Source: Magnetococcales bacterium
Lineage (GTDB): Bacteria; Pseudomonadota; Magnetococcia; Magnetococcales; Magnetaquicoccaceae
Direction: 5' to 3'
DNA: 39,452 bases
NCBI GenBank assembly: GCA_015231915.1
Contig: JADGAR010000033.1
Span: forward strand, 1 to 39,452
Each line of letters opens with the position of its first letter. Within the stretch, counting starts at the first letter, position 1. Of this stretch, positions 1 to 39,452 are shown in pieces. Both the position numbers and the translations under genes were made by a program. Below the pieces are notes generated by a model, which ran no database searches, was not told the DNA's origin, and saw nothing but the letters and a program-made list of their open reading frames with translations.

Positions 1-46
1 CCAAGGGCTTCGCCCTTGGATCCCACCAGGGGGATAATCCCCCTGG
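1..46. repeat. two adjacent perfect hairpins
   Basis: Positions 1-19 are a perfect inverted repeat with 8-bp arms around TTC. Positions 26-46 are a second one with 9-bp arms around TAA. They lie just past the stop codon of the (-) strand kinase gene, so they could terminate its transcript, but no T-run follows. Paired GC-rich hairpins like this are typical of dispersed intergenic repeat families. Whether it is repeated elsewhere in the genome cannot be seen in this window. Confidence 0.6.
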
Positions 47-64
47 ACCCGTAATGGTATCGAT

Positions 65-1855
65 TCAATCGGCCAACAACACCACCCGAAATCCGATATC
101 GTCCTTGCCGATGTCAGGATAACTCCCGCCACGATAGGCCGCCCGCACCAACGCGGGGGGCGAACGCCACGAACCGCCCCGCTTGATCCGATAGCCGATG
201 GCACCCTGGTTGACCGGATTTTTCCGTGCCTCAGCATGGGTTTGATAGAAATTCTCCGAGTAGAGGTCCTCGCACCACTCCCAGACATTGCCGTGCATGT
301 CGTGCAGGCCGTAATGATTGGCAGGGAACATGCCGCTGGGAGTCGTGCCTTTGCGATAGACCCCGGATGGGCAGGGACCGAAAGGTTCGCTGCCATCGAA
401 ATTGGCCAGATCGGTGGTGATGGTCTTGCCGAAATGATAGGGCGCACTCCCGCCGCCGTGACAGGCATACTCCCACTGGGCCTCCGAGGGGAGCACGAAG
501 GGCAGACCGGTGCGTTCCGTGAGCCAGGCAAGAAACGCCTTGGCGTCGAACCAACTGATGTGTACCGCCGGATGGCTCTCCTCCTGGGGGAAACGGGTCT
601 TGCTCCAGCAGGTCCAACCGACACTCTTTTTCAGGCGGGCATTGGCGCGCACCGCGAACTGACGCCGTTCCATGTCGGTCTGATACAGGGTCTCCGCGAC
701 GAAAAGGGCGAACTGACCCCTGGTCACCGGAAAACGACCGATCCAGAAGGAGTCCAGGGCCACCCGGCGGCGGGGGAGTTCACGGCCATACCAGCGCTGG
801 AATGTGGGCTGGTCATTGAGTTGCGTCAACAGGGCGTTCTCCTCCGGGGATTGCCCCATGAGAAAGTGGCCGGCAGGAACGCGGACGAACGTCATGTCGG
901 TCAAGGGTTCCCGCCATGTGGTGGGGCGGGGTCCTTTGACGGGTCTGGTTGGCGGAGGCGTCCAGGAGAGGGCATTGCGGTGCCGGCGGTACGCCATGGC
1001 CTCTTCCTGGAGCGCCTGGATCAATTCCTCCAGGGTGGCGAAGCGCTCCTGGCGGCTTTCCGCCAGACAACGTTCGATGATGGCCACGCATCCCGGCATG
1101 TCGACCCGGTTGGCCTCCGTCCAGCGCGCGCCGCCCTGTTCGCGCAGCGGTCCAAGGATCGGTTGCAGATAATCGTATGCGTCCACCGGCCATCTCCCCT
1201 CCAGGATGAAAAAGCCGATCAGGCCGAAGGAGAAGATCAAAACCGGTTCGTCGATGATGGTGAGGCTTTTGTCGTGAATCTCCGGGGCCATGTAGAAATC
1301 GGTGGTGATCACCCGGTAGAGATCGGCCAGGCGGGCCTCGCATACCCCGCCCAGGTCGATCAGGGCCAGGGCCAGCGAACCTTCGCCGCGAGAGGCCACC
1401 ATGACGTTTTCCAGTTTCAGGTCGGTCACGATCAGACCGGTATCCGCATGCAGACGGTGGAGCAGTCGCGCCAGATGGATCAGCAGCGTGCGCTTGCGTT
1501 CCGGGGTATGCAACCCCTCCTTGACGAGACGCTTGACGCAGTCGTAAAGGTCCATGGGCCAATAGTCCATGTAGATCAGGCCGTACTTGCCGTGCTGGAA
1601 GAACTGGCGGACACGCACCAGACTGGCATGGTTGAGCCGGTCCCAGTTGTGGGTCAACTGATGCCACTCCTGATTTTCGTCCGGGTCATCCGGCAACAGG
1701 ACGATCTTGACCGCCACCCGGTTCCAGTCGTCTTCCAGCAGGAATACCTGCCCGAAGCTGCCGTTGCCCAAATGACGCACCATGCGCAGGCCGGGGGTGA
1801 GGTGGTGGATCAGAGAGATCGCCTCCTCCGGGGTGAGATCGAACTGGCGGGGCAT
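65..1855 (-). CDS. Ser/Thr protein kinase-like domain fused to FGE-sulfatase (C-type lectin fold) domain
   Basis: The N-terminal ~270 residues are a protein kinase-like domain. It has a glycine loop (GNGSFGQV), the VAVK lysine, a catalytic loop TDLKLENV in place of HRDLKxxN, DLGG in place of DFG, and an MAPE motif. The last ~260 residues are a formylglycine-generating-enzyme-like domain: VPAGHFLMG, LPSEAQWEYA, GNVWEWCED, RGGSW, and a terminal GFRVV. The paired cysteines that catalytic FGEs carry after RGGS are absent, so it is probably a binding fold and not an oxidase. I chose ATG 1855 (596 residues, AAAGGA about 11 nt upstream). The frame stays open to a TTG at 1918, which would give 617 residues. 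No signal peptide is seen, so it is probably cytoplasmic. It is divergent from the secretion operon. FGE-fold C-termini are also common targets of diversity-generating retroelements, but no reverse transcriptase is visible here. Confidence 0.85.
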   Translation of the reverse strand: MPRQFDLTPEEAISLIHHLTPGLRMVRHLGNGSFGQVFLLEDDWNRVAVKIVLLPDDPDENQEWHQLTHNWDRLNHASLVRVRQFFQHGKYGLIYMDYWPMDLYDCVKRLVKEGLHTPERKRTLLIHLARLLHRLHADTGLIVTDLKLENVMVASRGEGSLALALIDLGGVCEARLADLYRVITTDFYMAPEIHDKSLTIIDEPVLIFSFGLIGFFILEGRWPVDAYDYLQPILGPLREQGGARWTEANRVDMPGCVAIIERCLAESRQERFATLEELIQALQEEAMAYRRHRNALSWTPPPTRPVKGPRPTTWREPLTDMTFVRVPAGHFLMGQSPEENALLTQLNDQPTFQRWYGRELPRRRVALDSFWIGRFPVTRGQFALFVAETLYQTDMERRQFAVRANARLKKSVGWTCWSKTRFPQEESHPAVHISWFDAKAFLAWLTERTGLPFVLPSEAQWEYACHGGGSAPYHFGKTITTDLANFDGSEPFGPCPSGVYRKGTTPSGMFPANHYGLHDMHGNVWEWCEDLYSENFYQTHAEARKNPVNQGAIGYRIKRGGSWRSPPALVRAAYRGGSYPDIGKDDIGFRVVLLAD

Positions 1856-2058
1856 GGGCAAGGTGTCCTTTGTTGCGAATACCGGGTGAGACTGCGGGTT
1901 TGTTTCAATAATATCCAAATAAATTCAAAACGTCCAGATTGTTGATGGCGGATGGAAAAGCGCTTGCTAAACAGATTTTTCTATACCAAAATGTAGATGT
2001 ACGATTGTTATTTTGATATAAAATGCTGTCTATTCGTGTCTTGCGTAACTGGTGATCC

Positions 2059-3387
2059 ATGCAGCTCTTTCCCACCGTTCCGAATCCGAATCGCATCCGT
2101 CCCCTGGAGATCATGGGGAACGATCGCGAGGTGGCCTCGCCATTGCTGATCCGCGCCACCTGGAACCTCGTGGTATTGGCCTTTTTGCCGCTGATCGTCT
2201 GGGCAGCGCTCGCTCCCTTGCAGGAGGTGGCCCATGTTCCCGGCCAGGTATTGCCCGGCGGCGCGGTGCAGACCATCCAGCACCTGGAGGGGGGGGTCGT
2301 CGCGGAGGTCCTGGTGAAGGAGAACCAGTTCGTCCGCAAACAGGAGCCGCTGTTTCGCATGGATGATACCCAATTCAAGGCGGAACTGGAACAGTTGGAT
2401 GCCAGGGTCGCCGGATTGCAGGCGCGTGCCATCCGGGCCAGGGCAATCGGCAATGGGGGCCAGGAACCCGATTTTTCCGCCATTCCGGAGCGGTATCACC
2501 ATCTCGTGGCGGGCCAGATGCGGGTGTTTGCCGATCAGCGGCGCTCCATGGAACAGGGCCGGTTGGTCATCCAGGCGCAGATCGCGCAGCGCGAGGTGGA
2601 ACGCAACTCCCTGCACAATGCCCTGGCCACCGCCCGCAAACAGGTGACCCTGACCGCCAGCATGCTGGAGATCCGCCGCAATCTGCTGGAACAGAAGGCG
2701 CTCTCGCGCATCGTCTATCTGGAAACCCTCAAGGCCAACGAAACCGCACAGGGGGAGGTGAAACGTCTGCTCCAGCAAATCGAGAACATCGGCGGGGCGC
2801 TCAAGGAGGCCAACAGCCGTCTGGAACAGTTGGCCTCCGAGGCCATGCGGCAGGCCAACGACGAACTCTCCTCCGTGACCAACGAGCTGGCCTTGCTCCA
2901 GGAGCAGCGCGTGGCCCTGGAGGATCGGGTGCGGCGTGGCGCGATCCTCGCGCCGGTGAGCGGGATCGTGCAGGAGGTCAATATCGGCGCAAAGGTCATT
3001 CCGGCTGGCGGGGTATTGGCCAAGATCGTCTCCCTGGAGGATCCGCTGCAGGTGGAGATCCACATCTCTCCCAGGGATGTGGGGCGCATCCGTGAGAATG
3101 CGGAGGTGGTGATCAAATTCAGCAGTTATCCGTTCATCTTTTTTGGTCGCATGTCAGGCACCCTGGTCTCGATCTCCCCCAGCACGCTCCTCGACGAAAA
3201 GCAGAGCGCCTATTACAAGGGAGTGGTGAGGCTGGAAAGGAATTTCATGGGCGCTCATGAGGGGGAACAGCCCATCCTGCCCGGCATGCTGGCCCAGGTG
3301 GATATCGCGCTGGACGAGCGGAAAGTCTATGAAATCCTGTGGCAGCCGGTATCCGATACCCTGCGGGATGCCTTCAAGGAGCACTGA
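2059..3387 (+). CDS. HlyD-family periplasmic adaptor of type I secretion system (first copy)
   Basis: This is a membrane-fusion (adaptor) protein linking an inner-membrane ABC exporter to a TolC-type outer-membrane channel. After a short cytoplasmic N-terminus (DREVASPLLIRATW) comes one transmembrane helix at about residues 34-52. A lipoyl/barrel half-motif follows (VPGQVLPGG, QTIQHLEGGVV), then a long alpha-helical coiled-coil hairpin (~120-300), the second lipoyl half (APVSGIVQEVN), and a beta-barrel C-terminus ending in the LPGMLAQVDI region. Its 442 residues match the family length. The start at 2059 has a weak GGTGA site; ATG 2114 is an alternative. It is separated by 4 nt from the ABC gene, so the two are surely co-transcribed. 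It shares the unusual segment EPDFSAIPE with the second adaptor at 7274, showing that the two are paralogues. Confidence 0.9.
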   Translation: MQLFPTVPNPNRIRPLEIMGNDREVASPLLIRATWNLVVLAFLPLIVWAALAPLQEVAHVPGQVLPGGAVQTIQHLEGGVVAEVLVKENQFVRKQEPLFRMDDTQFKAELEQLDARVAGLQARAIRARAIGNGGQEPDFSAIPERYHHLVAGQMRVFADQRRSMEQGRLVIQAQIAQREVERNSLHNALATARKQVTLTASMLEIRRNLLEQKALSRIVYLETLKANETAQGEVKRLLQQIENIGGALKEANSRLEQLASEAMRQANDELSSVTNELALLQEQRVALEDRVRRGAILAPVSGIVQEVNIGAKVIPAGGVLAKIVSLEDPLQVEIHISPRDVGRIRENAEVVIKFSSYPFIFFGRMSGTLVSISPSTLLDEKQSAYYKGVVRLERNFMGAHEGEQPILPGMLAQVDIALDERKVYEILWQPVSDTLRDAFKEH

Positions 3388-3391
3388 AGCG

Positions 3392-6300
3392 ATGCGAGAC
3401 GTGATACCGGAAGGCGTGGGCAGAATCGGCACCCTGTTTGTGCTGGGGTTGACCTCGCTGCTCAACAATCTGCTGGGACTGATGGTCCCATTGCTCATGA
3501 TGCAGGTCTTCAATCGCATCATTCCCAATCAATCCATCAACACCCTGACGATGCTGGTGGTGGCGGTGCTGGTGGCTTTGCTGGTGGAAAGCGCGCTGCA
3601 GACGCTGCGCGCCCACATCGTCGGCTGGGTGGGGGCGCGCTACGTCCACAAGGGCAGTTGCGTCATGCTGCGTCATCTGTTGTTCGCCGAGCCGCGCGCG
3701 TTCGAACGGGTGGATGGGGCGAAGTATCTCGAACAGATGAACGCCATCCATCTGATCGGCGATCTCTATTCCGGACAGACATTGCTGGCGTTGTTCGATC
3801 TGCCGTTTCTGTTATTGTTTTTGTACATGATTTATCTGCTTGGTGGAATGTTGATTCTGGTTCCCCTGGCCGTATTGCTGCTCGTCGCCCTGTTTTCCAC
3901 CGCAATGGGCGCGCAACTCCGCAAGACCCTGAACATCGACATGGAACTGACGCAGCGCCGTTTCAGTTTCATCACCGAGACCTTGAGCCGCATCCATTCG
4001 GTGAAGGCGTTGTCCATGGAGGCCCTCATGCTGCGTCGCTACGAGATGCTGCAACTGGGGAATCTGCGCCAGACCCACGACATCCTCTTTAATGGCGGCA
4101 TCGTGCCGATCTTCTCGTCATTCGTCAGCCAGGTCAACACGGCCTGCGTCGTCGGGCTGGGTTCGTTCCTGGTGATCGGTGGCGAGATGACCACGGGTGG
4201 CCTGGCGGCCTGCACCATGCTGGCGGGCCGCAGCCTGCAGCCTCTGCAAACCCTGGTGCGGGGTTGGACCCGGCTGCAGGCGATCCGTCTGGCCAAACAG
4301 CAGGTGCGAGAGATCCTCGCCCTGCCACAGCGCCCGCAACTCGCGGCCAACACGGCAACAACCACCATTGTCGGTGCGCTGGAACTCCGCAACGTCACCT
4401 GCCGGTTCGACGAACGGACCACGGTACTCGACGGTCTCTCCCTGGAGGTCATGGCCGGGGAGTGCATCGGTCTGATCGGTCGCAGCGGCGACGGCAAGAC
4501 CACGTTGTTGAAACTCATTTCCGGTGCGATCCAGCCCCAGTCGGGGAGCGTGCTGGTGGATGGCCTGAACCGCAACGCCCTGCCGGAACACCTGCACGCG
4601 GCGATCGGCTATATCCCGCAGGTGGGGGTGTTGTTCAATGCGACCCTGCTGGACAATCTGACCATGTTCGATGAATCCAGAGTCGAAATCGCCTTGCAGA
4701 TCGCCGCCAAACTGGGGCTGGATGCCATCGTGGCGCGCATGCCCAAGGGGTATCAGACTCCGATCGGCGAGGGGGTGTCGGACATCCTGCCCGCCGGGGT
4801 GATCCAGCGCATCGCCATGATTCGCATTCTGGCCATGCAGCCGAAAATCCTCCTGTTCGACGAGGCCAACACCGCCATCGACTCGGCGGGGGACATCCTG
4901 TTGCGCAACTATCTCGCGGAGTTGAAAGGGCAGGTGACGGTTCTGCTGGTCTCCGAGCGTCCTTCCCTGTTGCGCATCGCGGATCGCTGTTACCAGTTTC
5001 GGGATGGCGCCCTGGCGCCCCTGGCCAATTTCATGGATGCCTTGACCCCGCCACCCACCGAATCCGTCCTGCCTGCGAACGGGAGCGAAGCCCCCGCCGT
5101 CCTGGCCACGGAGTATCGCATGCCATCCGGCGGCGATCCGGTGAACTGGCATGGTTATCTGGCGCAACTGCCGGGAAAAAACGGTTTCAGCGTCTGCCTG
5201 GGCGCCTTGCTGGAAGGGTTGCACTGGCATGGCACCGGACGGCAACTGGCGGAGGCCATCCCCCACCTGTTGGGCGCGCTCGATCTGACCGCCCTCTGCA
5301 ACATCATGGCCAATCTGAATTTTTCCCACAAGATGGAGGAAGGGTCCATCAGAGAGGTGGATTCGCGGCTCGCGCCATTCTTGTTCGTCTTCGGCAACGG
5401 TCGTCCCGTGGTGGTCCTGGAAAAAAGCGACAACGGGGAAATGGATGTCGTGGATGGCACAACCGGCCAACGGCAGCGGGAACGTCTGCGGGGGCGGGGG
5501 GTCGCCTTTTTCTTCGCGCCCGTCCAGCCAGCCACGCCGAACCGGGGTCGGACCTGGGTGCGGACGCAACTCGAGCGATTTCGTTCCCTGGTCTGGAACA
5601 TCATGGGGATCACCATCATCGGCAACCTGATGTCCACGGCCATGCCGGTCTATGTGATGGTGGTCTATGACCGGGTCATCCCGACCGGTTCGTTTTCCAC
5701 CGGCGTCGTGATGCTGATCGGTACCTTGCTGGCCCTGACCATCGACGCCATCCTGCGGGTGCGGCGTCTGCGGATCCTGGCGTATATCGGCACCAAGCTG
5801 GAGTGCTCCCTGAGCGCGACCATCCTCAACCAGATCATGGGCATGCCGGCCAGTCTGACCGAACAGGTCTCCGCCGGCAATCAGATTTCCCGCATCCGCT
5901 CCCTGGAGGTGGTGCGGGAGGTCCTCACCGGGCCTTTGGCCATCCTGTTCTACGACATTCCCACCACGATCCTCTTTTTGATCGTTTTGGGTTTCGTCAG
6001 CCCGAACGTCATCGCCCTGCTGATGTTGTTGATTCTGGCCATGGTGATCCTGGGCAGCATCCTGATGCCCGTGGTCCGCCAACGTTCCAGCGTGGCATCC
6101 CACTTCAGTTCCCAGATGCAGGCCTTCCTCACCGAGGCCCTGGGGCGCATCCAGACCATCCAGAACACCCATGCGGAGGAGACCTGGTACAAACGGTTCC
6201 GCGATCTCTCCGGCAAGGCGACCCTGGCCAACTTCCGGCTGATCATGATCTCCAGCCACTTCTCCACGCTCTCCCGCATCCTGACACTGGCGGCTGGGGT

Positions 6301-7243
6301 GGGGGTGATGAGCGAAACCGCCCGTTCCGTGCTCTCCTCCGACATCGATCGCACCGGTGCGGTGATCGCCTCGATGCTCTTGACCTGGCGTATTCTGGCG
6401 CCATTGCAGACCTTTTTTCTGGGGATTTCCAAAATCGCCGGGGTGGTCAGCAGCGTCACCCAGCTCAACCGGTTGATGGAACTGCCGGTCGAGCGCGGGT
6501 ATGGGGTGATCCCGATCGCCCGCAAGCAGTTCAAGGGCGAGATCGCCTTCGCGCGGGTTTCGTTCCGCTACACCAGCGACAGCGAGCCGGCCCTGGTGGG
6601 GGTCAGCTTCCGCGTGGCGCCCGGTCAGGTGGTGGCGGTCATCGGCGCCAACGGATCCGGCAAATCGACCCTCATCAAGATGATCCTCGGCCTCTATGAC
6701 CCCCAGGCCGGCAGCGTCCTCATCGACAACAACGACATCCGCCAGACCAATGCCCTGCAACTGAGGCATGCCATCGGTTACCTGCCGCAAACCTGCGACA
6801 TCTTTTTCGGCACGGTGGCGCAGAATCTGCGCCTGGTCTGTCCGGACGCCAGCGATGCGGAACTCGAGGCCGCCACGGCCCAGGCCGGGCTGCTGGAGGA
6901 GATCCGCCAGTTGCCCGAAGGGTTCAGGACCCGTTTGAGCGACAGCCGCAACGAGCTGCTGTCCGCCGGTTTCAAGCAGCGGCTCTCCCTGGCGCGCGCC
7001 CTGCTGAAGAACAGCTCGATCATGCTCTTCGACGAACCGGCCAACAACCTGGACGCCACCAGCGAGGCGCTCTTCCGGGAGGCAGTGGCGCGGTTGCGCG
7101 GCAATACGACCATCTTTATCGTCACCCATCGGCCCAGTCATATGAAAATGGCCGACTATGTCCTGTATCTGGACCGGGGTTATCTGCGGGCCGCCGGAAC
7201 GCCGCAAGAGATCGAGAAATTGCTGCCCAGGGGGTTTGTCTAG
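3392..7243 (+). CDS. tandem fused type I secretion ABC exporter (TMD-NBD-C39-like-TMD-NBD)
   Basis: One 1283-residue polypeptide contains two complete exporter halves. Half 1 has a membrane domain (~10-290) and NBD1, with Walker A GRSGDGKT near residue 363 and Walker B LLFDEAN near 488. A linker region (~583-710) resembles the degenerate C39 peptidase-like domain of RTX exporters: it has WHGYLAQLPGK, VVVLEK and FFFAPV, with no convincing catalytic Cys-His pair. Half 2 has a membrane domain (~735-1020) and NBD2, with GANGSGKS near 1085, LSAGFKQR near 1189, LFDEP near 1212 and THRPS. NBD1 looks impaired: its signature reads LPAGVIQR, and the switch histidine position reads SERPS. The start is ATG 3392, 4 nt after the upstream stop; an in-frame ATG upstream would overlap the adaptor gene. 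Exporters of this class normally work as homodimers of one half, so the fusion suggests a fixed asymmetric dimer. The substrate, probably a large repeat protein, is not in the window. Confidence 0.9.
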   Translation: MRDVIPEGVGRIGTLFVLGLTSLLNNLLGLMVPLLMMQVFNRIIPNQSINTLTMLVVAVLVALLVESALQTLRAHIVGWVGARYVHKGSCVMLRHLLFAEPRAFERVDGAKYLEQMNAIHLIGDLYSGQTLLALFDLPFLLLFLYMIYLLGGMLILVPLAVLLLVALFSTAMGAQLRKTLNIDMELTQRRFSFITETLSRIHSVKALSMEALMLRRYEMLQLGNLRQTHDILFNGGIVPIFSSFVSQVNTACVVGLGSFLVIGGEMTTGGLAACTMLAGRSLQPLQTLVRGWTRLQAIRLAKQQVREILALPQRPQLAANTATTTIVGALELRNVTCRFDERTTVLDGLSLEVMAGECIGLIGRSGDGKTTLLKLISGAIQPQSGSVLVDGLNRNALPEHLHAAIGYIPQVGVLFNATLLDNLTMFDESRVEIALQIAAKLGLDAIVARMPKGYQTPIGEGVSDILPAGVIQRIAMIRILAMQPKILLFDEANTAIDSAGDILLRNYLAELKGQVTVLLVSERPSLLRIADRCYQFRDGALAPLANFMDALTPPPTESVLPANGSEAPAVLATEYRMPSGGDPVNWHGYLAQLPGKNGFSVCLGALLEGLHWHGTGRQLAEAIPHLLGALDLTALCNIMANLNFSHKMEEGSIREVDSRLAPFLFVFGNGRPVVVLEKSDNGEMDVVDGTTGQRQRERLRGRGVAFFFAPVQPATPNRGRTWVRTQLERFRSLVWNIMGITIIGNLMSTAMPVYVMVVYDRVIPTGSFSTGVVMLIGTLLALTIDAILRVRRLRILAYIGTKLECSLSATILNQIMGMPASLTEQVSAGNQISRIRSLEVVREVLTGPLAILFYDIPTTILFLIVLGFVSPNVIALLMLLILAMVILGSILMPVVRQRSSVASHFSSQMQAFLTEALGRIQTIQNTHAEETWYKRFRDLSGKATLANFRLIMISSHFSTLSRILTLAAGVGVMSETARSVLSSDIDRTGAVIASMLLTWRILAPLQTFFLGISKIAGVVSSVTQLNRLMELPVERGYGVIPIARKQFKGEIAFARVSFRYTSDSEPALVGVSFRVAPGQVVAVIGANGSGKSTLIKMILGLYDPQAGSVLIDNNDIRQTNALQLRHAIGYLPQTCDIFFGTVAQNLRLVCPDASDAELEAATAQAGLLEEIRQLPEGFRTRLSDSRNELLSAGFKQRLSLARALLKNSSIMLFDEPANNLDATSEALFREAVARLRGNTTIFIVTHRPSHMKMADYVLYLDRGYLRAAGTPQEIEKLLPRGFV

Positions 7244-7273
7244 GCATTGTCTTCCCAGCGAGGCTGAGCGCGC

Positions 7274-8641
7274 ATGTTTCGAAACCGTTTTTCCCGACAT
7301 CTGACCGAGGCGCAGATCCTGGAGGAGAGTGGCATCTCCTGGTCGGTGAAATTGATTCTGACCGGAACCATCCTGTTCACGTTCCTGTTGCTGTGGTTGT
7401 CCGGCGTGGTGACCGTCAACGAGGCGGTCAAGGCCACCGGAGAGTTTCAGCCCGCCCACGGGGTTCAGCACATCATTCCCCCGGAGGGGGGCATCGTGAC
7501 CGAAATTCTGGTCACCAACGGGCAACACGTCGCAGCGGGCGCTTTGCTTTTGCGTCTGGGCAATGCCGCCACCGATGCCGAACAGCGCCAGGCCGAGGCC
7601 AATCTGTTCACCCTGCGGGCGCGTGCCATCCGCCAGGAGGCCTTTCTGAGTCGATCCGAACCCGATTTTTCTGCCATTCCGGAGAAGTTCGCCGGGGTGG
7701 TCCGCGAGCAGCGTGCCCTGCTCGCCACCCAGAACCAGGCGCGTCAGGACAGTCTCCAGGTGTTCGAGGAGCAGTTCAAGCAGAAACGTTCCGAGATCGA
7801 ACTGGCCACCCAGAATCTGCGCACCATGGAAAAAACCGTGCGGGTCAACGGGGACCTGCTGGCATTGCAGGAGAATCTGGGCCGGAAGCAACTGGTCTCC
7901 CGCATGTCGCAACTGGAGGCCGAACGTACCCATGTGGAAAGCCTGGGCAAGGCCACTACCCTGCGGGAGCAGATTCGTCAGAGCCAAGGCGCGCTGGAGG
8001 AGGTCCTGGCCAAACAACGGGCCTACGAGGAGGAGTTGCGCAAACAGGCGGGACAGGAACTGGGCATCATCCGCAACGACATCTCCCAGGCGGAGAGTCT
8101 CCTGGATCGGTTGTCCGACCGGACGCGCAATCTGGAGATCCGTTCTCCCATCAGGGGCACGGTGCAGGATTCGCGGGTGCGGATGGTCGGCGCGGTGTTC
8201 AGTTCCCGCGATCTTCTCATGGACATCGTCCCCGATGCGAGCGATCTGCAACTCGAATTGCAGATTCTCAACAAGGATATCGGTTATGTGCGGGTGGGGC
8301 AGAAGGTGGAGATTCAGGTTGGCAGTTACGATTTCAACCGTTTCGGCGGCATCACCGGCCAATTGGTTTCGTTGTCGCCGTTCACCCGGACGGACGCGGA
8401 GAAGAACATCGTCTACCAGGGGATCGTCAAACCGGATGCCACCCATGTGGGCGATCCGCGTGACGGGCGCGTGATTCTGCCCGGCATGAAGGCCAGGGGG
8501 GATATTGTTTCCGGGAGTCGTTCGCTGTTTGCCTATATTGTCAATCCGTTGACCCGACCGGATCGGAAGGGCACCAATCTGCAGGAGTTCGCTGCTGTCT
8601 GGTTGTCATTAAAGGCTTATGTTGTTTCATTGATCCCTTGA
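7274..8641 (+). CDS. HlyD-family periplasmic adaptor of type I secretion system (second copy)
   Basis: This is the second membrane-fusion protein of the secretion operon, 455 residues, starting 30 nt after the ABC gene. It has a cytoplasmic N-terminus, a transmembrane helix at about 24-44 (LILTGTILFTFLLLWL), a lipoyl half-site (TGEFQPAHGVQHIIPPEGG), a long coiled-coil region (~95-285), the returning half-site (IRSPIRGTVQD) and a barrel ending in LPGMKARGDI. It aligns by eye with the first adaptor and shares EPDFSAIPE, but differs throughout, so it is an old paralogue and not a recent duplicate. The last ~35 residues (LFAYIVNPLTRP and after) extend past the usual end. Two adaptors around one exporter gene is unusual and may mean a mixed adaptor ring. 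Confidence 0.88.
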   Translation: MFRNRFSRHLTEAQILEESGISWSVKLILTGTILFTFLLLWLSGVVTVNEAVKATGEFQPAHGVQHIIPPEGGIVTEILVTNGQHVAAGALLLRLGNAATDAEQRQAEANLFTLRARAIRQEAFLSRSEPDFSAIPEKFAGVVREQRALLATQNQARQDSLQVFEEQFKQKRSEIELATQNLRTMEKTVRVNGDLLALQENLGRKQLVSRMSQLEAERTHVESLGKATTLREQIRQSQGALEEVLAKQRAYEEELRKQAGQELGIIRNDISQAESLLDRLSDRTRNLEIRSPIRGTVQDSRVRMVGAVFSSRDLLMDIVPDASDLQLELQILNKDIGYVRVGQKVEIQVGSYDFNRFGGITGQLVSLSPFTRTDAEKNIVYQGIVKPDATHVGDPRDGRVILPGMKARGDIVSGSRSLFAYIVNPLTRPDRKGTNLQEFAAVWLSLKAYVVSLIP

Positions 8642-8660
8642 TTGGCCAAAAGGAGCGCCC

Positions 8661-10595
8661 ATGGAGCAGAGCACCAGCAACCTTCCTCTGACCAGACGTC
8701 AGATCGAGATTCTGAAACTGATCCAGGCGGGATTCAGCAACAAGGAGGTGGCGCGTCGGCTGGGGATCACCGACGGGACCGTCAAGCAACATCTGGTGGA
8801 GATCTATCGTCGTCTGAATGTCAATAACCGGACGAAAGCGGCGCAACTGGTGACGCGGGCCGAGGAGCCGTCCCTGTTTCTCGAGTTGCGGCGGGACCCG
8901 GAGGCGAAGCGGGCATCCCGCGCCCAAAAGCCGGTCGTGACCCCGGTCTTTGCCGCCGTCATCCAGAGGTTGACCTGCATGCGGGTGCGGATTCCGGACG
9001 CCCTGGCACTGCTGCATGAGGTGGGGAGCGAGCGATTCGACCGTTTGAACCGTCGCATCATGCTGGAGTGCGAACAGGCGGCCAGGCGCATGGACGGGGT
9101 GATGCAAGGGAGCATCGAGGGACCGCTGGTGTTGTTCGGGGTGGGCGGTGCACGCGAGGACGACCCGGTGCGCGCGGTGTGTTGCGCCGGGCTGGTGACC
9201 CAGGCCATGGAGAGATGCGCCGGGGAGATCGGTCTGCCGGCGATGCCGGTCAGCATCACCGTGGCCACCGGTGATGCCATCACCCGGGGCACGGGGAAGC
9301 ACATGACCATCCAGGGGGATGCCGGGACCTTTCTGTCGGCGGCACCCGACACGCGGCAGGCAGTGGTGTTGACTCCCGCCACCCGGCAGGCCCTCGACCG
9401 CTGGATGGCCAGGTATGGCGAGTCGTCCGGGCAAATCCCGGGGTGCGGATACCCGCGCGACGGAGAACCGAAGAGCGACGAGGCCCCCCCCTTCGTCGGA
9501 CGCGAGACCGAACTGGAACAACTGCTCGACCAGCTGGGCCGGACCAGACAGGGAGAGAGCAAGGCCATGCTGGTGGTGGGCGAGGCCGGCTTCGGCAAGA
9601 GCCGTCTGGTCAGGCAGTTGCGCGGGCAGAGCCTGCCCATGTGGGAGGTGCTTTGGGTGACGGGTGGGTGTCATTCGATGGCACGGACCATCCCGCTGCA
9701 TCCGTTTCTGCCGGTCATGGAGAGGCTGGCCGGTTGCGATCCCGCCGCACCCGAGAGCGCGCGTCGTGCCGTGCTGGAGCGTTGGGTGCAGGGGCTGGCG
9801 CCTGACCTGGCCGGGATCGGTCAACGGGTGCTGGCATTGGCGCGGGAAGAGGAGACGTGGTCCGGCTTGCGGCCCGGGGATCCCTTGATCGCGCAGTTGA
9901 GTGAATTTTTCGTTTCGGTTCTGCGGGCGGCCCATCCGGTGGTGGTGGTGTGCCTGGACAACCTGCAATGGATGGACCCATGCACCCGGATGCTGCTTCC
10001 GGAGCTGGCCAACCGTCTGAACGCGAGCCATGTCTGGTTGCTGGGGGTGGGGCGCAAGGCGGAGTTGCGTGCCTTCGGGCAACCGGGGGATTGGCGGACG
10101 CTCGCGCTTGCGCGGCTTTCCGACCGGGAGATCAATCTTTTGTTGCAGGGGCTGCCCATTGCCCGGCGTCTGGATGCCGGGCACTTGCAGACGATCCGGG
10201 AGTGGTGCCATGGGGTTCCGCTGTTTGCGGTGGAGATCGCGGCGTATCTGGCCGGGTTCAAGAAGTCGGTGATGCAGACGATGATCGGACGCGGCGATCT
10301 GGTGTCGGATTCCTTGTCGTGCATGGTGCTGGAGAGGTTGCAGTCCGTGGTCGGCGTGGACTGGAAGATGCTGCGCCTGCTGGCGGCCCTGGAGCGGGAG
10401 ATTCCGCTGGAACGATTGCTTGCCCTCGACCCGCATGGGGATGCCGGGGCCACCGAGGCGGTGGTGAACCACCTGGCTGCGGCGGGGATCCTGAGGAGCG
10501 AGGAGCAGGGGGGGCAGAGACTGGTGGCGTTCGGCAACGCGATGGTGCGCGCCGCCATCCGTAAAACCCTGCCGGTCAGCGATCTGGCGGGGTGA
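8661..10595 (+). CDS. LuxR-type HTH regulator with cyclase-like and AAA/STAND ATPase domains
   Basis: Residues ~9-66 are a LuxR/GerE DNA-binding domain (LTRRQIEILKLIQAGFSNKE, then TVKQHLVEIYRRL). Residues ~95-245 resemble a class III nucleotide cyclase fold, with LVLFGVGGAREDD followed by VATGD and IQGDAG, but the metal-binding aspartates are not clearly kept, so it is probably inactive. From about 275 there is an AAA ATPase of the kind found in large LuxR regulators: FVGRETELEQLL, P-loop GEAGFGKS near 305, and Walker B VVVCLDNLQWMD near 428. The HTH is N-terminal, opposite to MalT/LAL proteins. The start ATG 8661 has a strong AAAGGAGC site. It follows the secretion operon by 19 nt and faces the TolC gene, so control of the secretion locus is a reasonable inference. 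The last 20 nt overlap the TolC gene tail to tail. Confidence 0.85.
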   Translation: MEQSTSNLPLTRRQIEILKLIQAGFSNKEVARRLGITDGTVKQHLVEIYRRLNVNNRTKAAQLVTRAEEPSLFLELRRDPEAKRASRAQKPVVTPVFAAVIQRLTCMRVRIPDALALLHEVGSERFDRLNRRIMLECEQAARRMDGVMQGSIEGPLVLFGVGGAREDDPVRAVCCAGLVTQAMERCAGEIGLPAMPVSITVATGDAITRGTGKHMTIQGDAGTFLSAAPDTRQAVVLTPATRQALDRWMARYGESSGQIPGCGYPRDGEPKSDEAPPFVGRETELEQLLDQLGRTRQGESKAMLVVGEAGFGKSRLVRQLRGQSLPMWEVLWVTGGCHSMARTIPLHPFLPVMERLAGCDPAAPESARRAVLERWVQGLAPDLAGIGQRVLALAREEETWSGLRPGDPLIAQLSEFFVSVLRAAHPVVVVCLDNLQWMDPCTRMLLPELANRLNASHVWLLGVGRKAELRAFGQPGDWRTLALARLSDREINLLLQGLPIARRLDAGHLQTIREWCHGVPLFAVEIAAYLAGFKKSVMQTMIGRGDLVSDSLSCMVLERLQSVVGVDWKMLRLLAALEREIPLERLLALDPHGDAGATEAVVNHLAAAGILRSEEQGGQRLVAFGNAMVRAAIRKTLPVSDLAG

Positions 10596-12564
10596 GGCGG
10601 GCGAGCGGCTTGTCGTGGAGATGGAGCCGGATGCCGTCCGCATTTCGCTGGTTCGAGACGGGCAGCCAGCCCACGGCCTGACCGGTTTGCCTGTTGATGA
10701 CGGCCATGGCCGTCTGGAGGTCCGCATGGCTGGTGAAGGGGCCGACGAGCAGACGGGTCATGGCCTTTTCGTCCGGGGAGATGATGGGTTCCGACCAGCT
10801 GGGAATGCCGAGATCGACGAGGGTCCTGATCATGGCGGTCAGCCTTTTCTCCTCGGTGAAGGTGCCGACATGGACCATGAACGCCCCGGTTTCGCTGGTG
10901 GCCGGCAGCTGTTTGGGAAATGGGTGGCTGGTGGGATTGAAGCGCCAGGGCATGGCGCGCGCCTGGGGTTTGGGTGCCTGCCTGCCGGCATGCAGTTCCG
11001 CCAGGGGGCGCGCCTGATCGTTGAGGGTATTCCATAGCAGGAGCAGCGCTTCATCGGTTTCGTCGGGCGCTTGTGTCGTGGTTGCATCCAGTGCCTGCAT
11101 GGCGACGAGCATCTGTTCGTTCACCATGTCGATGGTCTCGTCCCGTCCGGCTTTGGCGCTGAGCGTGGACTCCTCGTGGGTATTGGGGCGGGCCGGGGCA
11201 GTGGGATGGACCAGGCGTCCCAGGCCTTTCCAGAGTCGCATCAGGGCGAGCTGGGCCTGATAGCGATGGCGGACCAGGTTGGTGCGGAGGGTGTGCACCT
11301 CGAACTGGGAGTCGAGCAGGTCCAGGAGGGTGCGTGTTCCGGCATGGAAGCTCTCTTCCAGCCCCGTGGCGGCCTGTTGGCTGAATTCCAGGGCCTTTTC
11401 CAGGGAGCGGATGGCGGCCTTGTTGTTCTTGAGGTCGTAGCGAGCCTCTTCGACCTCGCGTTTGGCCAGGGCGCGCACCCGGTCGAGTTCGGCGATGGCG
11501 GCCTCCTTGAGCGCTCTGGCCTCGCGGGTTTTGGCGAGGGTTTCGAAGCCGCTGAAGATCGGCATGTTGATGGCCAGGCTGACGGAATGGGCATTTTCCT
11601 CGTCCTTGATGGAGCGACCCGAGGAGCCGCCGAGTTCCGAGTCCCATGTGCGACTGGCTGTATAATTGAAATTTACTTTTGGCATATGTTCTTGACGTGC
11701 CATATTTTCGGAAATGGTGCTTTCTTTTTGTCTGGCGCGGGCAGCCCAGATTTCCGGTCGGTCTTCGATCCATTTCCAGAGGGATTGTTCCAGATTTTCC
11801 GGTTCTTTCCAGGCGTAATCCGGGAGAGAGAGGGCGGGGTCGGGATCGATGCCGACCACTTCCCGGAAGAAGGCGGCCTCTTTTTCCATGGTATTGAGTG
11901 CGTCCTGATAGCTGGCCTCGGCCTGGTTGAAACGGGAGGAGGCCTGTTCGAGGTCGGTTTTGGTGCCTTCGCCGGCGTCGAGGCGAATCTTGTTTTCGTG
12001 GACGTGTTTGCCGGTAATTTTTTTGTATTGGATGGCCAGATCGAGGACTTCCCTGGCTTCGAGCCAGTTGGAGGTGACGGTGGCGACGCGCAGGGTGATA
12101 TCCTGCCGCATGGCCATGGCGTCGGCGTAGGCGGCTTCGATGTGGATGCCGCTTTGGAAGTGATCGGTCATGGCGGGGAGGTCGAGGATTCTCTGGTCCA
12201 CGGTGAGGGTGAGGCTTTTGGGATCGGAGTGTTGCTGGGTGCCGAGTTTGGCGTAGTGATTGCCCTGGCGGAGGACATCGAGCGCCTTGACGTTGACGAG
12301 GGGGAGGAGTTTGGCGAAGGTTTTCGGGTTGTCTTCGCGGGCAGCGCGCAGGAGGGCCTCGGCGCGATGGATTTGGGGGTTTCTGGCCTGAGCGGTATCG
12401 ACCGCCTGCCAGAAGGTCATGACATCGGCGCAAGCGGCATGCGGGTCGCCCAGCAGCAGGATTGCCAGGGTCATGCTGGTGAGGCTGGTACGCGCGGCTG
12501 GGAAGCGATTCTGCCAGGAAGAGCGGCAGAATTTTCCGGTGATTTTTTTGCCTGCTTTGGCCAT
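10576..12564 (-). CDS. TolC-family outer-membrane efflux/secretion protein with C-terminal SPOR domain
   Basis: At 662 residues it is longer than a normal TolC (~450-490). A signal peptide ends near residue 46 (TLAILLLGDPHAACA-D). Residues ~50-460 are the outer-membrane factor fold, with two repeats of long helices and strands: FWQAVDTAQARNPQI, EASYQDALNTMEKEAA, LEESFHAGTRTLLDLLDSQ and RHRYQAQLALMRL. A polar linker follows (~460-570). The C-terminus (~575-650) is a SPOR-like domain (AFMVHVGTFTEEKRLTAMI, then RLLVGPF and ADLQTAMAVI), a fold that binds peptidoglycan stripped of side chains, chiefly at division sites. It is convergent with the LuxR-type gene and is the obvious outer-membrane partner of the exporter at 2059-8641. 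The start ATG 12564 has AGGGG upstream. A tRNA lies upstream on the other strand. Confidence 0.88.
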   Translation of the reverse strand: MAKAGKKITGKFCRSSWQNRFPAARTSLTSMTLAILLLGDPHAACADVMTFWQAVDTAQARNPQIHRAEALLRAAREDNPKTFAKLLPLVNVKALDVLRQGNHYAKLGTQQHSDPKSLTLTVDQRILDLPAMTDHFQSGIHIEAAYADAMAMRQDITLRVATVTSNWLEAREVLDLAIQYKKITGKHVHENKIRLDAGEGTKTDLEQASSRFNQAEASYQDALNTMEKEAAFFREVVGIDPDPALSLPDYAWKEPENLEQSLWKWIEDRPEIWAARARQKESTISENMARQEHMPKVNFNYTASRTWDSELGGSSGRSIKDEENAHSVSLAINMPIFSGFETLAKTREARALKEAAIAELDRVRALAKREVEEARYDLKNNKAAIRSLEKALEFSQQAATGLEESFHAGTRTLLDLLDSQFEVHTLRTNLVRHRYQAQLALMRLWKGLGRLVHPTAPARPNTHEESTLSAKAGRDETIDMVNEQMLVAMQALDATTTQAPDETDEALLLLWNTLNDQARPLAELHAGRQAPKPQARAMPWRFNPTSHPFPKQLPATSETGAFMVHVGTFTEEKRLTAMIRTLVDLGIPSWSEPIISPDEKAMTRLLVGPFTSHADLQTAMAVINRQTGQAVGWLPVSNQRNADGIRLHLHDKPLARLTPPDR

Positions 12565-12695
12565 TGACTTGCCCCTGAAAGAACAAACTGATAAGCTGCC
12601 CGGAAAATTTTGCTTCCCTGGCGCGGCGGTGCTCTTGGTAAGGCCGGAGAGAGCATAAACCTTGCCACAGTGTTGTCTTCCGGGTGCGTTTCTTG

Positions 12696-12771
12696 GCCGG
12701 CATAGCTCAACTGGCAGAGCAACGGATTTGTAATCCGTAGGTTTGGGGTTCGATTCCCCATGCCGGCTCCA
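12696..12771 (+). tRNA. tRNA-Thr (anticodon TGT)
   Basis: A full cloverleaf is readable. The 7-bp acceptor GCCGGCA/TGCCGGC is perfect, the D arm is GCTC/GAGC, and the anticodon stem ACGGA/TCCGT encloses loop TTTGTAA (anticodon TGT, reading ACA). The T arm GGGG-TTCGATT-CCCC is present, the discriminator is T, and CCA is encoded at the 3' end. Confidence 0.97.
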
Positions 12772-12875
12772 ATGGAATCAAATGCTTACAGCGTTCACCC
12801 AAAACGGTGCAGGAGTTCGGCATGGACAAGTTGCGCAGCGGTTGATACGTTGTGACAGCGTGCGGAGGAGCCATC

Positions 12876-13400
12876 ATGCCACTTGAAAATGCAAGCTACA
12901 TAGCAACCGCGTTAAGTGTCGTAGTGTCGGTGATATCTCTGATACTTGCTGGCATGATTGGCTTTGAATACTGGCGGTTGCGTAAAATCAGGCTGGAATT
13001 TCAAGCACAAAAAGAAGCACTGGACAGCGAAATCACGTCCAGGGAAAGATCGACTCACCGCATCCTCGCCTCATATCAGGTGCGTGACCCTGCCCAACGC
13101 ATCGAACTTTTGAAATCCGCAATCCAGATCAATTCAAAAACTTTCAATGCATTCAATGCACTCGGATATGCTTACCTGGAAATAAACGAGCGCCAGAAGG
13201 CAGTTGATGCGTTCCGTAGCGCCGTCGAACACCATCCGGCATTGAAGGAAGGGTATTGCGACCTGGCATTCGCTTATTTGCAGTCGGGAGAGCGGGATTT
13301 GTGTATCGGGTATCTTCGGCAGGCCATTCGGACAGATTCGTCAGCAAGGGACGATTTGCAAACGGACAGAAGGTTCGCCGATGTGGTCAACGAGGTGTAA
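12876..13400 (+). CDS. small membrane-anchored TPR protein
   Basis: A 174-residue protein with an N-terminal transmembrane helix (about 7-32, TALSVVVSVISLILAGMIGF). A charged helical stretch follows (~33-62), then two or three TPR-like repeats (~70-150; NAFNALGYAYLEINERQKAV, AVEHHPALKEGYCDLAFAYL). This suggests an inner-membrane scaffold facing one compartment with its TPRs. The start ATG 12876 has a perfect GGAGGAG 5 nt upstream; a GTG at 12852 in frame is less likely. Six nt separate it from the TPR glycosyltransferase gene, so they are probably co-transcribed. No partner is known, and its function is inferred only from the repeats. Confidence 0.8.
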   Translation: MPLENASYIATALSVVVSVISLILAGMIGFEYWRLRKIRLEFQAQKEALDSEITSRERSTHRILASYQVRDPAQRIELLKSAIQINSKTFNAFNALGYAYLEINERQKAVDAFRSAVEHHPALKEGYCDLAFAYLQSGERDLCIGYLRQAIRTDSSARDDLQTDRRFADVVNEV

Positions 13401-13406
13401 CGGTTC

Positions 13407-15254
13407 ATGGATTGCCCCCCAATCCCATCATGCCCTGCCTCCATGGAAAAAAAACCGCTGGCCGGGAACCGGGAAGAGGGAGATCACGTTGCCGAACCGG
13501 AAAGGCAGCGGGCCTCCCGTGTCGCCGCGCATGCCCTGCGGCAGGCCATGGACCATCATCGGGCGGGCCGCCTGGCAGAGGCCGAGCATGGGTATCGGCA
13601 CGTCCTGTGCATCCAGAGGGATCATGCGGATGCGCATCACAATCTGGGGGTGTTGGCGATCCGAACCGGGCGGCATGCGCTGGCCGTGCAGCACTTCCAG
13701 GCCGCCTTGGAGGCCGATCCGGGGCGTGGGCAATTCTGGCTGAGTTGTCTGGGCGCCTTGATTCAGGCCGGTCGGCTGATGACCGCCAGGGAGTTGCTGA
13801 CGCGTGGCCGTGCGGCGGGGGTGCAGGGCGGGGCGGTGGAGGAACTGGAACTCGCCTTGCAACGCGCACGGGAGTATGCGGACGCACAGGTCGAAAGGGG
13901 CAACCTGCTGCTGGAGGGGCAGCGTTGCGTCGAGGCAGAGGCCGCCTTGCGCGAGGCCCTGCGCATCGATAACGAGCATTTTCGGGCGTTTTATCATCTG
14001 GGCAATCTGCTGCAAGGGCAATGTCGTCCCGCCGAGGCGGAGGCCGCCTATCGGGAGGCGTTGCGTCTGCAACCGGATTGCGCCGAGGCCTGCAACAATC
14101 TGGGGGTGTTGCTCCAGGGATGCAATCGTCCCATCGAGGCGCAAGCCTGCTGGATGGAGGCGCTGCGCCTGCGACCGGATTACGCCGAGGCATTCAACAA
14201 TCTGGGTGCGCTGATGCAGGCGTGGCACCGACCCGCCGAGGCGGAGGCCGCCTATCGGGAGGCCATGCGGCGGAATCCGGAGTTCGCCGATGCCCACTGG
14301 AATTGCGGTTTGCTGCTGTTGCGGGCCGGAAGATGGGCCGAGGCGTGGCCGTTGTACGAATACCGTCATCATCCCCGCATCGGCGAGGCCATCACGGCAG
14401 GACCGGCTCTCTCCCTGCCTCGCTGGCAGGGGGAGGATTTGTCCGGCAGGTCCATCCTGGTCCTGGAGGAGCAGGGCCATGGCGATGTGATGCAGTTTTG
14501 CCGTTTCTTGCCGATCCTCAAGAGCCTTGGGGCGCGTGAGGTGGTTTTGGTGTGTCATCCCGGCCTGGTGACCCTGCTCGGGACGCTGCGAGGGGTGGAC
14601 CGGGTCGTCGCCGCCTGGGACGAGGGGCGGGAATCCGTCGATTGCTGGACCTTTTTGCTGACGATCCCCATGCTTCTTGGTGTCACGCCAGCGACCCTCC
14701 CTGCCGATTTGCCCTATCTGCGGGCCGATCCGGAGCGGGTGGCGCGCTGGCGCGAGCGGCTTCCTTCCGGGGGGGGATTGCGGGTCGGCGTGGTGTGGCA
14801 GGGGCGGACCACCCACAAGAACGACCGGCATCGCTCCCTGCCGGACGTGACGCTGCTGGAGCCGCTTTGGTCGGTGGCGGGCGTGCGGTTCATCGGCCTG
14901 CGCAGGCGCGAGGCAGGGGAAGTGGCCTCTGTCATGCCTGCTGGTCAGCCGCTGCTGGATTTGGGTGGCCAGATCCACGATTTTGCCGACACGGCTGCCA
15001 TCGTGGCGCAACTGGATCTCGTCATCGCCGTGGATACGGCCATTGTGCATCTGTGCGGGGCGCTCGGCGCGCGCTGCTGGGTGCTGCTGCCCGCCATTGG
15101 CACGGATTGGCGCTGGGGGGAGGGGGGTGACGATTCGCCCTGGTATCCCCGGGTGTTGCGATTGTTCCGGCAGCCTGAACCTGATGATTGGCGGGGAGTC
15201 GTTGTGGAGGTACGGGCGGCGTTGGCCGCCTTGTGTCAGAGTGAAAACGGATAG
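13407..15254 (+). CDS. TPR-repeat protein with glycosyltransferase (GT-B, heptosyltransferase/GT9-like) domain
   Basis: 615 residues. Residues ~40-320 are at least seven TPRs, several almost perfect 34-residue units (PAEAEAAYREALRLQPD, PDYAEAFNNLGALMQA). The C-terminal half (~340-610) has the pattern of TPR-linked glycosyltransferases: WQGEDLSGRSILVLEEQGHG, then VGVVWQGR, then VIAVDTAIVHLCGALG with the donor-site VDTAxxHLxGA motif. Such proteins glycosylate proteins or build surface glycans in the cytoplasm. The start at 13407 lies 6 nt after the upstream stop, with GAGGTG about 9 nt before it; ATG 13443 is an alternative. It is followed after 16 nt by a methyltransferase, so a sugar-modification pair is plausible. 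Confidence 0.82.
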   Translation: MDCPPIPSCPASMEKKPLAGNREEGDHVAEPERQRASRVAAHALRQAMDHHRAGRLAEAEHGYRHVLCIQRDHADAHHNLGVLAIRTGRHALAVQHFQAALEADPGRGQFWLSCLGALIQAGRLMTARELLTRGRAAGVQGGAVEELELALQRAREYADAQVERGNLLLEGQRCVEAEAALREALRIDNEHFRAFYHLGNLLQGQCRPAEAEAAYREALRLQPDCAEACNNLGVLLQGCNRPIEAQACWMEALRLRPDYAEAFNNLGALMQAWHRPAEAEAAYREAMRRNPEFADAHWNCGLLLLRAGRWAEAWPLYEYRHHPRIGEAITAGPALSLPRWQGEDLSGRSILVLEEQGHGDVMQFCRFLPILKSLGAREVVLVCHPGLVTLLGTLRGVDRVVAAWDEGRESVDCWTFLLTIPMLLGVTPATLPADLPYLRADPERVARWRERLPSGGGLRVGVVWQGRTTHKNDRHRSLPDVTLLEPLWSVAGVRFIGLRRREAGEVASVMPAGQPLLDLGGQIHDFADTAAIVAQLDLVIAVDTAIVHLCGALGARCWVLLPAIGTDWRWGEGGDDSPWYPRVLRLFRQPEPDDWRGVVVEVRAALAALCQSENG

Positions 15255-15270
15255 GAAACGGGAGAAAAAC

Positions 15271-16434
15271 GTGGTGCAAACGTCACGGTCGGAATTTTTG
15301 GAAACCTTGATGCGGTTGGATGCGCAAAACGATCTGGAGGGGTTGCTGGCCCTGGTCCAGAATACGGAGCATCCGCCGGAACGGCTGCATGCCGCCATGA
15401 CCTCGGCGCTGGTGGCGGGTCGCATGCGGGTGGCCTTCATTCTGGCCATGCTGCTGGGCAACCGGGGGCAGTGGAATCCGCTGGTCTCCCTGGCCCTCGC
15501 CCTGGGTGGTCTGCTGTTCGACAATGCCCAGGAGGAGCGCCGGGGGATGGAAGGGCTGCTCCTGGCGCGTGACACCCTGCCGCTCGCCGACGCGGAGCGG
15601 GAGACGATGCATGCGCGCGTGGTGGTCCCGGTGTTTTCCCCATTATTGCAAACGGCGTTGGCGGAGGCCGATTCCGGGCGCCTGTTGCGGCTGATGGAGA
15701 TCCTGCATGCCGTGGTGCCGGGTTGGGCGGCGGGTTTCGACCGTCATTGCGCGGCTCGACCACGGGGGGAGACGCTGTTGCGTTTCATCCTGGAGCGTCC
15801 GCACCGATATATCGATAAATGGTCACATTATCTGGAAATTTACGAACGCTATTTTGCCAGGTTTCGTGCCGGCGAGGTCACGCTCATCGAATTCGGCGTT
15901 TCCCATGGCGGATCGTTGCAGATGTGGAAGGATTATTTCGGTCCCGGTGCCCGTATTTTCGGCGTGGACATCGATCCCCGCTGCGCGGTCGTCAACGAGG
16001 AGAACATCACCGTTTTCCAGGGCAATCAGGACGACCGAGGCTCGTTGCGTGCCCTGCGCGCCGCCTTGCCCCGACCGGACATCATCATCGACGATGGCGG
16101 TCACACCATGACCCAACAGATCAACACCCTGGAGGAGTTCTTTTTTCATCTCAAGGACGGGGGGATTTACCTGGCGGAGGATCTGCACACCAGTTACATG
16201 CGCAGTCATGGCGGGGTCTATCGTGCGCCGGACAATTTCATCGAATACACGAAGCGGCTGATCGACCAGCTCAACGCCAGATACTCCGAGGATCCGGCGT
16301 TGTCACTCGACGACTATGGCCGTTCCATGTTTTCGATGCACTATTTCGATAGTGTCCTGGTGATCGAAAAACGGGCGGTGAGCGCACCGATCCAGTTGCA
16401 AAGGGGGACACCGTCTTTCAATAATTTTTCATAA
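15271..16434 (+). CDS. class I SAM-dependent methyltransferase with helical N-terminal extension
   Basis: 387 residues. The C-terminal ~190 residues are a Rossmann methyltransferase: motif I IEFGVSHGGSLQMW near residue 203, then VDIDP, IIIDDGGHT and a LKDGGIYLAEDLH strand. They are close to the cephalosporin-hydroxylase/Methyltransf_24 type often found in glycan clusters. Residues 1-190 are helical and of unknown role; they may be degenerate helical repeats. The start is GTG 15271 (or 15274), with GGAG 6-9 nt upstream. The frame is open well before this but overlaps the glycosyltransferase. Co-transcription with the TPR glycosyltransferase suggests methylation of a sugar or glycopeptide; the substrate is unknown. 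Confidence 0.82.
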   Translation: MVQTSRSEFLETLMRLDAQNDLEGLLALVQNTEHPPERLHAAMTSALVAGRMRVAFILAMLLGNRGQWNPLVSLALALGGLLFDNAQEERRGMEGLLLARDTLPLADAERETMHARVVVPVFSPLLQTALAEADSGRLLRLMEILHAVVPGWAAGFDRHCAARPRGETLLRFILERPHRYIDKWSHYLEIYERYFARFRAGEVTLIEFGVSHGGSLQMWKDYFGPGARIFGVDIDPRCAVVNEENITVFQGNQDDRGSLRALRAALPRPDIIIDDGGHTMTQQINTLEEFFFHLKDGGIYLAEDLHTSYMRSHGGVYRAPDNFIEYTKRLIDQLNARYSEDPALSLDDYGRSMFSMHYFDSVLVIEKRAVSAPIQLQRGTPSFNNFS

Positions 16435-16497
16435 TTACAGAAGATTTTGTCTTTTGGCCTCTTGCCATACAAATGGAGAGATTATTTTGAGATAACT

Positions 16498-17034
16498 TTA
16501 AATATAATTTCTTTCGATATATCCTTGGAAATGGCGCGCGCGCATATTTCGGTGCATGGGGTCGTCCAGATCCAGACGCGCGATGGTTTTTTGCACTTGT
16601 GCTTGCTGTTCTCTTTCCAGACCCGGATTAGGAAAGATATGTCCGATCACCAGTTCCAGATGAAACCAGCCATCTTCGATCAGGAATGGATTCAGGATAT
16701 CATCGAAGTGGTTTTTTCTGGTATTCATGCTGTGGCAGGCCAGTCGGTAATTGCTCCACTCGTAGGCATCCTGCGGCAGTCTGGATTTTGCGATGAAGTG
16801 ATCCACCGATGCGGTTCCCGTGCTTCTTTCGAAAAAGACCGCCAGATAGGCGCATGTGGCATGATAGGCCGCATAGAGATCGTCCAGGCAGGCTCTCCAA
16901 TGGTCGGCGATTGCGGTGCCCTGGGGCAGGGGTTGGTCGAGCGGGAGTGCTTTTTTCGCCAGATAGGCAAGCCCTTTTTGACGCACGGTTGCGTCGAACC
17001 GGGCGGGTTCGGGCTGGGCATCCACGTGAATCAT
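16498..17034 (-). CDS. HNH endonuclease, PtuB-like (Septu-type defence nuclease)
   Basis: 178 residues. The core reads VDHFIAKS (residues 77-84), YEWSNYRL (91-98) and MNTRKN (103-108), followed by ILNPF. This is the His-Asn-Asn/Lys arrangement of HNH nucleases of the TIGR02646/PtuB kind. The upstream CxxC zinc pair usual in that family is only partly present (CAYLA at 61-65). It starts with ATG 17034, whose ATGA overlaps the stop of the ATPase gene; an in-frame GTG at 17043 is possible. Translational coupling to the ATPase supports a PtuA-PtuB type complex that cuts nucleic acid when the ATPase senses phage. The role is inferred from family and context. The 3' side is AT-rich intergenic DNA down to the methyltransferase stop. 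Confidence 0.75.
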   Translation of the reverse strand: MIHVDAQPEPARFDATVRQKGLAYLAKKALPLDQPLPQGTAIADHWRACLDDLYAAYHATCAYLAVFFERSTGTASVDHFIAKSRLPQDAYEWSNYRLACHSMNTRKNHFDDILNPFLIEDGWFHLELVIGHIFPNPGLEREQQAQVQKTIARLDLDDPMHRNMRARHFQGYIERNYI

Positions 17035-18296
17035 GTGTTCCACCCCTTCTTTTCCATGACAAAGCGCCAGCGGATCCAGAACGGATCGGTATCCCCCAAC
17101 ACCTCACGCAAACGTTTTTCCAGGTTTCTGGCCATGGTCTCGGTCGCTGTCGGATCGCTCAGCACCCTGGTGACCTCGGCCAGGGCCTCTTCCGCTTCCA
17201 GGGAGAGGGCGCTTTGCAGATCGAAGGCCTTGCTGGTCAACCAGTTCGCGGCATCGCCACGCCTGGTGAAGGGCTGTTCCTCGACCTCGATGCGTGGCGG
17301 CGCAGGGTCCTCCCGGATCAGATCGATGTCGAACCATTTGTCTTGTGTGGGATCGAAATACGGCTCCAGGGAGGCCAGGATCAGGGGGGAGTGGGTGGAC
17401 AAGATCATTTGAACCTTGCTGTCGGCCATCTCGCCCAGGCTTTGGGTGACGTTCAGCAGGGAACGGATGATGCTGCGTTGCCATTTCGGGTGGAGATGGC
17501 ATTCGATTTCATCCACCAGAAGTACGATCTGGCTCACCCTGGGCATGCCGAGCAGTTTGCACGCCAGAACGTGTTCCTGCCAGGCCCAGATCAGCAGATA
17601 CGCCAGGGCGATGATGCGGCGCATCCCGGACGAGGCGTGCAATACCGGCACATCCTGTCCGTAAGGCATGCGCAAGGTCGGAATGTCCCGTGCGTCGTCC
17701 AGACGGATGCGGGTCAGGTCGCCGATGGCGATTCGTTCGTCGGGGGTCGGGGAAAGTGCCTCCAGGACCGCTTGCAACTGTCGAAAAGCCTGCCCGTTTT
17801 CTTTCTGCCAACCGGCCCAGTCGGCGATCAGGCCGTTGCACAGTCGTCTGCCGGAGGCGTCCTCCAGGCCATGCCAGACCTCCTGTTGGGTGAATACATA
17901 GGCTGGGGGCAGGTTGGAACGGGAATTGCGGGCCGGATCCCAAATGGAGAAGCCGCCGTCCACCTGTACGTAGATTGAAACGCTCTGTTTATCTGAATGT
18001 AGATGATATCTACCCCATTGTTGTTTAAATCGATTAAAAAAACTTGCATAAGTTGTATTAGTCAATAAATAACGAATATAGGCTTTGTCTTTGTTGTGTG
18101 GTTTGGCCATCATGCCGCTGGAAAGATTGGCATTGACCTCCGCAGGCCATGTTCCGGTCACAGCCCACCAGGCGATATCCAACAGGAAGGTCTTTCCCAC
18201 CCCGTTGTCGCCTGTCAACAGGTTGATGCGCGGCCCGAACGACAATGCCATGGAGGCAGCAGGCCCCACATTTTCCAGGGTCAAGTTGGTCAGCAC
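17031..18296 (-). CDS. AAA/ABC-type ATPase, PtuA-like (Septu/OLD-type defence ATPase)
   Basis: 421 residues from GTG 18296. The start VLTNLTLENVGP is the typical first strand of this family, and GAGG lies 8 nt upstream; the frame is open further back but overlaps the preceding gene. Walker A is GDNGVGKT (residues 29-36), an ABC-like signature SSGMRR lies near 223, Walker B LLVDEIECHLHP near 261, and the switch histidine LSTHSPL near 300. No TOPRIM nuclease domain follows, unlike OLD/Gabija proteins, which fits a separate nuclease partner. A stretch from about 17975 to 18095 is markedly AT-rich and codes for a polar insert after Walker A. It is the middle gene of a three-gene set and overlaps the HNH gene. 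Confidence 0.8.
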   Translation of the reverse strand: MLTNLTLENVGPAASMALSFGPRINLLTGDNGVGKTFLLDIAWWAVTGTWPAEVNANLSSGMMAKPHNKDKAYIRYLLTNTTYASFFNRFKQQWGRYHLHSDKQSVSIYVQVDGGFSIWDPARNSRSNLPPAYVFTQQEVWHGLEDASGRRLCNGLIADWAGWQKENGQAFRQLQAVLEALSPTPDERIAIGDLTRIRLDDARDIPTLRMPYGQDVPVLHASSGMRRIIALAYLLIWAWQEHVLACKLLGMPRVSQIVLLVDEIECHLHPKWQRSIIRSLLNVTQSLGEMADSKVQMILSTHSPLILASLEPYFDPTQDKWFDIDLIREDPAPPRIEVEEQPFTRRGDAANWLTSKAFDLQSALSLEAEEALAEVTRVLSDPTATETMARNLEKRLREVLGDTDPFWIRWRFVMEKKGWNT

Positions 18297-18318
18297 GGCA
18301 ATTGCCTCGTGTGTAATC

Positions 18319-18663
18319 TCACGCCGCCAGCCTGCCTTCGTTTTCGCACACGCAGGGACCAGGCGGCGCCTTCTGTCCATCCGGAACGGCAAACTGGACC
18401 GGGACACTGGAAAAACAGTACTGCTGATCCGCCTTTTGCAGCATCACCTGCCTGCCGTGCAGGGCCAGGATCAGGCATTGCGGGTCCACGTGCATCAGTT
18501 GGCCGCCAGCCGTGATCGTGATGGCCAGATCCAGCCAGATCGGCAAGGGCAGACTTCCCCAGCCGTTGGCGAGCAGGGTATGCATGTGGGCGCGCCGGAA
18601 ATTCAGCAAGGCATTCCCGGCGTTCATGGTCTCCAGGGAGGGGGTGAGGTCAGGGGCGTTCAT
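18319..18663 (-). CDS. small protein of unknown function, first gene of the ATPase-HNH set
   Basis: 114 residues from ATG 18663 (a GTG lies directly before it), with GAGGA about 10 nt upstream. No family recognised. It has a helical N-terminal third (NALLNFRRAHMHTLLANGW), a likely beta-rich middle (LDLAITITAGGQ, CLILALHGRQVML) and a Pro/Cys-containing tail (PPGPCVCENEG). There is no signal peptide or clear membrane helix. It ends 22 nt before the ATPase start and is separated by 87 nt from the end of secA, so it is probably the promoter-proximal gene of the defence-like operon. It could be a sensor, an inhibitor or a regulator. Coding status is supported by spacing and start signal only. Confidence 0.5.
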   Translation of the reverse strand: MNAPDLTPSLETMNAGNALLNFRRAHMHTLLANGWGSLPLPIWLDLAITITAGGQLMHVDPQCLILALHGRQVMLQKADQQYCFSSVPVQFAVPDGQKAPPGPCVCENEGRLAA

Positions 18664-18750
18664 CACAAGGGGTCCTCGGTGAATGGTGGGAGTCTTGTCT
18701 CTCTACCATTCAATGATTATGCCAACTTGTGATAAAACCGCCCCTGCCAA

Positions 18751-21459
<2,709 letters not shown>

Positions 21460-21761
21460 ATTGCGGGCATCCTCGGCTCAAGGGGCGGAAAAATTCGATT
21501 ATGTTAGCATGGCTGGCCGGGTCTGGCAACCCATAACCGTTTTCGGGCAGGGCCTGGACATTGCGTGGGGGGGTGCCGGGTTGGTATTTGTTTCGGGAAT
21601 GGCGCGGGCCGAGGGGGTTTGGTTTTGCATGAACCCTGCCGGATTTGTGGGGTTGGGTACGAAAATTTAATCAAATTGTTGCGCATATATCTTGCATGTT
21701 ACATCGAGATGTGTATAATGTTAATTCACTTTTGACAGTTCCTCCTTTGAGGTTGCCTGAC
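21460..21761. other. intergenic region between secA and the next gene
   Basis: About 300 nt with no convincing gene. The part near 21480-21520 should hold the secA promoter; on the (-) strand a CATAAT hexamer is visible there, with no good -35 box at normal spacing. A good (+) promoter lies at the right end (separate entry). Confidence 0.5.
21692..21719 (+). promoter_or_regulatory. sigma70-type promoter of the 21762 gene
   Basis: TTGCAT (21692-21697), a 16-nt spacer and a perfect TATAAT (21714-21719), placed 43 nt before the ATG. Confidence 0.6.
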
Positions 21762-22286
21762 ATGGATTACGCGGATATTTTGCATGCCTTGCAATTCGTC
21801 ACCCCATTCGATCTTTATCGTCTGCGCATCGGCATCGATGCCTTGCTGGATGATCCGGCGCGTCTGCTGCCGGTCAAGCGGCGCGTTCATATCGGCCTGG
21901 AGATCCTTTTTTTCAATGCACGGGAAAATCGTGTTATGACAGGAGTTGTTGAAAAGGTACAAAGAACAACCTTGGATGTTCGCGCCAAGCCGGAAGGAAC
22001 CTTTTGGCGCATCCCGCTTTATGCCGTGAACATGGCAGGCGTGGATGCCGGGATCCACGCCGCCTCCAGCGCAGAACCCTCCGGGAAGGATCACTTCAAG
22101 GTTGGCGACGCCATCGGGTTCCATGGCCGCGACAATCGGGAACGCTACGGCGTCATCCTCAAAATCAACCAGAAGACCGCCACCATCCTGACCCGCGAGG
22201 GAACGCGCTGGCGCGTGGCATTTTCGTTGCTTTTCAAGGTGATGGATGGTGATATGGCCGCAGGAGGCACCCTCTACTCCTCCTGA
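21762..22286 (+). CDS. conserved-looking small protein with two SH3-like beta segments, function unknown
   Basis: 174 residues from ATG 21762 (GAGG about 10 nt upstream; the frame is open further left but without start signals). No family recognised. Two segments look alike: RRVHIGLEILFFNARENRVMTG followed by VVEKVQRTTLDVR, and FKVGDAIGFHGRDNRERYGV followed by ILKINQKTATIL. Both have the rhythm of SH3/KOW-like barrels in which a surface strand is followed by a thread-through strand. The protein is cytoplasmic by appearance. It has its own promoter and converges on the NACHT gene with a 13-nt tail overlap, so transcripts of the two could interfere. Confidence 0.65.
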   Translation: MDYADILHALQFVTPFDLYRLRIGIDALLDDPARLLPVKRRVHIGLEILFFNARENRVMTGVVEKVQRTTLDVRAKPEGTFWRIPLYAVNMAGVDAGIHAASSAEPSGKDHFKVGDAIGFHGRDNRERYGVILKINQKTATILTREGTRWRVAFSLLFKVMDGDMAAGGTLYSS

Positions 22287-24445
22287 TTGTCGTTTCGTTC
22301 CAGGGCCTGGCTGACCAGCCATTCGGAGCGCTCGTCGGCCAGGACCCGCGCCAGTTCCTGATAGGCCTTCAGGCCGCGCACGCTGCGCACACAACTGAAC
22401 AAAGGCCGTCCCTGGATCTCCATGCGGCCCTCCTGGCGGCGTGTCTGCAAAATCCCGCGCAGTCGGCTCAATCGCTCTTCGGTGAACCAGGAGCGCCACA
22501 AATGGGTCAACCGGTCCCAGGCGGGGGTGTCCCCCTCCTGGCCGGCATGGGCCGCCTCGTCGAAAATCCATACCCGGATATCCAAAACCGAGCGCAGGAT
22601 GATCAGATTCAGGCTGTAAATCGCCAGATGTCCCAGCAGCGGAACAGGGGTGAACCACTCCCCATGGCCGCCGGTCATCAGCGCCGGCGGGGAGCTGCCG
22701 CGCAAAATCCAATGCAACTGCCCCTGAATCATCTCGTCCAGGGTGGCCAGAAAGTCGTTCCGGTCCAATCCGGTGCCGCGCTCCCCTTTTTCCGGGGCGA
22801 GGGTGGACTGCACCCGTTCCCGCATCATGGCCAGGACTCCGGGGCGGTCGAAGAGCGGGGTGTAGCCCAAGGTGGCCAGCCAGCGCAACGGGGTGTGGGC
22901 CGGATTGGCAAAGCGCTCCTCGGCCAGCTTGCGCTGAGACCGGTTGCGCCCCCGCCGTTCCCGGTAGAGGCGTGTCACCTCGTCACAGGTCATGCGCACG
23001 ATGAAATCAGCGGTGAGAAACTCCGCGAACGCCCCATGCCAGAACGAAAAGCTGCGCGACGACTCCTTCTCCCGATGCATGGCTCCGGGCATGGCCCGGC
23101 GTCCCCGGTCGGCGACATTGACGAAAAACAGCCGCTCCAGCAGCATGGCCACCGGTTGACCCGGAACGATTTCGACCCCTTCGGCGTGCAGGATGCGGGT
23201 GTCGCTCTCCAGTTGATCGGCGCGGATGGACAAGGCATGCCGGTGAAACATCCCCAGCGCCGCTCCCCCCAGTCGCAACAGGGCCATGGCGCAGGGATCC
23301 CCGTCCGCAGGGGTCAGGGCGCAGGCCACGAAGCGCTGGGTGATCTGTTGGTACAGTGCGGAACGGGTCAAGGCCCCGCAGCTGCGCAAGGGATTGCCAT
23401 CCGCGTCCAGGACCGCCAGCAGGGAGAGCAGAAACGGCGTTTCCGCCAGCTGCAAGACGGCGGGATTTTCCGGGGTATGAAAAGGTTGAATTCCGGTCTG
23501 CTTGAAAAAGGGCCGGTTGGTCCGGTTCCACAGGCGGATCCAGTGGGCGCGCTGCCCATCGTCGAACGGCTCCAGCCGTACCACCATCGCCCCCACCGGG
23601 ATATCCGCGCGGTCGATCACCTCGGTGCGGCTGGTGATGATCACCCGTGCCGGTCTGGCCAGCGAGCTTTCCAGTTCCTGGAAACGGCGCACCTTTTCCG
23701 GATAGTCCCGAAACACCTTTTCGTTGGCGCCCAGCAGTTCGTTCATCCCGTCCAGGATCACCACCGGAAAGCGGGCGCGCACCGCACGGCTCAGGCTGCC
23801 CCAGTCGATTTTGGTTCCCAGGTCGTTGCGCAACTGCTCTTCGATTTGCGCCTGGATCGTGGCCTTGGCGTCCACTGCGCCCAGCATCACCCGCACCGGA
23901 TGAAACGCCGATGAGGAGAGATGTGCGGCCAGCACGCGCGACAACAGGGTTTTGCCGGCTCCCGGCGGGGCCAGGATCACCAGCGGTGTGAACAGGCTGT
24001 AGACCGATTGCAGCCACAACAGGAGGAAACGCCCCAGATCCGCGCGGCGCGTGAACTGCGCCCAGAACAGGTCGTCCCCGTAATGCCGCTCCCCGGGTTC
24101 GTGCCGCACCCCGCGAAATGCCTGGGGAATGAATGCCTGCACGATGCGTGGTGCGGTCAGGACGTGTCCCTGGATCACCGGCGCCTGCTGCACCGAAAAG
24201 AGCGGTGCCAACAGTTCGCTCGTGTAGATGCGGCTCAACTCCGTCCAGTGGGCATCCGGTGTCCATGCCTCGCCCGTCGCGGGCAGGGCGCGGATCGCCT
24301 TGCGAAAACGGGCAAATCCTACATCCGTTGATTCTTGGGGTGTCGGAGCCAAAAAACGCTTAATTTTAATGTTCAGATTGGCTTCTTCATGCTGTATGAA
24401 ATCATCAAGATGGTGAAATGGTAATCCATATTCCATGGGTGCCAC
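22274..24445 (-). CDS. NACHT-type STAND NTPase (NLR-like)
   Basis: 723 residues from GTG 24445, which has AGAGGG 5 nt upstream; ATG 24436 is the alternative. A longer frame reaches 24577 but its first residues would be encoded by a transcription terminator. The central NTPase has P-loop APPGAGKT near residue 161, Walker B VVILDGMNE near 229 (NACHT-style with the extra acidic residue), the sensor strand RVIITSRTEV near 268, and a winged-helix part ending in FSFWHGAFAEFLTADF near 470, where NACHT proteins usually read FxHxxFQEFLAA. The N-terminal ~150 residues match no effector I know. The C-terminal ~250 residues show no clear repeats, only a hydrophobic stretch (AIYSLNLIILRSVLDI). Short-tailed bacterial NACHT proteins are known anti-phage sensors, so defence is the best guess, not proven. 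Confidence 0.8.
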   Translation of the reverse strand: MAPMEYGLPFHHLDDFIQHEEANLNIKIKRFLAPTPQESTDVGFARFRKAIRALPATGEAWTPDAHWTELSRIYTSELLAPLFSVQQAPVIQGHVLTAPRIVQAFIPQAFRGVRHEPGERHYGDDLFWAQFTRRADLGRFLLLWLQSVYSLFTPLVILAPPGAGKTLLSRVLAAHLSSSAFHPVRVMLGAVDAKATIQAQIEEQLRNDLGTKIDWGSLSRAVRARFPVVILDGMNELLGANEKVFRDYPEKVRRFQELESSLARPARVIITSRTEVIDRADIPVGAMVVRLEPFDDGQRAHWIRLWNRTNRPFFKQTGIQPFHTPENPAVLQLAETPFLLSLLAVLDADGNPLRSCGALTRSALYQQITQRFVACALTPADGDPCAMALLRLGGAALGMFHRHALSIRADQLESDTRILHAEGVEIVPGQPVAMLLERLFFVNVADRGRRAMPGAMHREKESSRSFSFWHGAFAEFLTADFIVRMTCDEVTRLYRERRGRNRSQRKLAEERFANPAHTPLRWLATLGYTPLFDRPGVLAMMRERVQSTLAPEKGERGTGLDRNDFLATLDEMIQGQLHWILRGSSPPALMTGGHGEWFTPVPLLGHLAIYSLNLIILRSVLDIRVWIFDEAAHAGQEGDTPAWDRLTHLWRSWFTEERLSRLRGILQTRRQEGRMEIQGRPLFSCVRSVRGLKAYQELARVLADERSEWLVSQALERNDNQEE

Positions 24446-24491
24446 GGTTTCCCTCTGCGCCTTGTCGTTGTTGCTTTGCTCCAGGGGAGGA

Positions 24492-24518
24492 GTTATAACA
24501 TGAAAAATGCCACGCCAA
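24492..24518 (-). promoter_or_regulatory. possible promoter of the NACHT gene
   Basis: Read on the (-) strand: TTGGCG, a 15-nt spacer, then TATAAC, about 47 nt before GTG 24445 and just after the upstream terminator. The spacing is short, so this is tentative. Confidence 0.3.
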
Positions 24519-24551
24519 AATGGTTTAATAGCAAAAATCCAGCCTGCAGCC

Positions 24552-24585
24552 AAAAAAAACGCCCCCGGCCAAACCACCGGGGGCG
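24552..24585 (-). terminator. Rho-independent terminator of the qmo/hdr operon
   Basis: A perfect 9-bp GC stem (24577-24585 with 24560-24568) and 8-nt loop, followed on the (-) strand by eight T residues (24559-24552). It lies 26 nt after the hdrB-like stop codon. Confidence 0.9.
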
Positions 24586-24610
24586 CACATGCAATGAGAG
24601 GGCGATCCGC

Positions 24611-25495
24611 TCAGGCAAAACGGCGCAACGGTTCCGCCGCGACCACCTGCTGATGCAAAGCGGCATCCTGCCAACTGCCGCCCCAGGCCAGGACGAACAA
24701 TTGCGCGTAATACAGAACCGGGATGTTGAAATTCGTCCCCAGATTCTTGTTGATCATCCCCTGGTACACCTCCAGGTTCAACTGGCAGACCGGACACGGG
24801 GTGATGATCACCTCGGCGCCGTTGTCCACCGCCGATTGCAGAATCTGCTTGGTCAGGACGCAGGACTTTTCGGTCTCGGAAAACATCAATGCCCCGCCGC
24901 AGCAGGCCACCTTCATGGGGAAGGGGACCGCCGTGGCGCCGGTGGCCTCGATCATCCTGTCCAGATAGAGCGGATTCTCGAAGCTGTCCCCGCACACCCC
25001 GAAAGGCCGGTTGGTCTGACACCCCACGTACCCCGCCACCTTGAGACCCTTCAGGGGCTTGGTCACCTTGGACTTGAGGGTCTCCCAACCGATGTCCTCG
25101 ATCAACACCTCCACGAAGTGCCGGGTGCGGATGTGACCGTCATAGGAAAGCCCGGCCTCGCCAAGCGCGGTGTTGATCGCACCCTTGACATCGGCCTCGT
25201 GCTCCAGGCGTTCGTTGGTCTCGCGCATGGCCAGCCAGCAGGCGGCGCAGGTGGCCACCAGATCGGCGTTGCCACGCTGCTTCTGGGCCAGGGCGAAGTT
25301 GCGCGCCGACATGGCCATGCGCGGCAACTGCCCCCCCCCGGCGTAGCCGATCGAGGCGCTGCAACAGTTCCAGTCGTCGATCTCGTTGAGCTTGATCCCC
25401 AGAATCCGGCACATGGATTGGATCGAGTTCTCCATGTTGGCGGCAGAAGCGTTGTGTTCGGAACTGCAACCGGGAAAAAACGTGTATTCCTTCAT
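24611..25495 (-). CDS. hdrB: HdrB-like heterodisulfide reductase subunit B (CCG domains)
   Basis: 294 residues with two cysteine-rich CCG domains that bind non-cubane iron-sulfur clusters. The first has FFPGCSSEHNA, NCCSASIGYAGG and CAACW. The second has GCQTNRPFG, CCGGALMFSE and CPVCQ. This subunit is the thiol/disulfide active-site partner of HdrC. It is the last gene of the operon, overlapping hdrC by 4 nt (ATGA), and is followed by a strong terminator. The QmoAB neighbours suggest that it handles electrons for sulfur (APS/sulfite) metabolism, unlike the HdrABC of methanogens. Confidence 0.9.
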   Translation of the reverse strand: MKEYTFFPGCSSEHNASAANMENSIQSMCRILGIKLNEIDDWNCCSASIGYAGGGQLPRMAMSARNFALAQKQRGNADLVATCAACWLAMRETNERLEHEADVKGAINTALGEAGLSYDGHIRTRHFVEVLIEDIGWETLKSKVTKPLKGLKVAGYVGCQTNRPFGVCGDSFENPLYLDRMIEATGATAVPFPMKVACCGGALMFSETEKSCVLTKQILQSAVDNGAEVIITPCPVCQLNLEVYQGMINKNLGTNFNIPVLYYAQLFVLAWGGSWQDAALHQQVVAAEPLRRFA

Positions 25496-26082
25496 GCCTT
25501 GTTCTCCAGCTTGACCTCGAGTTCCGCGGCTTTCGCCAACATTTTCTTGAAGCCGTCATATCCCTTGATCTTGCCCCGGAAGGGAATGGGATTGAGACGG
25601 CGCGTCTTGAGCATGCCCAGGGCGGAATCCTTCATCTCCAGCCCGCGCTGGATGCCGGCGCCGATGCCGTCCTGGAAATAGAGGCGCATGGTGAGCATCG
25701 CCTCGCCGACCCGACCGGTGGCGACGATGTTCTCCCAGAACACCTCCACCGCAAAGCGGCGCGTGGGCTGTTTGGGATCCACCTTCCCCTGGGTCTCGGC
25801 ATAGCGGGCCAGACCGTGGATGATGTGGGTGATGGGCAGATTGCGGGGACAACGGGCGATGCAGTTGTAACAGGAGGTGCACATCCACATGTCCGAGCTT
25901 TTGAGGACTTCATCCTTCTTGCCGGCCCGCACCATCTGGAACAACTGCCGGGGAGAGTGCTGCCAGTGGGCGCGCAGCGGGCAGGAGCCCGCGCACACGC
26001 CGCACTGCATGCACATCTTGATCCAGTGCCCCATTTCCGATTTTTTGTAGACTTCTTTTGCGAAGGAAAGGTCGTAAGCCAT
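25492..26082 (-). CDS. hdrC: HdrC-like 4Fe-4S ferredoxin subunit
   Basis: 196 residues with two classical 4Fe-4S motifs, CMQCGVCAGSCP and CTSCYNCIARCP, near residues 22-90, and a helical C-terminal half. There are no transmembrane helices, so this is the soluble HdrC form and not the membrane-fused QmoC. It starts 3 nt after the qmoB stop and overlaps hdrB by 4 nt. It would pass electrons between the QmoB flavoprotein and HdrB. Confidence 0.9.
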   Translation of the reverse strand: MAYDLSFAKEVYKKSEMGHWIKMCMQCGVCAGSCPLRAHWQHSPRQLFQMVRAGKKDEVLKSSDMWMCTSCYNCIARCPRNLPITHIIHGLARYAETQGKVDPKQPTRRFAVEVFWENIVATGRVGEAMLTMRLYFQDGIGAGIQRGLEMKDSALGMLKTRRLNPIPFRGKIKGYDGFKKMLAKAAELEVKLENKA

Positions 26083-26085
26083 GGT

Positions 26086-28311
26086 TTAGAATCCCTTGTA
26101 AGGATTGGGTTTCAGTTTGGCGATCTGTTCCACGAAACCGTCGATCGCCTTCGGCAGGCTATCCGCATCCATGATGTTGACTTCCATCATCTTCACCCGC
26201 ACCGATTCCAGCTTCAAGCGGTCCAGGGTCTCGGAAACCTTGCTCAGGCGGGTTTCGGCCAGGGACGAGCCACGCACGTTGTGGCACTGGTAGTCGTCGC
26301 CGTGCCGGCACCCCATGAGCAGCACCCCGTCGAACCCCTTGGACATGGCGTCCGCGATCCAGACCAGGCTCAGGGAGCCCATGCAGCGCAAGGGAATGAT
26401 GCGGATGTAGGGGCTGATCTTCCCCCGGTTGCGGCCCATCATGTCCATGGCGGGGATGGCGTCGTTGGTGCAGGCGAATACAAGGATACGCGGCTTCTCC
26501 TCGTCCTCCTCGGGGATCTCGATCTCTTTGAGCATGGTGCTGATCATGTCCACCGAGTAGTTGGCGAAGGAGATGATCTTTTGCGGGCAGGCCCCCATGC
26601 AGGTGCTGCAGCGGCGGCAGCGGGCGGGATTGAAGAGGGGATTGCCCTTGTCGTCCTCGTTGATGGCGCCGAACGGGCACTCCTCGGTGCAGCGCTTGCA
26701 CTGGGTACACCCCTCCGGGCGATAGGACGGGAAGGAGAGATCCCCGGAACGGGGATGGACCGCCACCCCTCCGGCCACCGCCTCCACGGCCTGAATCGCC
26801 TTCAGGGCCGCGCCGGTGGCGTCGGTCATGGTGGCGGCGATCCCCATGGGACGGCGGGCCGGGCCGGCCACATAAATGCCGGTACGCCGCGTCTCGTAGG
26901 GAAAGCAGATGAAATGGGAATCCGGGAATCCGGCCTCACCCAGGCGGGGCAGGCTCGGGCCTTGGCGATACTGGAGATTCAATACCGATCCGGGCAGTTC
27001 GTCCCGTCCCGCCCCGATCTGGGAGGCGACGTTGGGATCGATGGTGTCCACCGTGGAGACCATGCCCGTGGCCAGAACCAGCAGGTCCACGTCCAGGGAT
27101 TCGGAGCCGCGCAGCAGGTGATCCTTCACCTCCACCGCCACGCCGCCGCCGGAGTTGGCCGTCACCTTGGCGACATCCCCCTTGATGAAGACCGCGCCTT
27201 CGTCTTGAGCCTTGCGATAGAAATCCTCCATCTGGCCGGGCGTGCGGATCTCCTGGTAGATCAGGAAGGTGGATGCCTCCTGCTTGTACTGCTCGATGAC
27301 GTAGAGCGCCTGTTTCATCGAGTAGATGCAGCAGGCCCCGGAACAGTAATCCAGATGCGCCTTGTCCCGCTGTCCGGCGCACAAGGCGAAGGCGACCCGT
27401 TTGGCAGGCTTGCCGTCGGACTTGCGCAGGATCTGGCCCGCCTTGGCCATCTTTTCGAACTCGGCGCTCGTCACCACGTCCGGGGAGGAGCCGTAACCGA
27501 GATTGCCCGGCAGTTTGGCCGGATCGTACAGGTCGAAGCCGGTGGCCACCACGATGCTGCCCACGCGGATATCCAGCGGGGTCCCGCCGGACTTCAGGGT
27601 GACATCGAAGCGTCCGGGTTGACCGGCGGTCTTGGTGACCACCGTGTTCTTGAACACCTTGATGCGGTTGTCTCCCTCCACCTGCGCGATCAAATCACCA
27701 ATGAAATTGTCGGTCAGATCCCGGTAGGGGGGGCGGTTGTCCGGGGTGACCTTGAGCATGTTGTTCATCTTGCCGCCCAGGGTTTCGGCCTTTTCCACCA
27801 CCACGGCCTGATAGCCGGCCAGGGCGATGTCCCGCGCAGCGGTCAGTCCCGCCAAACCGCCGCCCACCACCAGCACATCCTTGGAGCCGTCGGAATGGAG
27901 GAAAGGATCCGGAATGTTCATCTTTTTGATCTTGACGCATCCCAGACGCAGATAATCCTCCGCCGCCATCTGGCGGTCCTCCTCGGCGGTCTCGTCACCC
28001 TCCTTGACATCCAGCACCCAGAGGCACTTGTCCCGCAGGTCCACCCGGTCGAACAACTCGATGCCGAAGCGGAATTCGGCGGTTTTTTCCCGATGGGAAC
28101 AGGCGGCGATGATCACCGCGTTCACCGCGTCGGTCTCCAGGTCGTTCCGGATCATGGCAACACCTTCCGCACCGCACAGGAAGGCGTGCTCCTTGACCAC
28201 GGGGATTTTCTGTTCCTTGGTGGCGATGGCCTTGAGGGCCTTCATGTCCAGGGCATCGCCGATGCCGCAGCCGGTGCAGAAATAACAACCGATCTTCTTC
28301 GCAACGCTCAT
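26086..28311 (-). CDS. qmoB: QmoB-like HdrA flavoprotein with MvhD domain
   Basis: 741 residues, the usual QmoB size. The N-terminus (CYFCTGCGIGD) is Cys-rich. The FAD domain has VLVVGGGLAGLTAARD near residue 142 and ends in VVVEKAETLGGK. The CSGACC segment typical of HdrA lies further on, followed by two 4Fe-4S motifs (CTQCKRCTEECP, CRRCSTCMGACP). The C-terminal MvhD-like domain has FACTND, RCMGS and MGCRHGDDYQC. Qmo complexes link APS reductase (AprAB) to the quinone pool; in sulfur oxidisers the flow runs from sulfite/AMP oxidation. It starts 4 nt after the qmoA stop. Confidence 0.92.
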   Translation of the reverse strand: MSVAKKIGCYFCTGCGIGDALDMKALKAIATKEQKIPVVKEHAFLCGAEGVAMIRNDLETDAVNAVIIAACSHREKTAEFRFGIELFDRVDLRDKCLWVLDVKEGDETAEEDRQMAAEDYLRLGCVKIKKMNIPDPFLHSDGSKDVLVVGGGLAGLTAARDIALAGYQAVVVEKAETLGGKMNNMLKVTPDNRPPYRDLTDNFIGDLIAQVEGDNRIKVFKNTVVTKTAGQPGRFDVTLKSGGTPLDIRVGSIVVATGFDLYDPAKLPGNLGYGSSPDVVTSAEFEKMAKAGQILRKSDGKPAKRVAFALCAGQRDKAHLDYCSGACCIYSMKQALYVIEQYKQEASTFLIYQEIRTPGQMEDFYRKAQDEGAVFIKGDVAKVTANSGGGVAVEVKDHLLRGSESLDVDLLVLATGMVSTVDTIDPNVASQIGAGRDELPGSVLNLQYRQGPSLPRLGEAGFPDSHFICFPYETRRTGIYVAGPARRPMGIAATMTDATGAALKAIQAVEAVAGGVAVHPRSGDLSFPSYRPEGCTQCKRCTEECPFGAINEDDKGNPLFNPARCRRCSTCMGACPQKIISFANYSVDMISTMLKEIEIPEEDEEKPRILVFACTNDAIPAMDMMGRNRGKISPYIRIIPLRCMGSLSLVWIADAMSKGFDGVLLMGCRHGDDYQCHNVRGSSLAETRLSKVSETLDRLKLESVRVKMMEVNIMDADSLPKAIDGFVEQIAKLKPNPYKGF

Positions 28312-28315
28312 AGCC

Positions 28316-29575
28316 TTATCCTCTCCTTCCCGCGACCTGAATCGCCTTCATCGCCATGGCCGTGGCCGACTGGACGGACGAGGCCACATCCGTGGGGTGG
28401 GCCGCGCAGCCCGCAGAGAGCACCCCACCGGTGACGAAGCCGTAGTCGTCGTAAGCCGCTCCCTGATAGGGAACCTTGCCTGCCAGCGCGGAATTGGGTT
28501 CCATCCCGGTGGCCAGCACCACCAGATCGAACGGGATCGCATAGCGCTCGCCGGTCAGGGTGTTCTCGCCGATCACCACCGGATTGCCCTGGGCGTCTTC
28601 CTCGATGCGCGCCGGCTTGGATTTGATCCAGGTGATCCCCTGGTCGGCGCGGGTTTTTTGCAGGAACGCCTCGTAGCGGTCCATGGCCCGCAGGTCGATG
28701 TAGAAGATGGTCACCTTGGAGTCGGGGTACTGATTGCGCACGTAGGAGGCCTGCTTCATGGAGGCCAGGCAGCAGATGCGCGAGCAGAAGGGCAGGTAGT
28801 TGTGATCCCGTGACCCGGCGCATTGGATCATGGCCACGTTCTTGGCCTCCTTGCCGTCCGAGGGGCGCACGATTTTGCCGCCGGTGGGGCCGTAGACGTT
28901 GGCCATGCGCTCGAAGCGCATGTTGGTGGTGACGTTGGGGTACTGGCCGAAACCGTAGGGGCGGATCTTTTCCGCGTCGTAGGGCTTCCAGCCGGTGGCC
29001 CACACTATGGCGGAGACCTGCTCGGTCACCTCCTCGGGCGGCATCTCCGGCTGGATGGCCCCAACCGGACAGACCTTGGCGACCTGTTTGGCCTCCTCGC
29101 TCTTGGCGTATTCCGGATCCATGTGGAACCAGACCGGGAATGCCATGGCATGATTGTTGCGGATGGCCTTGACCATGTTCATGCCGAAGTTGTACGGATC
29201 CGGGACCTCGACCGTGCAGGCTTTGGAGCAGTCGCCGCAGCCGGTGCAGGCCTCGGTGACGTGACGGGGATGCTTGCGGATGCGCACGGTGTAGTTCCCC
29301 TCGCCGCCCTGGATATCCACCACTTCGGCCAGGGTCAGGTAACGGATGCGCGGGTTGTTCTTGATGCGCTGATAGTTGATCTCCAGACCGCAGGTCGGAG
29401 AACAGAGTTTGGGGAAATATTGATTGTGTTGAGCGACCCTTCCTCCGAAATGGGGATCCCTTTCCACAAGCAGGACGTTGTACCCGGTTTCGGCAGCCTC
29501 AACGGCGGTCGTAAGCCCGCTGATTCCACCGCCGACGACCAGGATGGTGTGGCCCGCGGCATGAACATCCGCCAT
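28316..29575 (-). CDS. qmoA: QmoA-like HdrA flavoprotein
   Basis: 419 residues, normal for QmoA. There is an N-terminal FAD motif ILVVGGGISGLTTAVEAAE with VERDPHFGG, then CSPTCGLE, one 4Fe-4S site CTGCGDCSKAC plus CPVGAI, AIVWATGWKP, the cysteine segment CSRICCLASMKQA and the C-terminal FAD-binding VVLATGMEPNS. It is the first gene of the qmoA-qmoB-hdrC-hdrB operon; no aprAB is visible in the window. A ~250-nt divergent intergenic region separates it from the M16 peptidase gene. Confidence 0.93.
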   Translation of the reverse strand: MADVHAAGHTILVVGGGISGLTTAVEAAETGYNVLLVERDPHFGGRVAQHNQYFPKLCSPTCGLEINYQRIKNNPRIRYLTLAEVVDIQGGEGNYTVRIRKHPRHVTEACTGCGDCSKACTVEVPDPYNFGMNMVKAIRNNHAMAFPVWFHMDPEYAKSEEAKQVAKVCPVGAIQPEMPPEEVTEQVSAIVWATGWKPYDAEKIRPYGFGQYPNVTTNMRFERMANVYGPTGGKIVRPSDGKEAKNVAMIQCAGSRDHNYLPFCSRICCLASMKQASYVRNQYPDSKVTIFYIDLRAMDRYEAFLQKTRADQGITWIKSKPARIEEDAQGNPVVIGENTLTGERYAIPFDLVVLATGMEPNSALAGKVPYQGAAYDDYGFVTGGVLSAGCAAHPTDVASSVQSATAMAMKAIQVAGRRG

Positions 29576-29676
29576 GGTTTACCTCCGATTTGGTTGTTTG
29601 ATGGATTGAAAATGTTCTTCCGGAGTGGGGACTGGCGAGGTCCGGCGCTGTCCGGTTCGATTTTTTTCGCGTACTG

Positions 29677-29705
29677 TTGCGCGATGTTCAGCATTTTCTT
29701 ATATA
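29677..29705 (+). promoter_or_regulatory. possible promoter of the M16 peptidase gene
   Basis: TTGCGC (29677-29682), a 17-nt spacer and TATATA (29700-29705) in an AT-rich patch of the qmoA/peptidase divergent region. The -35 match is weak and the 5' leader would be about 110 nt. Confidence 0.3.
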
Positions 29706-29825
29706 CTGATTTTCTTACACCGGCTGTATCTTAAATGCAAGTGCTGTCAGTTTCAAACAGGTATTTGGGTACCGGAGCATTTTTTTTGGACCCTCCCCGC
29801 CAATCCCTTGACGTGAAGGAACGTT

Positions 29826-32744
29826 ATGAACCACCCCGCTTTCGAACTGCTGCGCCGCGAACCCGTGGAGTCCCTGAAGTTGACCGTGGAGTCCTATCGG
29901 CACCGTGTGACCGGCGCGCGTCACCTCCATCTGGCGGCGGACGATCCCCACAACGCCTTTCTGGTGGCCTTTCTGACCATTCCCCAGGACTCCACCGGGG
30001 TGGCCCACATCCTGGAACACACCACCCTGTGCGGCAGCGCGCATTTTCCGGTGCGGGATCCCTTCTTCATGATGCTGCGCCGCTCCCTGGCCACCTTCAT
30101 GAACGCCTTCACCTCCAGCGACTGGACGGCCTATCCCTTCGCCACCCAGTCGCGCAAGGATTTCCGCAATCTGTTGCAGGTCTATCTGGACGCCACCTTT
30201 TTTCCCAATCTCGATCCCCTCGATTTCGCCCAGGAGGGGTGCCGCGTGGAGTTCGCCGAACCGGACAGCACCGAGCCGGGGCTGCTCTTCAAGGGGGTGG
30301 TCTTCAACGAAATGAAGGGGGCCATGAGTTCCCCGGCGCGGGTGTTGTCGCAAACCCTGGCCGAGCACATCTTTCCCACCACGACCTATCATTTCAACAG
30401 CGGCGGTGACCCGGACACCATTCCCGATCTGACCTGGGAGGGGCTGAAGGCCTTTCATGCCCGCTTCTATCACCCTTCCAATGCGATTTTCATGACCTAC
30501 GGAGCGATTACCGCCGGGGAACATCAGGAGCGGTTCGAGGAATGGGTTCTGTCACACTTCTCTGACAATCCGGGTGGGGCATCGGTTCCCGACGAAGTGC
30601 GTTATCAGGAACCCCGGCGGGTGGAGAGCCATTACGCCCTGGACGGCGAGGAGGAGCGCGCTGCCAAGACCCATATCGTGTTGGGGTGGCTTCTGGGGCC
30701 GAGCATGGAGATGGAAAGCCTGCTGAATGCCCATCTCCTCAACGGGGTGCTGCTGGACAACAGCTCCTCTCCGCTGCTGAAGGTCCTGGAAACCACCGAT
30801 CTGGGGTCGGCGCCCTCCCCGCTGAGCGGCCTGGACGACTCAGGCCGGGAACTGGTCTTCGCCTGCGGCCTGGAAGGCTCGGAACCGGAACACGCCGATG
30901 CGGTGGAAAACCTGGTGATGGAGCTGCTGCGCCAGGTGGCGCGGGACGGGGTGGAGCCGGAACGCCTGGAGTCGGTGCTGCATCAGTTGGAACTCTCCCG
31001 CCGGGAGATCGGCGGAGACGGCCTGCCCTACGGGTTGAAGCTGCTGCTCAACGCCCTGACCCCGGCCCTGCACGGGGGGGATCCGGTGTTGGCCCTGGCC
31101 CTGGATGGCGCCCTGGATGCCTTGCGGGAGCGGATCCGCGACCCGGAATTCATCAAGGGCCTGGCGCAACGCCTGCTGGTGGACAATCCCCACCGGGTGC
31201 GGGTGACCCTCATCCCCGAACCCGGGTTGAACGCCCGGCGCACGCAACAGGAGAAACAACGGCTGCGCGAGATCCTCGCCGGCATGGACGAGGCCGAACG
31301 GGAGAACGTCAAACGTCGAACCGCAGCACTGGAGGAGCGGCAGGAGCGGGCGGATGACCCGGAGATTCTGCCGCGCCTGGAATTGACGGACATCCCGGAG
31401 ACGATCCTCATCCCGGCAGGGGATTGGGATCGGGTGGGGGCCTTTCCTTTGGCGCGGTTCAAAACGACCACCAATCGGTTGTTCTATCATCAATACGTGA
31501 TCGACCTGCCGGAACTGGACGCAGAGTCGTTGCATCTGTTGCCGATCTACTCCTCCTGTCTGCCGGAGGTGGGGTGCGGGGGACGGGACTATCTGGAGAC
31601 CCAGGCCCATCAGTCGGCGGTGAGCGGCGGGATCGGCGCACGGGTGGGAATTCGCGGCCACGTGGGGGAGATGGGGGGCTTTCGCGCCCTGTTCACGATC
31701 TCCGGCAAGTCCCTGACACGGAATCATCAGGCACTGATGCAACTCGTGAAAGACACCATCACCACCCCCCGCTTCGATGAGCTGACGCGGCTGCGGGAAC
31801 TGGTGGCGCAGATGCGCGCCGCTGCGGAGATGCGCGTCACCGAGAACGGCCATCAACTCGCCATATCCGCAGCCGCGGCAGGTCTGAGTCCGGTGGCGGC
31901 GCTCAACGACTTCTGGGGCGGATTGGAGGCGGTCAAGCGATTGAAGGAGCTGGACAAATCTTTGGATGATCCTGGGCGACTCGCGGAATTCGCCGCGCGT
32001 CTGTCTGCCCTGAACGAGATTCTGCTGCGGGCGCCCGGCCAACTGCTGGTGGTGGGCGAGGAGGAGGACATGGGGGAATTCACCACGGCCCTGGATCGCC
32101 TGTGGGGCGATGCGCCACGGGGGACCGGGCAAACCCGGCTCGCTGCGCCGGAGTCGTTGAGCGGAGCAGGCCGGCATGTCTGGGCCACGGTCACCACGGT
32201 TCATTTCTGCGCCCGTGCCCACAAGAGTGTGCCGTATTCCCATCCGGATGCGCCGGTGTTGTCGGTGTTGGGGCAATACCTGAAGAACGGTCATCTGCAC
32301 CGGGCCATTCGTGAGCGCGGCGGGGCCTATGGGGGAGGAGCGGCCTACGACTCGGATACCGGTCTGTTCCGTTTCTACTCCTACCGCGATCCCCGTCTCG
32401 AGGAGACCCTGGCCGACTTTCAGCGCTCCCTCGACTGGCTGGCGAGCGGCAAGGCGGAGGAGCGCGCCCTGGAGGAGGCGATCCTGGGGGTGGTGGGGAA
32501 CATCGACCGTCCAGGCTCGCCGGCGGGGGAGGCCAAGCGGGCGTTTCACGACGCCCTGCACGGTCGCACGCCGGAAGTGCGGCGCGCCTTCCGCAAACAG
32601 GTGCTGGCCGTGACCACCGCCGACCTGGTGCGGGTGGCCGAGACCTACCTGAACGACCTCCGGCAGGCCGGCATCGGCGTGCTGACCAACCCCGAAACCA
32701 TGGAACAGCGTCTGGACGGGGAGTGGATCAAGCGCCATCTTTGA
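29826..32744 (+). CDS. M16C zinc metallopeptidase (PreP/presequence protease family)
   Basis: 972 residues, the full size of PreP/Cym1 enzymes. The inverted zinc motif HILEH is at residues 61-65, and FAQEGCRVEF further on supplies the third ligand region. FNEMKGAMSSP follows, and in the C-terminal half the substrate-closing region RERGGAYGGGAAYD, which includes the Arg/Tyr pair of M16 enzymes. These chamber proteases degrade short unfolded peptides. There is no signal peptide, so a cytoplasmic peptide scavenger is likely. The start ATG 29826 follows GAAGGAACGTT. It is transcribed alone. Confidence 0.93.
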   Translation: MNHPAFELLRREPVESLKLTVESYRHRVTGARHLHLAADDPHNAFLVAFLTIPQDSTGVAHILEHTTLCGSAHFPVRDPFFMMLRRSLATFMNAFTSSDWTAYPFATQSRKDFRNLLQVYLDATFFPNLDPLDFAQEGCRVEFAEPDSTEPGLLFKGVVFNEMKGAMSSPARVLSQTLAEHIFPTTTYHFNSGGDPDTIPDLTWEGLKAFHARFYHPSNAIFMTYGAITAGEHQERFEEWVLSHFSDNPGGASVPDEVRYQEPRRVESHYALDGEEERAAKTHIVLGWLLGPSMEMESLLNAHLLNGVLLDNSSSPLLKVLETTDLGSAPSPLSGLDDSGRELVFACGLEGSEPEHADAVENLVMELLRQVARDGVEPERLESVLHQLELSRREIGGDGLPYGLKLLLNALTPALHGGDPVLALALDGALDALRERIRDPEFIKGLAQRLLVDNPHRVRVTLIPEPGLNARRTQQEKQRLREILAGMDEAERENVKRRTAALEERQERADDPEILPRLELTDIPETILIPAGDWDRVGAFPLARFKTTTNRLFYHQYVIDLPELDAESLHLLPIYSSCLPEVGCGGRDYLETQAHQSAVSGGIGARVGIRGHVGEMGGFRALFTISGKSLTRNHQALMQLVKDTITTPRFDELTRLRELVAQMRAAAEMRVTENGHQLAISAAAAGLSPVAALNDFWGGLEAVKRLKELDKSLDDPGRLAEFAARLSALNEILLRAPGQLLVVGEEEDMGEFTTALDRLWGDAPRGTGQTRLAAPESLSGAGRHVWATVTTVHFCARAHKSVPYSHPDAPVLSVLGQYLKNGHLHRAIRERGGAYGGGAAYDSDTGLFRFYSYRDPRLEETLADFQRSLDWLASGKAEERALEEAILGVVGNIDRPGSPAGEAKRAFHDALHGRTPEVRRAFRKQVLAVTTADLVRVAETYLNDLRQAGIGVLTNPETMEQRLDGEWIKRHL

Positions 32745-32765
32745 GCGCACTCCCGAAAAGCTTCA

Positions 32766-32793
32766 GGTGGCGTGACGCCCGCGTCACGCCACC
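32766..32793. terminator. perfect 12-bp hairpin between convergent genes
   Basis: GGTGGCGTGACG (32766-32777) and its exact complement (32782-32793) flank a 4-nt loop. It lies between the stops of the peptidase (+) and the channel (-). No T-run follows on either side, so it is a candidate bidirectional terminator of the hairpin-only kind. Confidence 0.6.
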
Positions 32794-32818
32794 CGTGCGA
32801 TCCAAAAGAGGTGTCAGG

Positions 32819-34111
32819 TTACCTGGCCGAGGCCCTCTGCATCTGAATCTTCTTGATCTCCTTGCGGAACTCCGGAAAGGCATTCATCACGTCGTCGAAA
32901 TCGTGTTTGTCCAGTTTCAGGGTATTGCAGGCGGTCAGGGCACGGATGTTGGCGGTGCGTACCGTATCCTGCAACAGGGCGATTTCGCCAAAGATATCCT
33001 TGTTGCGCAATTTGGCCAGCAGTTCTCCCTGGTCGTTGGTCACCGACACCACGCCATGTACCAGGATGTACATTTCGTGTCCCACGTCGCCGATGCGGAT
33101 GATCTCCTCGCCGGGCAGAAACATTTCGCTCTTCAGACGCGCGCCCAGGGCTTCCAGCAACTCCTGGCTCGCCTTGTGGAACATCGGGCCGCGACGCAGC
33201 AGGTGAATGTTGACATGCTGGTTGATCCGCTCGGACAGCTTGAGCGGCAATTCGCGCAGCAACTCCTCGCCTCCCGCGCTGTGTTCCAGCAGGAAATGGC
33301 GGTAGAAGCTGAAGATGTCCTGCTGGACCCGTTGCGGCAGCTCGTATTGGCGCATGAAGACGGTCAATTTTTCCAGTTTCTCCATGTTCCTCTGACGCAA
33401 GGCGTTCACGTTGACGATCACGGTCGAGATGTGACCGATGATGAAGGCATACATGGCCACGCCCAGAAGCATGACGAACATGGCGAAAATGCGTCCAAGA
33501 TTGGTGGTCGGGGTGATGTCCCCATAGCCCACGGAGGCCATGGTGGTCACGGACCAGTAGTAGGCTTTGACTATAAATGTAATCAAGTCTTCGTCTTTTG
33601 GAATATCGTTAATCATCATCCAAAAGCTTGCGCACCAACTTGTGATGATCATCACCCAGAAGGTCATGGAAAAGAGGCGTTCCCCCTGGCTGGGCATGGT
33701 GTCGGTGCGGTGGAAACGCAGGAGTTCCGGGAGGCGGACGATACGCAGCAGACGCACCAGGGTCAGATAGAGTGCCGCGTCCCAGAAGCCCAGGAACATG
33801 GCGAAAAAGTCCCATGGGAGGGTGGCGATCAGGTCCAGGGGGAACTTGCCCTTGAGGTAGGCGGGACGAATGAGATCGAGGCGGGTGGCCAGTTCGCCAT
33901 CGATCGGGATGGCGGTGCGGAAGTTGATCAGCAGATCAAGACAAAACAGAATGGTCAAGACCAGATCCACGCTGCGGGACCATGCCGGGATGCCGATATG
34001 GTGGACCAGAAAGAGGGGCACGGTCCAGGCGTACCAGATGGTCGCTGCAAGGATCAGGACATGCCAGGTTTTTCGTAACGGTGTGTCTGGTAGAAAAGTA
34101 GTTTCCGACAT
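32819..34111 (-). CDS. cyclic-nucleotide-gated-type cation channel (six TM segments plus CNBD)
   Basis: 430 residues. S1-S6 occupy about 14-250. S4 reads LVRLLRIVRLPELLR, with few charges compared with classic voltage sensors. The pore/filter is TTMASVGYGD near residue 193, giving a K+-type GYGD. A C-linker follows (ELPQRVQQDIFSFYRHFL). The cyclic-nucleotide-binding domain is at ~310-420, with LPGEEIIRIGDVGHEMYIL and the phosphate cassette FGEIALLQDTVRTANIRA, where the key Glu and Arg are kept. It should open or close in response to cAMP or cGMP. It is the second gene of an operon, its ATG being 3 nt after the stop of the unknown gene upstream. Confidence 0.93.
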   Translation of the reverse strand: MSETTFLPDTPLRKTWHVLILAATIWYAWTVPLFLVHHIGIPAWSRSVDLVLTILFCLDLLINFRTAIPIDGELATRLDLIRPAYLKGKFPLDLIATLPWDFFAMFLGFWDAALYLTLVRLLRIVRLPELLRFHRTDTMPSQGERLFSMTFWVMIITSWCASFWMMINDIPKDEDLITFIVKAYYWSVTTMASVGYGDITPTTNLGRIFAMFVMLLGVAMYAFIIGHISTVIVNVNALRQRNMEKLEKLTVFMRQYELPQRVQQDIFSFYRHFLLEHSAGGEELLRELPLKLSERINQHVNIHLLRRGPMFHKASQELLEALGARLKSEMFLPGEEIIRIGDVGHEMYILVHGVVSVTNDQGELLAKLRNKDIFGEIALLQDTVRTANIRALTACNTLKLDKHDFDDVMNAFPEFRKEIKKIQMQRASAR

Positions 34112-34114
34112 GAT

Positions 34115-35332
34115 TCAACCCTCCCCGGTAGCGGATGAAGATGATGGAAATGGCTGTGGATTGCGCCAACAGCCGGCATGGATCGGTTCGCCGAGGTCCG
34201 CTGCGATCAGGCGTTCGCGCACGGCCAGGAGTTTTTCCACCAGCGCGGGTTCGATGCGGTCATAGGCGGCCTCGTCCTCCTCGCGGCGCACCACGATGCC
34301 GAGGAGTTCGGTGATGGCGTTGCCCACCGAATTCTGGCTGATGGTCACGATCAGTCTGCCCAGGTCGTCCCGATAGAGGATCTGCTTGTAGGCGGGGCGC
34401 CAGCGGATGTCGTTGGCGAAGCGGGGGTCGGCCTTGACGTGCTGGCGGACATCCCGCGCCACCTGGGCGAAGCGGTTGGAAAAGAGGAGGATGTTTTCCA
34501 CCTGATCGGGGAAATAGACTTCGGGCGGCACCCCGGCCCCACGGGTGGAGACCTGAGCGAAAAAGGTGCGGTAGAAGTCGAGAAAGCCTTTCAGGATGAG
34601 GTCGTATTCTTCCCAGAAGCGGGGATTGCCCAGTTGCCGGCTGCCGCCGGACACCACCCAGCTCGGCAGGCCCTGGGGATAACCGGTCATGCTCAGGCAG
34701 GCATCGCCGTGCTCGATGGGCTGGAGGATTTCCAGGCGGAGGATTTCCAGAAAGCGGCGGTAGATGTCGGAGAGATGTTTGAGAAACAAACTGTTGTGCC
34801 CGCTGTCGGTGAGGTTGGGATCGTTGGGATCGGCTGGGGCCGCTGCGGCCAGGGTGGCGGTCGGGAAGGTGATGAAATGATTGTGGATCATGCGGATGCT
34901 GGGGACGCCCGGCTTGCTCAACGGCCAGGTGGCATCCAGGCTGGCTTCACCGCACAGCAGCACCGCCTGTTCCGGATCGGGGTAGCGTTCCAGCATGAAC
35001 TCAAAGATTATTTGAGTCATCAGACTCCAGACTTTTTTCTGCTGCTTGTTGAGCTGGTCCCGCCGCACCGCCCTGCCAAGGGGGTCGAGGATGGTCTTGG
35101 AGGTGTCGAGAATGATGGAGGTGTCGAATTCGACGCTGTGTCCGAGCAGTTTGCGATAGAGGAGGAAGCCTTCCTGGTTGATCAGGAGGCCATTTTCTCT
35201 GGCCAGATGCTCCAGGTTGGCGGCGCTGTTGAAGAATTCCCCGGGCGACATCCCTTCAGGAATGTGGATTGGAATTTTTCGACGGGGTGTGACGATTGTT
35301 CTTGGTCCTATAGGCATGCTTGCTATTCCCAT
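34115..35332 (-). CDS. protein of unknown function, co-transcribed with the CNG-type channel
   Basis: 405 residues from ATG 35332 (ATG 35317 is the alternative). No family recognised with confidence. A central segment SIRMIHNHFITFP, preceded by LLCGEASLDATWPL, faintly recalls the His-x-His region of HIT/GalT-type nucleotide transferases, but the third conserved His/Gln is not evident. There are no transmembrane segments or signal peptide. A conserved-looking aromatic and charged middle (RFWEEYDLILKGFLDFYRTF) suggests a globular enzyme. Its tight coupling to a cyclic-nucleotide-responsive channel is the only functional clue. It ends with a Ser-rich low-complexity tail. Confidence 0.7.
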   Translation of the reverse strand: MGIASMPIGPRTIVTPRRKIPIHIPEGMSPGEFFNSAANLEHLARENGLLINQEGFLLYRKLLGHSVEFDTSIILDTSKTILDPLGRAVRRDQLNKQQKKVWSLMTQIIFEFMLERYPDPEQAVLLCGEASLDATWPLSKPGVPSIRMIHNHFITFPTATLAAAAPADPNDPNLTDSGHNSLFLKHLSDIYRRFLEILRLEILQPIEHGDACLSMTGYPQGLPSWVVSGGSRQLGNPRFWEEYDLILKGFLDFYRTFFAQVSTRGAGVPPEVYFPDQVENILLFSNRFAQVARDVRQHVKADPRFANDIRWRPAYKQILYRDDLGRLIVTISQNSVGNAITELLGIVVRREEDEAAYDRIEPALVEKLLAVRERLIAADLGEPIHAGCWRNPQPFPSSSSATGEG

Positions 35333-35351
35333 TGTTTATTGAAAATATTTT

Positions 35352-35380
35352 ACATTAGTACGGTATGCATGCTTTGTCAA
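35352..35380 (-). promoter_or_regulatory. promoter of the unknown-gene/channel operon
   Basis: On the (-) strand: a perfect TTGACA (35380-35375), a 17-nt spacer and TAATGT (35357-35352), 20 nt before ATG 35332. Confidence 0.5.
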
Positions 35381-35411
35381 GCGTTGCGAGAGGAAGCGTG
35401 ACGGCTTGGGC

Positions 35412-35443
35412 TTGACATTCTTATTGGATGACAATAAGAGTGT
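35412..35443 (+). promoter_or_regulatory. promoter with overlapping inverted repeat (operator candidate)
   Basis: TTGACA (35412-35417) is followed after 17 nt by a weak TAAGAG. Between them lies an 8-bp inverted repeat, TCTTATTG (35419-35426) and CAATAAGA (35432-35439), with a 5-nt centre. A repressor bound there would cover the promoter. It is placed to drive the exported protein at 35496. Confidence 0.5.
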
Positions 35444-35495
35444 GAAATGGCTGAGTTGCACCGGACACGGGAGGGCGGGCAGCGGGAGAAGAATG

Positions 35496-36308
35496 ATGAT
35501 CGGACCGGGAAGGCGCCTGATTCATGGGATGGTTGGGTTGAGCATGCTCGCATGGTTTGGCCTGGAAGGGGCGTGGGCGTTCGAGTTGCCTGCGTTGGAT
35601 CGGTTGTCGGGTGGGACGACGGGGTTGGCGTCATCGCCTCCGGCGAAGGGGGCGCCCGCCAAGGCGCAGAAGAAGGCGCCGGAGAAGGAAACAGCGGTTG
35701 CCAAGGGGGGTGGCGACTTCAAGAGATTTGCCTTGGTATGGCTCATGACGATGTTGGGTGGGGTGGGGGTATGGTTGGTATGGCGCAAGGGGGCGTTGTG
35801 GTATGCCTGGTCCCGGAGCGGCAAGGAGGAGGAGCAGGAGGCGTTGCAGGATCCGGTGGTCATTGCGCCTGGCAATCAGTTGCGCAACGAGTTGTTGGTG
35901 GTCGGGCGCAGGTGGCAGGAGCAGTTCGGGGTGACGCCGATCAATTATGCCGTGATTGCGGTGTATGATGCTGCCATGCTGGTGGGGATGACGGAGGAGC
36001 AGTTTGCCGAGTACATGCAAGAGAGGGTGCTGTCGGTGGGCAGGGAAGCGGATTTCGTGTACGAGAGGAAGCGATATCTGGTGAAGGCGTATCGTCAGAC
36101 CGATACGGGTGGCGGGAATCGGGTGCGTTATGTTCCCAAGGCGCAGCACATGCAGTGGGATTTGCTGGTCATGATCCTGTACGATGCGGAGTTGATCGTC
36201 ATGGGGGCGTGGCGCATGACCTGGGACGAATACATCGCGCATTGTGACAACAAGGAAAAGCTGACGCTCGAGGATTACCAGAAGGGGGAGAGGATCGATT
36301 TTTCTTGA
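35496..36308 (+). CDS. exported/membrane protein of unknown function
   Basis: 270 residues from ATG 35496, with GGGAG 7 nt upstream; ATG 35493 is directly before it. An N-terminal signal sequence (LIHGMVGLSMLAWFGLEGAWA) is followed by a low-complexity Lys/Ala/Pro linker (PPAKGAPAKAQKKAPEKE). One transmembrane helix is at about 80-100 (ALVWLMTMLGGVGVWLVW). A C-terminal soluble domain (~120-270) has VTPINYAVIAVYDAAMLVGM, FVYERKRYLVKAYRQ and ILYDAELIVMGAWRM. No family recognised. It is divergent from the channel operon and is followed by the tRNA-Ala, so it is probably monocistronic. Confidence 0.75.
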   Translation: MIGPGRRLIHGMVGLSMLAWFGLEGAWAFELPALDRLSGGTTGLASSPPAKGAPAKAQKKAPEKETAVAKGGGDFKRFALVWLMTMLGGVGVWLVWRKGALWYAWSRSGKEEEQEALQDPVVIAPGNQLRNELLVVGRRWQEQFGVTPINYAVIAVYDAAMLVGMTEEQFAEYMQERVLSVGREADFVYERKRYLVKAYRQTDTGGGNRVRYVPKAQHMQWDLLVMILYDAELIVMGAWRMTWDEYIAHCDNKEKLTLEDYQKGERIDFS

Positions 36309-36421
36309 GTTGCGCGAGGTTGGGTTTTGGCAATGTCTGCTTGCGCCAAGCAGGAGGAGGGGTAGGTTCCGCCGGGCCGGCTTGGCCGGTGGGCACAAAT
36401 GTGGGCCTTGCATGTTTCTCC

Positions 36422-36449
36422 TTGCCATCGGTCGCAATTCGTGGATAAT
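36422..36449 (+). promoter_or_regulatory. tRNA-Ala promoter
   Basis: TTGCCA (36422-36427), a 16-nt spacer and GATAAT (36444-36449), ending 12 nt before the tRNA 5' end. Confidence 0.65.
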
Positions 36450-36461
36450 GGGGGGTCACAA

Positions 36462-36537
36462 GGGGCCGTAGCTCAGATGGGAGAGCGACGCGTTCGCAAT
36501 GCGTAGGTCAGGGGTTCGATTCCCCTCGGCTCCACCA
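36462..36537 (+). tRNA. tRNA-Ala (anticodon CGC)
   Basis: The acceptor GGGGCCG/CGGCTCC has one G-T pair. The D arm is GCTC/GAGC, the anticodon stem ACGCG/TGCGT encloses loop TTCGCAA (anticodon CGC, reading GCG), and the T arm is GGGG-TTCGATT-CCCC. The discriminator is A and CCA is encoded. Confidence 0.96.
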
Positions 36538-36567
36538 ATTAAAGTCATTAGAAAAATCTCCAAGTTT

Positions 36568-36593
36568 AAACCGCCTTTCGGGGCGGTTTTTTC
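36568..36593 (+). terminator. Rho-independent terminator of tRNA-Ala
   Basis: An 8-bp stem (36568-36575 with 36582-36589), loop TTTCGG and a T-rich tail, 30 nt downstream of the tRNA CCA end. Confidence 0.9.
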
Positions 36594-36720
36594 TTTTCAA
36601 AAAATCCCAATGTTTCCAATGGTTGGCGGACGGAGTTTGAAATTCTTTTTGGTTTCAACCCGGACCCGCGCACACCGAAAACCGCGTTCCCATTCTCTCT
36701 CGGCCCAAATTCTCCAAAAC

Positions 36721-36803
36721 CTGTGGACCAGGGCCTTTCTGGTCCACAGCCCTGTGGACCAGACTTTTCCCTTTCAATATCAACGAAGATCGCTGGTCCA
36801 CAG
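36721..36803. repeat. four copies of an 11-nt palindromic half-site
   Basis: CTGTGGACCAG occurs at 36721-36731 and 36752-36762, and its exact complement CTGGTCCACAG at 36739-36749 and 36793-36803. The first pair forms a perfect 11-bp hairpin with a 7-nt loop. The other two could pair across 30 nt, or all four could serve as protein-binding sites. Confidence 0.75.
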
Positions 36804-36919
36804 CTTCAGGACCAGTTCGATGGGTTGCTTACTCCCAGAAAAAGAGCAAACAGGATCGAACTTTGGTCTTGTCTGGGACGTCCATAGGGTCTGTCCCTCC
36901 CATGCCAGAAACGATTTTT

Positions 36920-37222
36920 TCATTGTACGGCGGCATGTTGCATCGTGCCAAGCCCCGCGCGACCTGTCGCGTTGGGTGACTTGGGCGGCACATGGCCATC
37001 GGAGCAGCACACGGCACATGAAAATTCGATGATGCGCCTGCTGCCTCTTGGCATCGAGTGGAGATCGAACTCTGGTCTGCGGCTTCCCCCCCTCGTTGCC
37101 GAATGGCAGGCGGCGACATGCCAGACCCGGCGCCACCAGTCGAACCACGTTTGCACCGGCGGGTTCGGGTGGTAGGGTTCGTTGACTCGACCGGAAAATG
37201 GCCCACAAACGCCACTCTTCAT
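36920..37222 (-). CDS. doubtful small ORF with RMF/CrpP-like N-terminus
   Basis: 100 residues from ATG 37222, whose ATGA overlaps the thermonuclease stop. Only the first ~42 residues look like protein: SGVCGPFSGRVNEPYHP, then TWFDWWRRVWHVAA. This pattern recalls ribosome-modulation-factor/CrpP-like small proteins (Gly-rich start, NPYxPG, then W-rich helix). After a run of seven G (37086-37092 as C on the plus strand) the sequence becomes Arg/Ser-rich and unconvincing, so the gene may be frameshifted or end-degraded. Confidence 0.35.
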   Translation of the reverse strand: MKSGVCGPFSGRVNEPYHPNPPVQTWFDWWRRVWHVAACHSATRGGSRRPEFDLHSMPRGSRRIIEFSCAVCCSDGHVPPKSPNATGRAGLGTMQHAAVQ

Positions 37223-37671
37223 GGCGTCGTACACCACCCCATGGTCTTCGTACCACCGTTATAGGGCACGGCCAGTCCCGCCCCGATCAACATCTCCCCC
37301 ACATCCACCCCATCGGCCACCACCCTGGCCACGATGCGGAAGTATTTGTCCCGTCCCACTTCAATCAGGGTGATGCGCGTCGCCTTGCTCAACTGCTCCC
37401 GCACCATGGCCTTGGCGCGCATCGCCCGTTCTTTTTCCTCCGGGCATTGGGCACGGATTTCCGGTGCGTCCACGCCACGGACCCGCACCGGGATGTTCTC
37501 TCCCAGCAAAGGATGCACCCCAGGAATGTCGAACCGGATGGTGTCGCCGTCGTAGTTGTCCCGATAGATCGCCCCCTCCACGTTGCCATAGGTCTGCCCG
37601 CCACGGTCGGCGCAAACCGTTCCAAACGGCAATAGCAACATTCCCATCAGTATGAAAATCGCGAGACGCAT
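37219..37671 (-). CDS. secreted thermonuclease (SNase)-family protein
   Basis: 150 residues with a signal peptide (AIFILMGMLLLPFGTVCA, cleavage near 21). The staphylococcal-nuclease OB fold is visible: YDGDTIRFDIPG, VRVRGVDAPEI (the D-x-PE region with the catalytic Arg/Asp area), and GRDKYFRIVARVVADG, which carries the second Arg. GAGLAVPYNGG closes the domain. It probably degrades nucleic acid in the periplasm or outside the cell. It is divergent from the XRE regulator across two palindromes, suggesting repression. SNase genes of this small type are common on mobile elements. Confidence 0.87.
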   Translation of the reverse strand: MRLAIFILMGMLLLPFGTVCADRGGQTYGNVEGAIYRDNYDGDTIRFDIPGVHPLLGENIPVRVRGVDAPEIRAQCPEEKERAMRAKAMVREQLSKATRITLIEVGRDKYFRIVARVVADGVDVGEMLIGAGLAVPYNGGTKTMGWCTTP

Positions 37672-37723
37672 TCAGGGACCATGCCTTGTTGGTTGGTTCG
37701 GAGAGTGACCGGGCACAGCCTGA

Positions 37724-37744
37724 ATACTAAGGATTCCTTAGTAT
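37724..37744. promoter_or_regulatory. palindromic operator candidate 1
   Basis: A perfect 10+1+10 palindrome, ATACTAAGGA-T-TCCTTAGTAT, in the 134-nt gap between the thermonuclease and XRE-regulator starts. Its CTAAG half-site recurs in the second palindrome 34 nt away. Confidence 0.7.
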
Positions 37745-37760
37745 CTTTGCAACGAACAAG

Positions 37761-37775
37761 CTAAGAAAATCTTAG
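37761..37775. promoter_or_regulatory. palindromic operator candidate 2
   Basis: A perfect CTAAGA-AAA-TCTTAG palindrome with the same CTAAG half-site, centred 34 bp (about three helical turns) from the first. It lies 30 nt before the XRE start, suiting autoregulation. Confidence 0.65.
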
Positions 37776-37805
37776 TCCACGTCAACTTCATGGGCATGGG
37801 CTGGG

Positions 37806-38120
37806 ATGAGCAGGACTCCGATTCCAAAACGACTCAAAGAAGCCAGAGACCGTGTGGGACTCTCCCAGACGGAACTGGGGGTTGCTGCCGGGATGGATCC
37901 TTCCGGGGCAAGCCCACGGATGAATCAATACGAACGGGACAGGCACGTTCCCGACTTTCAGACTGTGAAGCGGATTGCCGCTGTCCTGGGCTACCCTGTC
38001 CCCTATTTCTACGCCGAGGATGACGATCTCGCCGAGATCCTTCTGCATCTGGGCAAGATGGATGACGACGCGAGGTCAACCGTGTTGGCAGATCTGCGGA
38101 AGTCAGCCTGCCGGGGATGA
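37806..38120 (+). CDS. XRE-family helix-turn-helix transcriptional regulator
   Basis: 104 residues. The HTH at about 8-67 reads RLKEARDRVGLSQTELGVAA, then NQYERDRHVPDFQTVKRIA and VLGYPVPYFY, the classical Cro/C1 pattern with a helical tail (DDLAEILLHLGKMDDDAR). It probably represses its own gene and the divergent thermonuclease through the two CTAAG palindromes. It overlaps the convergent 38103 gene by 18 nt. Confidence 0.88.
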   Translation: MSRTPIPKRLKEARDRVGLSQTELGVAAGMDPSGASPRMNQYERDRHVPDFQTVKRIAAVLGYPVPYFYAEDDDLAEILLHLGKMDDDARSTVLADLRKSACRG

Positions 38121-38354
38121 CGTGGACCGAGAACCGGTGCCACTGCAAGAATCCAGAACCTCCTCGATCTTCTCCAGTTCATCGACGATCACCTGCATGA
38201 CCGTGAAGAGTGAGGCGACGGGCGGCGTATCGTCCGGGTCCGGACGGGCGGCGGTGCCGCACTCGGCCACCATGCGCGACACGGCCAGGGCTTTTTCCAG
38301 GCTCAAACGGATGGTGTCAATTTGGTGCAGGGTCAGGGCGTGTTTGTTGTCCAT
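38103..38354 (-). CDS. small protein of unknown function
   Basis: 83 residues from ATG 38354, with AAGGA 8 nt upstream; an upstream in-frame start at 38372 is less likely. It is mostly helical: ALTLHQIDTIRLSLEKALAV, then ASLFTVMQVIVDELEKIEEV. No family recognised. It lies on the same strand as the recombinase cluster and converges on the XRE gene. Helical proteins of this size are common in phage and island gene sets. Confidence 0.55.
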   Translation of the reverse strand: MDNKHALTLHQIDTIRLSLEKALAVSRMVAECGTAARPDPDDTPPVASLFTVMQVIVDELEKIEEVLDSCSGTGSRSTSSPAG

Positions 38355-38450
38355 GGGGTGCGTCCTTGGCAAGAGGTTGGGGAAATGAGATGACCATACC
38401 TCGCTTGTCTTAATGACTCAAGGAATATCATGCCGCACACCTGTCCCCCT

Positions 38451-38482
38451 GGCATCGGGCCAAAGCCAACGCGCCCGATGCC
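38451..38482. repeat. 10-bp inverted repeat
   Basis: GGCATCGGGC and its exact complement GCCCGATGCC are separated by 12 nt, just past the stop of the ParB/KorB-like gene. It may terminate the recombinase operon (no T tail) or be a recombination site. An 18-nt perfect palindrome (38497-38514) adjoins it, overlapping the last codons. Confidence 0.55.
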
Positions 38483-38495
38483 ACTGCCGCCGGTG

Positions 38496-38894
38496 TCATC
38501 CCGGATCCGGGATGCCCCACCGCTCGCGCTGTTCACTCCAGAGCATCGGAAACGTTTTGCGTAACTCCTCCCAGGTCATGCTGTCCGGTTGCCGTCCATC
38601 CAGGATGAGTTCGATGATGTCCGGTGCCAGCAGCGTCAGGCGCAGGATCTTGGCCATGTAGGAGGCGTCGGTCTTTTTGTACTCCGCAAGTTCCCGGACG
38701 GAGGCGAATTTCTTTCCCTCCAGGAGCTTCAGCCAGTGATGCGCCCGGACCACCAGTTTGGCCAGACTGTCCTCCCGAGGCTGGGCCAGGGCCATCCCCT
38801 CTGGAGCGATGATCAACGTGCGTCCCCCACGCTTGCGCATCTGCATGGGGATGCTGACGATGATCGTGCCGTCCCTGCTCAATTCCGCCTTCAT
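38496..38894 (-). CDS. ParB/KorB-like HTH protein downstream of serine recombinase
   Basis: 132 residues from ATG 38894 (ATGA overlap with the recombinase stop). The N-terminus is beta-rich (GTIIVSIPMQMRKRGGRTLI). The centre reads FASVRELAEYKKTDASYMAK, then ILRLTLLAPDIIELILDG, the helix-turn-helix and following helix of ParB/KorB-like DNA-binding domains. No ParB nuclease/CTPase motif is present. Coupling to the recombinase suggests an accessory factor for integration or excision, or a regulator. Confidence 0.72.
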   Translation of the reverse strand: MKAELSRDGTIIVSIPMQMRKRGGRTLIIAPEGMALAQPREDSLAKLVVRAHHWLKLLEGKKFASVRELAEYKKTDASYMAKILRLTLLAPDIIELILDGRQPDSMTWEELRKTFPMLWSEQRERWGIPDPG

Positions 38895-39452
38895 GCCGAT
38901 TTCTCCTTTCCGTTTCCGTTCCAAAGACCGTTCAGTTCCCGAGCCAGCGTGTTCAGCCCGGTGGCGCGCAAATGCACCTGGACGCCACTCTTTTCCACGT
39001 CCACCTTGCTGATGAGCAGTTGCACCAGCCGTTGCTGCTCGACCGGGAACAACTCCTCCCAGACCGGTTCCAACCGTCGCAGGGCCTCGACCACGTCGCG
39101 TTCGTTGATCCCTTCCTCCGACTGCCAGGTCTTGACCACCATCTCCGGAGCGCGCAGCATGGTGCGCACTTGGCCGATGGCCACGGCCTCGATCTCTCCG
39201 GCGGGCACGGCACGCAGGGGGCAGGTTTCGCGTCCGTGCTTGTCGGCTCCATGGCAGACGTAGTAGCGATAGAGCCGTCCCGTCTTGCGGGTAAACGTGG
39301 GTCGCATGGCCCGGTCGCAGTGGTGGCACCGGATGATCCCTTTGAGCAAGGATGGGGTCTGCACCCGGACCCGATCCGGGTTGTAATGGTTGTTGTCCGC
39401 CATGATGGCGTGAACCTGATCCCACAACTCCCGGTCGATGATTGCCTCGTGT
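38891..39452 (-). CDS. large serine recombinase, C-terminal part (cut by window edge)
   Basis: The frame is open to the window end, so the gene starts outside; about 187 codons are visible. It has the C-terminal region of large serine recombinases: the end of the recombinase domain (AIIDRELWDQVHAIM), the zinc beta-ribbon (LLKGIIRCHHCDRAMRPTFT, then YYVCHGADKHGRETCP), and a helical tail (VVEALRRLEPVWEELFPVEQ, RLVQLLISKVDVEKSG) typical of integrases. The catalytic N-terminal serine domain is not in the window. It marks an integrative element or prophage. Confidence 0.88.
   Translation of the reverse strand, partial: HEAIIDRELWDQVHAIMADNNHYNPDRVRVQTPSLLKGIIRCHHCDRAMRPTFTRKTGRLYRYYVCHGADKHGRETCPLRAVPAGEIEAVAIGQVRTMLRAPEMVVKTWQSEEGINERDVVEALRRLEPVWEELFPVEQQRLVQLLISKVDVEKSGVQVHLRATGLNTLARELNGLWNGNGKEKSA

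What the first reader, a model, noticed from the sequence alone, without database searches (positions are those of the whole stretch)
16498..18663. Septu-like three-gene candidate defence operon next to secA
An ABC-type ATPase with Walker A, signature, Walker B and switch His overlaps an HNH nuclease (ATGA coupling), the PtuA-PtuB arrangement of Septu. Septu as usually described has only these two genes; here a 114-residue unknown protein precedes them with a short gap. No reverse transcriptase is near, so it is not a retron. This may be a variant or a known three-gene relative (for example Menshen-type sets); I cannot tell which from sequence alone.
Basis: partly seen in the sequence, partly recalled or inferred. 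Interest (0 to 1): 0.7.

Follow-up and report, generated by a model that had tools for sequence, protein, structure and literature searches.

The report
Septu phage-defence pair plus orphan gene
This is an ordinary two-gene Septu anti-phage system next to secA in a magnetotactic-type bacterium; the third small gene is a lineage-specific orphan that almost no other Septu has, and this copy's nuclease gene carries an early stop codon that may cripple it.

Summary
On the minus strand, directly after secA, lie a 114-aa ORF (18319-18663), an ABC-type ATPase (17031-18296) and an HNH protein (16498-17034) joined by ATGA. The last two are Septu PtuA and PtuB by PADLOC (E = 8e-160 and 4e-61), with motifs present and the PtuB fold confirmed by structure search. 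No reverse transcriptase lies on the contig, so it is not a retron, and nothing supports Menshen. The three-gene reading fails: of 64 PtuA relatives with upstream sequence, only one has the small gene, a sister species with the same secA locus, and a profile search of 398 Pseudomonadota genomes finds it only in these two. It looks like a real gene (dN/dS about 0.33) but an orphan. Elsewhere the slot before ptuA holds unrelated, often defence-like genes. The copy may be defective, or the stop may be an assembly error. New member of a known kind, low interest; a recurrent Eco57I-type methylase before ptuA (8 of 66 loci) is the better three-gene lead.

The parts
17031..18296 (-). ptuA, ABC-type (AAA_21) ATPase of Septu, 421 aa, GTG start (ORF open from 18407)
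   Evidence: PADLOC PDLC00307 PtuA 8e-160; Pfam AAA_21 9e-24; start set by the ATG at the same place in L004; nearly all family-conserved residues kept
16498..17034 (-). ptuB, HNH nuclease of Septu, 178 aa as written, ATGA overlap with ptuA, ends at an early TAA (16498-16500)
   Evidence: PADLOC PDLC00348 PtuB 4e-61; H, N, N and K of the HNH core invariant in 57 homologues and present here; fold search with the sister copy's model finds PtuB chains
16435..16497 (-). former C-terminal end of ptuB, still in frame after the TAA (SYLKIISPFVWQEAKRQNLL, then stop)
   Evidence: motif SPFVWxEAxRQ kept in the other homologues (columns conserved in 50-56 of 57); two helices with block pLDDT about 93-95 in the sister model
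18319..18663 (-). 114-aa orphan gene, 22 nt before ptuA and about 88 nt after secA; not a conserved Septu part
   Evidence: no significant family in PADLOC, Pfam or NCBIfam; only other copy in the sister species; dN/dS 0.33
18751..21459 (-). secA (neighbour, not part of the system)
   Evidence: 902 aa, 78-96% identical in genus-mates

Best explanation
The locus is a Septu type I system (PtuA ATPase plus PtuB HNH nuclease) present next to secA in two sister Magnetococcales species. By analogy with studied Septu pairs, PtuA forms an ATP-regulated oligomer that controls PtuB, and during phage infection PtuB cuts nucleic acid (phage DNA or a host tRNA, depending on the subfamily) and stops the infection. 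Shown here: gene identity, motifs, fold, coupling, and that the pair stands without the small gene almost everywhere. Inferred: oligomer, trigger and target. The small upstream gene is a real, lineage-specific gene of unknown role that is co-located with ptuAB but is not a defining part. In this genome PtuB is cut short by a stop codon that removes its conserved C-terminal helices, so this copy is probably impaired unless the stop is an assembly error.
For: PADLOC PtuA 8e-160 and PtuB 4e-61; model of the sister PtuB (pLDDT 86) matches PtuB chains of E. coli Septu 8eea and retron I-A complexes with probability 1.00; 66 PtuA relatives across many phyla, with a PtuB-like ORF directly downstream in nearly all where sequence allows; small gene in 1 of 64 loci and 2 of 398 genomes; early stop and lost motif. 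Mechanism from the literature: PMC13096335 (Septu cuts tRNA-Tyr; Walker and HNH residues needed), PMC11555353 (retron PtuAB depletes tRNA-Tyr; cites E. coli Septu acting on DNA).
Against: No activity is shown. PtuB misses the Pfam HNH cut-off (17 bits against 21), and both proteins fall below the NCBIfam retron PtuA/PtuB cut-offs, so trigger and target cannot be carried over with confidence. Whether the early stop abolishes function is untested.
Confidence: 0.85

Rival explanations
1. A three-gene Septu variant in which the small protein is a working accessory (for example an inhibitor or sensor of PtuAB) recently added in this lineage.
For: Same order and same 22-nt spacing in both species that have it, never found without ptuAB, under purifying selection.
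Against: Found in only two closely related genomes; 63 other PtuA loci with upstream sequence do without it; its GC3 (0.80) resembles secA (0.82), not ptuA (0.71) or ptuB (0.59).
Confidence: 0.13
2. The system here is dead: the PtuB truncation has inactivated the pair and the locus is starting to decay. (This is compatible with the best explanation's account of what the genes are.)
For: In-frame TAA 21 codons before the end used by homologues; the lost segment carries a motif kept in the other aligned homologues and forms two confident helices.
Against: The motif after the stop is intact and PtuA is fully conserved, so the change is recent or an assembly error; truncated PtuB may still work.
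Confidence: 0.4
3. Menshen or another known three-gene ATPase system.
For: Only the superficial pattern of ATPase plus nuclease plus a third gene.
Against: Best models for both large proteins are PtuA and PtuB by a wide margin, and the small protein matches none of the PADLOC models.
Confidence: 0.02
4. Retron type I-A (Septu type II) whose reverse transcriptase lies further away.
For: PtuA and PtuB are relatives of the retron Ec78 and Ec83 effectors.
Against: No RVT_1 match on contig C60; the genome's reverse transcriptase matches are on other contigs.
Confidence: 0.02

Closest known systems
Septu type I (PtuA + PtuB; PADLOC PtuA1/PtuB1 models, PDLC00307 and PDLC00348)
   Same: ATPase and HNH nuclease, order, overlap, motifs, fold; this clade is already covered by the PADLOC models
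   Different: PtuB here stops 21 codons early; an extra orphan gene precedes ptuA
Retron I-A / Septu type II (Ec78, Ec83)
   Same: homologous PtuA and PtuB
   Different: no reverse transcriptase on the contig; PtuA is 421 aa against about 550
Menshen
   Different: no support in PADLOC matches

Membership tests
Septu type I | PtuA-family ABC-type ATPase with Walker A, signature, Walker B and switch His | tested here: met
   PDLC00307 8e-160; motifs present and conserved
Septu type I | PtuB-family HNH nuclease with its conserved core residues | tested here: met
   PDLC00348 4e-61; H82, N98, N107, K110 invariant in 57 sequences including this one; fold match to 8eea and others
Septu type I | PtuB complete to its conserved C-terminus (needed for a working copy, not for ancestry) | tested here: not met
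   early TAA removes 21 codons; this bears on the function of this copy, not on whether the genes are ptuA and ptuB
Septu type I | ptuA and ptuB adjacent on one strand, no reverse transcriptase | tested here: met
   ATGA overlap; RVT_1 absent from the contig
Septu type I | anti-phage activity | not testable with these tools
   needs phage challenge
Retron I-A (Septu type II) | reverse transcriptase gene preceding ptuA | tested here: not met
   neighbours are secA and the small orphan gene
Menshen | its specific protein families | tested here: inconclusive
   the small protein matches no PADLOC model; for the ATPase only the best 25 of 149 matches were shown and none is labelled Menshen

The most novel reading that the evidence does not exclude
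The 114-aa protein is a newly evolved, lineage-specific accessory of Septu (for example a regulator of PtuAB), making this a three-gene Septu subtype restricted to two Magnetococcales species.
Probability: 0.13. Interest if true: 0.4.

Novelty: new member of a known kind. Interest (0 to 1): 0.2.

Why it matters
It adds a Magnetococcales example to a well-known defence family and answers the three-gene question by showing that the extra gene does not travel with the pair. The truncated PtuB beside an intact sister copy gives a natural test of what the conserved C-terminal helices of PtuB do. If the small gene were an accessory, it would show a defence system gaining a part very recently.

Tried and rejected
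Small protein searched in PADLOC, Pfam, NCBIfam, plasmids, phages, viral contigs, its own order and 398 phylum genomes: no relative beyond the sister species. AlphaFold of the small protein from two sequences was useless (pLDDT 38), so no fold search was made with it. Idea that the small gene is the normal gene after secA: genus-mates have other genes there and no convincing match (E 0.03 at best, on the opposite strand). Promoter and terminator scans found nothing above chance. Menshen papers are not in the library; the Septu structure paper PMC12318543 is not held. Other ptuA starts (GTG 18407; ATT 18302 or 18317) were rejected in favour of GTG 18296.

Full report
What is there. The window lies in a Magnetococcales-type genome (closest public relative: Magnetococcales bacterium WMHbin3, L004). 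On the minus strand downstream of secA (18751-21459) are a 114-aa ORF (18319-18663), an ATPase ORF and an HNH ORF. The ATPase ORF is open from GTG 18407, overlapping the small gene, but the sister species has an ATG exactly where the window has GTG 18296, preceded by CACGAGG in both, so the gene is 17031-18296, 421 aa, 22 nt after the small gene. The HNH gene begins at ATG 17034 inside ATGA.

What the two large proteins are. PADLOC names them PtuA (PDLC00307, 8e-160, nearly full length) and PtuB (PDLC00348, 4e-61). Pfam gives AAA_21 for the ATPase. The ATPase has all expected motifs, and nearly all residues conserved in at least 95% of 61 homologues are kept. The HNH core (H, N, N, K) is invariant in 57 PtuB sequences including this one. 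An AlphaFold model of the sister PtuB (pLDDT 86) matches PtuB chains of E. coli Septu (8eea) and of retron I-A complexes with probability 1.00, though with TM about 0.59. The pair is therefore Septu. PADLOC's authors define the reverse-transcriptase-led form as Septu type II, the same as retron I-A (PMC8565338); this genome's RVT_1 matches are on other contigs, so this is type I.

The third gene. It has codon-position GC like real genes and dN/dS 0.33 against the sister copy without indels, so it is probably translated. But of 66 PtuA relatives from many phyla only L004 has it: 1 of 64 loci with at least 500 nt of upstream sequence. Whole-genome searches find it in 2 of 48 genomes of the class and 2 of 398 of the phylum, in each case the window genome and one genus-mate, G001, at the same secA site. 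Another genus-mate, G008, has a more distant PtuA (49%) and no small gene. Genus-mates without ptuAB have other genes after secA. Elsewhere the slot before ptuA is filled by an Eco57I-type methylase (8 loci), Schlafen/AlbA (3), AAA_21 (3), AIPR (2), TIR (2), GmrSD (2), UvrD (2), DUF4276 and others. The small gene is thus an orphan co-located with Septu in one lineage, not a conserved component.

The window's PtuB ends at TAA 16498-16500. The sister PtuB and almost all other homologues run 21 codons further and end in SPFVWxEAxRQGLL; the window still encodes SPFVWQEAKRQNLL in the same frame after the stop. In the alignment these columns are conserved in 50-56 of 57, the window itself being the one gap, and the sister model forms two helices there (179-185, 187-195) with block pLDDT about 93-95. 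The stop removes exactly this end. Either it is a recent nonsense change that impairs the system, or an assembly error; the data here cannot tell.

How it most likely works. By established work PtuA is an ATP-dependent oligomer and PtuB the nuclease (solved complexes listed); Walker and HNH residues are both needed, and one Septu pair acts by cutting tRNA-Tyr (PMC13096335), while another Septu is reported to act on DNA and retron Eco7 PtuAB depletes tRNA-Tyr (PMC11555353). Which target applies to this clade is unknown. Steps shown here: identity, motifs, fold, gene order. Steps inferred: oligomer, trigger, target, and loss of function through the early stop.

Verdict. Observation confirmed, Septu naming right, three-gene claim not supported. 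An ordinary member of a known kind with a possibly damaged PtuB; interest 0.2.

Noticed in passing
L008, L009, L022, L042 (overlap or touch ptuA), L029, L063, L068, L014: An Eco57I / N6-methylase protein (about 1150 aa where complete) sits directly before ptuA in 8 of 66 relatives from several phyla, often overlapping it by a few bases: a recurrent methylase-PtuA-PtuB set. A library search for Septu with Eco57I showed no paper on it among the eight listed.
   Followed up: partly
L013, L049, L050; L016, L025: An AAA_21 ATPase gene is directly before ptuA (gap 3-10 nt) in three relatives; DUF4276 genes lie 62-193 nt before ptuA in L016 and L025.
   Followed up: partly
L004:7182-8726: The sister species carries a 515-aa autotransporter-domain gene between ptuB and the next gene, absent from the window.
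   Followed up: no
window 22274-24577 (-): 767-aa protein with a weak STAND/AAA ATPase match (nSTAND3, below cut-off), on the other side of secA; no PADLOC match.
   Followed up: no
window 37806-38120 (+): 104-aa HTH protein matching PADLOC restriction-modification 'Control_protein' (3e-27), no restriction gene examined nearby; a recombinase zinc-ribbon protein follows at 38891-39427.
   Followed up: no
window 16498-18296: ptuB and ptuA have lower GC3 (0.59, 0.71) than secA (0.82), fitting horizontal gain, while the small gene (0.80) is host-like.
   Followed up: partly
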